Source: Akkermansiaceae bacterium
Lineage (GTDB): Bacteria; Verrucomicrobiota; Verrucomicrobiia; Verrucomicrobiales; Akkermansiaceae
Direction: 5' to 3'
Length of the DNA stretch: 44,353 bases
NCBI GenBank assembly: GCA_013001695.1
Contig: JABDMC010000392.1
Span: 1-44,353 of the forward strand
Shown here: positions 1 to 44,353 of the stretch, piece after piece
How positions within the stretch are numbered: position 1 is the stretch's first letter
Layout: each line of letters begins with the position of its first letter
Made by a program: the position numbers and the translations under genes
Notes under the pieces: generated by a model
The model's input: the letters and a program-made list of their open reading frames with translations, nothing else
Database searches by the model: none
What the model was told of the DNA's origin: nothing

Positions 1-562
1 CGGCGAGGACGTCGAGCGAGGCGAGGTACTCGCCGAGGTTGTCGCGGGTCACGCCCCCGAGCGGGATGAAGCGCAGCCCGAGGTGGCGGTAGGGCGCCGC
101 CATGTTCTCGAGCCCGCGGCACCCGCCGAGGTCCCCGGCCGGAAAGAACTTCAGGACGTGACAGCCGATTTCGAGGGCCGCCTCGATGTCGCTGGGGGTG
201 GCCACGCCCGGCGCGAAGGGCAGGCCGGCGGTCTGCGCGGCCCGCACCACCGTCGGATTGAATCCCGGCGCGACCGCAAACTGCGCCCCGGATTCCCGCA
301 CCAGCTCGACCTGCTTCCGGGTCAGGACGGTCCCCGCCCCGAGCAGCATCCCGGGCACATCCCGCGCGATGTTGCGGATCGCCTCGATGGCGACCGGGGT
401 GCGGAGCGTCAATTCCATGGCACGCACCCCGCCGGCGAGAAGGGCACGGGCCAGCGGCACGGCCTGCCCCTCGTCCTCGATCGTCACCACCGCCGCCACC
501 CCCGCCTCGCGCAGCTCTTCGAATACCGGATCGATCCCCTCCATCGCCGCCGTTCCTATCAT
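1..562 (-). CDS. eda: KDPG/KHG aldolase, partial (3' end outside the window)
   Basis: Class I aldolase that cleaves 2-keto-3-deoxy-6-phosphogluconate (or a related keto-deoxy sugar acid) to pyruvate plus an aldehyde; cytoplasmic. Reading leftward from ATG at 562, about 187 codons are visible and still open at the window edge. Family motifs are present: MELTLRTP near residue 47, GAGTVLT, APGFNP, and HVLKFFPA, whose lysine is the Schiff-base residue in this family. The start overlaps the stop of the upstream oxidoreductase gene in an ATGA (559-562), which suggests translational coupling and decides the start; an alternative ATG lies at 544. It is the last visible gene of the sugar operon. The family is clear; the true substrate (KDPG, KDPGal or KHG) cannot be told from sequence. 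Confidence 0.92.
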   Translation of the reverse strand, partial: MIGTAAMEGIDPVFEELREAGVAAVVTIEDEGQAVPLARALLAGGVRAMELTLRTPVAIEAIRNIARDVPGMLLGAGTVLTRKQVELVRESGAQFAVAPGFNPTVVRAAQTAGLPFAPGVATPSDIEAALEIGCHVLKFFPAGDLGGCRGLENMAAPYRHLGLRFIPLGGVTRDNLGEYLASLDVLA

Positions 563-1632
563 TCCTCACCGAGCAACGGAAGGGCCCGCTTCTCTTCGGC
601 GCTGCGCCAGGCCGTGTCGACGATCTGTTGGCCGATCCGCGAGATCGCGGGGCTCAACGGTCCCTCGATGGCCGCGCCGGTGCCCAGGCAGTGCAGCATG
701 TACTGCACGGGATCCGCAAAGGGCGGCTCGAGCGCGGGCGCGTCGACCGCGATGCCCTCCGGCCGCTCCGGTGTCTGCACGCGGATCGTGGGCCCGTAGT
801 CCCAGCTCGAAATGGTGCCGGCCGTCCCCTTCAGGATGAACCCGCACCGCGGCTGCGGCTGATGAACCCACGGGTCGCTGAACGTCCCCCATCGCGTTTC
901 GAATTTCGACAGGCCGCAGTCGTAGCGCGCCACCGTGATGCTGTGCTCGTCGACCTCGAGACCCTCCGGCCGGTCCCACATCGCCATCACCTCGCGCGGC
1001 TTCCTGCCCCCGTGGAACCAGGTCCCGAGCGTCGTCCCGTAGCCGAGGTAGTCGAGCAGGCTTCCGCCACCCTCGGCCCGCTTGTAGAACCAGCTCGCAT
1101 CCTTCTCGGCAGCGGTCGGCTCCTTCTCGATCTTGTCGGCGCCGTGCCAGAGCGGCCCGCGGTTGCCGTCGTAGAAGTGCACTTCCTGGAGGTCGCCGAT
1201 GGTTCCGGCGGCGACGAGCTCATGCGCCTTGACGTGCGCCGGCACCCAGCGCAACGGCCAGTTGATGGCGAGCGGCTTCCCGCTCGCTTCCATCGCGGCG
1301 ATCATGCCGTCGGCTTCCGCGAGGCTGGCCGCAAAGGGCTTCTCGACCAGGATGGCGACCTCGTACTCCGCGACCTTTTCGGTCCATTCCGCGTGCCGCG
1401 CCGCCGCCGGGCAGAGGATGACCAGGTCCGGCTTCGCCGTTTCGAGGCACTGCCGGTAGTCGGTGAAGACCTTTTCGTCCCCGAGGCCGAAACTGCGCGC
1501 CGCTTCCTGCATCCGTTCCGGCTGCTCGTCCGCGATCCCCGCGATCTCGGCGTCAGGATGATCCGCGACGTGCCGCAGCAAATCGCCCATGTGGAAATGG
1601 TCGAAGTTGACGCCGGCGACTTTCCAGGACAC
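559..1632 (-). CDS. Gfo/Idh/MocA-family NAD(P)-dependent oxidoreductase
   Basis: Predicted cytoplasmic sugar or inositol dehydrogenase of about 357 residues. The N-terminus has the form AGVNFDHFHMGDLLRHV in place of a textbook GxGxxG loop. The family motif VEKPFA follows, and the C-terminal half fits the Gfo/Idh/MocA alpha/beta domain. An upstream in-frame ATG at 1707 exists, but the 25 residues it would add (beginning MRTGRPG) are encoded by a palindromic repeat, so I prefer the GTG at 1632, which begins just before the nucleotide-binding fold. No clear ribosome binding site is visible for either start. The 3' end overlaps the aldolase start by four bases. The roughly 200-base gap to the upstream MBL gene holds a repeat pair. 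The substrate is unknown; operon context suggests sugar or sugar-acid oxidation. Confidence 0.85.
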   Translation of the reverse strand: MSWKVAGVNFDHFHMGDLLRHVADHPDAEIAGIADEQPERMQEAARSFGLGDEKVFTDYRQCLETAKPDLVILCPAAARHAEWTEKVAEYEVAILVEKPFAASLAEADGMIAAMEASGKPLAINWPLRWVPAHVKAHELVAAGTIGDLQEVHFYDGNRGPLWHGADKIEKEPTAAEKDASWFYKRAEGGGSLLDYLGYGTTLGTWFHGGRKPREVMAMWDRPEGLEVDEHSITVARYDCGLSKFETRWGTFSDPWVHQPQPRCGFILKGTAGTISSWDYGPTIRVQTPERPEGIAVDAPALEPPFADPVQYMLHCLGTGAAIEGPLSPAISRIGQQIVDTAWRSAEEKRALPLLGEE

Positions 1633-1689
1633 GGGAGGGAGGTTGAACCGCGGGCGGCGGAGAGAACAGGGAGAAATTCCCCGGGTGCC

Positions 1690-1860
1690 CGGACGGCCCG
1701 TCCGCATCGAGACGATTCTTCCGCCGCAGGCCGGAAGCTGGATGCGTCGTCGCCGAGGGGTCTGCCGAGTGGGCGCCGGAGGCTCGGGAGACGATCAGGA
1801 TTTGTCCGGCCTCCGGCCGCGGGAGTCTTCAATCGGCGGACGAGCCGTCCGCGCTCCCAG
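1690..1860. repeat. REPIN-like pair of inverted palindromic repeats (family A, first locus)
   Basis: Two copies of one repeat unit face each other. The left copy has core CGGACGGCCCGTCCGC (1690-1705) and tail GCCGCAGGCCGGAA (1723-1736). The right copy, in inverse orientation, has tail TCCGGCCTCCGGCCGCGGG (1805-1823), core GCGGACGAGCCGTCCGC, then GCTCCCAG (ending 1860). The same unit recurs as an inverted pair at 41204-41352. The right copy runs into the 3' end of the MBL-fold gene and encodes its last residues. Confidence 0.8.
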
Positions 1861-2713
1861 CGGTCCCCACCGTCAACCGCTCCCCGCCCCGCATCACCCG
1901 GAACTCCTGCCCGGCCCGCTCGCAGGCCGCGACAAACCGGTCGGGCTCCTCGGTGTTGAAGGTGAACATGTGGTAATGGCACGGCACCACCAGCTTCGCC
2001 CCGATCGCCGCTCCCAGCTCCGCGGCCTCGACGCCGTTGAGGTTCCCCGCGACGCGGCGCTCGGGCTTGTTCCCGTTGATCGGCAGCATCGCGACGTCGA
2101 CGGAAAAGGGCCGCAGCTCTTCGACGAGGCCGTCGTGCCAGAGGGTGTCGCCGCTGTGATACACGCAAAACTCCCCGAACTTCACCGCGAACCCGAGGAA
2201 CTTGCACCGCCCCTCCGCGTCCCGCTCGACCTCGTTGTGGGCCGCCGCGATCCCGCTGATCTCCCACGGGCCGGCGCTGATCCGGCGCCCGGAGTCGACG
2301 CCGTGATACTCGACCTGCGCCTCCCCCAGGCGCTCCCGCGCAAAGGCGAGGTTGGCTTCCGGGAGGACCAGCCGGATTCCCCCGCTGGCCCCCGCGATCG
2401 CCCGCAGCGACTCGCCATCGAGGTGGTCGGTGTGATTGTGACTCGAGGTCACCACGTCGAGGAAATCCAACCGCGCCGGGTCGATCACCAACTCCGACAT
2501 CCGCACGTGCGGCTTGTCGGTCCCGTGATACTTCCGCGTCAGCGAATCGGAGAGGTACGGATCGAAGAGCAGGAACTGCTGGTCCCACTTCAGGAGGAAG
2601 CCGCTCTGGCCGAGCCACCACAGGTGGAAGCAGTCCGGCGCCTCCTCCGCCCCGCGGATATCGGCCAGCAGGGCGTCGTCCTTCCGCGCCGCGGCGATCA
2701 GGTCCGCGCTCAC
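1829..2713 (-). CDS. MBL-fold metallo-hydrolase (UlaG/lactonase-like)
   Basis: Zinc-dependent metallo-beta-lactamase-fold hydrolase, 294 residues, cytoplasmic. Metal-binding motifs are visible: HNHTDH (the HxHxDH signature), a histidine in AAHNEVERD, an aspartate in YHSGDTLWHDG and a histidine in CHYHMF. The GTG start at 2713 overlaps the TGA stop of the MetE-like gene (GTGA), which argues against the longer upstream frame. The fold is shared by UlaG-type ascorbate-6-phosphate lactonases and many other hydrolases. Beside a dehydrogenase, a kinase and a KDPG aldolase, a sugar-lactonase role is a reasonable inference but unproven. The C-terminus (GSADGSSAD) is written by a palindromic repeat and probably extends beyond the conserved domain. 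Confidence 0.85.
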   Translation of the reverse strand: MSADLIAAARKDDALLADIRGAEEAPDCFHLWWLGQSGFLLKWDQQFLLFDPYLSDSLTRKYHGTDKPHVRMSELVIDPARLDFLDVVTSSHNHTDHLDGESLRAIAGASGGIRLVLPEANLAFARERLGEAQVEYHGVDSGRRISAGPWEISGIAAAHNEVERDAEGRCKFLGFAVKFGEFCVYHSGDTLWHDGLVEELRPFSVDVAMLPINGNKPERRVAGNLNGVEAAELGAAIGAKLVVPCHYHMFTFNTEEPDRFVAACERAGQEFRVMRGGERLTVGTAGSADGSSAD

Positions 2714-3747
2714 GAAATCCCCAGTTCCTTCCGCACCCGCCGCACTCCTTCCACCATGTTGACGAGCTTCTTCTTTGCCGCCCAGCGCGCCGTCTGGCTG
2801 AGCCCGCAGTCCGGCGCGAAGACGAGGCGCTCCGCGGGGGCGTGTTCCAGGCAGGCTTTCACCTTCTCCGCGATCAACTCGGGCGTCTCGATGAAGTAGC
2901 TCTTCACGTCGATGATGCCGACGGCCACGTCCATGCGCTTCGCGACCTCCGCGATGACCTCGAGCTCCGCGTACTCGCGGTTCGCCATCTCGAGGTGCAG
3001 CTCGTCGACCTTGAGGTCGAGGAAGTCCGGGAAGAGCGGCGCGTAGCGCCGGTAGCCCACCGGGTGCCCCTTGAAATTCCCGAAGCACAGGTGGGTGCAC
3101 AGGCGCGTCTTGCCCACCACCGGTTCCACGGTGCGGTTGAAGATGTCCACGAAGCGCTTCGTGTCCTCCTTGTAGCCGTAGCAACTCATCGACGGCTCAT
3201 CGACGCAGATCTCCTCGCAGCCCGCCGCCACGAGGTCCTCGAGCTCCTTCCGGATCAACGGCAACAGGGCCTCCGTGAGGGCATAGCGGTCCGGGTAGTC
3301 GCGGTTCGGGAGGAGGCGCCCGCTCATCGTGAACGGCCCCGGGACGCTCATCTTGAGCCGCGGACCATCCGGGGCGAGCCGCTGAAGCCTCTGGAATTCC
3401 TCCACCGTCCCGAGCCCCTCGGGCGCGTCGAGGATTCCGGTGACCTCGTGCTTCCCGCGCTGGTCGTGCGCCAACGGCCCCCACTTCCGCGGCGCCTCGG
3501 CCTCAAGGGAGATGCCCGAAAGGAATCCGTAGAAGCTCAGGTTGAAGTCGAACCGGGTCTGCTCGCCGTCGGTGATGACATCCAGTCCGGACCGCACCTG
3601 GTCGCCGATCGCGACGGCGGCGGCATCGTCCTGCATCTCCCCGATGTCGGCGGAACCGAAGTCCTCCATCCGCCCGGCGGACGCTTCGAGCCACGCCGGA
3701 AACGGATAGCTTCCGACCACGGAGGTGCGCAACGGTTGTGTCTTCAT
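2710..3747 (-). CDS. MetE C-terminal-like (cobalamin-independent methionine synthase family) protein
   Basis: 345 residues matching only the catalytic C-terminal barrel of cobalamin-independent methionine synthase, which transfers a methyl group to a zinc-bound thiol. It opens with TSVVGSYPFP, typical of the family. Candidate zinc ligands are present in order: His and Cys in THLCFGN, Glu in LHLEMANRE, and Cys in PDCGL. The region CVDEPSM matches the substrate-binding Asp-Glu-Pro element. It lacks the N-terminal half of full MetE (about 750 residues), as do stand-alone archaeal-type and catabolic homologs. It overlaps both operon neighbours by four bases (ATGA at 3744-3747 with the SIS gene, GTGA at 2710-2713 with the MBL gene), so it is co-translated with sugar enzymes. 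Its methyl donor and acceptor are unknown; homocysteine methylation is possible but not shown. Confidence 0.88.
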   Translation of the reverse strand: MKTQPLRTSVVGSYPFPAWLEASAGRMEDFGSADIGEMQDDAAAVAIGDQVRSGLDVITDGEQTRFDFNLSFYGFLSGISLEAEAPRKWGPLAHDQRGKHEVTGILDAPEGLGTVEEFQRLQRLAPDGPRLKMSVPGPFTMSGRLLPNRDYPDRYALTEALLPLIRKELEDLVAAGCEEICVDEPSMSCYGYKEDTKRFVDIFNRTVEPVVGKTRLCTHLCFGNFKGHPVGYRRYAPLFPDFLDLKVDELHLEMANREYAELEVIAEVAKRMDVAVGIIDVKSYFIETPELIAEKVKACLEHAPAERLVFAPDCGLSQTARWAAKKKLVNMVEGVRRVRKELGIS

Positions 3748-4523
3748 GATCCCAGGTTCTCGGAAAGCTTCGCCATGCGGCGGGCGTGTTCATCGTAGGC
3801 CGCCTCGAAGAGCGCTGTCGAGCGCTCCGCGCCCACAATGCCCGCCGCGGCGAGGACTTTCGGCGGGGCCCCGCCCTGCACGAGACGCTCCGCGACCCCA
3901 GCCTTGATGGCGTTGATGAGGATCACGCCGCCGACCGTCGAGAGCGGCGCCACCTTCTCGTCGAGCCCGTCCACGGCCACCGCGGCGTCGCCCGGGGGCG
4001 CCCCGGTGTCCAGGACGAGATCCGCAAAATCGGTGAGCTTCCTGCCATCGTCCCGCTTGGCCTCGCATCCCTCGCTGTGGGCCCGGCTGACCATCGCGAC
4101 GACCTTGGCGCCCCGGGCCCGGAGTCCCTCCGCCATCTCGCAGGGGACCACGCTGGTGCCGCTCGATGAAATGATGAGGGCCGCATCATCGGCGGTGATC
4201 CCGAAGTTGCGCAGGATGCGTCCCGCAAACCCCGGGACGTTCTCCAGGAACATCGCCTGCCGCTGCCCGTTCGCCCCCGTCACGAGATTGTGAAACGTCA
4301 GCGACAGTTCCACGATGGGATTCCACCCGGGAAAGGACCCGTAGCGCGGCCACATCTCCTCGACCATGATCCGGCTGTGGCCCGAGCCGAACAGGTGCAC
4401 CACGCGTCCCGCCAGGATCGTCTCCGCGAACCAGTCCGCGGCCCGGTCGATGGCTTCCTTCTGCGCGGCCACCGCCGAGATCACGCCGGCGCACTGCCGC
4501 AGGTAGTCTTCACTGGATTTCAT
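3744..4523 (-). CDS. SIS-domain phosphosugar-binding protein (UPF0309-type)
   Basis: 259-residue protein with a single SIS (sugar isomerase) domain, a fold that binds phosphorylated sugars such as amino-sugar phosphates. Visible signatures are HLFGSGHSRIMVEEMWPRYG near the N-terminus, the phosphate-binding serine run IISSSGTS, and KVVAMVSRAHS. Length and motifs fit the UPF0309 / 'sugar isomerase domain-containing' family, often found beside ROK kinases. The ATG at 4523 was chosen because it lies one base past the end of the ROK gene and begins a normal helical N-terminus (MKSSEDYLRQ); the open frame extends further upstream only as read-through of the neighbour. It is probably an isomerase, etherase or phosphosugar-binding enzyme acting on the product of the ROK kinase. 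Confidence 0.88.
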   Translation of the reverse strand: MKSSEDYLRQCAGVISAVAAQKEAIDRAADWFAETILAGRVVHLFGSGHSRIMVEEMWPRYGSFPGWNPIVELSLTFHNLVTGANGQRQAMFLENVPGFAGRILRNFGITADDAALIISSSGTSVVPCEMAEGLRARGAKVVAMVSRAHSEGCEAKRDDGRKLTDFADLVLDTGAPPGDAAVAVDGLDEKVAPLSTVGGVILINAIKAGVAERLVQGGAPPKVLAAAGIVGAERSTALFEAAYDEHARRMAKLSENLGS

Positions 4524-4524
4524 G

Positions 4525-5424
4525 TCATGCGTTCGCCGCGAACCAGGCCGCGCCGTAGGTTCCGGCCCACTCGCCCAGCGCTGCGCGCCGGATCTCAACC
4601 CGTCCGCCCGCCGGGCGCCATTCAAAATCGTCGAGGTGGCGTTTCAGGCCGGGTTCGATGTGCTCCCAGGCCTGCGAAATCCCCCCGCCGATCAGGACCA
4701 ACTCCGGATCCAGGACGTGCACGCACGACGCCACCCCGGCCGCCAGGGCGCGGATCGAGCGGTCCCAGGTCTCCCTTGCCACCGCGTCGCCCGCCGCGAC
4801 GGCCTCCACCAGCTCGCGGGTCGAGGCGAACTTTCCGCCGGAGCGCTCCGCGACGTTGTGATTGCCGATCATGTCCTCGAGGCTCCCCGGCACGCCGCAA
4901 ATGTCCGGCGGGCCGGTGAAGTCGAGCGCGATGTGCCCGAGGTGCCCGGCCTTCCCGAAATGGCCGCGCAGGAGTTTCCCGTCCGCCACCACCGCACCGC
5001 CCACCCCGGTGCCGAGCGTCAGGAGGATGACGTCCTTCTTCCCCTCGGCGGCCCCTTGCCAGACTTCCCCGAGCAGGGCGGCATGGGCGTCGTTGAGCAC
5101 CGCGGCCGGCTTCTCCAGCAGGCCGGGCCAGTCGAGACCGACCAACCCCCCGAGCCGTCCGGGCATGTCGACGACGGCGGTGGCCTCCCGGTTCGCCAGC
5201 CCCGGCGAGGAGACGCCCACCACCCCGGCCGGCGTGCCCGCCTCATCCTCCAGTCCGCGGACCAGTTTCCGGATCTCGGCCGCAAACGCCGGCCGCCCGT
5301 CTTCCTCTTCGCCATCCCGCGTCGGGGCGGTGGCCCGGTGCAGGAGCGCGCCCGTCCCGAGATCAAAGGCGGCCGCCTTGATCGCCGTCCCTCCCAAGTC
5401 GATGCCGATTCCCAGTTTGCTCAT
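4525..5424 (-). CDS. ROK-family sugar kinase
   Basis: 299-residue ATP-dependent sugar kinase of the ROK family (glucokinase, N-acetylglucosamine or N-acetylmannosamine kinase type). The N-terminus MSKLGIGIDLGGTAIKAA carries the phosphate-1 motif and fixes the start at 5424. The catalytic Asp is in VLNDAHAA, and GTGVGGAVV is the phosphate-2 motif. The ROK zinc signature CxCGxxGCxE is degenerate here: the aligned stretch reads DICGVPGSLE, keeping one Cys. ROK members with altered zinc sites are known, but this is worth noting. It sits between the SDR (118-base gap) and SIS genes, so it probably phosphorylates the sugar that the SIS protein handles. Substrate not determinable here. Confidence 0.9.
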   Translation of the reverse strand: MSKLGIGIDLGGTAIKAAAFDLGTGALLHRATAPTRDGEEEDGRPAFAAEIRKLVRGLEDEAGTPAGVVGVSSPGLANREATAVVDMPGRLGGLVGLDWPGLLEKPAAVLNDAHAALLGEVWQGAAEGKKDVILLTLGTGVGGAVVADGKLLRGHFGKAGHLGHIALDFTGPPDICGVPGSLEDMIGNHNVAERSGGKFASTRELVEAVAAGDAVARETWDRSIRALAAGVASCVHVLDPELVLIGGGISQAWEHIEPGLKRHLDDFEWRPAGGRVEIRRAALGEWAGTYGAAWFAANA

Positions 5425-5541
5425 GACACCATGGCCGGCCGGCGCAATGCCGCCGGTCCGGATGGCCCCGGACGGGGCGGAATATCGTGCCCGGCCTGCG
5501 CCGGCGGGCCCCACGGATCGATCCCGATGCGCTTCGCCATT

Positions 5542-6336
5542 CTAACGTCCCTCCGTCACGCCCCAGCCGCCATCGACGTGGACGACCTGGCCGGTGACGA
5601 ACCGGGCTCCGCTTCCGAGGAGAAAGAGCACCGCCGTGTCGAGGTCCTCCGGGACCCCGATCCGGCCGCCGTCGAGGGGTTGCTTGCGCCGCACGAACTC
5701 CATGATGGCGGCGTCTTCCCGGGCCCGCTCCGACATCGGGGTCTCCACCAGGGCCGGCGCCACCACGTTGATCCGGATGTTGTCCGGCGCATAACAGGCC
5801 GCAAGCGACTTCGAGAGCCCCTCGATACCCGCCTTCGCCGCAGCGTAAGCGTGCGAGGCGAAGTGCTGCGGCGAAGGCGAGAATCCCAGCACGCTTCCCA
5901 TGTTGAGGATGGCGCCGCCCTTCCCCTGCTCCCTGAACCGGCGCACCGCGGCGCGGTTGGAGTGCATCACGCCGGTGAGGTTCTGCCGGAGCGCGTACTC
6001 CCACCCCTCGTCACTCATCTCGTGCAGGGGCCCGTCGCCCTGCGCCCGTCCGCTGCCGCCGGCCACGTGATACAGCCCGTGCAATTCCCCGAAGCGGGCG
6101 CACGCCAGTTCGATCAACTCCGTCACCGTTCCCGGTTCACTTGCGTCGGCCGGCGACCCGCACACGTGGTCCTCGTCGAATTCCGCGAGGGCGCGGGAGA
6201 CGCTCCCTTCCGATCGCCCGCACAAGGCCACCCGCGCCCCGTTCGCGACGAGGCACCTTGCCGCCGACAACCCCAGGCCCGTGGTTCCGCCGACGATCAC
6301 GTAGGTCCGCCCGTGCACTCCAAACCCGTCGTCCAT
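5542..6336 (-). CDS. SDR-family NAD(P)-dependent oxidoreductase
   Basis: 264-residue short-chain dehydrogenase/reductase with a classical Rossmann fold. Cofactor loop IVGGTTGLGLSAA near residue 15 is the TGxxxGxG-type motif (first position G, VGGTTGLG). YHVAGGSG corresponds to the NNAG structural motif, and AYAAAKAG holds the catalytic Tyr and Lys (YxxxK), preceded by the Ser of NMGSVLG. The C-terminal TGQVVHVDGGWGV is family typical. I chose ATG 6336 because it starts 10 residues before the first beta strand; the upstream extension to 6717 is low-complexity read-through. It is the first gene of the leftward operon. It is probably a sugar or polyol dehydrogenase. Confidence 0.9.
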   Translation of the reverse strand: MDDGFGVHGRTYVIVGGTTGLGLSAARCLVANGARVALCGRSEGSVSRALAEFDEDHVCGSPADASEPGTVTELIELACARFGELHGLYHVAGGSGRAQGDGPLHEMSDEGWEYALRQNLTGVMHSNRAAVRRFREQGKGGAILNMGSVLGFSPSPQHFASHAYAAAKAGIEGLSKSLAACYAPDNIRINVVAPALVETPMSERAREDAAIMEFVRRKQPLDGGRIGVPEDLDTAVLFLLGSGARFVTGQVVHVDGGWGVTEGR

Positions 6337-6697
6337 CTGCGCGCCATTGCGGGGTTGCGGGACGGCGCTGGCAAGCGTGAACTCGCGGCATCCCGTCCGG
6401 CTTCCGGCCCCGGGCGGACCCGCCGGCCCGCGGGGGCTAAATCCGCAAAACTCGTTGATTTTCAGGGGTGTGCCACACTGTCTCTTGCGCCCCGGGGGAC
6501 CTGATCTAGGTTGGGATGCGGGTCGAATCCGCCGAGGATTTCCAGAGAGCCGTGGTCCCTGAAGACCCTCCTCGAGACTCGGCGGGGCTCGCCTTGCCGG
6601 GGTGCCCAGCGGCCCCCCGGGCGCAAGGTCCAGGGGAGAGTTGCGCCCTCGCGGCGCCTCTTCCCGCGGCCCGGCGCCGGTCCATCCTTTCACCATC
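6337..6697. other. Divergent intergenic region
   Basis: 361 bases between the leftward sugar operon and a rightward gene. It must hold the promoter of the sugar operon, but I see no convincing -35/-10 pair. The stretch around 6519-6535 resembles a tRNA T-loop (GGGTCGAATCC), but no tRNA can be built around it. No supportable small gene. Confidence 0.4.
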
Positions 6698-7369
6698 ATG
6701 AACCAGAAACAATTCACCCTTCCCCGTTCCCGCCGCGGTCCGCGACGCTCCTCGGAGGCGTCCCGGTGGACGGTGTTCGATCCCTACTGGCTCGAAGCGG
6801 AACAGGCCTACTACAACCACGCCCACCGGTTCCCGGAAGTCCCGGACGCCCCGCGCATCATCCAGTCGCCGTGCCGGCCGGAATTCTTCATGCCGGTGAC
6901 TCCCAAGGACGTGCGCCACACGCTGGAGCGCATTCCCGCCGGATTCCTCCGGGAACTCCAGGCCATCTTCCTGCTTGGCGGCACGCGCAAGCAGGCGGTG
7001 TGTGCCGGCAGTGCGGAGTTCAGTTACGGGTGCTACTGGGAAGACTGCGTCTTTCTCTATCCGTTTCCGCGCGAATTGCTCACCTCCGTTTACCGGCGGC
7101 CGCCGAAGCCGAGCGACATGCAGGACTACGCCCGCGTGGGCGCCGAGATCACCACCGAAACGGAAGGCACCGTGGTCCGCTTCGATCGGGACTCCCTGAA
7201 GCGTCTCTACCTGCAGGACGTCCTCATTCACGAGATCGGCCACCACGTCGACCGCGAGAACCTCGGGCCGACCAAGGAGAACGAGGCCTACGCCCGTTGG
7301 TTCGCGACCGAATTCGGCTTCCGGCGCGGCGCGGCGGGAAGGACCCGCACGCCCGGCGAGGCGGCGTAG
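6698..7369 (+). CDS. Putative zinc metallopeptidase-like protein (HEIGHH motif)
   Basis: 223-residue protein of unknown function. Residues 178-183 read HEIGHH, an HExxH zinc motif, and a Glu follows about 14 residues later (KENEAYARWF), the spacing and sequence expected of a gluzincin-type third ligand. There is no signal peptide or membrane segment, so it is probably cytoplasmic. The N-terminal 25 residues are basic and Ser/Arg-rich. Cys residues cluster in AVCAGSAEF and GCYWEDC. ATG 6698 is preferred to the upstream in-frame ATG at 6602 because the added residues are Pro/Arg/Gly-rich and unlike a folded domain. The following gene starts 145 bases downstream on the same strand. Peptidase activity is inferred from the motif only. 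Confidence 0.75.
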   Translation: MNQKQFTLPRSRRGPRRSSEASRWTVFDPYWLEAEQAYYNHAHRFPEVPDAPRIIQSPCRPEFFMPVTPKDVRHTLERIPAGFLRELQAIFLLGGTRKQAVCAGSAEFSYGCYWEDCVFLYPFPRELLTSVYRRPPKPSDMQDYARVGAEITTETEGTVVRFDRDSLKRLYLQDVLIHEIGHHVDRENLGPTKENEAYARWFATEFGFRRGAAGRTRTPGEAA

Positions 7370-7514
7370 CGGTTCGAGCCGGCCCGGCGAGTCCCCGGGA
7401 ACGGCGAGCCGTCGATGACCGGGGCGGCCGGGGGACGGTTCGGTCTGGCCACCCCGCGCGGAGTATCTATGCTCCCCGCCCGGCCGGGTCATTCCGGAGT
7501 TCTCCGGACCGCCC

Positions 7515-9785
7515 GTGAACACCATCGACGAAAGGTACCAGCTTCACCGTTACTTCGGTCCCAATGTCCGGTGCGGGTTCGCCGCCATCGAGATCCGTTT
7601 TCCCGATCCGGGCGGCGGGCCGGTCCCCTGGGAGGATGTTTGCGGCCTGCTCGAGTTGCTGGGGATGCCGGTGGATCGCCACCGCGAGCAAGAGGATCGC
7701 CCGTTCCCGGAGACGCTCGGCCGCCTGGCCGCCATCCTGCAGCACGAACCGGCGTCGAAACGGACGAGCGGCGAGGACGTCGATGTCGCCTGGGTGTGCC
7801 TCGCCTCCCGCATCCCGGTGGTGACCCAGAGCGCGGTGGTTCTCGCCTACCAGGCCTTGCTCCGGCTGCGCTCCCCCGATCAGAAGTTGCTCGGGGCATT
7901 GAAGCAGCACCTCGCGGTCGCCCGCCGGGCGCGGCCCGACCGCACGACGGCCCTCATCGAGGCCGCGGCGATCCGGAGCAACATCCCGGTCTACTCGGTC
8001 GACCCGCGACTGCGAATCCAGCAACTCGGGCAGGGCGAGGCGGGCCGGCAGTTTTTCGAGGCCGGGCAGGACGCCGACAGTTTCACCGGGCACCGGGTGG
8101 CGCGCGACAAGCTTGCGACCATCGAGTATCTCGCCCGGCTCGGCTTTCCCGGCCCCGCCCAGGTCGGCGCCAACGATGCGAATCAGGCCGTGCAGGCCGC
8201 CGATCGCATCGGCTATCCATGTGTGCTCAAACCGTTGACCGGAGGCAAGGGGATCGGGATCACGACCGGCGTGGCGGGCCCCTCGGAAGTGGCGGAGGCC
8301 TTCATGAAGGCGGCGAAGTCCGGCCGCGGGGCGGTGGTGGTGGAGCGGGAACTCCCCGGGCACGACCACCGCATGGCGGTGTTTGGCGGACGGCTGGCGT
8401 GGGCCTACCGCCGGACCCCGGCGCAGGTCACCGGTGACGGCCGCAAGACGTTGCGCGAACTCGTCGAGGAGGAGAATGCCTCCCGCCCGGAGGAGGCCCG
8501 CCGGGTGGGTCTCGTCCATGAGATCAAGATCGACGAGAGCCTGGCCCGCTTTGTCCGGAAACAGGGACTGGAGCTCGAGACCATCGTTCCGGACGGCCGC
8601 GAGGTGCGCCTCTGCGGGCCGGCCAACCTCGCGCAGGGCGGAACGCTGGACGACGTCACCGCGCTCGTGCACCCGGACAATCTCGCCATGGCGGAGGACA
8701 TCGCGAAGGCCTTCCGGCTGGAAGCCATGGGTCTCGACTTCATGACTCCCGACATCTCGAAATCATGGCGGGACGGCCACGGCGGCATCATCGAGGTCAA
8801 CGGCACGCCGGGCCTGTCGGGCGCCGCCGACGCCTGGCAGGTGGTGCACAGCCGGTTCCCGTTTCGTGACCGCGGCCGTCTCCCGTCGGTTCTGGTGGTC
8901 GGCGAGGACAGCGCTACCCCGGCCGCGTGCGTGCGCCTGCTCGAGAACGAAGGCCTCTCCGTCGCGGCCGACATCGCCGGCCGGACTTCGGTCGGAGGGA
9001 ACGAACTCGGCGGCATGGCGGGGAAGGCCGGGGCAGTTCGAGCCGAAGCCCTCGTTCTTCATCCGCGCACCCAGGCCATCGTCATCAACGCGATCCATTC
9101 CGACATCCTGCAAACCGGCCTTCCCCTCGACCGGTTCGACCTGGCGATCGTTTCCGGGAATGCCGGAGGCGACCTTGACGGGATCATCGCGGGAGCGTGC
9201 ACGCAGGTCGTGCGGCCGGAAAGCGGGGATGAGGCCGCGGTCCGCGAGGCCGTCGAGGCGTGCCTTGCCCGCCACCGGACCGACCGGAACACGATCGATG
9301 AACTCGTCGGCATCCCGCCGGGTCCGCCCCGCGTCGACGGCGACGGTCGGGCCGAGGCGGAACTCACCGTCTGGCGGCTGCCGTGCATCCCGCTCGGGTC
9401 GCTGCATTCGATGATCGAGGAGGTCCTGCCCGACGCCGAGGTCGAGCCCCTTGAGGCGAACATCCTCACCCAGGAACTCGCGCCGCCGTTGGTCAACGCA
9501 TGGTCCCGGGCGATCCTGCGCTCCGCCGGGCTGCCGGGCGGGGTGGTGGCTGAGCCGGGGTCAGCGCCCGCGCCGCATGCCTCCCAGACACCGCAGCGGA
9601 CGTTCCGGCTGCGATCCGAATCCGGTGCTTCGGAGGCCTTCGAGGTTGCCCTGCGATGGAGCGTGGCCACACTGGACCGCCTCGCCGCCGGCTACATCCG
9701 GCACGGATCGCTCGAGTCATGCAGGGAAGCCAATCAAAGCTCCACCCGGGAAGCGCTGGCGGCGCTGAAGCAAGCGGCCCGCTGA
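7515..9785 (+). CDS. Cyanophycin synthetase-like ATP-grasp protein with degenerate Mur-ligase region
   Basis: 756 residues. Residues 1-125 match the N-terminal domain of cyanophycin synthetase (RYFGPNVRCGF near residue 12; CphA has a similar RGPN motif). Residues about 190-450 form an ATP-grasp domain: VLKPLTGGKGIGIT (237-250), VVVERELPGHDHRM, AQVTGDGRKTLRELV and the metal-binding IIEVNGTPGL (425-434). This domain in CphA activates a carboxylate and forms an amide. Residues about 455-600 align with the start of the CphA Mur-ligase domain, but the P-loop GTNGKTT is replaced by VVGEDSATPAAC, so that site should not bind ATP normally. The start is GTG at 7515; the first ATG lies inside the N-domain. 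It overlaps the next gene by 67 bases. Probably a single-site ligase making a peptide or amide rather than cyanophycin itself. Confidence 0.82.
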   Translation: MNTIDERYQLHRYFGPNVRCGFAAIEIRFPDPGGGPVPWEDVCGLLELLGMPVDRHREQEDRPFPETLGRLAAILQHEPASKRTSGEDVDVAWVCLASRIPVVTQSAVVLAYQALLRLRSPDQKLLGALKQHLAVARRARPDRTTALIEAAAIRSNIPVYSVDPRLRIQQLGQGEAGRQFFEAGQDADSFTGHRVARDKLATIEYLARLGFPGPAQVGANDANQAVQAADRIGYPCVLKPLTGGKGIGITTGVAGPSEVAEAFMKAAKSGRGAVVVERELPGHDHRMAVFGGRLAWAYRRTPAQVTGDGRKTLRELVEEENASRPEEARRVGLVHEIKIDESLARFVRKQGLELETIVPDGREVRLCGPANLAQGGTLDDVTALVHPDNLAMAEDIAKAFRLEAMGLDFMTPDISKSWRDGHGGIIEVNGTPGLSGAADAWQVVHSRFPFRDRGRLPSVLVVGEDSATPAACVRLLENEGLSVAADIAGRTSVGGNELGGMAGKAGAVRAEALVLHPRTQAIVINAIHSDILQTGLPLDRFDLAIVSGNAGGDLDGIIAGACTQVVRPESGDEAAVREAVEACLARHRTDRNTIDELVGIPPGPPRVDGDGRAEAELTVWRLPCIPLGSLHSMIEEVLPDAEVEPLEANILTQELAPPLVNAWSRAILRSAGLPGGVVAEPGSAPAPHASQTPQRTFRLRSESGASEAFEVALRWSVATLDRLAAGYIRHGSLESCREANQSSTREALAALKQAAR

Positions 9786-10426
9786 TTGGCCGCACCCCGG
9801 GCGGCTGGAATGCCGCGACGCTCCTCATCAGCGACCCGAACCTTGGAGGGTGGGCGGAGGCTCTCCTGCGCCGCCATTGCCGTGATCTCACGGCGCTCTG
9901 CTGGGACCGGAGCAAGGAGGCGACCCGCAAGGAGGCCCTGGCGGTCGTGGCCACCCGTCGCTGGGACCTCTGCATCTCGTTTTACAGCGACCTGATCATC
10001 CCGCCGGACCTTCTCGACCGGATCGACCTCGCGCTCAACATCCACCCCGCCCTCCCCGCGGTGCGCGGGACGGGCTACGATGCCATTCCCCTGGTGGACG
10101 CCCACCCGAGCCACGGGACCACCCTGCACCGCATGGTGGAGGAGATCGACGCGGGTCAGATCTTCCATGTCATCGAGCGGCCGTTGGAAGCGGCCACCGC
10201 GACCGAGCTGCGCCGGACCAACCAGGTTCTCTGCGCCCGCCACCTGAGGATGCTATGCGACTGGATGTTGCGCTGCGGCACCCCGCAAGCGCTCGAAGCC
10301 CAACTGCAAAAGCTGGCGGCGGGACAATCGCGCCAATGGGGCGACGCCTATCTTTCGCGGCGGGATCTCGATGACCTCCTCGCAACGCTCCGCTGCCTCG
10401 ACCCGGACCACTCGGTTTTCCGTTAG
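9719..10426 (+). CDS. Formyltransferase-like protein (methionyl-tRNA formyltransferase N-domain family)
   Basis: 235 residues carrying a formyl_transf_N-type domain. The signature NIHPALPAVRGTGYDAIP places the catalytic Asn and His at 107 and 109, and EEIDAGQIF supplies Asp144; these are the Asn-His-Asp triad known for GART, Fmt and ArnA formyltransferases. The protein lacks the C-terminal tRNA-binding domain of true Fmt, so it is unlikely to act on initiator tRNA. The best start I see is ATG 9719, inside the end of the upstream gene in another frame; the core fold begins only around residue 33 (ATLLISDP), so a later non-ATG start is possible. The 67-base overlap with the CphA-like ligase implies the two work together, perhaps N-formylating the amino group of the substrate or product. 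It is followed directly by the hairpin array. Confidence 0.8.
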   Translation: MQGSQSKLHPGSAGGAEASGPLIGRTPGGWNAATLLISDPNLGGWAEALLRRHCRDLTALCWDRSKEATRKEALAVVATRRWDLCISFYSDLIIPPDLLDRIDLALNIHPALPAVRGTGYDAIPLVDAHPSHGTTLHRMVEEIDAGQIFHVIERPLEAATATELRRTNQVLCARHLRMLCDWMLRCGTPQALEAQLQKLAAGQSRQWGDAYLSRRDLDDLLATLRCLDPDHSVFR

Positions 10427-10429
10427 CCC

Positions 10430-10620
10430 GGAAATTTCATGAAATTTCCGCCCCCACGAACGCGGGGGCCGACACGCTCTGACTGGTCAGAGCCGTCGGG
10501 GCTCGCCCCGACGCCGGAGGAAACACACTTTGGGTGTTTCCTCCAGAGTCGGTTTTGCGAATCGGATGACTGAGCTTCAGCCACATTCGCAAAACGCATG
10601 TTTCACTTCGTGAAATATGC
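10430..10620. repeat. Array of seven consecutive perfect or near-perfect hairpins
   Basis: Between two convergent genes, seven different stem-loops follow one another almost without spacers: (1) 10430-10449, GGAAATTTCA and its exact complement; (2) 10450-10469, GCCCCC/GGGGGC; (3) 10476-10493, GCTCTGAC/GTCAGAGC; (4) 10495-10512, GTCGGGG/CCCCGAC; (5) 10516-10544, GGAGGAAACAC/GTGTTTCCTCC; (6) 10552-10595, GTTTTGCGAAT/ATTCGCAAAAC with a small CTGA/TCAG hairpin in its loop; (7) 10596-10620, an 11-pair stem with one G-T pair. Stems differ in sequence, so this is not a tandem repeat. It could serve as a two-way terminator, a mobile palindromic element or a structured RNA. Confidence 0.85.
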
Positions 10621-10665
10621 GGGTCAGATGCGGAGGAACGGGGACGGCCCGACATCAGGCCCGCC

Positions 10666-11430
10666 CTAATCCAGCGCCAACCGGTGGCAGGTGGCGTCGA
10701 GGCCCGGCCCGAGTTTTGGAAGGAGGGCTTCCAGCCGGGCGAGATCGCCGGTGGTGTAGATCGTCGTGGATCCGTCCCCGGCGGGACCCGCCAACGATTC
10801 CACCCGGCGGGCCACGGCCTCGCCGGTGTCGATGAGCTGGACGCCGTCCGGCAGCCGGGCGCGGATGGCCCGCGAAAGGAACGGGTAGTGCGTGCATCCG
10901 AGAATGAGCACATCGGCGCCCGCTTTCAGGATCGGACCGGTGTACTCGTCGATGGCGGCGTCGACCTCGCTCCCCTCGAGCGTCCCCGCCTCCACCAGTT
11001 CGACAAACTTCGGGCACGGCTGGGTGATCACCCGCACCCCCCCGGCGTGGGTCGAGACGAGACGATGGAACTTCTCGCCCTGCAAGGACGCCTCGGTGGC
11101 GAGAATCCCGATGACGCCCGATCGGCTGGCCTGCGCCGCGGGCTTGACGGCGGGCTCCATCCCCACGAAGGGCAGGGGGTACTCGGTGCGGAGAATCTCG
11201 ATCGCGGCAATCGTCGCGGAGTTGCAGGCGATCACGATGATCTCCGCCCCCTGGTCGCCGAGGAAATCGCAGATCGTCCGGCAGCGATTCCGGATATCCT
11301 CGGGTTCCTTCGTCCCGTACGGGCACCACGCCGAATCCCCGACGTAAACGACCGCGTGGCCGGGGAGACGCCGGCGAATCTCATTCAGGACGGATAGCCC
11401 GCCCACGCCGGAGTCAAGAATGCCGATCAT
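10666..11430 (-). CDS. murI: Glutamate racemase
   Basis: 254 residues; converts L-glutamate to D-glutamate for peptidoglycan precursors, cofactor-independent, cytoplasmic. The N-terminus MIGILDSGVGGLSVL is characteristic and fixes the start at 11430. The two catalytic cysteines lie in ACNSATIAA and LGCTHYPFL, and YVGDSAWCPYGTK and VGMEPAVKPA are conserved family segments. Full length for the family. It stands alone on the minus strand, convergent with the formyltransferase-like gene across the hairpin array and divergent from the exported protein at 11606. Confidence 0.96.
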   Translation of the reverse strand: MIGILDSGVGGLSVLNEIRRRLPGHAVVYVGDSAWCPYGTKEPEDIRNRCRTICDFLGDQGAEIIVIACNSATIAAIEILRTEYPLPFVGMEPAVKPAAQASRSGVIGILATEASLQGEKFHRLVSTHAGGVRVITQPCPKFVELVEAGTLEGSEVDAAIDEYTGPILKAGADVLILGCTHYPFLSRAIRARLPDGVQLIDTGEAVARRVESLAGPAGDGSTTIYTTGDLARLEALLPKLGPGLDATCHRLALD

Positions 11431-11560
11431 CCCGTCGCAGTTTCCGGGATCCCCGACGGCTCGGGAAGAACATTCCCCGGCGTGGCGTAGATGAACATGG
11501 ACGGCGAACCACGATCCCCCCGGCAGGATCCCAGCACGATTTAGCAAGATCCGCGCAGAA

Positions 11561-11589
11561 TTCGCCCGACGCGGCGCCTATGGTATAGG
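11561..11589 (+). promoter_or_regulatory. Candidate sigma70-like promoter for the exported repeat protein
   Basis: TTCGCC (11561-11566), 17 bases, then TATAGG (11584-11589), ending 16 bases before the ATG at 11606. Spacing is ideal, but the -35 box matches the consensus poorly. A transcript from here would have a very short leader. Confidence 0.35.
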
Positions 11590-11605
11590 TAGAGAGAACG
11601 CCCCG

Positions 11606-12892
11606 ATGAAGAACACACCGTCCCCCTCTCGTTCCCGGCGCCGGATTCGGCTGCTGGGCGCAATCCTCGCGATTTCGCTGGCCTCCGCCCCGACGGCGGC
11701 GCCCGGGCGGACCTTGGTCGCCAGCGACTGCTGGGCAGGGGTGAATCATTGGTCCTGGTTCGCGGTCGCCAGCGGGGACGAGGTGAAATTCTACCGGTTC
11801 GGTCTCGGCGGGCCGAAGAGCGGGACGCGCCCCTTCGAGACCCTTCGCCTGCCGGCCACCGCTGATGAGATCATATATTCCGGCGACCGCCTGGGAGTCC
11901 GCACCGGAAGGCGCCTCCAGTTCTTCGACAGCACAAGGAGGTTCGCCCGAATGCCGAAGTACGACTTCGAGTTGCCGGAGGGGACCTCGGAGCTGGTCTT
12001 TGCCGGGAACCGGCTGGGAATCCTCACCGGGCGGGCCCTGCGATTCTACGACATCTCCGCCGGATACAAGCAGCAGCCCGAGTTTGACTTCACCGTTCCG
12101 GAAGGGACCAGCGAACTGGTGATCGCGAACAACATGACCGGAAGCTGGCTCGGGGTCCGCACCGGGACCACCCTTGGGTTCTACAGCATCAACCGGAAGT
12201 ACCGGCCGGGCCCCGAACACGTCTTCACCCTCCCGCCGGGGGCCGAGGAGATCGTGGTCACGGGACCACTGCTCGTGGTGAAGCGCGGCGACACGGTCTC
12301 ATTTTTCGATTTCGCGAAGAAGGTCCTGCAGCAGCCGCGGCTGGAGATCGAAATCGAGGCGTCGGGATTGCCTCCGTTGGATTCCCTGCACGGGACCATG
12401 ATCACGTTCTTCGGCGACAGCGAGGACGGGCTGCCCGCGGAGATTTGGGCGGAGGGAAACAACCTGCGCACCGAGGTGGCCCATGACGGCGGAGTGGTCG
12501 TTTCCCTCCAACTCGGCGACACGCTCTACACCTTCAAGGACGGGTCGAAGACGGGAAAGAAGAAGTGGCTCGGAACCGGCCTGGGGTCCATGGGGCTCAT
12601 CAACCAGATCGCGGAGGTCAAGGCCAACGGGATTCGCCATGGGTCCCGGGAAATCAACGGTGTCGAGCACCACGAGTTCCTCTACAACATGGACGCGCCG
12701 CAGGCCGGGGCGGTGGCCCACATTTCGGCCGAGACGTCGCTGCCCCACATGTGGATCAGCATCCTGAACCGGGCCGATGACACAAGTTCGCGCCTCACGA
12801 TGATCTACCGCGATCTGGAAGCCAATGTGGCCATCCCGGAAGGGACCTTCGACCTCCCGGAGGGCGTGACGTTTCCAGAGGGTGCGGAGTGA
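11606..12892 (+). CDS. Exported propeller-like repeat protein with LolA-like C-terminal domain
   Basis: 428 residues, function unknown. A twin-Arg-rich basic N-terminus followed by LLGAILAISLASAPTAA looks like a signal peptide. Residues about 52-255 contain five diverged units of about 40-45 residues built on the pattern LGVRTGRRLQFFD ... FELPEGTSELV, resembling blades of a beta-propeller. Residues about 280-425 (TEVAHDGGVVVSLQLGDTLYTF ... IPEGTFDLPEGVTF) look like a LolA/LppX-type lipid-binding fold, ending with the short F-x-L-P-x-G-V pattern common there. I do not know this exact architecture. It may have a periplasmic role, possibly binding a hydrophobic ligand. It is monocistronic as far as seen; the next gene has its own promoter candidate. 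Confidence 0.72.
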   Translation: MKNTPSPSRSRRRIRLLGAILAISLASAPTAAPGRTLVASDCWAGVNHWSWFAVASGDEVKFYRFGLGGPKSGTRPFETLRLPATADEIIYSGDRLGVRTGRRLQFFDSTRRFARMPKYDFELPEGTSELVFAGNRLGILTGRALRFYDISAGYKQQPEFDFTVPEGTSELVIANNMTGSWLGVRTGTTLGFYSINRKYRPGPEHVFTLPPGAEEIVVTGPLLVVKRGDTVSFFDFAKKVLQQPRLEIEIEASGLPPLDSLHGTMITFFGDSEDGLPAEIWAEGNNLRTEVAHDGGVVVSLQLGDTLYTFKDGSKTGKKKWLGTGLGSMGLINQIAEVKANGIRHGSREINGVEHHEFLYNMDAPQAGAVAHISAETSLPHMWISILNRADDTSSRLTMIYRDLEANVAIPEGTFDLPEGVTFPEGAE

Positions 12893-12967
12893 GCGGCGGG
12901 TGCCCGTGAAATCCGCCGTGGTTCCGGCGCAATCCGGTTGGGGTTGGTTTCCCCCGCGGGCTTCCCT

Positions 12968-12992
12968 GCCCCGGCTTCTGCGAACCCGGGGC
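12968..12992 (+). terminator. Candidate hairpin downstream of the exported repeat protein
   Basis: GCCCCGG (12968-12974) pairs with CCGGGGC (12986-12992) around an 11-base loop, 76 bases after the stop codon. There is no T-run, so it would be at best a weak or Rho-assisted terminator. Confidence 0.3.
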
Positions 12993-13056
12993 TGTGATTC
13001 ACGAACCATTCGGGTTTCGACGATGCGATTCCGGCGGCTCCCCCTGATATCGAAGC

Positions 13057-13085
13057 TTGTGGGGAGTATCCCGATGCGGTAAGAT
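13057..13085 (+). promoter_or_regulatory. Candidate promoter giving a leaderless transcript for the metal-resistance locus
   Basis: TTGTGG (13057-13062), a 17-base spacer, and TAAGAT (13080-13085). The normal start point six to seven bases further falls on the GTG start codon at 13092. No ribosome binding site precedes the GTG, which fits a leaderless mRNA. Confidence 0.55.
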
Positions 13086-13091
13086 CATCGC

Positions 13092-13502
13092 GTGCGGTCT
13101 ATCGCGAAACTGCTGCTCCTCCTCTCGGTCCTGGCGGGCCTGACCCTGCCGACGGCCGCAAAGTGGCAGCATGATGCCGGCTGCGGGGCTTCCGAGGCGT
13201 GCGCCGAGACCAGCCTCTCCGATTGCGCCGACTGTCACCCGTGCGACCATGATCCGCCGGCGCCCCCGTGCCCGTGCGACGACGAGCATCCGCCCGCCGA
13301 CGATCCCGGGCAACCGCACGAGCACCAGCATCACCACCACCATCACAGCTGCGCGTGCAACGGAGCGGGGGCGTGGTTCATCGCGGAGAGCGACTCCATT
13401 TCGCTGGAGCCACCCCTCACATCCCACCTTCGTCGCGTGCGGGAATGCAGTTCCCCCCCGGACTCGCCGGTGTTCCTTCTCGAGCGCCCTCCCCGGGCCT
13501 AG
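13092..13502 (+). CDS. Exported Cys/His-rich putative metal-binding protein
   Basis: 136 residues. The N-terminus MRSIAKLLLLLSVLAGLTLPTAAKW is a signal peptide. The mature part is rich in Cys and His: CGASEACAETSLSDCADCHP, PCPCDDEH, then HEHQHHHHHHSCAC, with about ten Cys in all, many as CxxC or CxC, and Pro/Asp in between. This is the composition of periplasmic soft-metal chelators. It is the first gene before a TolC/MFP/RND efflux set (155-base gap, 198 to the chosen channel start), suggesting a metal-sensing or buffering role. The start is GTG at 13092, supported by the promoter position and by the signal peptide starting immediately. A hairpin (GCGGAC/GTCCGC, about 13502-13518) follows the stop. 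No close family recognised. Confidence 0.72.
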   Translation: MRSIAKLLLLLSVLAGLTLPTAAKWQHDAGCGASEACAETSLSDCADCHPCDHDPPAPPCPCDDEHPPADDPGQPHEHQHHHHHHSCACNGAGAWFIAESDSISLEPPLTSHLRRVRECSSPPDSPVFLLERPPRA

Positions 13503-13699
13503 CGGACCTCGCGTCCGCGCAGACGATCCGCCGTGCACCGCCTTGTCACGCGTTCCCGATCGTCTCTTCATCGCACAGCCGGCCCCTTGCGGCCTGACGG
13601 ACAATCGAGGTCCTTCCTGTTCACCGCTCCGGTGATCGCTGCCCCGGGCACTCCGGTGTGAAGCGTCCCTTTTGCCAGACCCCCATAGTCCATGTGTTG

Positions 13700-14932
13700 A
13701 TGAATCGTATTTTCCCCATTCTCTCGATCGGCCTCGTGCTCCTCGGCGGCCCGCGCGCCGCGGCGGCCTCGTCGGGTCTGATCGTCACCTTTGGCAGCAT
13801 TCCCGAACGGGTCCGGCGCGACAACCCGGGCCTTGCGGCCGCCCGTCTCCGCGTGCGGGAAGCGATCGGCCGCATGAAGCAGGCCGGACGGCGCGACAAC
13901 CCCGAGTTGGAGGGCGGCCTCGAGGGCAATCACCACTTCAATGAAGGCAAGCTCGAAGTCGGGCTCGCCCAGCGCTTTCCCGTCACGAACCGCCTCCAGC
14001 TCGAGAAGGACCTATCCGCCATCGAAGTGCATGCCGCCGAAGCGGAGATCAAGGAAGTCGAGCGGCGCCTCATCGCGGAGGCTCGCACCGCCCTTGTGGA
14101 GGTGCTCGCCCTCCGCCAGCAACGCCGGATGCGCGAGCAACAGGCGGATGTCTCCGGGGAGCTGGCCTCCTTCACGGCCGCCTCCGCCGCCAAGGGCGAG
14201 CTGTCGCCGATCGACGCCGGACAGGCCCGGCTGGAAGCGGCCCGCTTCGCGAGCGAGATCCGGCAGCTCGCCGCGAAGGAGGTGGCGGCGGTGGGCAAGC
14301 TGAAGCCCGTTCTTGGAATGAGCCCCGCTGAAACTCTCAACGTGACGGGCACCCTCCCGCCGCCGGCGCTCCCCGCCGGGGTGGTCGATCCGGGACGCCG
14401 CCCCGACTTCCGGGCCGCGAAGCTCGAGGCGCAGGCCGCCGCCCGCAGCGTCGAGCTGGAGAAGGCGCGGCGCTACGACGACGTCGAGGCCGGAATCGTG
14501 GCCGGCCTCGAGCGCAGCGAAGACGCCCCGGAAGGATTCGAGAACGAGGGGATCATCGGCTTTCGCGTCAAGCTGGCCCTCCCGTTCTGGGACAAGAACG
14601 AGGGGAACATCGAGGCCGCGGAGGCCCGCGCCGAACGCAAGGAGAAGGAAGTCGCGGCGCTCGTGCACACCATCCGCCATGAGGCCGACTCCGCCCGGAA
14701 GGAGATGATGGAATGGAGCAAGATGCTCCGCGAGATCGACGGAAAGCTTCTTCCCCTCGCCGCCGAGCAGGCCGTCGCTGCCGAGGGCGCCTATCGCGAC
14801 GGACTCAGCGAGCTGCAAGCGGTCCTCCGGGCCCGGGAGCAGCAACTCCAGCTGAAGGCCTCCCGCATCGAGGCCCTCAAGAATTTTCATCTCGCCCGCG
14901 TGCGGTTCGAGGCCGCGGTCGCCAATCCCTGA
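13700..14932 (+). CDS. TolC-like outer-membrane channel of a heavy-metal efflux system (CusC/CzcC type)
   Basis: 410 residues. Signal peptide MNRIFPILSIGLVLLGGPRAAAA, then two outer-membrane-efflux (OEP) repeats: long charged helices (e.g. 110-190 and 300-390) around shorter barrel segments such as GLEGNHHFNEGKLEVGLAQ and IGFRVKLALPFWDKNEG. The latter (LPFWDKN) is characteristic of CzcC-type proteins. An in-frame ATG at 13658 would add 14 residues ahead of the signal peptide; 13700 gives a normal signal sequence. It is followed 12 bases later by the membrane fusion protein, so it is the outer-membrane exit of the same pump. No lipobox Cys is seen. Confidence 0.9.
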   Translation: MNRIFPILSIGLVLLGGPRAAAASSGLIVTFGSIPERVRRDNPGLAAARLRVREAIGRMKQAGRRDNPELEGGLEGNHHFNEGKLEVGLAQRFPVTNRLQLEKDLSAIEVHAAEAEIKEVERRLIAEARTALVEVLALRQQRRMREQQADVSGELASFTAASAAKGELSPIDAGQARLEAARFASEIRQLAAKEVAAVGKLKPVLGMSPAETLNVTGTLPPPALPAGVVDPGRRPDFRAAKLEAQAAARSVELEKARRYDDVEAGIVAGLERSEDAPEGFENEGIIGFRVKLALPFWDKNEGNIEAAEARAERKEKEVAALVHTIRHEADSARKEMMEWSKMLREIDGKLLPLAAEQAVAAEGAYRDGLSELQAVLRAREQQLQLKASRIEALKNFHLARVRFEAAVANP

Positions 14933-14944
14933 AGACCACCCGCC

Positions 14945-16123
14945 ATGAAAGCCATTCTTCCCATCCTGCTCGGCACGGCCGTCCTTCTCGTTGCGGAGGA
15001 GGAGGCCGTCGCCCCGGAGCGGGCCGCCAACACCATCATTCTCGACGAAGTGAGCGCCAGGAACCTCGGCATCGAGCTGGCGGAAGCGGTCGAGACCGAT
15101 TTCGAGGAGACCATCTTCGCGATCGGGCGCATTGACGAGATCCCCACCAACCACGCGGTCCTCAGCAGCCGCATCGCGGGACGCATCGTCGAGCTGAATG
15201 CCATCCCCGGCGACGAGGTCAAGGCGGGGCAGGTCCTCGTCCGGGTCGAAAGTCGTCAACCGGGAAACCCGCCCCCGGTCATTCCCCTGGCGGCGCCGAT
15301 TTCCGGGACCGTTCTCGAGAGCCATGTCCGCGTCGGGGAACCGGTGGATCCGGCCAATGAACTCCTCGACATCGTCGATCTCAGCGAGGTCTGGGCGATC
15401 GCCCGCGTCCCCGAACAGGAAGCGGGACGCATCAAGGTCGGGGCGACGGGACGCATCCGCGTCGCGGCTCTCCCCGGGGAAACCTTCGTGGGCGAGCTGA
15501 TCCGCTTCGGGATCCAGGCCGATGCCACCGCCGGCACCCTCGACGCCATCTTCCGCCTCGAGAATCCCGACCGGCACCTCCGCCCCGGGATGCGGGCCGA
15601 GTTTTCCATCATCACCGAGACGCGCAGCGATGTCATGGCCGTCCCCCACGAAGCGGTCCAGGGGGATGCCGCCAATCGCGTCGTCTACGTGGAGGACTTC
15701 GAACTCCCGAACGCCTTCATCAAGTGTCCCGTCCAGACCGGTGCCCGTAACGACCGCTACGTCGAGATCGTGAACGGCCTCTTTCCCGGCGACCGCGTCG
15801 TCACCACGGGATCGTACTTCCTCGGGTCGGCCGGCGGCGGCGGGGTCTCGCTCAAGGAGGCCCTCGATGCCGCCCACGGCCACGAGCACAACGAGGACGG
15901 CTCCCTCATGACCGACGAACAGAAGCGGGCCCGCGACGCCGCCCGGGGGGTCGCCCCGGAAGGCGGCGCCTCCACCGGTCCCCTCACCGTCTTCCTCGGC
16001 GTCACGGTGTGCATTCTCACCTTCCTCCTCCTGCTGAGCGGCATCAAGCACCGGCGGGACGGGCGGACCCTCGCCACCGCGCTCCAGGCGTCGAACCCAC
16101 CGCGCCCCGGCCCCGATGCTTAA
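14945..16123 (+). CDS. RND efflux membrane fusion protein (CusB/CzcB type) with C-terminal membrane anchor
   Basis: 392 residues; periplasmic adaptor linking the RND pump to the channel. After a signal-like N-terminus (ILPILLGTAVLLV) come the barrel-sandwich halves (SRIAGRIVELNAIPGDEVKAG and APISGTVLESHVRVGEPV) and the beta-barrel domain (GMRAEFSI...VPHEAVQ). The usual long helical hairpin is nearly absent: the two lipoyl halves are joined by only about 20 residues. A His-containing stretch (AAHGHEHNEDG) follows. Unusually, the C-terminus carries a membrane segment, LTVFLGVTVCILTFLLLLSG (about residues 348-367), followed by basic KHRRDGR. The stop overlaps the pump start by 8 bases. Confidence 0.9.
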   Translation: MKAILPILLGTAVLLVAEEEAVAPERAANTIILDEVSARNLGIELAEAVETDFEETIFAIGRIDEIPTNHAVLSSRIAGRIVELNAIPGDEVKAGQVLVRVESRQPGNPPPVIPLAAPISGTVLESHVRVGEPVDPANELLDIVDLSEVWAIARVPEQEAGRIKVGATGRIRVAALPGETFVGELIRFGIQADATAGTLDAIFRLENPDRHLRPGMRAEFSIITETRSDVMAVPHEAVQGDAANRVVYVEDFELPNAFIKCPVQTGARNDRYVEIVNGLFPGDRVVTTGSYFLGSAGGGGVSLKEALDAAHGHEHNEDGSLMTDEQKRARDAARGVAPEGGASTGPLTVFLGVTVCILTFLLLLSGIKHRRDGRTLATALQASNPPRPGPDA

Positions 16124-19100
16124 CCGTCTCATCAGATTCTCCCTGGCGCAGCGTCCCCTCGTGATAGCGGTCGCCATCGTGATGCTGGCGCTGGGCGTCC
16201 GGAGCACCATGGAGTTGCCGGTGGACGTCCTCCCGGACCTCACGAAGCCCACCGTCACCCTCCTCACCGAGGCCAAGGGTTACGCCCCGGAAGAGGTCGA
16301 GACCCTCATCACCATCCCGCTGGAAAACGCCCTCATGGGCGTCACCGGGGTGACCCGCCTGCGGACCGTCACCGACGTCGGCCTCTCCCTCACCTTCGTG
16401 GAATTCGACTGGGGGACCGACATCGACGGGGCCCGCGTTTACGTCCAGCAGCGTCTCGCGGGGATCGAGGAGATCCTCCCGGAAGGGGTCTCGCCCTACA
16501 TGACCCCGGTAAGCTCCCTCATGGGCGACATCATGCTCGTCGGGGTGACCGACCCTGAGGGCGGAATGAGCCCCCGCGACCTCCGGACCTACGCCGACTG
16601 GACGATCGGGCGCCGCCTCCAAAGCATCGCCGGCATCGCGGAGGTCCTCGCCATGGGCGGCGGCGTGAAGCAACTCCAGGTGCAACCGGACCCGGAACGC
16701 ATGCTCGCCCTCGGCATCACCTTCAAGGAGGTCCGCGAAGCCGCCGCCAAGGCCGTCAGCAACACCACCGGCGGGTTTCTCACGAACCGCGCCCAGGAGA
16801 TCATGGTGCGCAACCTCGCCATGACCACCGATCTCGATGCCATCGGCGACACCGTGGTGCGCCACGCCGACGATCGCGCGGTGCGCATCAAGGACGTCGC
16901 CGACGTGGTGTGGGACATCGAGCCGATGCGCGGCGACGCGGCCGCCAACGGGCACCGGGGCGTGATCCTCAGCGTCAAGAAGTCTCCGGGGTTCGACACC
17001 CTCGCTCTCACCCGGGAGGTCGAGGAGGCCCTCGCGGAACTGCAGGAGGCCGCCCCGGAGGGCGTTGTCATCACCCAGATCTACCGGCAGGCGGATTTCA
17101 TCGATGTCTCCATCGGGAACCTGAAGGAAGCCATTCGCGACGGGGCGATGATGGTGGCCATCGTCCTCTTCCTGTTCCTCCTGAACCTGCGGACCACCTT
17201 CATCACCCTGACCGCCATTCCGCTCTCGCTCGGCATCGCGGTGTCCGTCTTCGCGCTCTTCGGGCTCAGCGTGAACTCCATGACGCTCGGGGGCCTCGCC
17301 GTCGCGATCGGGATGGTGGTCGATGACGCCATCGTCGACGTCGAAAACGTCCTGCGCCGGCTGCGGGAAAACGCCTCCCGGGCCGAGCCGCTGCCGAAAC
17401 TCGAGGTGATCGCCTCGGCGTCCGGCGAGGTCCGGGGCTCCATCCTCTACGCCACGGTCCTCATCATCCTCGTGTTCCTGCCGCTTCTCGGACTGAGCGG
17501 GGTGGAAGGCAAGCTCTTCGCCCCCATCGCGATCGCCACCATCATCAGCATGGCGGCCTCCTTCGTGGTCTCCCTGACCGTCATCCCGGTGCTCGCCTCC
17601 TTCCTCCTCCGCCCCAAGCCCGGTCACCGCCACAAGGACGGATTCCTCGTCCGGGGCATGAAGTGGATCCTGCGCCACACCTGGCTGCGCCTCGCCCTCG
17701 CCCAGCCGCTGGTCGTCATGATGATTGCGGGCGTCCTGCTCGCCCTGGCCCTGACGATCTACCCGCAGATGGGAAACAACTTCCTCCCGCCGTTCCGGGA
17801 GCCGACCGCGCTCGTGGCGATGACGGCCGCGCCCGGCACCTCGCTCCGGCAGACGAACGAAGTGGCCGCCGCCGCGGAGCAACTTCTCCTTGCCATTCCG
17901 GAGGTCGAGCAGGTCGGCTACCGTCTCGGCCGGGCCGAGCGCGGCGACCACGTCGTCCCCATCTCGACCGTCGAGTTCGACATCGAGTTTGGCGACCACG
18001 GACGGCCGCGCTCCGAGATCCTGGCCGAGATCAGCAACAAGATGCGCGGTCTCCCGGGGACCTTCAGCGCGCTCAGCGGACCGCTGGCGGACCGCATCGG
18101 GCACATGCTCAGCGGGGTCTCCGCCCCGGTGGCGGTCAAGGTGTTCGGCCCCGATCTCGCGGAGATCCAGCGCATCGGCAACGAGATCCGCGATATCGCC
18201 CGCGGGATTCCCGGCTTCGAACAGGCCCGCGGTGAACAGCAGGCGCCCATCCCGCAGCTGCGGATCGAGATCGACCGGCAACGGGCCCTCGCATACGGCG
18301 TCACGCCCGGCAACCTGAATGCCGAACTGGCCGCCCTGCTCGGCGGCGAGGTCGTCTCGGAAGTCTACGAGGGCCAGAAGATCTTCAACCTCGTGGTCCG
18401 CCTGCCGGAGAAATGGCGCGAGTCGCCCCAGCGCCTCGCCAACATGTACATCGACACGCTCAGCGGGCAGCGCATTCCGTTGAAGTTTGTCGCCGACCTC
18501 CGGCAGTCGACCGGGCCCAACAATATCCTGCGCGAGAACACCCAGCGCCGGTTCGTGGTGAGCATCAAGCCCACCACCGAGGACCTCGTGGCCGCCATGG
18601 ACCGCCTCCAGGAGGAGGTCGCCGCCAAGGTCGCCGTGCCGGAAGGCTATTTCATCAGTTACGAGGGGGAATACCAGGCGCAGAAGGACGCCACGCGGCG
18701 CATCACCTTCATGTCGGTGCTGGTCCTGCTGGTCATCGCCTTCCTCCTGTATGGTTTCTTCCAGACACCGGTCTTCACGCTGCAGGTGATCTTCGACATC
18801 CCGCTCGCCCTGATCGGCGGGATCATCCTGACCCGCCTCACCCTCAACAACATCAGCATCGCCACCCTCGTGGGCTTCATCGCGGTGGCCGGCATCGCGG
18901 CCCGCAACAGCATCATGATGATCTCGCACTACCTGCACCTCATGCGGCACGAGGGGGAGGGATTCACCCGCGAGATGATCGAGCGCGGCACCCTCGAACG
19001 CCTCGTTCCGGTTCTCATGACGGCCCTCGCGGCGGGGATCGCCCTCGTCCCGCTCGTCATGAACGTCGGCTTCATCCCCTTCCTCCACGACAGCGACCCG

Positions 19101-19268
19101 GCCACCGCCCCGGGCAAGGAGATCCTCAATCCGGTGGCCATCGTGATCGTCGGCGGGCTGGTCACCTCGACCCTCCTTGGCCTCGGGGTCACCCCGGCCG
19201 TTTTCTGGACATTCGGCCGCCGTGCCGCGGAGAAGGCCGTCCGGCAGGGCGCTCCGGCCAGCCATTGA
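16116..19268 (+). CDS. Heavy-metal-type RND efflux pump (CusA/CzcA-like)
   Basis: 1050 residues, the normal length for an RND transporter: inner-membrane proton-driven exporter with two halves, each with a periplasmic loop and six-helix bundle. Seen: N-terminal helix (residues 13-30), MELPVDVLPDLTKPTV (typical of metal-type pumps), the TM4 motif GMVVDDAIVDVENVL (about 395-410) with the acidic proton-relay residues, the second-half loop (about 560-870), and C-terminal helices including GFIAVAGIAARNSIMMI. Metal (Cu/Ag or Zn/Co/Cd) rather than drug export is inferred from similarity and from the Cys/His-rich proteins on both sides. ATG 16116 overlaps the adaptor stop. Metal specificity cannot be decided here. 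Confidence 0.93.
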   Translation: MLNRLIRFSLAQRPLVIAVAIVMLALGVRSTMELPVDVLPDLTKPTVTLLTEAKGYAPEEVETLITIPLENALMGVTGVTRLRTVTDVGLSLTFVEFDWGTDIDGARVYVQQRLAGIEEILPEGVSPYMTPVSSLMGDIMLVGVTDPEGGMSPRDLRTYADWTIGRRLQSIAGIAEVLAMGGGVKQLQVQPDPERMLALGITFKEVREAAAKAVSNTTGGFLTNRAQEIMVRNLAMTTDLDAIGDTVVRHADDRAVRIKDVADVVWDIEPMRGDAAANGHRGVILSVKKSPGFDTLALTREVEEALAELQEAAPEGVVITQIYRQADFIDVSIGNLKEAIRDGAMMVAIVLFLFLLNLRTTFITLTAIPLSLGIAVSVFALFGLSVNSMTLGGLAVAIGMVVDDAIVDVENVLRRLRENASRAEPLPKLEVIASASGEVRGSILYATVLIILVFLPLLGLSGVEGKLFAPIAIATIISMAASFVVSLTVIPVLASFLLRPKPGHRHKDGFLVRGMKWILRHTWLRLALAQPLVVMMIAGVLLALALTIYPQMGNNFLPPFREPTALVAMTAAPGTSLRQTNEVAAAAEQLLLAIPEVEQVGYRLGRAERGDHVVPISTVEFDIEFGDHGRPRSEILAEISNKMRGLPGTFSALSGPLADRIGHMLSGVSAPVAVKVFGPDLAEIQRIGNEIRDIARGIPGFEQARGEQQAPIPQLRIEIDRQRALAYGVTPGNLNAELAALLGGEVVSEVYEGQKIFNLVVRLPEKWRESPQRLANMYIDTLSGQRIPLKFVADLRQSTGPNNILRENTQRRFVVSIKPTTEDLVAAMDRLQEEVAAKVAVPEGYFISYEGEYQAQKDATRRITFMSVLVLLVIAFLLYGFFQTPVFTLQVIFDIPLALIGGIILTRLTLNNISIATLVGFIAVAGIAARNSIMMISHYLHLMRHEGEGFTREMIERGTLERLVPVLMTALAAGIALVPLVMNVGFIPFLHDSDPATAPGKEILNPVAIVIVGGLVTSTLLGLGVTPAVFWTFGRRAAEKAVRQGAPASH

Positions 19269-19327
19269 ATTTCCGGATCCCCACCGTAGTCTAATCACCA
19301 AACCAACACTCGACCCACAGGACACCA

Positions 19328-19903
19328 ATGAAAACCAAGCTCATCATCGTCGTTGCCACCGCCGGCGCCATTTCCACCGCCCTCCTCGTGGGGACCTCCG
19401 CCAGGGCCGACAGCCACAAAGCCGGGGAACACAAGGACGACCACAAGGAGCACGCCAAGGACGCCCACGACCACGCCGACGCGCACGATCACGATTCCAT
19501 TCCGGGACCCAACGGTGGCAAGGTCCTCCACGAGGTCGATCCCCACGTCGAACTCCTCGTCACCAAGGACCGCAAGATCCAGATCACGATCCTCGACGAG
19601 GACGGCAAAGCCGCCGCCCCCGGGAAACAGGACATCTTCGTGGTGTGCGGCAACCGCAGCGCCCCCACCCGGATGAAATTCGAAAAGGGCGAGACCGCCT
19701 TCCTCTCCGACAAGGCCCTGCCTGCCGGCATTAACATCCCCGCCGTGGTGCGCATCAAGATGGAGCCGGGTGACAAGACGCAGACCATCCGCCTCAACCT
19801 CAACCTCGAAGATTGCCCGACGTGCGAATTCAAGGAATACGCCTGCGTCTGCGATCACAGCGGAGATGGCGACGAGGACACCCACGAGAAAGAGAAGGAG
19901 TAG
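19328..19903 (+). CDS. Exported His-rich putative periplasmic metal-binding protein
   Basis: 191 residues. Signal peptide MKTKLIIVVATAGAISTALLVGTSARA, then a His/Asp/Lys-rich stretch (HKDDHKEHAKDAHDHADAH), then DSIPGPNGGKVLHEVDPHVELLV, which resembles the small domain found at the N-terminus of some CzcB-like adaptors. The C-terminus has Cys at CPTCEFKEYACVCDH and an acidic tail. It probably captures metal in the periplasm and hands it to the RND system. It begins 59 bases after the pump stop; it may share the operon or use a weak promoter in that gap. Last gene of the metal locus, convergent with the serine hydrolase. Confidence 0.8.
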   Translation: MKTKLIIVVATAGAISTALLVGTSARADSHKAGEHKDDHKEHAKDAHDHADAHDHDSIPGPNGGKVLHEVDPHVELLVTKDRKIQITILDEDGKAAAPGKQDIFVVCGNRSAPTRMKFEKGETAFLSDKALPAGINIPAVVRIKMEPGDKTQTIRLNLNLEDCPTCEFKEYACVCDHSGDGDEDTHEKEKE

Positions 19904-19916
19904 GCGCCCCGTCACC

Positions 19917-19943
19917 CCCCGGCCGCCATCGGCGGCACCGGGG
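19917..19943. terminator. Two-way hairpin between convergent genes
   Basis: CCCCGG (19917-19922) pairs with CCGGGG (19938-19943), and inside it CCGCC pairs with GGCGG (19923-19935). It sits in the 50 bases between two converging stops. No T-run, so intrinsic termination is uncertain. Confidence 0.5.
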
Positions 19944-19953
19944 ATCGCCGGAT

Positions 19954-21657
19954 CTATTCGATGTTGTTGATGAAGGCGGTCCGCACGACGTTCGTCAGCG
20001 AGATGTCCGCCGCGGTCACGTTCGAGTTGACGAACACCGCGACTTCGATCTGCTTGATCGGCGCGAACAGCACGAAGCACTGCTCGGTGCGCGCCGTCAG
20101 CGGGTTGCTGCCGCTGGTCCATTTCCCGGCCTTGTAGTAGAGGACGCCGAAATCGGTGATCAGTTCACCGTTGAGCGGACTGTTCAGCCCCCACGACCGG
20201 TTCCAGAGCTCCGTGTAGTCGGGGAAGTCGACCAACTGGCCCATGCGCAGGGCGCGGACCACGCCGAGGATCTCGTTGATCGTCATGTGCCAGCCGAAGC
20301 CGCCACACGAGGCGGCGAGATCGCCCGAGTTCCACCCCGGCCCGGTGCCGTCGAACCGGTACGCCAATGCGGTCAGGGCATTCGTGTCGAGGACCGGGAA
20401 GGCGCCGACCGGATTGAAGACGTAGGTCTGCATGTAGTCGTTGTAGGCATTCTGCGTGACGACGTCCCACAGGATGTCGTTGATGAACTCCGGCCCGAAG
20501 CTGGTGTTCGGATTGATGTAGCCGCCGATGGTGCTGATGAGGATGCGGATCAGCCCGAAGTTCATGTTTTCGTAGTCGGCGCCGCCCACCCCCGGGGAGC
20601 CCGCCTTGACGTTGCTCTTCATCGTCTGCCAGTTGCTGGAGGATCCCCCGGTGCTGAAGCCCGACCGGTGGTCCATCAGGTGGTCGAAGGTGATCGACGC
20701 GTTGGAGCCCACGTTCGGATTCCAGTATGCCGGCAACCATGGCAGGATGGCGTCATCGGCATCCAGTCCGCCGGTATTCTGCAGGAGATGCACGAGGCCG
20801 ATGGCCGTCATGAACTTCGAGATGCTGGCGACGTGCATGCGGCGGTCGGAATTCCAGCCGAGGCCCGGGAGGTCGCCGAGGTTCGGATTGCGCGCCCAGT
20901 TCCACTGGAGGACGCCGACGGTTTGTCCGTCCCGGCGGATGCGCAATGCGTACCCGTTCACGTTGGGAGACAATTGCGTGTGGATGTCGTCGAGGAACTC
21001 GCCGATATTCAGGTTGTCCGGCGGCGGCGGCGGCGGGAGCAGTCCCGGCCCGGGAATCGGGAAGCCGTCCGGGGGCGGAACCGGCGGCCAGTTCTGCAGT
21101 TCGCTCGGCCCCAGCACCGGGTCGAAGTGGATGGGCCGCACCGCAAACCCCTCGCCCCTCGCCAGCTCCGCGAGATCTTCCCGGGAGAGGAACCTCAGGG
21201 TCCGCCCGTCCTCGTCGAGGTGGTCCCGCGAGACGATTTCATTCGGATCCAGTCCCGCCGGGGGGAAGGCAGGCGCCGCCGTAAACCGGTTGCGCACCGC
21301 GTTGATCAGCAATTCTTCCGTGCCGAGGCGTCCGTCCTGGAAGGCGGGAACGTCCTCGAGGCGCCGCACCAGCGCCTTGGCGCACTTGGAGCATAGCCGG
21401 CCCCGGTCGCCCCGGACACAGAAGCCCAGGCGGCCCCCATGGGGATCGCGGTCCTTTTTGCCCTTGGGCCCTTTCTTGTCCCTGGGGCCCTTCTTCTTGT
21501 TGTCGTCATCGTCATCATCGTGGGGGTGATGGCGGTCGGATCGATAGCGTTCGTCCCGCTCCGGTCGGTCATCATCGGCAAGGAGATGACCGTGCGGTGC
21601 CAAGAGCACCACAAGTGCTGTGATCATAGTCACACTGAAGGTTCGTTGGATCTTCAT
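19954..21657 (-). CDS. Exported serine hydrolase (class C beta-lactamase / penicillin-binding protein-like)
   Basis: 567 residues. Signal peptide, then an unusual highly charged region: an Asp run (residues about 47-52) and Lys/Gly/Asp-rich segment to about residue 72, and a Cys cluster at 80-92. Residues about 195-215 are Pro-rich, followed by a beta-lactamase-family domain from about 220. The nucleophile motif is ASISK (SxxK, Ser278 and Lys281) and YEN (362-364) is the YxN element. Proteins of this family may be D-Ala-D-Ala peptidases, esterases or lactonases; true beta-lactamase activity should not be assumed. Start at 21657 is supported by the signal peptide. Monocistronic on the minus strand. 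Confidence 0.85.
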   Translation of the reverse strand: MKIQRTFSVTMITALVVLLAPHGHLLADDDRPERDERYRSDRHHPHDDDDDDNKKKGPRDKKGPKGKKDRDPHGGRLGFCVRGDRGRLCSKCAKALVRRLEDVPAFQDGRLGTEELLINAVRNRFTAAPAFPPAGLDPNEIVSRDHLDEDGRTLRFLSREDLAELARGEGFAVRPIHFDPVLGPSELQNWPPVPPPDGFPIPGPGLLPPPPPPDNLNIGEFLDDIHTQLSPNVNGYALRIRRDGQTVGVLQWNWARNPNLGDLPGLGWNSDRRMHVASISKFMTAIGLVHLLQNTGGLDADDAILPWLPAYWNPNVGSNASITFDHLMDHRSGFSTGGSSSNWQTMKSNVKAGSPGVGGADYENMNFGLIRILISTIGGYINPNTSFGPEFINDILWDVVTQNAYNDYMQTYVFNPVGAFPVLDTNALTALAYRFDGTGPGWNSGDLAASCGGFGWHMTINEILGVVRALRMGQLVDFPDYTELWNRSWGLNSPLNGELITDFGVLYYKAGKWTSGSNPLTARTEQCFVLFAPIKQIEVAVFVNSNVTAADISLTNVVRTAFINNIE

Positions 21658-22121
21658 GGTGTTGTTCCGGTTTGTTCATTCTTCCAAAGGGCGAACGTTC
21701 TGCGCATCCCGGTGCGAACGCGCGGCCCATCCCTCGAATTCCACTCCGCCCGCCGCTTCCGGTGCAATTGCATGACTAACCACGCCGCGCGTTTCATAAA
21801 AGTTTATTCTTGTCTGCGCGCCGCGCCGGAGGCCGGCAACGCACTGGGTCTCAGGAAGAAACCGGGCCAGCCGAGCGGGCGGGGAGCAAGCGGGGGTTTA
21901 CCCTGATATCACGACTCTTCCCTGCACGCCGTCGATGGCCTGCGCCGCGACATCCCGTTCCGGCGGGAACGGCGGCTTGCCCCGCGGCCCCCGAATTTGA
22001 ACACGCAACGCGGCGCCAGGCCTTGCAATTGGCGGCGAGTCATTGAATCTCCTCCGTGACACCGGAGACCCGTTCCCTGGTCCTCCGACGACATGTCCTC
22101 CCGCATCCCCAATCGCCGCCA
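21658..22121. other. Divergent intergenic region
   Basis: 464 bases between the serine hydrolase and the OmpH-like gene. It includes an AT-richer patch around 21780-21815, where promoters for either side could lie, and a 7-pair hairpin CCGTTCC/GGAACGG (21955-21972). No supportable gene. Confidence 0.4.
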
Positions 22122-22679
22122 ATGAAAAATTCGATCCTCCGTCCCGTTCATTTCCTCAGCCTCCTCGCCGCCCTCGGCATGCAAGCGCCCGCTCCGGCCG
22201 CCGGGGCGGAGGAAAAGCCCATCAAGATTGCCGTGGTCGATCTCGACCGGGTCGTCGCGCAGTCCGCCCAGGGGAAGGCGCTCCAGGATCGCCTCGCCAA
22301 TTTCCAGAAGACGGTTCAGGCCGAGATCGAGGAGCAGGAGGCGAGCATTGAACGCCTCCGCGTGAAGTTCGAGGCCGGAGCGAGGACCGCGGACGCCGCC
22401 GAACTCGATGACCTTCAGCACGCATACGGGCAAGCCCAGAGCGACTTGGAGCAGTACCAGACGAGGATGCAGGGCGAAGGCCAGAAGATGCAGACCCGGG
22501 GGCTGCAGGGGATCGAGGCGGCGCTGGGCCCGGTCTTTGAGAAGCTCCGCAAGGACGGGGGCTATGACCTGATTCTCAACAACACCCCCGGGGTGGTGAT
22601 CATGGTCGGCGAGCGGGTCGACATCACCCCGCTCGTCATCGCGCGGACCAAGGCGGCCGCCCGGGACGGCGGCCGGTAA
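22122..22679 (+). CDS. OmpH/Skp-family periplasmic chaperone-like protein
   Basis: 185 residues. Signal peptide (ILRPVHFLSLLAALGMQAPAPAAGA), then the family opening IKIAVVDLDRVVAQSAQGKALQDRL, a long coiled-coil (about residues 60-130, rich in E/Q/R/K), and the closing strand GGYDLILNNTPGVVIMVGERVDIT, typical of Skp/OmpH. Such trimers hold unfolded outer-membrane proteins in the periplasm. The start at 22122 is the one adjacent to the signal peptide; the open frame upstream adds unlikely residues. It is not next to bamA/lpxD here, unlike the usual skp context, so it may be a paralogue. The PpnP gene follows after 46 bases. Confidence 0.88.
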   Translation: MKNSILRPVHFLSLLAALGMQAPAPAAGAEEKPIKIAVVDLDRVVAQSAQGKALQDRLANFQKTVQAEIEEQEASIERLRVKFEAGARTADAAELDDLQHAYGQAQSDLEQYQTRMQGEGQKMQTRGLQGIEAALGPVFEKLRKDGGYDLILNNTPGVVIMVGERVDITPLVIARTKAAARDGGR

Positions 22680-22725
22680 GCGAGGTCGAACCGGTTCCCG
22701 TCCACCAACCATCCATTCCACATCC

Positions 22726-23040
22726 ATGATTTTCGAGGACGTCACGGCCACCGCGTTGGCCAACATTTACTTCGACGGCAAGGTCGTCTCGCATTCGCTC
22801 ACCGGCGCCGATGGCCGGAAGATCACCCTCGGCCTGGTCTATCCCGGGAAGTATCACTTCGACACCGCCGCCGCGGAGCGCATGGACATCACCGCCGGTC
22901 GCTGCGAGGTGACTCTCGATGACAGCGAGAAGAAGGGCACCTACGAGGCGGGAACCTACTTCGACGCTCCGGCCCGTTCCGGGTTCACCATCGAGGTGCG
23001 GGAGGGCATCTGCCAGTATGTCTGCACCTTCCTTCCCTGA
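22726..23040 (+). CDS. ppnP: Pyrimidine/purine nucleoside phosphorylase (PpnP, DUF1255)
   Basis: 104 residues, a single small cupin domain, the family's normal length. The sequence NIYFDGKVVSHSLTGADGRK ... LGLVYPGKYHFDT ... ERMDITAGRCEVTL ... FDAPARSGFTIEV follows PpnP (YaiE) throughout. The family splits nucleosides with phosphate to a free base and ribose-1-phosphate. The gene lies between the OmpH-like gene and the predicted selenoprotein, 24 bases ahead of the latter, and may be co-transcribed with it. Confidence 0.93.
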   Translation: MIFEDVTATALANIYFDGKVVSHSLTGADGRKITLGLVYPGKYHFDTAAAERMDITAGRCEVTLDDSEKKGTYEAGTYFDAPARSGFTIEVREGICQYVCTFLP

Positions 23041-23064
23041 GGAACGAACTGACCCATCCGCGTC

Positions 23065-23421
23065 ATGGCAAAGGTGACCATCTACCACAACCCGCACTGA
23101 GGGTCCTCCGAGAACGCCCTGGCGGTCGCCGGGGACCTGGGAATCGAGCCCGAGGTCATCCTCTACATCAAGACACCGCCGGATCGCGCCGCCCTGGAAA
23201 GGATTGTGGCGGGTCTCGAGGACCCGGTCGAGGACCTCGTCCGCAAGGATGCGAAGTTCAAGAAGCTCGAGCTCGATCCCGCCGATTTCGTGGGCAATCC
23301 CGAAGCGGTGATCGATATCCTCCTGAAGCACAAGCAACTCCTCCAGCGCCCGGTGATCGTGCGGGGCGGGAAAGCGATCATCGGCCGGCCCAAGGCGCGC
23401 ATCGCCGCCTTCCTCGGTTGA
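23065..23421 (+). CDS. ArsC/YfgD-family reductase, predicted selenoprotein (in-frame TGA = Sec12)
   Basis: 118 residues if the TGA at 23098-23100 is read through. The start MAKVTIYHNPH, then TGA, then GSSENAL, matches the ArsC active-site loop YHNPxCxxSR with the stop codon exactly at the catalytic cysteine. Downstream, all three family arginines are in place: Arg60 (LVRKD), Arg95 (QRPVIV) and Arg108 (IGRP), equivalent to Arg60, 94 and 107 of E. coli ArsC. Length (about 119) and the ending RPVIVRGGKAIIGRP are closest to the YfgD-type branch. A SECIS-like hairpin follows the TGA (separate entry). The reading frame is intact on both sides, unlike a decaying gene. Function: thiol/selenol oxidoreductase, perhaps arsenate reduction with glutaredoxin, but no ars genes are adjacent. 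An ordinary gene caller would report only a fragment from 23206. Sec machinery is not in this window. Confidence 0.82.
23117..23134 (+). promoter_or_regulatory. Bacterial SECIS-like hairpin
   Basis: Starting 16 bases after the TGA: CCCTGGC (23117-23123) pairs with GCCGGGG (23128-23134), seven pairs including one U-G, closing a four-base loop GGTC. Known bacterial SECIS elements have a stem of at least four pairs, a short loop with G in its first two positions, and a loop lying about 16-37 bases after UGA; here the loop begins 23 bases after it. Confidence 0.7.
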
Positions 23422-23532
23422 GCGCCGGGCGGGGTCGCGGACCGTTCCGGATTCCATTGCCGGAATCCCGCTTTCCGCATATGATCCCTGCCACCGGCGC
23501 GGCCGGCCGGACAGGTTTGCATAACTGGCACC

Positions 23533-23895
23533 ATGGAAACGTTCCGAATCATCCTTCAAATCATTGTGGCCCTCGGGCTCTTGAACGTGTGGATCCTCCG
23601 CGCCGGCAAGGCGACGTCCTTTCGGGGACGGGGGGCCGCGAACATGCGCGAGGAATTCAAGGCCTATGGCCTGCCCCCGTCGTTCATGCTGCTCGTCGGC
23701 GCTCTCAAGATCGGGGTCGCCGTGGCGTTCCTGGCGGGAATCTGGTTCCCGGCGTTGGTCCGGCCCGCCGCGGTGGTTCTCATCGTCCTGATGCTCGGCG
23801 CCATCGGCATGCACGTGAAGGTCAGGGACCCGCTCCGGCGCGCGCTGCCGTCGCTGGCGATGCTCGTCCTGGCGACCGCCATCGCGCTCCTTTGA
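23533..23895 (+). CDS. DoxX-like family small membrane protein
   Basis: 120 residues with four hydrophobic segments (about 5-23, 48-70, 73-92, 100-119), GLLNVWILRAGKATSFRG and a charged loop MREEFKAYGLPPSF between the first two. This matches the DoxX-like family of small four-helix inner-membrane proteins, whose role is poorly defined (some link to thiosulfate or quinone redox, others to oxidative stress). It lies 111 bases downstream of the predicted selenoprotein on the same strand. Convergent with the next gene. Confidence 0.82.
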   Translation: METFRIILQIIVALGLLNVWILRAGKATSFRGRGAANMREEFKAYGLPPSFMLLVGALKIGVAVAFLAGIWFPALVRPAAVVLIVLMLGAIGMHVKVRDPLRRALPSLAMLVLATAIALL

Positions 23896-23954
23896 TTTCG
23901 GGGTGGTCCCCCTGAATTGACCGGGCCACGCGGGCGCGCATCGCGGCCACTCCG

Positions 23955-24485
23955 CTAGTCCTTCCCGGAACTCTGCTCGAGGCGGCCGAGGATCCCCGAG
24001 ACGAAGCCCTCGGAGTAACCGGCCAGGAAACACCACACGATCAGCTTTCCCGCATCCGGCAGCTCCTTGGGCCGGATGGTCAGCCAGTCGCTCATGGAGA
24101 CCTTGCCGGCTTCCTTCCCGGTGGAGGCGAAATCCGGGAAGAGGTTCGTGGCGATCAGGCCGCTGCCCTCCGTCCCGGAGAGGATCCGGGAAACGAAGAG
24201 GAAGTAGGCCACGGCCGCCATCATCCCGCCGTAGAGGAACGGCATCAGGGTGGTGCTCCACGAGCGGAGGGCCTGCTCGACGAAGCGCGCGTCGCTCTTC
24301 GGGACGCGGCGCAAGAGGGCCACGCTCGCCCCGAAGACGCCCGCCAGGAATGCAAACCAGAAAAAGCCGAGATCATTCCTCACCGCGATGACCACGAGGA
24401 TCGTCGAGAGAATGATCAGCGCGACCTGCACTGCAAAGATGCGCTTCACAAGAATGTGAGCCGTGCTGGGATGATCGTTCGTCAT
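23955..24485 (-). CDS. Small membrane protein of unknown function
   Basis: 176 residues. Predicted membrane segments at about 17-34, 38-57, 78-98 and 143-160. A soluble loop (about 100-140) includes FPDFASTGKEAGKVSMSDW. The C-terminal CFLAGYSEGFVSGILGRLE resembles an AGxSExxxxxxLxRL motif I recall from several uncharacterised bacterial membrane proteins, but I cannot name a family. ATG at 24485. A 6-pair hairpin GGCGCC/GGCGCC lies upstream at about 24493-24511. Confidence 0.7.
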   Translation of the reverse strand: MTNDHPSTAHILVKRIFAVQVALIILSTILVVIAVRNDLGFFWFAFLAGVFGASVALLRRVPKSDARFVEQALRSWSTTLMPFLYGGMMAAVAYFLFVSRILSGTEGSGLIATNLFPDFASTGKEAGKVSMSDWLTIRPKELPDAGKLIVWCFLAGYSEGFVSGILGRLEQSSGKD

Positions 24486-24662
24486 GGACTCCGGGCGGCG
24501 CCACGAACCGGCGCCTGTGGTGATCAGGGTAACAACAAATATGTTAGCGCGTCCCGCCGCGACGGGGCGAGATCAAAATGGACACGCATTCCCCGCTCCC
24601 GGGGGGAGGCGAGCCGGGGAAGCACCACGGCCGGCGGAGGCACCCGTGGAAAATGTTCGACC

Positions 24663-27600
24663 TCAGAGACTTCTGACCACGTCGTCGAATCCCACCGCCA
24701 TGAACTCCGGCTCCGCAAATCCGAACTCGATGTAGATCTGCTTGATGTCGAGGGCCTGCAATTCCGACAGGATCGCGGGGCTGATCCCCTCTTCGAGCCG
24801 CGGCTCGAAGAGGAACTCCTCCGAGAAGTTGTGATGCCCGGGGCGGTAGGTCTGGGAGAAGTACCCCTGCAGGACGATGGGATCCGTCGTCAGTCCCGTG
24901 ATGGTGGTGGTCTCCCACTTCTGGAGCGGCGCGGTGTAGCCCGCCACCGGTCCGGTTGGTGCCGGGGGCCAATGGAAGTTGATCGCGATCGCGGCCCCGC
25001 TCTTGGCGGTGTGGTTGCGCGCCTGGAGGAGGGATCCGTCCGGAAGGGGCTGATCCGTGACGCGCGGAACGAGGAGCGCGAACTGCGTGGTCGTCGTCGT
25101 GAAGGCGCCCGAAAAGTCGGTCGTCAATTGCGGGACCGAAAAGACGGCGTGCAGCTCGGTCCGGAAGTCGCCCGCGACCCGCACCGGCTGCGTCGCGAGG
25201 GTTGATGCCGCCGGGAGCTGCATGCGCAGCTCGAGATCGGCGCTCCCGCCACCGAACGACGGCTCGGTCCACGAGTCCACCGCGAAGTCGGATCCGAAGA
25301 TGTCCCGCACCTCGAAGGCCGCGTTGTTCCAGGCGGAGACCGGTCCGGTCTTCTGGGCCAGGGTGCCGGTGTTGTGATAGCTCCAGTCCGACCGGGTGAG
25401 GAAACTCGTGGCGAGTCCCGGGGCGTCGAGCCACCGGCTGGCGGTCTCGACCGCGAGGAGCGTCTTGAGGTTGTGGTTCGAGAAGAGGTCGGCGGCTTCC
25501 CCCTGGAAGACCTCGAAGGTGACCGGCCGGTTGACGAGGGCCGCGCTCGTGGCGCCCGAAGCGGCCGCTTCCGGAACCTGCCGGACCTGCTTGATGACGA
25601 GGGAGTCGTCGGTGAGCTTCTTGAATTCGTACTCCACCGTGAAATCGTCCAAACCCGTCGCCGCCGAGTAGGCTTCCGCCACGTCGGTGGCCCGCTCGGC
25701 GAACTCGAGATAGTCGGCCTCCCAGTCCATCACCGAAAAGACCCCGAGCTGCAGGAGGCTGGATCGCTGCTGGTGCTGCACCGAGCAATTGTTATAGGAA
25801 ACCGACCGGTAGCAGTTGGCGGTGACCACTTCGGGGATGCTGTTGCCCTCCGGGTTGGTGACCGAGACCGCCCCCAGCTGCGTGACGACCTCCCCGTCGA
25901 AGGAGCGGCCGCTGCCGTAGTCGCGGTAGGATCCGGAAATCACCCCGTTGGCGGCTTCGAACTCATCCGGGAACGAATGGTGGACGAGGAGCGCCATCCC
26001 GACCTGGCTTTCGTCCACCCCGCGGCGAAGGCGTTCCAGGTAGGCGTTGAGATTGTAGAAGCTCGCGTAGACCTTGCGCATCGCCCGGAAGACGCCGCGC
26101 TCGTTCTCCTTCGACGGGTCACAGTGGGATGGTCCGGCGTCGTCGCCGTCGAGGTCGTCCTGCAGGCAGCCGCTGAAGCTGTCGTAGAGCCCGGCGCCCA
26201 CGAAGGTCCCCGCATCCTCCACGTTGGTGCTGCTCCGAAAGCGGATCTTCCTCATCGGGTCGAACCCGGCCGCCTGCAGGGCGGCGAGGATCGCGCCCTG
26301 TTGCGCCGGGGAGAAATCGGCGGTGTCCTTGATGAGATCGCGGATGGCATTCAGTTCGGCATCGATCTGCGCGATGTTCGGCGGCCAGGTGTAGGGCGCG
26401 AGGCGGGAGGCGATCTCGGCCCCGAGCGTGCCGCCGCCCGGCAATGGTTGCGCGAGGTAGTCATCCCAGAGGTCGAAGGTGAAGGCCATGGCTTCGGGCG
26501 CGTAGGTGGGAATGGTCTGCCGCAGGAGACTGAAATTCGCGGCCTTGCCACCGATGAACCGGATGTCGGCGAGGGAAGCCGTGTCGACATCCATCGTGTA
26601 GGATGCGCTGGCCGCCTTGGGCGTGAGGTCGAGCGGCGGCGGGACCTTCAGGTCGAGGATCTCGTCACGGTAGGTCCCGGACACCCCGAGGGCCGGAAAG
26701 ACATCGATCTCGCACTGGCCGGAGAACACCTCCGCGGCGCGCAGCACCACGTCGCTGCCGGCGAGGGCCAGGGCGTCATCCACCGCCTCCTGCGTGGAGA
26801 GATACACGAAGGGCACCCCGTAGGTGCCGGCGAGGATCGCGACGTGCGAGTTCGGCGTGCCGGGGACGGTGGAGATGATTCCCGCCACGAAGGGCACTTC
26901 CGCGGGAACCCCGTCGGTCATCAGGATGTCGTCGGGGAGAAGATCGCCACTGAGATAGGCCGCCTCGATCTCGTCCGCGGGCACGAAGACGAGGCGTCCC
27001 AGCGCCCAGCCCGGCGCGTAGCAGGCGTCCGCATTCTGCCACCGCGCGATCGATCCCAGCGGAATCCCGTGGCGGTTGAAGTAGGCCTCGTTGGCGGTCG
27101 CGCCCGGCGCCTGCTCGAAGGTCGGAAAGTAGAATCCGGTCCAGTCGCCGGGACGCGTGACGGCGGCATCGACGAGGTCGAAGAGAAACCGGAGCATCTC
27201 CGGCGGGTAGGCGTCCTGCCCGACGAACTCGAGGGCGAACTCCCGGCGGTCCGGCGCGAATAACACCGCCCCGAGGACCACCTCCTGCCCGGGTGGATGC
27301 AGCGTGAGGTCGTTGTAGGCCTCGAATCCGATCCCGAGGAACGGATCGAGCCGCTCGTTCGCGAAGTTGTAGTGGAAGGCGTACCGCGAGGAGTCCTGGA
27401 AATAGACCGCCGGGACGTTGTCGAGGAGGATGGAGAACTTGATCCAGCGGATCTCCTCCTGGTCGAAGCCGGCCAGGACCGGGTCGGACCGGTACGGATC
27501 GCCGGGAAGCGTGATCCCGGTCTTCCACGACGCGTGGGGTGTGATGGTCGCGACCGGCGCGCGACGGATCCGGTAGGACCCGCGGGACCGGAAGGGGGCC

Positions 27601-27833
27601 TCGGCGTCGACGAACTGCCACGGCAACGATGCGCTGGCGGCGATCGGAAACCACGGCGTCAGCCCGGGGCTGAACTCGAGGCGGTGCACCGTGTCGGGGG
27701 GCGAGCCGCCGGCGATGTCGAGGACCTGGTGACCGGTCGCCGGATCCCACGCGATCTCCACCGCCGGACCCTGGGCGGCGAGGAACCCCAGCGGGGCACC
27801 CAACCCGAGAGCGACGACAATCAACTGACGCAT
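24663..27833 (-). CDS. Exported protein with PEP-synthase-type swivel and ATP-binding domains in permuted order
   Basis: 1056 residues. Signal peptide MRQLIVVALGLGAPLGFLAAQG. Residues about 25-300 are unassigned, beginning with a beta-rich segment of the kind Verrucomicrobia attach to secreted proteins. Residues about 315-350 (VAGIISTVPGTPNSHVAILAGTYGVPFVYL) match the phosphohistidine swivelling domain, with His330 at the phosphorylated position. Residues about 425-800 match the PPDK/PEP-synthase ATP-binding domain (FIGGKAANFSLL, 427-438; KIRFRSSTNVEDAGTFVGAG, 529-548). In normal PEP synthase the ATP domain comes first and a PEP-binding barrel follows; here the order is swapped and the barrel is missing. 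The C-terminal 250 residues are unassigned, beta-rich. Export of an ATP-dependent fold is odd. Start 27833 chosen for the signal peptide. Confidence 0.8.
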   Translation of the reverse strand: MRQLIVVALGLGAPLGFLAAQGPAVEIAWDPATGHQVLDIAGGSPPDTVHRLEFSPGLTPWFPIAASASLPWQFVDAEAPFRSRGSYRIRRAPVATITPHASWKTGITLPGDPYRSDPVLAGFDQEEIRWIKFSILLDNVPAVYFQDSSRYAFHYNFANERLDPFLGIGFEAYNDLTLHPPGQEVVLGAVLFAPDRREFALEFVGQDAYPPEMLRFLFDLVDAAVTRPGDWTGFYFPTFEQAPGATANEAYFNRHGIPLGSIARWQNADACYAPGWALGRLVFVPADEIEAAYLSGDLLPDDILMTDGVPAEVPFVAGIISTVPGTPNSHVAILAGTYGVPFVYLSTQEAVDDALALAGSDVVLRAAEVFSGQCEIDVFPALGVSGTYRDEILDLKVPPPLDLTPKAASASYTMDVDTASLADIRFIGGKAANFSLLRQTIPTYAPEAMAFTFDLWDDYLAQPLPGGGTLGAEIASRLAPYTWPPNIAQIDAELNAIRDLIKDTADFSPAQQGAILAALQAAGFDPMRKIRFRSSTNVEDAGTFVGAGLYDSFSGCLQDDLDGDDAGPSHCDPSKENERGVFRAMRKVYASFYNLNAYLERLRRGVDESQVGMALLVHHSFPDEFEAANGVISGSYRDYGSGRSFDGEVVTQLGAVSVTNPEGNSIPEVVTANCYRSVSYNNCSVQHQQRSSLLQLGVFSVMDWEADYLEFAERATDVAEAYSAATGLDDFTVEYEFKKLTDDSLVIKQVRQVPEAAASGATSAALVNRPVTFEVFQGEAADLFSNHNLKTLLAVETASRWLDAPGLATSFLTRSDWSYHNTGTLAQKTGPVSAWNNAAFEVRDIFGSDFAVDSWTEPSFGGGSADLELRMQLPAASTLATQPVRVAGDFRTELHAVFSVPQLTTDFSGAFTTTTTQFALLVPRVTDQPLPDGSLLQARNHTAKSGAAIAINFHWPPAPTGPVAGYTAPLQKWETTTITGLTTDPIVLQGYFSQTYRPGHHNFSEEFLFEPRLEEGISPAILSELQALDIKQIYIEFGFAEPEFMAVGFDDVVRSL

Positions 27834-27984
27834 AGTGAGATCACGAAAATACCTGTTCCCGCCCCCGGAGCCACGAAAATTTCGGCCCGCGCGGCGCGCC
27901 GGGTGGACCTCGCGGCGCGCCGGTCGTTTTGGGCTTGAGCCCCGGTGGGCGGCCCCGAAGGATGCGAGATCGCATTCCGGCACC

Positions 27985-29220
27985 ATGACGCGCAATCACC
28001 CGGCCCACGCCCTTGCCGCCGCCTCGCTCTTCCTCGGCGCGCTGCCCTCGCAGGGCATCGAGATCGTCCTCGACTTCACGCTCGACGAGCAGAACTACAA
28101 CTGGTTCGACCCCGCCACGAGCGAGGGGATGGCCCGGCGGCAGGCCCTCGAGTCCGCGGCGGGGTTCCTCTCGACGATCATCCGCAACGACGACTGGAAT
28201 TCCCTGCCCACCCTGAACGAGTCGTTTTCGTTCCGGGACCTGAGCGAGAGCAGCATCAACGACCTCGACGGCAACCCGGTGGCCGGCGCGCCTGACCCCG
28301 ATGGCACCGGATACGTCTATTCGTCGATCAGCACCACCAACCGGTCCTCGGTGGGCGCCAACCAGTATATCGTTTACGTCGGGGCCTTCGTGTTCGATTC
28401 CGGCACGAGTTCCCACGCCATCGGCGGTTGGGACAGCAACGACCGGCGGAACGCGGCCGGGATGGACGGGACGGAGTTCAACACCTGGGGCGGCCGGATC
28501 TACTTCGATATCGGCACCGACTGGTATGCCGGATCGAATCCGGGGATCAACCCGACCAACGATTACGGCATCCAGGACCCCGACAAGTCCCCCTCGACCG
28601 ACATCTCCACCGACAACTGGGACTGGCACACGACGCTGCTCGAATGGAAGGGGTTCCAGCTCAGCACCATCGACCCGAGCGTCGGCAGCGCCGCCGACCT
28701 CTACGGCGTCGGCCTGCATGAGCTGCTCCACGCCTTGGGACTGACCAACTCCAACTTCATCAACTACATCGGGGTGGATGCCAACGGCGACGCCATCGGG
28801 CCGCATCTCGTGGCCGAGTACGGCGGGCCGGTCCCGCGCTCGTCATCCGGCGGGCATTTCGACTACGGGACCCAAGCCGAGGTGTGGGATTCGGAGGGCA
28901 TCATCTCCGAGGCGAACCTCGACCCGAGCACCACCAACGGGAACCGCAAGTACCTGACCCGCCTTGACGCCGCCGCGCTCCGCGACCTCGGTTACGACGT
29001 CGCGGCAACCTGGGCCGAGGCCGCGCCCGCTCTCGACCTCCTCATTGATCTCAGCGGGGCACAAGCCCGGCTCGACTGGACCCTCTTCGCTGATTCAGAG
29101 CACACCGTGCATTGGTCCACCGACCTCGTGAACTGGACCAGCGTTGCGGTGGGGACGGTCGACACCTGGACCGATCCCGCGCCGGTCGGAACGCGCCGCT
29201 ATTACCAGGTGACGCGCTGA
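27985..29220 (+). CDS. Exported HExxH metalloprotease-like protein
   Basis: 411 residues. Signal peptide MTRNHPAHALAAASLFLGALPSQG (start at 27985; upstream frame is low-complexity). Residues about 244-255 read LHELLHALGLTN, the HExxHxxG of metzincin-like zinc proteases, but the usual third His/Asp ligand position is Asn. The flanking domain with RDDWNS-like and EFNTWGGRIYFD segments resembles secreted reprolysin- or NF038122-type proteases. The last 65 residues (LDWTLFADSEHTVHWSTDLVNWTSV ... YYQVTR) are a small beta domain typical of Verrucomicrobia secreted enzymes. It is divergent from the PEP-synthase-like gene (151-base gap) and upstream of the subtilisin-like gene on the same strand. Confidence 0.8.
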   Translation: MTRNHPAHALAAASLFLGALPSQGIEIVLDFTLDEQNYNWFDPATSEGMARRQALESAAGFLSTIIRNDDWNSLPTLNESFSFRDLSESSINDLDGNPVAGAPDPDGTGYVYSSISTTNRSSVGANQYIVYVGAFVFDSGTSSHAIGGWDSNDRRNAAGMDGTEFNTWGGRIYFDIGTDWYAGSNPGINPTNDYGIQDPDKSPSTDISTDNWDWHTTLLEWKGFQLSTIDPSVGSAADLYGVGLHELLHALGLTNSNFINYIGVDANGDAIGPHLVAEYGGPVPRSSSGGHFDYGTQAEVWDSEGIISEANLDPSTTNGNRKYLTRLDAAALRDLGYDVAATWAEAAPALDLLIDLSGAQARLDWTLFADSEHTVHWSTDLVNWTSVAVGTVDTWTDPAPVGTRRYYQVTR

Positions 29221-29339
29221 TGCCGCCCGCCGGCGGCGGGACCGGAAGCGGCCCGCCTCCGCGAATCCGGGGGTTTCCGGGGGGCGGGAATCTTCTCCTT
29301 CAATTCGCCGTGCTCCCGTGCTTCAGTCATGTCGAAGCG

Positions 29340-31043
29340 ATGCAGCCGATCCGGCAATTTCTGGTCGCGGGCTGGATCAGTCTGGTTCTGCCCGTGACGG
29401 CGCAGGTCGCCATGCCCAGTGACCCGCCCGCGGCGTCCGCCGTGGTCCCGCGAGTGCCGCTTCCGCCGTCGCCGCTGCGGGCGGACCCCGCCGCCGGCAT
29501 CCATCGCGTCACGGTCAAGTTCCGGGACGCCTTGAAGGCGCGGGCTCGCCCCGACGGCCGCCTCGCCACCCTCGCCGGGCCGCTCCCGGAGGCGCTGCGG
29601 GATGTCCTCGCCAGGCACGACCTCGCCTGCCGTCCCGCGCTGCGGGTCCCGGCGGCCAAGGTGCATGCCCTGGTGGAGAGGGCGCGCCGGCGCAGCGGGC
29701 GTGAAGCGGCGGACCTTCTCGGCCTCCACGACGTCTTCGAAGGCCCCGCCGGCAAGGCCCTTGAAATCGCGCGGGACCTTGACGCCCTTCCCTCCGTGGA
29801 GTGGGTGCGGCTCCTCGCGGTCGACAATCCTCCCCCGCCACCGGGTGACATCTCTCCGCCCACCCCCGATCTCGAGCCGAACCAGGACTACCGGAATCCC
29901 GACCCCGGGGTGAATGCCGATGCCTCCGCCGCGGCCGGTGCAAACGGACAGGGAATCCGGCTCACCGACGTCGAGTATTCCTTCAATGCCAGCCACGAGG
30001 ACCTCGTCGACGCCACCATCGTCGACGACTCCAGCGGCCCCCTGCACCCGACCGTTTACTCGAACAACAACTTCTACAATCACGGGACCTCCGTCTTCGG
30101 GGTGCTGGGCGCCCCCGACAACGGCTACGGCGTGACCGGGATCGCGCCGGCGGCGGACCTGCGCTTCGTGGGTGAATACCTCGAGTCCGGGTGGCAGCGG
30201 GAATCGGCGGTCATCCTGGCGATGGCCAACTCCGCACCGGGCGACGTGGTGCTCCTCGAGATGCAGAGCGCCTACCCGGAGGGCACATCCAGCAGCGCGT
30301 GGGGCCCGGCCGAACTCGACCCCGCCATCCACGACGCCACCCGGGTCGGGGTCGACGCCGGCGTGATCGTCATCGCGGCCGCCGGCAACGGAAACATCAA
30401 CCTCGATCACAGCTCGAGGAACTTCTACAACAACCGCGAGCACAGCGGCGCCATCATCGTCGGGGCGGGCAACACCTCGACCTCGCACAACAAGCTCGGG
30501 CTGAGCACCTACGGCAGCCGCGTCGACGTGCAGGCGTGGGGGACCTCCGTGCTGACCACCGGCTACGGATCCTACGCGGAGTACGGGAACGACGACAACC
30601 AGAGCTACAACCTCTTCGGCGGCACCAGCAGCGCCGCGGCCTGCGTCGCCGGGGCGGCCGCGGCCCTGCAATCGCACGCGGTGGCCACCCTGGGCGTCCG
30701 CCTCGATCCCGCGCAGATGCGCGATCTCCTGGTGACCACCGGCCATCCCCAGGGGAGCGGCGGCCACATCGGCCCCGCCATCGACATCGGCGCCGCCATG
30801 GCGCGGATCGATGCCTTCGGCTCCCTCGAGATCACCGCCATCCGCCGAAGCGGGGACGAGGTCGAGATCGACTTCGAGTCCATCAGCGGCTTCGAGTACC
30901 GGCTCGAGGGAAATGCCGGATTGGGTCCGGGTGGCTGGACGACGGTGGAACCCGGGGTCCCCGGGACCGGTGGCCTCATGACCTTCACCACCACGGCCCC
31001 GGCGGGCATCAACGCCTACCTCTACCGGATCGCCCTCGACTAG
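29340..31043 (+). CDS. Exported subtilisin-like serine protease (peptidase family S8)
   Basis: 567 residues. Signal peptide (IRQFLVAGWISLVLPVTAQVA), a Pro/Ala-rich linker and a propeptide-like region to about residue 175. The S8 domain follows: Asp in LTDVEYSFN (about 210), His in NHGTSVFGVLG (about 248), the oxyanion Asn in AAAGNGN (about 350) and the nucleophile Ser in GGTSSAAACVAGAAA (about 430). The C-terminal 80 residues are a small beta domain like the one ending the preceding protease. The start was set at 29340, at the signal peptide, rather than 76 codons upstream. Intact triad, so probably an active secreted or surface protease; paired with the upstream metalloprotease for extracellular protein breakdown. 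Confidence 0.92.
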   Translation: MQPIRQFLVAGWISLVLPVTAQVAMPSDPPAASAVVPRVPLPPSPLRADPAAGIHRVTVKFRDALKARARPDGRLATLAGPLPEALRDVLARHDLACRPALRVPAAKVHALVERARRRSGREAADLLGLHDVFEGPAGKALEIARDLDALPSVEWVRLLAVDNPPPPPGDISPPTPDLEPNQDYRNPDPGVNADASAAAGANGQGIRLTDVEYSFNASHEDLVDATIVDDSSGPLHPTVYSNNNFYNHGTSVFGVLGAPDNGYGVTGIAPAADLRFVGEYLESGWQRESAVILAMANSAPGDVVLLEMQSAYPEGTSSSAWGPAELDPAIHDATRVGVDAGVIVIAAAGNGNINLDHSSRNFYNNREHSGAIIVGAGNTSTSHNKLGLSTYGSRVDVQAWGTSVLTTGYGSYAEYGNDDNQSYNLFGGTSSAAACVAGAAAALQSHAVATLGVRLDPAQMRDLLVTTGHPQGSGGHIGPAIDIGAAMARIDAFGSLEITAIRRSGDEVEIDFESISGFEYRLEGNAGLGPGGWTTVEPGVPGTGGLMTFTTTAPAGINAYLYRIALD

Positions 31044-31398
31044 TGTGCCGTCCCGCAAGTCCTGCAACATGCTGGGGTCTTCAGAGTTCCAAAAAGTGGC
31101 TCACTTCGTTCGCGGGGAAGGTCGAAGCGCGGCCTGGTTTCCCAACTTCTTCGTTCCTCCTCAGCCCCGAATGAACAACCTATTGAAACTTCACAGCTAG
31201 GTCCTGGCCTCGATGCGGCCGGGTGCCGTGCGGGAACGCCGCCCGGGTGCAATTCGTTTTGGAGGTCCTGACTACTTCCGGAGCTCAACTTCATCGCAAG
31301 GATCCTGCATCTTTCAGGGATTGGCGAATTCTCAAATCGCCTGTTTTTACCGCTTTCTTGATTTCCTGCATTTTCTGGCCATCAATAGAGTTCCTGCT
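31044..31398. other. Intergenic region with lower GC
   Basis: 355 bases with AT content clearly above that of the flanking genes. Short open frames on both strands here look like translations of a non-coding interspersed repeat rather than genes. I see no IS ends or transposase. A promoter for the next gene may lie near TTGATT (about 31360), but no convincing -10 box follows. Confidence 0.35.
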
Positions 31399-31935
31399 AT
31401 GAAAGCCCTTGCCCTGCTGCCGATTGCCGGGGCGTTTTCCCTGTATGGGAGCGCCTTCTTTGGAATCTGGACCGCCCCCGGTCTCGAGAACCTGCCGACC
31501 TGCGATGTCGTGATGGAACATGCCCCGTGGAACACGGAGGCCGAACCTGAGCCGGTCACCGGCATCATCCCGATCTCGTCGGTGCACCAATTCCAGCCTG
31601 TGGGGGTGACCTCCGACTGGGGGAATCAGCCCGTGATCGTCCTGCCGACGCCCGACCCGGAAAAGATCCACGTGCAAGCCCTGCCCAAGCCGGCCCCGGT
31701 CGCCGCCGCCCGTCCTCATTCCCGTCCCCAGGCCCGCGCCGCGATTCGTCCGCAAGCGTCCCCGGCGTCCAAGGCGGCCGCCAGCCGGGCCGTTTCGCAG
31801 ACCCGCTCGTACCAGCCGCGGGGAACGAAAACGACGAACAGCTATCGTGGTTCTTCCTCCGGCAACGCCACCCGGCAATCCAGCGGCGGTTCGCGGCCGC
31901 GGGTGGCCCGCCGCACCTACCGGTCCCGGATCTGA
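31399..31935 (+). CDS. Small exported Pro/Ala/Arg-rich protein, unknown function
   Basis: 178 residues. A hydrophobic N-terminus (MKALALLPIAGAFSLYGSAFFG) suggests a signal peptide or membrane anchor. A short folded-looking part (PTCDVVMEHAPWNTEAEPEP) contains the single mature Cys. The last 80 residues are low-complexity and strongly basic (RPHSRPQARAAIRPQ, then Ser/Gly/Arg repeats, ending RRTYRSRI), as in proteins that bind polyanions or cell-wall polymers. ATG 31399 was chosen since upstream residues are encoded by a repeat-like region. I recognise no family. Confidence 0.55.
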   Translation: MKALALLPIAGAFSLYGSAFFGIWTAPGLENLPTCDVVMEHAPWNTEAEPEPVTGIIPISSVHQFQPVGVTSDWGNQPVIVLPTPDPEKIHVQALPKPAPVAAARPHSRPQARAAIRPQASPASKAAASRAVSQTRSYQPRGTKTTNSYRGSSSGNATRQSSGGSRPRVARRTYRSRI

Positions 31936-31984
31936 AACCGCGGTTCCCGGAATGCCTGCCGGGCGCGGACCCGGTCCCGGGTTC

Positions 31985-32524
31985 TCAGCGCCCCGCCGTC
32001 TTGACGTGCACGGTGGCCTCGTCGGTGAAGTCCTTCACCTTGTGTCCGCCCAGCGGAGGGACGTTCTTGATCTCGAAGGTCACCTTGTAGCGCTTGAATT
32101 TCCCGAAGTGCTCCTCGACCTCCTTGATGAGCTTGTGGGATTTCGCCTGGCAGGAGGCGGGGGGAATCTCGTGGGTTCCCGCCGGCTCGGGGGCGTCCGC
32201 GAACAAGCCGTCGGAATGCTGGTTGTTGATCCACTTGCGCACCTCCTTGTCGCCGACACCCTCGTCGAACGTGTGGAGCCTGGCGGTCACCGGGAACTTG
32301 GTGTCCTTGTTGCCGATCTGGACGCGGAGGACGGCCTTTCCCTCGTCAAGAATGTAGAAACGAAGAGTATCGCGGTAGCCGAGCATCGAGCTGGTCACCT
32401 CGATCTTCGGGACATCCTCACCGCCGGGGTTGAGGATCTCATCGGCGGCGAGCCTCGCGGAAAAGCAGGCGGCCGCCGCCAACAGGGCAAACAACAGGAA
32501 GGAACGGGGTCTCGGCGGATTCAT
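31985..32524 (-). CDS. Small exported protein, unknown function
   Basis: 179 residues. Signal peptide MNPPRPRSFLLFALLAAAACFSARLA; if Cys20 were a lipobox Cys the surrounding AAACFS is a weak match. The mature part (EDVPKIEVTSSMLGYRDTLRFYILDEGKAVLRVQIGNKDTK) is predicted mainly beta, with the C-terminal KRYKVTFEIKNVPPLGGHKVKDFTDEATVHVKT closing it. Two slightly longer in-frame starts (32536 and 32554) are possible. The gene is convergent with the previous one and divergent from the giant beta-helix gene. No family recognised. Confidence 0.65.
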   Translation of the reverse strand: MNPPRPRSFLLFALLAAAACFSARLAADEILNPGGEDVPKIEVTSSMLGYRDTLRFYILDEGKAVLRVQIGNKDTKFPVTARLHTFDEGVGDKEVRKWINNQHSDGLFADAPEPAGTHEIPPASCQAKSHKLIKEVEEHFGKFKRYKVTFEIKNVPPLGGHKVKDFTDEATVHVKTAGR

Positions 32525-32869
32525 CGTGGCAGTCATGGCGGGATTCTGCGGCATGGTGGCCTTGCAGGCAGGGCAAGATAACCAGTCCGATCGGGTGAGG
32601 CCCGAAGCTTTGATTTTGTTCCCGGCAGGCCACCCGTCAATCCCGCGCCTCCACGGGCTCTGCCGTGTCGCCGTCCATCGCGGTCCCAGCCACAGCACCG
32701 GCACGGCTAGCACATCCGGCATTCTCGGAGGAGCGAAGGATCTCAATTTTTCTCGCCGTGATTTTGCACGCGCTTAAGTTGATTGGATCGCAGCCACCGT
32801 TGCCCGCCGGGATCGACGCCTCTCCGGTCCGTCCCGGCGCTTCCGGAGCCGCCGAAATGCAGACAACCC
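32525..32869. other. Divergent intergenic region before the giant beta-helix gene
   Basis: 345 bases. It must hold promoters for both sides. TTGCAC at about 32763 followed 17 bases later by a poor ATCGCA is the best, still unconvincing, rightward candidate. No supportable gene. Confidence 0.3.
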
Positions 32870-35800
32870 ATGTCCAAACCCATGACACCATTATCTTCGC
32901 GATCCCTTGTCCCGGCGCTCATCGTCATTGCCGTCGTCCTGTCCATCATCAGTCCGGTGGCCTCCGCCCAAACCACCTACGAATGGAACGGAGACGGTGC
33001 CGGCACCACGAATCCCCTCCCGTGGGACGGCACCACCTCCGGCCTGTCCTCCTTCTGGGAAGACCTGACCGCTCCCGCCGATCCGGCGGCGACCCCGCCC
33101 GGCAGCAATCTCAACGGCGGCGCCCTCGATGATCTCGTCATCATCCGGAACGCGCGGCCCGTCACCGGCGGCGGCGCCCAGCAGACCGCGCAGGTCCGGC
33201 TGGAGGTCGATGCCGGCACCGTCGACAGCGTCCGGGTCGGAGGCTACAAGGATGCCACCGCCTCCGGCGCGGCCATCGCTCCCCCCGCCGGAGGAAACTG
33301 GGTCACGCAGTTGGACCTCCGCACGTCCGGGAACCTCATCATCACCAATGACCTCACCCTGGGCGAGGTGGATGTCGATCGCGAGCGAGCCGGCCAGCTC
33401 CAGTTCCTGCCGAACAACAATGGGGCCCTCCTCACCGTCGGGGGCAACATCGTGAGCGGCAGCACGGACTCCCAGAACCGCATCATCATCCGGGGGCCGG
33501 GCGCGGGCGGCCTCGACCTCACCGGAAACATCGACACCGGGACCACCGGCGGCTCCGCCGGCGGGACCCGCGAAATCGACCTCCGCATCGAGTCGGACAT
33601 CGATGCCGATCCCTTCCGCTTCTTTCTCTTCACCGGCGGCCAGACCCTCAGCGTGGACGATTTCTGGATCGGCGAACGATTCAACGGCAATGCCACGGGC
33701 GCCTTCACGCTGGACGAGGCCAATGTCGTCGAAGCGAACCTCGTGCGCATCGGATCGACGGCCGGCAACACCAACAACGGGCCGCCCCGGTCGGCCACCG
33801 GGAGCCTCACGATCAATAACGCGGGCTCGAGCGTCGATTCATTCGGGGGCAACGGCGAGAACGGCAACATCCAGGTCGGCGCGGCCCTCGGGAACTACGA
33901 CGACACGCAGAGCGCCACGGGCACCCTGACGGTCACCAGCGGCCGCATCGGGGCCACCAACGCGTTGGACCTCGGCATCATCACGCGGAATGCCGACGCC
34001 CTCGCCGGCGACCGGAGCGCGACCGGCACCGTGACCCTCGACGCCGCCGGCGTGACGCACCTCATCGGGCGCGTCGACGGGACCGGCGGCAACGCCAACC
34101 AGCTCTCCGGCGTCGTCAACGTCGGCCGGGAGGGGACCGGCACCCTGAATCTCAATGCGGGCACCCTCGCGGTCTACGGCTCGGCCTACGCCGGCGGGGA
34201 CAACCCGGACGGCCGGGACCGCGCCTCGTCCGGGACCATCACGGTGGGCCCCGGCGCCTCGCTCCTCGTGAAGGATGTCGACCCGTCGTCGGCCCTCGTC
34301 CTGACGACCGACGGCACCACGGCGCGCGACCAGTCCGTCACGGTCGGGGCAGGCAACCTCGAGGTCGGCCGCGATGGCGTCGGCACCCTCAATGTCGACG
34401 GCGGCACCATCGTCATCGGCCAGGCCAATCTCGTTTTGGGGCAGGATTCTCCCGTCGCCGTCAACGGCGTGTTCGACGGGAACATGGACGGCACCACGGA
34501 TGACATCGTCGGGCTGAACATCAACTTCGACATCTTCGACGACAAGGGGGCGTGGGTCATCTCCACCGACCCGGCGGACGGGGACATCGTGGAGGACGGC
34601 GCGCCCGACCCGGATCTCGCCGTCAATTACATCCTCACCGCCCAAGGCGAGGAAAAGCTGCTCCCGAACGTGGCGCGCGGCACGGTGAACCTCACCAACG
34701 GCGCCAGCGTCACGATCGGCGGGACCTACACCGCCACGACGGGCAATCCCGAGGCCACTCCCGACGGGGACCTGAATTTCAACGGGGGCGGGGGTGACAT
34801 GCTCGTCGACGCCTCGACCCTCGACGTGGCCGACAACATCGCCATGGGCCCGGTCGGCCCCACGAACGCGAGGAACTCCCTGACGATCAGGAACGGGTCC
34901 ACCGTGACGGTCGGCTCCCGCGACTCGGTCGATGCCGGCGACCTCGCCGGCCAGGCCAGCGACATCACGATCACGGGCGCCAACACGATCTCCATCGCCG
35001 ACGACCTCCTCCTCAATGCCAGCAGCGACCTGACGCTGGATTTCGGGGGAACGTTCCTCAACGACTTCGGCATCGTGATCGATGACAACGCGAGCTTGAA
35101 CAATGCGGAGCTGATCATCGCCGGAACCTCCGTGCTGGCCGCGGAGAACACCAACGTCCTGCTGCTCAATGCCGCCAGCTCCACGGGCAGCTTCAGCAAC
35201 CTCGACGAGGATCAGTTCGTCGCGGTGGGAGCGGGCGGCTTCTACCGGTTCACCTACGAACTCGGCGGGGTCCCGGGACAGATCGGCCTGGAATTCGTGG
35301 TGCCGCCCCCGGCGTCCACCTACAACTGGCTGGGCGACGGCGCGGGCGGCAACAACCTGAGCTGGACCGACACCATGATCAAGTGGGAGGACGTCGACAA
35401 TGTGCTGAATCCCGCCTCGAACCCCCCGGGCGGATTCGCGGGTGGCAATGACGCCGACACCGTGATCATCACCAACACCCGGGCGGGGGCCGGAACGGAG
35501 ACCGTGCGGATCAACAACCTGAACGTCGGCACCGTCACGGACCTGACCGTGGGCGGCGGCACCCAGACAACCGCGCTGCAGGTGCGGGGCGACGGAGGGG
35601 TCATCACCATCGGGAACCTCACCCTCGGCGCCGGCGGCGTGGGGGGCGTGGCCGGGCAGTTGCTGGTGAACAACGGCGGGTCGTCCGCCACTGTGACGGG
35701 TGACGTCATTTCCGCAAGCGACCACCCCGGCAACCGCCTCGTCGTGGGCGACAACGCCTCCGGGGGCCTGACCCTCAACGGCGTCAGCGGGGCCGGGACC

Positions 35801-37990
35801 GGCCTCCGGGAGATCGACCTTTTCGTCCTGGCGGATGCCGACACCAATCCCGGGCGCGTCGACCTCGGGACGTCCCTCTTCTACTCGCTCGATGAGTTCC
35901 GGGTGGGCGGCAGCTTCAACGGATCCAACGATGCGACCTTCACCCTCGGCAGCATGACCTCCATCAGTGCAAACTTCACGCGGATCGGGTCGGCCGAAGG
36001 AAACTTGAACAACTTCAACCAGGCCGAGGCGACCGGGGTGCTCACCGTCACCAATGCCAGCATCGACAATCCCGGAGGCGCGGGCGACAACGGCAGCATC
36101 CAGCTGGGATACATGATCGCCAACAAGCCGGAGGGCGGTAATGCCGAGGGCACCGTCAACGTTGGCGCGGCGGGGAGCATCACGGCCACCAACGTCCTGC
36201 AGATGGGCAACGTCACCCTGGGGGCCAACCTGCCTGCCGGCGACTTCGGGGACAACACCCTTCCCAACCCCGACGCCACCGCGAGCGGAATCCTGAACGT
36301 GAACGGGGCCGACGCGGTGGTGACGATCGGACGCGTCAATCCCGCCGGGACGCTCGGCGGGGGGATCAATGTCGGCCTGTCCCGCGCCGGAACGGGCGTC
36401 ATCACGGTGACTGACGGGACGCTCAATTCCTTCGCCCGCCTCTACCTCGGCGGCGACAGCAACCAGGGGGCGGACCGATTCACGACGGGCACCCTGAACA
36501 TCCTCGGCGGGACCGTGAACCACGGGACCGATCCGAACTTCACCGCGAACGGCGGCACCGCCGGCCTGAACGGCGAGGTCGACGTCTTTGGCGACCCCCG
36601 CAATGACACCGTGGCGCTCGGGGGGGCGAACCTCGAGGTCGGCCGGGATGGCACCGGCACCCTCGACCAGGACGGCGGCACGCTGAACATCTTCCGCGGC
36701 AACCTTGTCCTCGGGCAGGACGGTGGCGGCGCCATCAACGGCACCTTTGACGGAAACATGGACGGCACCACCGACGATCTCGTGGGCCTCGCGAACTTCG
36801 ACGTCCGGGACGAGCGGAACCAGCTCCTGATCTCGACGGTGGTGGCGGACGGCGACATCGTCGACAACGGCGCTCCCGATCCGGACGGCGCGATCAACTA
36901 CACCCTCACCGCCCAGGGTCTGACGAAGGTTCTGCCGAACGCCTCCCGGGGCGCCGTCAATCTCTCCGGCGGGACGATCAACGTCGGCGCCACCCAGGGG
37001 CCCGACCCGGACACCGGGACCGAACTCAACAACGTCGTGGCCTTCAACGGGGGCGGCGGCGACATGGTCATTTCCGGAGGCACCATGAATGTGGAGCAGA
37101 ACTTCAACATGGGGGCGGTCGATCCCGGCCAGCCGAGGAACACCCTCATCGTGACCGGCTCCGGCGCCCTGAACATCGGGTTCGGCGCGGCGGGGAACCT
37201 CGCCGGGCAAGCGAGTGACATCACCATCCAGGGAGGATTCACCGACGTGGACATCTCGGGGAACCTCGTCCTCAACGGCGGCACCGACCTCACCTTCGAC
37301 TTCGCCGGGGGAGCCATCACCGACTTCAACCTCGACGTGGCGGGCAACGCCGCGCTCGGCGGTGCGGAGTTGTTCCTCATGAACACCAGCGCCCTGTCCG
37401 GTCCGACCTTCGGGAATATCCTCCTCATCGACGCCTCGGCGAATCCCGGCGGGACGGTGTTCAGCAACGTCGCGGAGAACGCTACCTTCGGGAACTACAA
37501 CTTCACCTACGCCCTCGGCGGCGTCCCCGGCAAGATCGGTCTGAGCGACGGCTCCGGGGTTCCCGACACGGACGGCGACGGCATCTCGGATGCCTATGAA
37601 CTCGCCAACACCGATCCGGCCTCGGCCACCGCCCTGGTGCCGGCGGAGGATGACGACAACGACGGCTTCTCCAACTTCACGGAAGCGCAGTTCGGGACGG
37701 CCTCCCTGGCGGCCACCGGCGCCGGCAGCTTCCCGCAGCTCGTCTTCGCCGCGGTGGATGCCGGAGTGAACGCGACGCTCGAGTTGAGTCCGGTCTTCGC
37801 GGGCATCGAGTACCAGCTGCGGGCCTCGGATGACCTCACGCCGGGCAGCTTCGTCCCGATCGGCGCCACCGTGACCGCCACCGCCGGGGATGAGACCGCC
37901 GGATTCCTGCAGTTCCCGGATGCCGGCCCCAACGCGGTGCCGCTGCAGGCCTACGACGTGCAGGTGATCAACAACCCGAACCAACCCTAG
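32870..37990 (+). CDS. Giant secreted beta-helix (autotransporter-repeat) protein with internal duplication
   Basis: 1706 residues. Signal peptide LVPALIVIAVVLSIISPVASA (start 32870; alternative ATG 32882). Two homologous halves follow: residues about 37-815 (opening TTYEWNGDGAG) and about 816-1560 (opening STYNWLGDGAG). Each is built of short Gly/Asn/Thr-rich coils such as GTGTLNLNAGTLAVYG and GTLNVDGGTIVIGQ, the pattern of passenger-associated repeats that stack as a right-handed beta-helix. The halves share a long insert (NGVFDGNMDGTTDDIVGL in the first, NGTFDGNMDGTTDDLVGL in the second). Near residue 1566, DTDGDGISDAYEL and DDDNDGFSNFTEAQF are thrombospondin-type-3-like calcium-binding repeats, followed by a small C-terminal beta domain. 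No autotransporter barrel, PEP-CTERM or LPXTG signal is visible. Probable adhesin or extracellular matrix protein. Confidence 0.88.
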   Translation: MSKPMTPLSSRSLVPALIVIAVVLSIISPVASAQTTYEWNGDGAGTTNPLPWDGTTSGLSSFWEDLTAPADPAATPPGSNLNGGALDDLVIIRNARPVTGGGAQQTAQVRLEVDAGTVDSVRVGGYKDATASGAAIAPPAGGNWVTQLDLRTSGNLIITNDLTLGEVDVDRERAGQLQFLPNNNGALLTVGGNIVSGSTDSQNRIIIRGPGAGGLDLTGNIDTGTTGGSAGGTREIDLRIESDIDADPFRFFLFTGGQTLSVDDFWIGERFNGNATGAFTLDEANVVEANLVRIGSTAGNTNNGPPRSATGSLTINNAGSSVDSFGGNGENGNIQVGAALGNYDDTQSATGTLTVTSGRIGATNALDLGIITRNADALAGDRSATGTVTLDAAGVTHLIGRVDGTGGNANQLSGVVNVGREGTGTLNLNAGTLAVYGSAYAGGDNPDGRDRASSGTITVGPGASLLVKDVDPSSALVLTTDGTTARDQSVTVGAGNLEVGRDGVGTLNVDGGTIVIGQANLVLGQDSPVAVNGVFDGNMDGTTDDIVGLNINFDIFDDKGAWVISTDPADGDIVEDGAPDPDLAVNYILTAQGEEKLLPNVARGTVNLTNGASVTIGGTYTATTGNPEATPDGDLNFNGGGGDMLVDASTLDVADNIAMGPVGPTNARNSLTIRNGSTVTVGSRDSVDAGDLAGQASDITITGANTISIADDLLLNASSDLTLDFGGTFLNDFGIVIDDNASLNNAELIIAGTSVLAAENTNVLLLNAASSTGSFSNLDEDQFVAVGAGGFYRFTYELGGVPGQIGLEFVVPPPASTYNWLGDGAGGNNLSWTDTMIKWEDVDNVLNPASNPPGGFAGGNDADTVIITNTRAGAGTETVRINNLNVGTVTDLTVGGGTQTTALQVRGDGGVITIGNLTLGAGGVGGVAGQLLVNNGGSSATVTGDVISASDHPGNRLVVGDNASGGLTLNGVSGAGTGLREIDLFVLADADTNPGRVDLGTSLFYSLDEFRVGGSFNGSNDATFTLGSMTSISANFTRIGSAEGNLNNFNQAEATGVLTVTNASIDNPGGAGDNGSIQLGYMIANKPEGGNAEGTVNVGAAGSITATNVLQMGNVTLGANLPAGDFGDNTLPNPDATASGILNVNGADAVVTIGRVNPAGTLGGGINVGLSRAGTGVITVTDGTLNSFARLYLGGDSNQGADRFTTGTLNILGGTVNHGTDPNFTANGGTAGLNGEVDVFGDPRNDTVALGGANLEVGRDGTGTLDQDGGTLNIFRGNLVLGQDGGGAINGTFDGNMDGTTDDLVGLANFDVRDERNQLLISTVVADGDIVDNGAPDPDGAINYTLTAQGLTKVLPNASRGAVNLSGGTINVGATQGPDPDTGTELNNVVAFNGGGGDMVISGGTMNVEQNFNMGAVDPGQPRNTLIVTGSGALNIGFGAAGNLAGQASDITIQGGFTDVDISGNLVLNGGTDLTFDFAGGAITDFNLDVAGNAALGGAELFLMNTSALSGPTFGNILLIDASANPGGTVFSNVAENATFGNYNFTYALGGVPGKIGLSDGSGVPDTDGDGISDAYELANTDPASATALVPAEDDDNDGFSNFTEAQFGTASLAATGAGSFPQLVFAAVDAGVNATLELSPVFAGIEYQLRASDDLTPGSFVPIGATVTATAGDETAGFLQFPDAGPNAVPLQAYDVQVINNPNQP

Positions 37991-38026
37991 GCTGGCGCGG
38001 ATCCCAAGCCGGGCTGGCAGATCTCA

Positions 38027-38058
38027 GGGGCGCTCCGCGGCGGGGCGCCTCTTTTTTT
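38027..38058 (+). terminator. Rho-independent terminator of the giant beta-helix gene
   Basis: GGCGC (38029-38033) pairs with GCGCC (38045-38049), extended by two outer pairs, and is followed at once by a run of seven T (38052-38058). It lies 37 bases after the stop codon; the clearest intrinsic terminator in the window. Confidence 0.85.
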
Positions 38059-38074
38059 GATCCGGCTCGCAATC

Positions 38075-38244
38075 GGAAGGCGCAAGCCTTCCGCTACCCC
38101 ACGAAAGCGCACCACCTCCATCTTCTCGTAGCGGAACGCTTGCGCGTTCCGACGGGGCGTCGACTCCTCCACCCGTGCCCCGGAAGGCGCAAGCCTTCCG
38201 CTACCGCACGAATGGGCACCACCTCCATCTTCTCGTAGCGGAAC
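38075..38244. repeat. Two tandem copies of an interspersed palindromic repeat (family B)
   Basis: Two copies 107 bases apart. Each starts with the palindrome GGAAGGCGCAAGCCTTCC (38075-38092 and 38182-38199), then a nearly identical stretch that includes 27 identical bases at 38111-38137 and 38218-38244. The first copy also has a second palindrome, GGAACGC/GCGTTCC (38133-38150). In translation, the minus strand gives a YEKMEVV-type peptide twice, a sign of repeat DNA rather than a gene. Confidence 0.85.
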
Positions 38245-38376
38245 ATCGCGGGGCCGGCGGCACAGCGGCCATTCCGTGACAGACGGGGGCCGGGCGCGTG
38301 GTATGACGTTACCGGAATCGCGACGCCGCGCCCTGCCTCCGAACGGGCAGCCGGCAATCCGCATCCCGCCCCCGTC

Positions 38377-39891
38377 ATGAACCGGATCTCCGCCCTCTTC
38401 CTTGTGCTGCTCTTCATGCCGCTCCCGTCCCGGGCGGCCGATGGCCCGAACATCGTCTACATCATCTGCGACGACCTCGGCTACGGGGACGTGCAGTGCC
38501 TCGCGCCGGAAACCTCGAAGATTCCGACCCCGCAGGCCGACAAGCTCGCTTCCGAGGGGATGATTTTCACCGACGTCCATTCCGGGTCGTCGGTCTGCTC
38601 GCCGACGCGATACGGCATCATGACCGGGCGCTACAGTTGGCGGACGCGCCTGCAGAAGGGGGTCGTCACCGGATTTGCGCCCTGCCTCATCGCCGAGGAC
38701 CGGCCCACGGTGGCGGGCTTCCTGAAGGACCACGGCTACCACACCGCCATCATCGGAAAGTGGCACCTCGACTTCCAGTATCTCGATCCGGACACCGGCG
38801 AGGCCTATTCCCAGAAGAAGCACAAGACGCCGCCGGTGGGGGCGAAGATCCCGGACGGCCCGTTGCACCGGGGATTCGATTACTTCCACGGCTTCCACCA
38901 TGCCCGCAACATGGAGGCCGTCATCGAGAATGACCGTGTCATTGCGCACGACGACGTCGTGCACATGCTCCCGCGGCTCACGAGGCAGGCGGTGGAATAC
39001 ATCGACTCGCGGGCCGGGAAGAAGGGGCCGTTCTTCCTCTACGTCCCGCTCGGGTCGCCGCACACGCCCATCGTCCCGACGGAGGAATGGACCGGAAGGA
39101 GCGGGCTCGGAAAATACGGCGACTTCGTCATGCAAACCGACCACGTTGTCGGGGAAGTCTCGAAGGCGCTGGCCCGACACGGCATGACGGACAACACCAT
39201 CGTCATCTTCACCTCCGACAACGGATGCTCGAAGGCGGCCGGCATCGGCGATCTCGCCAGGCAGGGGCACAAGGTGAGCGCCCACCTGCGCGGGTCGAAG
39301 GCCGACCTCTGGGACGGCGGGCACCGCATCCCGTTCATCGTCCGCTGGCCGGGGAAGGTGGCACCGGGCAGCACCTCCGCCCAGCTCGTCTGCCTGACGG
39401 ACCTCTTCGCCACCGTCGCCGACGCCATCGGAAAGCCGGTTCCCGCCGGGAGTTGCGAAGACAGCGTCAGCTTTCTCCCGGCGTTGTCGGGGCGGCCGAT
39501 CGTCTCCTCCCGCGGGGGCGTCATTCATCATTCCATCTCCGGCCACTTCGCCTACCGCGAGGGACCGTGGAAGTTGCTCCTCGCGCGGGGATCCGGCGGC
39601 TGGACTTCCCCGAAGGAGAACCAGGTCGCGGCGGGCGCGCCCGTGGCGCAACTCTACAACCTCGCCGACGACCCCGGCGAGACCACGAACCTCTACGAGA
39701 CCCAACCCGGGATCGCGGCGCGCCTTCTCGCGCGCTTGGAGAAGGACATCCGCGCCGGACGCAGCACCGCCGGACCGGCATCCGCCAACGATGTCCCGAT
39801 GGAGGCCATCGTCCTCTGGAAGTCCGGCGCCGAGGCGAGGCCGAAGGGGAAGCGGAAGAACGGAGCAAAGCGAATCTCCCCCGCTCCCTGA
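38377..39891 (+). CDS. Exported sulfatase (formylglycine-dependent, arylsulfatase family S1)
   Basis: 504 residues; hydrolyses sulfate esters, probably of algal or host polysaccharides, in the periplasm. Signal peptide MNRISALFLVLLFMPLPSRA. Calcium-binding aspartates are in IICDDLGYGD (30-38). The maturation motif is CSPTR, with Cys74 to be converted to formylglycine (CxPSR-type). GKWHLD and FTSDNG are the usual downstream metal and substrate motifs. The C-terminal subdomain (PWKLLLARG ... AQLYNLADDPGETTNL) is complete. The final 20 residues are Lys/Arg-rich. Preceded by repeat family B, with no operon partner. The needed formylglycine-generating enzyme is not in this window. Confidence 0.95.
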   Translation: MNRISALFLVLLFMPLPSRAADGPNIVYIICDDLGYGDVQCLAPETSKIPTPQADKLASEGMIFTDVHSGSSVCSPTRYGIMTGRYSWRTRLQKGVVTGFAPCLIAEDRPTVAGFLKDHGYHTAIIGKWHLDFQYLDPDTGEAYSQKKHKTPPVGAKIPDGPLHRGFDYFHGFHHARNMEAVIENDRVIAHDDVVHMLPRLTRQAVEYIDSRAGKKGPFFLYVPLGSPHTPIVPTEEWTGRSGLGKYGDFVMQTDHVVGEVSKALARHGMTDNTIVIFTSDNGCSKAAGIGDLARQGHKVSAHLRGSKADLWDGGHRIPFIVRWPGKVAPGSTSAQLVCLTDLFATVADAIGKPVPAGSCEDSVSFLPALSGRPIVSSRGGVIHHSISGHFAYREGPWKLLLARGSGGWTSPKENQVAAGAPVAQLYNLADDPGETTNLYETQPGIAARLLARLEKDIRAGRSTAGPASANDVPMEAIVLWKSGAEARPKGKRKNGAKRISPAP

Positions 39892-39912
39892 GCATCCGCC
39901 GGCACACGGCAT

Positions 39913-40060
39913 ATCAGCGAACATCAGCGAACATCAGCGGTGTCCGACACGCCCGGTTGGGTTGGCGTGAGGCCTTCATGCCTCCCTCGGAATTCCCCCG
40001 GACCAGGACGACCCCCCAACGGCTCAAGCCGTCACTCCAACCTCCGCCGATTATCGGCGG
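39913..40060. repeat. Short direct repeats and clustered hairpins
   Basis: ATCAGCGAAC-type units repeat three times with a 10-base period (39913-39940). They are followed by three hairpins: GAGGC/GCCTC (about 39969-39985), ACGGCT/AGCCGT (40019-40032) and the 17-base palindrome CCGCCGAT-T-ATCGGCGG (40044-40060). No gene lies in this gap. Confidence 0.7.
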
Positions 40061-40094
40061 GACAAATGACCCGGTTCCCGCGACAAGGGGCGGG

Positions 40095-40406
40095 ATGAGA
40101 AAGACCTTTCCGCTGGAGGTCCCCGGTCTGAAGCCGCCGCGGGTGATCGAAGCCATCAAGCATGAGATCCGCCGCTACCTGAAGCGGGAACGTCGCAAAT
40201 CGCTGCCCGAGGAGGCCGATTTCTGGGACTTCGACTGCCGGGCAGGCCGCGATGAAGGGACCGCGGTTGCCGCCCACGTCTCCGAGCTCACCGCCGCCAT
40301 CGATCGCGCCGGCGAGGAAGGCTGGCCCGCGATCTACCTCGAGATCCTCGCGAAGCCGGCCCGGCGGACGCCGAAGCCGGGCCTCTCCGGCGAAGAGGAG
40401 GAGTAG
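40095..40406 (+). CDS. DUF6172 family protein
   Basis: 103 residues. MRKTFPLEVPGLKPPRVIEAIKHEIRRYLKRERRKSLP... followed by DFWDFDC matches the small DUF6172 family over its whole length, including the KHEIRxYxKRERRKxLP core and the DFWDFDC motif. Function unknown; a basic helix and no signal peptide suggest a cytoplasmic nucleic-acid- or ribosome-associated role, which is only a guess. ATG 40095 is the conserved family start; the frame stays open far upstream only as read-through of the sulfatase region. Confidence 0.85.
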   Translation: MRKTFPLEVPGLKPPRVIEAIKHEIRRYLKRERRKSLPEEADFWDFDCRAGRDEGTAVAAHVSELTAAIDRAGEEGWPAIYLEILAKPARRTPKPGLSGEEEE

Positions 40407-40445
40407 GGCGCCTTGCCCGGACCCGCCGCGGGCGGGACGTCCCGG

Positions 40446-41153
40446 CTACAGCGCCTCCCCGATGACACGGGCCACTTCCTTCCCGAGTTCCCCGCTGCCC
40501 TCGCGGGTGAAGTGGACATTGGCGGGAAGCATGATCTTGTCCTGGCGCTCCTTGACGTACCCGTAGAGGTCGTGAATGGCGATGCCGTTCTCCTTCATGA
40601 TCTTCGCGGCGATGTCGTTGTACTTCGCGGAGTCGCCGACGACACGGCCCGCGGCACCTTCGGGCACCGGCGTGGTGTTGCGCCAGATGAGCTTGGCCCC
40701 GGTCTCCTTGAGGCGGGCCACGAGGGCGCGCAGGTTCTTCTCGTATTCCGCCGGCGGAACCTGCTGGTGACTGTCCGGCGACTTCGGGTCGGCGAGGTTC
40801 TCGTTGTTGGGACCCATGTACTTCAGGTCATGGAGGCCCCAGTTGAAATGGATCACATCCCACTTCCCGTCGCCGAGCCACTTGTCGATCTGGGCGAGCC
40901 CGGTGGTGGTCGGCCCGCAGTTCGTCGCGGGCCGGTGCACGTTGGCCTTGCCCTTCAGCGCCTCCCGGGTGGGCACGGTGTATCCGATCGATATCGAGTC
41001 GCCGATGAGCAGGACGCGGGGCAGTCCGGCGACGTCCTCCACGGCCGCGAAGGCGGGGTTCTTCTTGCGGGCGTTCTTCTTCGGGGCGGCCGCGGCCAGG
41101 GCGGGAGCGAGGGCCACGACCCCGGCGAGAATCAGGAAGGCGAAGCGGGTCAT
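40446..41153 (-). CDS. Exported SGNH/GDSL hydrolase
   Basis: 235 residues. Signal peptide [23 protein letters not shown] followed by a Lys-rich stretch. [11 protein letters not shown] (nucleophile Ser53) is the block I motif, HFNWGLHDL the Asn-containing block III, and NVHFT near the C-terminus the catalytic His block. Such enzymes remove acyl groups from sugars or lipids; in sulfatase-rich bacteria they often deacetylate polysaccharides, which is inference. ATG 41153 was chosen because the frame upstream adds residues from the repeat region. Convergent with the DUF6172 gene. Confidence 0.9.
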
Positions 41154-41203
41154 GCACACCAATACGGGCGGATTGGCGGGATGAATCAAGGATTTCCCCT
41201 CTC

Positions 41204-41352
41204 CTGGGAGCGCGGACGGCCCGTCCGCCACTAATCCCCCCGCGGCCGCAGGCCGGAATTCCTTCCCCATGCGCACTCGAATAGTTTCGTAGAATGCGCG
41301 GTCGTTGCCCGCGGCCACTTCTCGATTGCGGACGGGCCGTCCGCGCTCCCAG
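41204..41352. repeat. REPIN-like pair of inverted palindromic repeats (family A, second locus)
   Basis: Left copy: CTGGGAGC then GCGGACGGCCCGTCCGC (41204-41228) and tail CGCGGCCGCAGGCCGGAATT (41241-41260). Right copy, inverted: GCGGACGGGCCGTCCGC then GCTCCCAG (41328-41352), without the full tail. Between them ATGCGC and GCGCAT-like segments also pair. Same unit as at 1690-1860; together four copies in two inverted pairs in one 44 kb window. Confidence 0.82.
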
Positions 41353-41378
41353 GGGCACCAGATGTTTGCTCCCTGGGG

Positions 41379-42413
41379 TCAGGCGAGAAGCTCCGCGAAG
41401 CCGCAGAAGCGCTTCGATTCCTCGGGCGGGAGCGCCCCCACCGGGGCCTCGTGGTCGAGGAACTCCCGGCAGATCGCGAAGAATTCATCCGCCTCGCGGG
41501 CGCGCAGGATCCGCCGGTCGAATTCCGGATCGAGCCCCTGCGTGATGTAGGCGAGGTAACGTTTCATCTTCTGGACCTGCTTGTCCGGGCGGTACGTCTT
41601 GCGCTGTTCGCGCGCGGTTTCTTCCCAGAGGTCCTCGATGTAGCCGAGCAGGTCGCGCCCGCACGGCCGCGGCGCACGATGCAACCCCCCGGTTGCGGCC
41701 CGGATCTGGTCGAACAGCCATGGATTGCGGATCGCCCCGCGGCCGAGCATCAGGCCGGCGGCGCGGGTGCGGTCGAGGAGCGCCTCCGCCGTGGCGACAT
41801 CCACGACGTTGCCATTCGCGATGACCGGACAGGAAAGCCGCTCGACGGCCCGGCGGATCGGCGCGGGATGCACCGGCGTCTGGTAGCGCTCCTTCACGGT
41901 GCGGCCGTGGATCGCGAGGCTGTCGATGGCGTGACGCGCGAAGACGTCGAGCAACTTGTCGAACTCGGCGGGCGAGTCGAATCCCACGCGCGTCTTCACC
42001 GTGAAGCGTCCCTGCACGGCCTCGCGCAGCGCCCCGAGAAGCCGGTCCACCTTCTCCGGGTTCCGCAGCAGCCCGCCCCCGGCATCCTTGCGGCACACCA
42101 CCGGCGCCGGGCAGCCGAGGTTCAGGTCGATCCCCGCCACCGGGTGCTTTTCCAGTTCCGCCACGGTCCGCAAGAGGGCCGGGATGTCCTGGCCGATGAG
42201 CTGCGCGAAGACCGGCTTCGCGGTCGGGTTCTCCGTCACCGACCGCAGGATGTAGGGATCCAGCCGCGACGTCGCGTAGACACGAAAGTACTCGGTGACG
42301 TACACGTCCGGCCCCCCGCGGCGCTCCATGACCCGCATGAACGGCAGGTCCGTCACGTCCTGCATCGGGGCGAGCAGGAGGACGGGCCGGCCGGCGGGGA
42401 GGAAGTCCTTCAT
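41379..42413 (-). CDS. dus: tRNA-dihydrouridine synthase
   Basis: 344 residues; FMN-dependent reduction of uridine to dihydrouridine in tRNA, cytoplasmic. The barrel opens with VLLLAPMQDVTDLPFMRV, the FMN-binding APM motif. DLNLGCPAPVV contains the catalytic Cys (Cys101) followed by CRKDAGGGLL; KTRVGF, LAIHGRTVKERY, VIANGNV and GLMLGRGAIRNPWLF complete the family pattern. The C-terminal RNA-binding helices (EETAREQRKTYRPDKQVQKMKRYLAYI) are present. Which of DusA, B or C it equals is unclear, so only 'dus' is given. ATG 42413 is preferred over the upstream frame, which is written in repeat DNA. Confidence 0.93.
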   Translation of the reverse strand: MKDFLPAGRPVLLLAPMQDVTDLPFMRVMERRGGPDVYVTEYFRVYATSRLDPYILRSVTENPTAKPVFAQLIGQDIPALLRTVAELEKHPVAGIDLNLGCPAPVVCRKDAGGGLLRNPEKVDRLLGALREAVQGRFTVKTRVGFDSPAEFDKLLDVFARHAIDSLAIHGRTVKERYQTPVHPAPIRRAVERLSCPVIANGNVVDVATAEALLDRTRAAGLMLGRGAIRNPWLFDQIRAATGGLHRAPRPCGRDLLGYIEDLWEETAREQRKTYRPDKQVQKMKRYLAYITQGLDPEFDRRILRAREADEFFAICREFLDHEAPVGALPPEESKRFCGFAELLA

Positions 42414-42499
42414 CGGGGGAACCCCATTCAACCCGCGAGGGCCCGCCGGTGCATCCAAAAATTTCGCGCCCCGAATCCCGGAGGGATTCCGTAACCCAG

Positions 42500-42790
42500 C
42501 CCGGGGTTGGCACAACCCCGGGAATTTCGCCAGCCGGCTCGGGCCAACGCCGAAGGTGTTGCGCAACCTCGGCCGCCGCGACGCCCGGGCCCCACCGCCC
42601 CGCCTCCGCAACCCCTTCAGGGTTGCACTGGTTCGCCCCCTGTTTGACCCCGGGTTGTGCCAACCCGGGGCTCAGGTCCGGAAGCCCCTTGGGCTTCTGC
42701 GCACCATCCACCGCGCCCCGAATCCTTGATGGGCTTCTGCGCACCACCCGCCGTGCCCCGAATCCTGAGGGGGCTTCGACGCCATTCGCC
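42500..42790. repeat. Palindrome-rich intergenic repeat cluster
   Basis: The 429 bases between the Dus and sulfatase genes hold no gene. Hairpins: CCCGGGGTTG/CAACCCCGGG (42500-42522), GCAACCC/GGGTTGC (42608-42626), CCCCGGGTTG/CAACCCGGGG (42648-42670, a near-copy of the first) and GAAGCCC/GGGCTTC (42681-42697). A tandem repeat of about 40 bases starting GGGCTTCTGCGCACCA at 42691 and 42731, with a diverged third copy from 42770, runs toward the sulfatase stop. Confidence 0.8.
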
Positions 42791-42842
42791 GCGGTTCGAT
42801 TTCGCCACCCGCCGCACTTCCAATCCGCCGTCCGCGGCGCCT

Positions 42843-44353
42843 CTACCTCGCGGGGGTCGGTGCCGGATTCCGGCGGTCGCGGGGCACCACGGCCTGCGCG
42901 CTGCGGTCCTCACCGACGAAGTGCCCGAGGACGACGCCGTCCGCATCCGCGATCTGCCACACCGCGCCGGGCCGCGTGGATTGCCGTTTCCTGGCACCGG
43001 CCGCGATCTCCCCGTAGGACTTCGGCTTCCCGTCGCGATCCATCCAGAAAAGCTCCACCGGCTTCTCCCGCCTGTTGATGAAGACCACCTCGAAGGTGTT
43101 GCCATCGGGTTTCGAGGCCGGCGCCTTGCGGCCTGTCCGCCACGTCAGCCTCGGCAGGGAGCTGTCATCCGGCTTCACGAAGGGCGCAAACTTCTTCGGC
43201 GCCCGGGCCCGCAATTCCTGTAGCTTCGCGGTCGAATGCGGATCGCCGGCGAGGTTCGTCCACTCGTAGGGATCGGGATCGAGGTTGTAGAGTTCCTCGC
43301 CCCCGTCCGGGTAGCGGATGTATCGCCAGCCATCCGCACTGAGCCCGAAGCCCCCGGGATGGTGGCTGTAGGTCACCGAGACGTGCGGCCAGTCCGCCTG
43401 GGGATTCGCGAGCAAGGGGACGAGGCTCGGCCCGTCGTTGTCCTTCTTCGCCGGGAAGCCGCAGAGTGCGGTGAGCGTCGGGAAAAGGCTGAGGAGGTTG
43501 ACCGGGCGCGAGCAGACGCTGCCCGGGGCGGTCCCGCCGGGCAAGCCGGGCGCCCCCTTCGGAACCCGCACGATGAGCGGCACGCGGGTGGCGGCGCGCC
43601 ATGTGGTGAACTTCTGCCAGTGCTCCTTTTCGCCGAGGTGCCAGCCGTGGTCGCTCCACAGGACCACGATGGTTTGGTCGCGGTGCGGGCCCTTGTCCAG
43701 GGCCTCGAGGACGCGCCCGAGCATGGCGTCGGCATAGGCGATGGAGGCGAGGTAGGCCTGCACGCCGCCGCGCCATTGCTTGTGCTTCCGGATGTGCGCG
43801 AAGTAGCGGTTCGGGCCCATCTTATTCCCGGCCGGCGGAAGGTCGTCGAGGTCGTCCTCCTTGTACCCCGGAGGCAACTGCACCTCGTCGAGCGGGAACA
43901 GGTCGAAGTACTTCTTCGGCACATACCACGGCTCGTGCGGACGGTAGATCCCGCAGGCCAGGAAAAACGGCTTCCCGTGACTGACCATGAGCTTCTTCCC
44001 GACCCAGTCGGCGACCTTGGCGTCGCCGCCGAACTCGTCGTCGGTGACGTCGAAGGCGTGCCAGTCGGTCTCGACGTACTGCCACGGTCCCCCCCGGGGC
44101 AGCGACTTCGGCCGCTTTCCCCAATCGATGTGCGGCGGAAACGGATTCTCGGTCTCCTTCGCCGGGAAGTACTCGTCCCACGACCGGGCGTCGATGAAGT
44201 AGTGCAGCATCTTGCCCGATCCCCCGGCCCAGTACCCGTGGCGCGAGAAGTACTTCGGCAGCAGCTCGGCGTCGGGGAGGACCTCCCGCATCTTCTGCCC
44301 GTTCGCGTAGAGCCCCGAGACGTGCGGCGAGATGCCGGTGAAGATGGCGGTCC
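42843..44353 (-). CDS. Sulfatase (iduronate-2-sulfatase-like), partial; N-terminus outside the window
   Basis: About 503 residues visible, open to the right edge. The visible start reads RTAIFTGISPHVSGLY, which normally follows the CxPSR formylglycine motif directly, so the active-site Cys lies just outside the window. Then KYFSRHGYWAGGSGKMLH (Lys/His substrate motif), the histidine in GIYRPHEPWYVPKKYFD, VVLWSDHGWHLGEKEHWQKFT (metal Asp-His region, typical of iduronate-2-sulfatase-like enzymes) and LYNLDPDPYEWTNLA. Beyond the sulfatase domain there is an extra C-terminal beta-like domain of about 90 residues (NTFEVVFINRREKPVELFWMD...). A probable exported polysaccharide sulfatase, the second in this window. 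Confidence 0.93.
   Translation of the reverse strand, partial: TAIFTGISPHVSGLYANGQKMREVLPDAELLPKYFSRHGYWAGGSGKMLHYFIDARSWDEYFPAKETENPFPPHIDWGKRPKSLPRGGPWQYVETDWHAFDVTDDEFGGDAKVADWVGKKLMVSHGKPFFLACGIYRPHEPWYVPKKYFDLFPLDEVQLPPGYKEDDLDDLPPAGNKMGPNRYFAHIRKHKQWRGGVQAYLASIAYADAMLGRVLEALDKGPHRDQTIVVLWSDHGWHLGEKEHWQKFTTWRAATRVPLIVRVPKGAPGLPGGTAPGSVCSRPVNLLSLFPTLTALCGFPAKKDNDGPSLVPLLANPQADWPHVSVTYSHHPGGFGLSADGWRYIRYPDGGEELYNLDPDPYEWTNLAGDPHSTAKLQELRARAPKKFAPFVKPDDSSLPRLTWRTGRKAPASKPDGNTFEVVFINRREKPVELFWMDRDGKPKSYGEIAAGARKRQSTRPGAVWQIADADGVVLGHFVGEDRSAQAVVPRDRRNPAPTPAR

Follow-up and report, generated by a model that had tools for sequence, protein, structure and literature searches.

A gene of an Akkermansiaceae bacterium very probably encodes a functional selenoprotein of the ArsC fold, in which selenocysteine (Sec) takes the place of the catalytic cysteine. 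A preliminary description, made from the DNA sequence alone, had read the gene in this way, and our comparative analysis supports that reading: the TGA codon at the catalytic position is conserved, a hairpin just 3′ of it covaries and the genome encodes the Sec machinery, from which we infer that Sec is inserted. The family to which the protein belongs has been known since 2005; what is new here are its host lineages, the accompanying machinery, the conservation of the codon and covariation of the hairpin, the grouping of the Sec forms in a single clade and the lack of a second cysteine.

The predicted Sec codon and its conservation

The window (the whole stretch of DNA that was analysed, 44,353 nucleotides) contains the gene, which we call Sec-ArsC, at positions 23065 to 23421 of the forward strand. 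The gene starts with ATG, encodes 118 amino acids and ends with a TGA stop codon at 23419-23421. The frame contains a single internal TGA, at codon 12 (23098-23100), and is otherwise open; a GTG at 23206 lies in frame with the coding sequence. The peptide around the internal codon is YHNPH-U-GSSENAL, in which the Sec motif, UGSS, is of the UxxS type. As the preliminary description had claimed, this lone TGA occupies the position of the catalytic cysteine of ArsC proteins, and the predicted Sec12, which would be the nucleophile, aligns with Cys12 of the glutaredoxin-type R773 ArsC. The best relatives with a solved structure are E. coli R773 ArsC and 3rdw of Y. pestis, and position 12 is the catalytic cysteine in both. 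The three active-site arginines are also retained downstream: Arg60 (23242-23244), predicted to be an oxyanion-binding and catalytic residue, aligns with R60 of R773 ArsC, and Arg95 (23347-23349) and Arg108 (23386-23388) align with R94 and R107, respectively.

Homologous loci were gathered by searching two collections with the protein; for the genome contigs, residue 12 was left out of the peptide patterns, and the best 80 of 209 loci were kept. Codon 12 is TGA in all 101 loci that span it (drawn in part from these best 80 of 209), which belong to Verrucomicrobiales, Acidimicrobiia and one Pirellulaceae metagenome-assembled genome (MAG), and in none of the 101 is it replaced by a Cys codon. 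More distant Cys forms may exist beyond the genome-contig loci that we retained, since only the best 80 of 209 were kept. The 101 loci, which may include the same genome twice across collections, correspond to 86 distinct coding sequences after de-duplication. In the 86 encoded proteins, His8, Sec12, Ser14, Ser15, Arg60, Lys61, Arg95, Pro96, Arg108 and Pro109 are invariant, and Sec12 is the sole Cys or Sec residue, there being no cysteine in any of them. Position 16, which is Arg16 in the CGTSR loop of R773 ArsC, varies among the Sec proteins (K, R, D, Q, T and others).

In principle, the TGA could have arisen through an error in sequencing, or by mutation of a Cys gene that is decaying, and nothing speaks for this beyond the general possibility that attends a single draft genome. 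We consider both excluded, to within a negligible residual probability, because TGA is present in all 101 covering loci, over many assemblies. Furthermore, substitutions at the first, second and third codon positions number 184, 77 and 595 upstream of the TGA, and 1701, 1154 and 5326 downstream of it, so the third position predominates on both sides; the part of the gene after the TGA is therefore under protein-level selection, and this continued purifying selection speaks against decay. The gene thus combines an in-frame UGA with a conserved reading frame, and places the UGA at the Cys position of its homologues, as is expected of a selenoprotein gene.

The SECIS hairpin and the Sec machinery

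A hairpin predicted to be a bacterial SECIS element is found at 23117-23134, with a seven-pair stem (23117-23123 and 23128-23134) and an apical GGTC loop (23124-23127) that we propose as the contact for SelB. Its stem begins 16 bases, and its loop 23 bases, past the TGA, exactly as the preliminary description had given them, and the element thus has the properties of a SECIS: a hairpin shortly 3′ of the UGA, with a G in its apical loop. The combination of a TGA and a GGTC hairpin of at least seven pairs occurs once in the window, counting both strands, compared with 0.15 per window expected from mononucleotide shuffles. Rfam matched no element, either in the window or at four homologous loci.

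In single-sequence folding, the stability of the hairpin is ordinary (z = -0.48), which gave no support against a chance origin, and it is comparison that ruled chance out. Across 83 distinct sequences, 98.1% of the cells of the stem are paired, versus 28-68% when the partner strand is slid, and 22 cells are changed on both sides of a pair, versus 4.1 in shuffles; compensatory changes are seen at three pairs. The stem thus covaries, which is what the preliminary description had proposed to look for. RNAalifold, when unaided, recovered the five outer pairs only, with a wider loop. The GGTC loop is invariant in all 83 sequences. The codons that lie at the hairpin are frozen as well: Ala18 is GCC in 84 of 86 sequences, Ala20 is GCG in 83 of 83 and Val21 is GTC in 86 of 86. 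This synonymous freezing is confined to these three codons and their neighbours, and the same amino acids take mixed codons elsewhere in the gene. In one Verrucomicrobiales locus (L028, genome G077) the stem differs, reading CTCGC GGTC GCGGA, with a compensatory change from G-C to C-G.

The preliminary description had reasoned that the organism would need SelA, SelB, SelD and tRNA-Sec, and all four are present in the host genome, which is 97% complete. The tRNA-Sec scored 69.8 bits and was also called by ARAGORN (SeC, anticodon tca), and profile matches were obtained for SelB (285.7 bits), SelA (482 bits) and SelD (378 bits). The host SelD is itself Sec-containing, an in-frame TGA encoding the U of its SCAGUASK motif (L018, G000:C106:8706-9632, reverse strand). 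Among 98 related genomes, Sec-ArsC was found in 22, one of which has a C-terminal fragment only and another an N-terminal match only. SelA is encoded in all 22 of these genomes, versus 48 of the 98 overall, and the Sec-ArsC gene is in none of the 50 SelA-negative genomes. The corresponding hypergeometric p-value, about 6e-9, overstates the independence of the cases because the genomes are related. We based this test on SelA because a tRNA-Sec survey of the 98 genomes, run with stricter filters, reported no tRNA-Sec in many SelA-positive genomes.

These observations bear on two other ways of decoding the UGA. If the organism used UGA as an ordinary sense codon, under an alternative genetic code in which the SECIS is uninvolved, the frame would be open once the TGA is read through, as it is. 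However, TGA terminates both the Sec-ArsC gene and the PpnP gene upstream of it (at 23038-23040), the tRNA with a UCA anticodon is tRNA-Sec and the hairpin is conserved, all of which make an alternative code extremely improbable. Alternatively, read-through of the UGA could insert mostly a residue other than Sec, for example Cys when selenium is scarce, or the codon could serve as a selenium-dependent switch. Insertion of Cys at UGA when selenium is limiting has precedent in other systems, but the machinery present here is of the Sec type (SelA, SelB and SelD), and a Cys codon replaces the TGA in 0 of the 101 loci, which draw in part on the best 80 of 209 genome-contig loci. We therefore regard this as very unlikely. 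The expected decoding is instead that SelB, carrying Sec-tRNA(Sec), would read the UGA at codon 12, guided by the GGUC-loop SECIS just 3′ of it.

Family, fold and relatives

The preliminary description had assigned the protein to the ‘ArsC/YfgD family’, which holds at the level of Pfam and of the nearest Cys-containing clade, but the score falls short of the cut-off of the arsC equivalog. With codon 12 read as Cys in the profile searches, the protein matches Pfam ArsC (PF03960) with an E-value of 7.1e-15 and 55.5 bits, versus a cut-off of 24, and TIGR00014 with 98 bits, which is below the cut-off of 106.05. No other PF03960 protein is encoded in the host genome. An AF2 model (pLDDT 88.8) has the ArsC fold, and its top matches in the PDB are the ArsC structures 3rdw, 3f0i and 1i9d/1jzw, at a TM-score of about 0.78. 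The protein shares with these R773 and YfgD-type enzymes the nucleophile position 12, His8, Ser15 and the equivalents of Arg60, Arg94 and Arg107, i.e. the catalytic residues of glutaredoxin-type ArsC, but it differs from them in having Sec for Cys, in not conserving the loop residue Arg16, in an identity of about 34% in structural alignments and in a host genome that yielded no evidence of glutathione synthesis.

A maximum-likelihood tree places 45 Sec sequences, from Verrucomicrobiales and Acidimicrobiia, in one group (support 93/97). This group adjoins the ArsC proteins R773 and 3rdw, together with a Cys-containing ArsC from Verrucomicrobiota, and lies far from Spx-like proteins; the deep branching is uncertain because the rows are short and the branches long. 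Spx, a regulator that targets RNA polymerase, and ArsC-related regulators (TIGR01617) share the PF03960 fold and a weak similarity with Sec-ArsC, but the Spx-like and ArsC-related proteins of Verrucomicrobiota fall in a separate clade. The Sec-ArsC of L028 sits among those of Acidimicrobiia in the tree, and this placement, together with its altered SECIS stem, suggests lateral transfer between phyla. The lone occurrence in a Pirellulaceae MAG (L050) could reflect an error of binning. A scan of viral contigs detected no relative.

Selenoproteins resembling ArsC have indeed been reported from marine metagenomes, as the preliminary description stated. Zhang, Fomenko and Gladyshev (2005) reported 14 predicted Sec-containing arsenate reductases of the UXXS type from the Sargasso Sea, with a drawing of the SECIS for AACY01238341 (PMC1088965), and Zhang and Gladyshev (2008) listed 77 ‘ArsC 1, pfam03960, UxxS’ genes in the GOS data (PMC2398784). 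The UxxS family is included in a 2022 review (PMC9312934), and a 2026 review lists it under TIGR00014 UxxS and describes the functions of such selenoproteins as largely uncharacterized (PMC13188914). In the open-access library that was searched, no paper joins selenoprotein terms with Acidimicrobiia. Judged by the published description, Sec-ArsC agrees with ArsC 1 in being a COG1393/PF03960 protein with U at the Cys12 position, a UxxS motif (UGSS) and a SECIS just 3′ of the codon, and differs in that the published set came from unbinned marine reads. The UxxC arsenate reductase-like proteins (ArsC 2, cd03032; NF041106) are likewise ArsC-like selenoproteins from the same surveys, but they have a UxxC motif and a second Cys, whereas Sec-ArsC has UxxS and no other Cys in 86 of 86 proteins.

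Proposed chemistry, substrate and significance

In R773 ArsC, the position-12 nucleophile attacks arsenate, and an external thiol resolves the adduct. By analogy, the 118-residue product would be a thioredoxin-fold, ArsC-type enzyme in which His8 and the UGSS-loop backbone activate the Sec12 selenolate for attack on an oxyanion that is held by Arg60, Arg95 and Arg108 and is most likely arsenate. Because the protein is without a second cysteine, an external thiol would be needed to resolve the selenium adduct, whether from a protein like glutaredoxin or from some other thiol of low molecular weight. A candidate partner is a glutaredoxin-like protein (L160:1501-1674, reverse strand) with a single motif Cys, in CGWS, which is the sole PF00462 match in the genome (46 bits); its matched stretch is below all NCBIfam glutaredoxin cut-offs, and it weakly resembles the YruB and Uxx-star families. 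Glutathione as the reductant is unsupported because the only glutathione-synthase-like ATP-grasp match in the host genome, an apparent glutathione synthetase (GSH-S_ATP), is actually RimK, and no glutathione synthase was identified there. Arsenite would leave the cell via an Acr3 pump, which is encoded elsewhere in the genome (373.5 bits).

The genes around Sec-ArsC are an OmpH-like gene (22056-22679) and PpnP (22726-23040) upstream, and a DoxX-like gene (23533-23895) downstream. PpnP is a pyrimidine/purine nucleoside phosphorylase gene, and its TGA stop codon lies 24 bases before the Sec-ArsC start. No ars operon or ars genes flank Sec-ArsC, and clustering of neighbourhoods over the homologous loci revealed no conserved partner. 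In one Acidimicrobiia/Microthrix group (L058, L062, L089, L100, L104, L106, L117 and L118) the gene lies between genes that we named, by eye from their sequences, as dephospho-CoA kinase-like and inositol-phosphatase/CysQ-like; with gaps of about 5-60 bases, this arrangement is possibly an operon.

Given this lack of an ars operon and of a conserved neighbourhood, the assignment of arsenate as a substrate draws on family resemblance, and we consider it probable, with modest confidence, that arsenate is the main one. A true selenoprotein that kept the ArsC fold could also act mainly on something else, as a Sec-dependent thiol or oxyanion reductase for protein-SSG, peroxides or another oxyanion. 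The unconserved neighbourhood without adjacent ars genes, the score under the arsC equivalog cut-off, the unconserved loop residue Arg16 and the largely uncharacterized functions of such proteins (PMC13188914) all fit a different substrate. On the other hand, the three arginines, His8 and Ser15 are all invariant, the Sec group is sister to the R773/3rdw clade rather than to the Spx-like clade, and the presence of Acr3 in a genome whose only PF03960 protein is Sec-ArsC fits an arsenate reductase. A substrate other than arsenate is thus a serious possibility that stops short of probable. It is also conceivable, though less likely than not, that Sec-ArsC represents an obligately Sec-dependent ArsC lineage of single origin, with Sec as its sole Cys or Sec residue, no Cys revertant found (in loci drawn in part from the best 80 of 209 genome-contig loci), lateral transfer between Verrucomicrobiales and Acidimicrobiia, and either a reductant other than glutathione or a substrate other than arsenate.

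With these results, a selenoprotein family first recognized in anonymous reads of ocean DNA has named bacterial lineages as its hosts, together with the full Sec machinery in the genome studied here. Annotation pipelines that take TGA only as a stop codon would miss or shorten its gene. Because Sec is the sole Cys or Sec residue of the protein and no Cys revertant was seen, the family lends itself to a clean test of what makes certain enzymes retain selenium, and also of whether selenium is coupled to the chemistry of arsenic, or of another oxyanion, in these bacteria.
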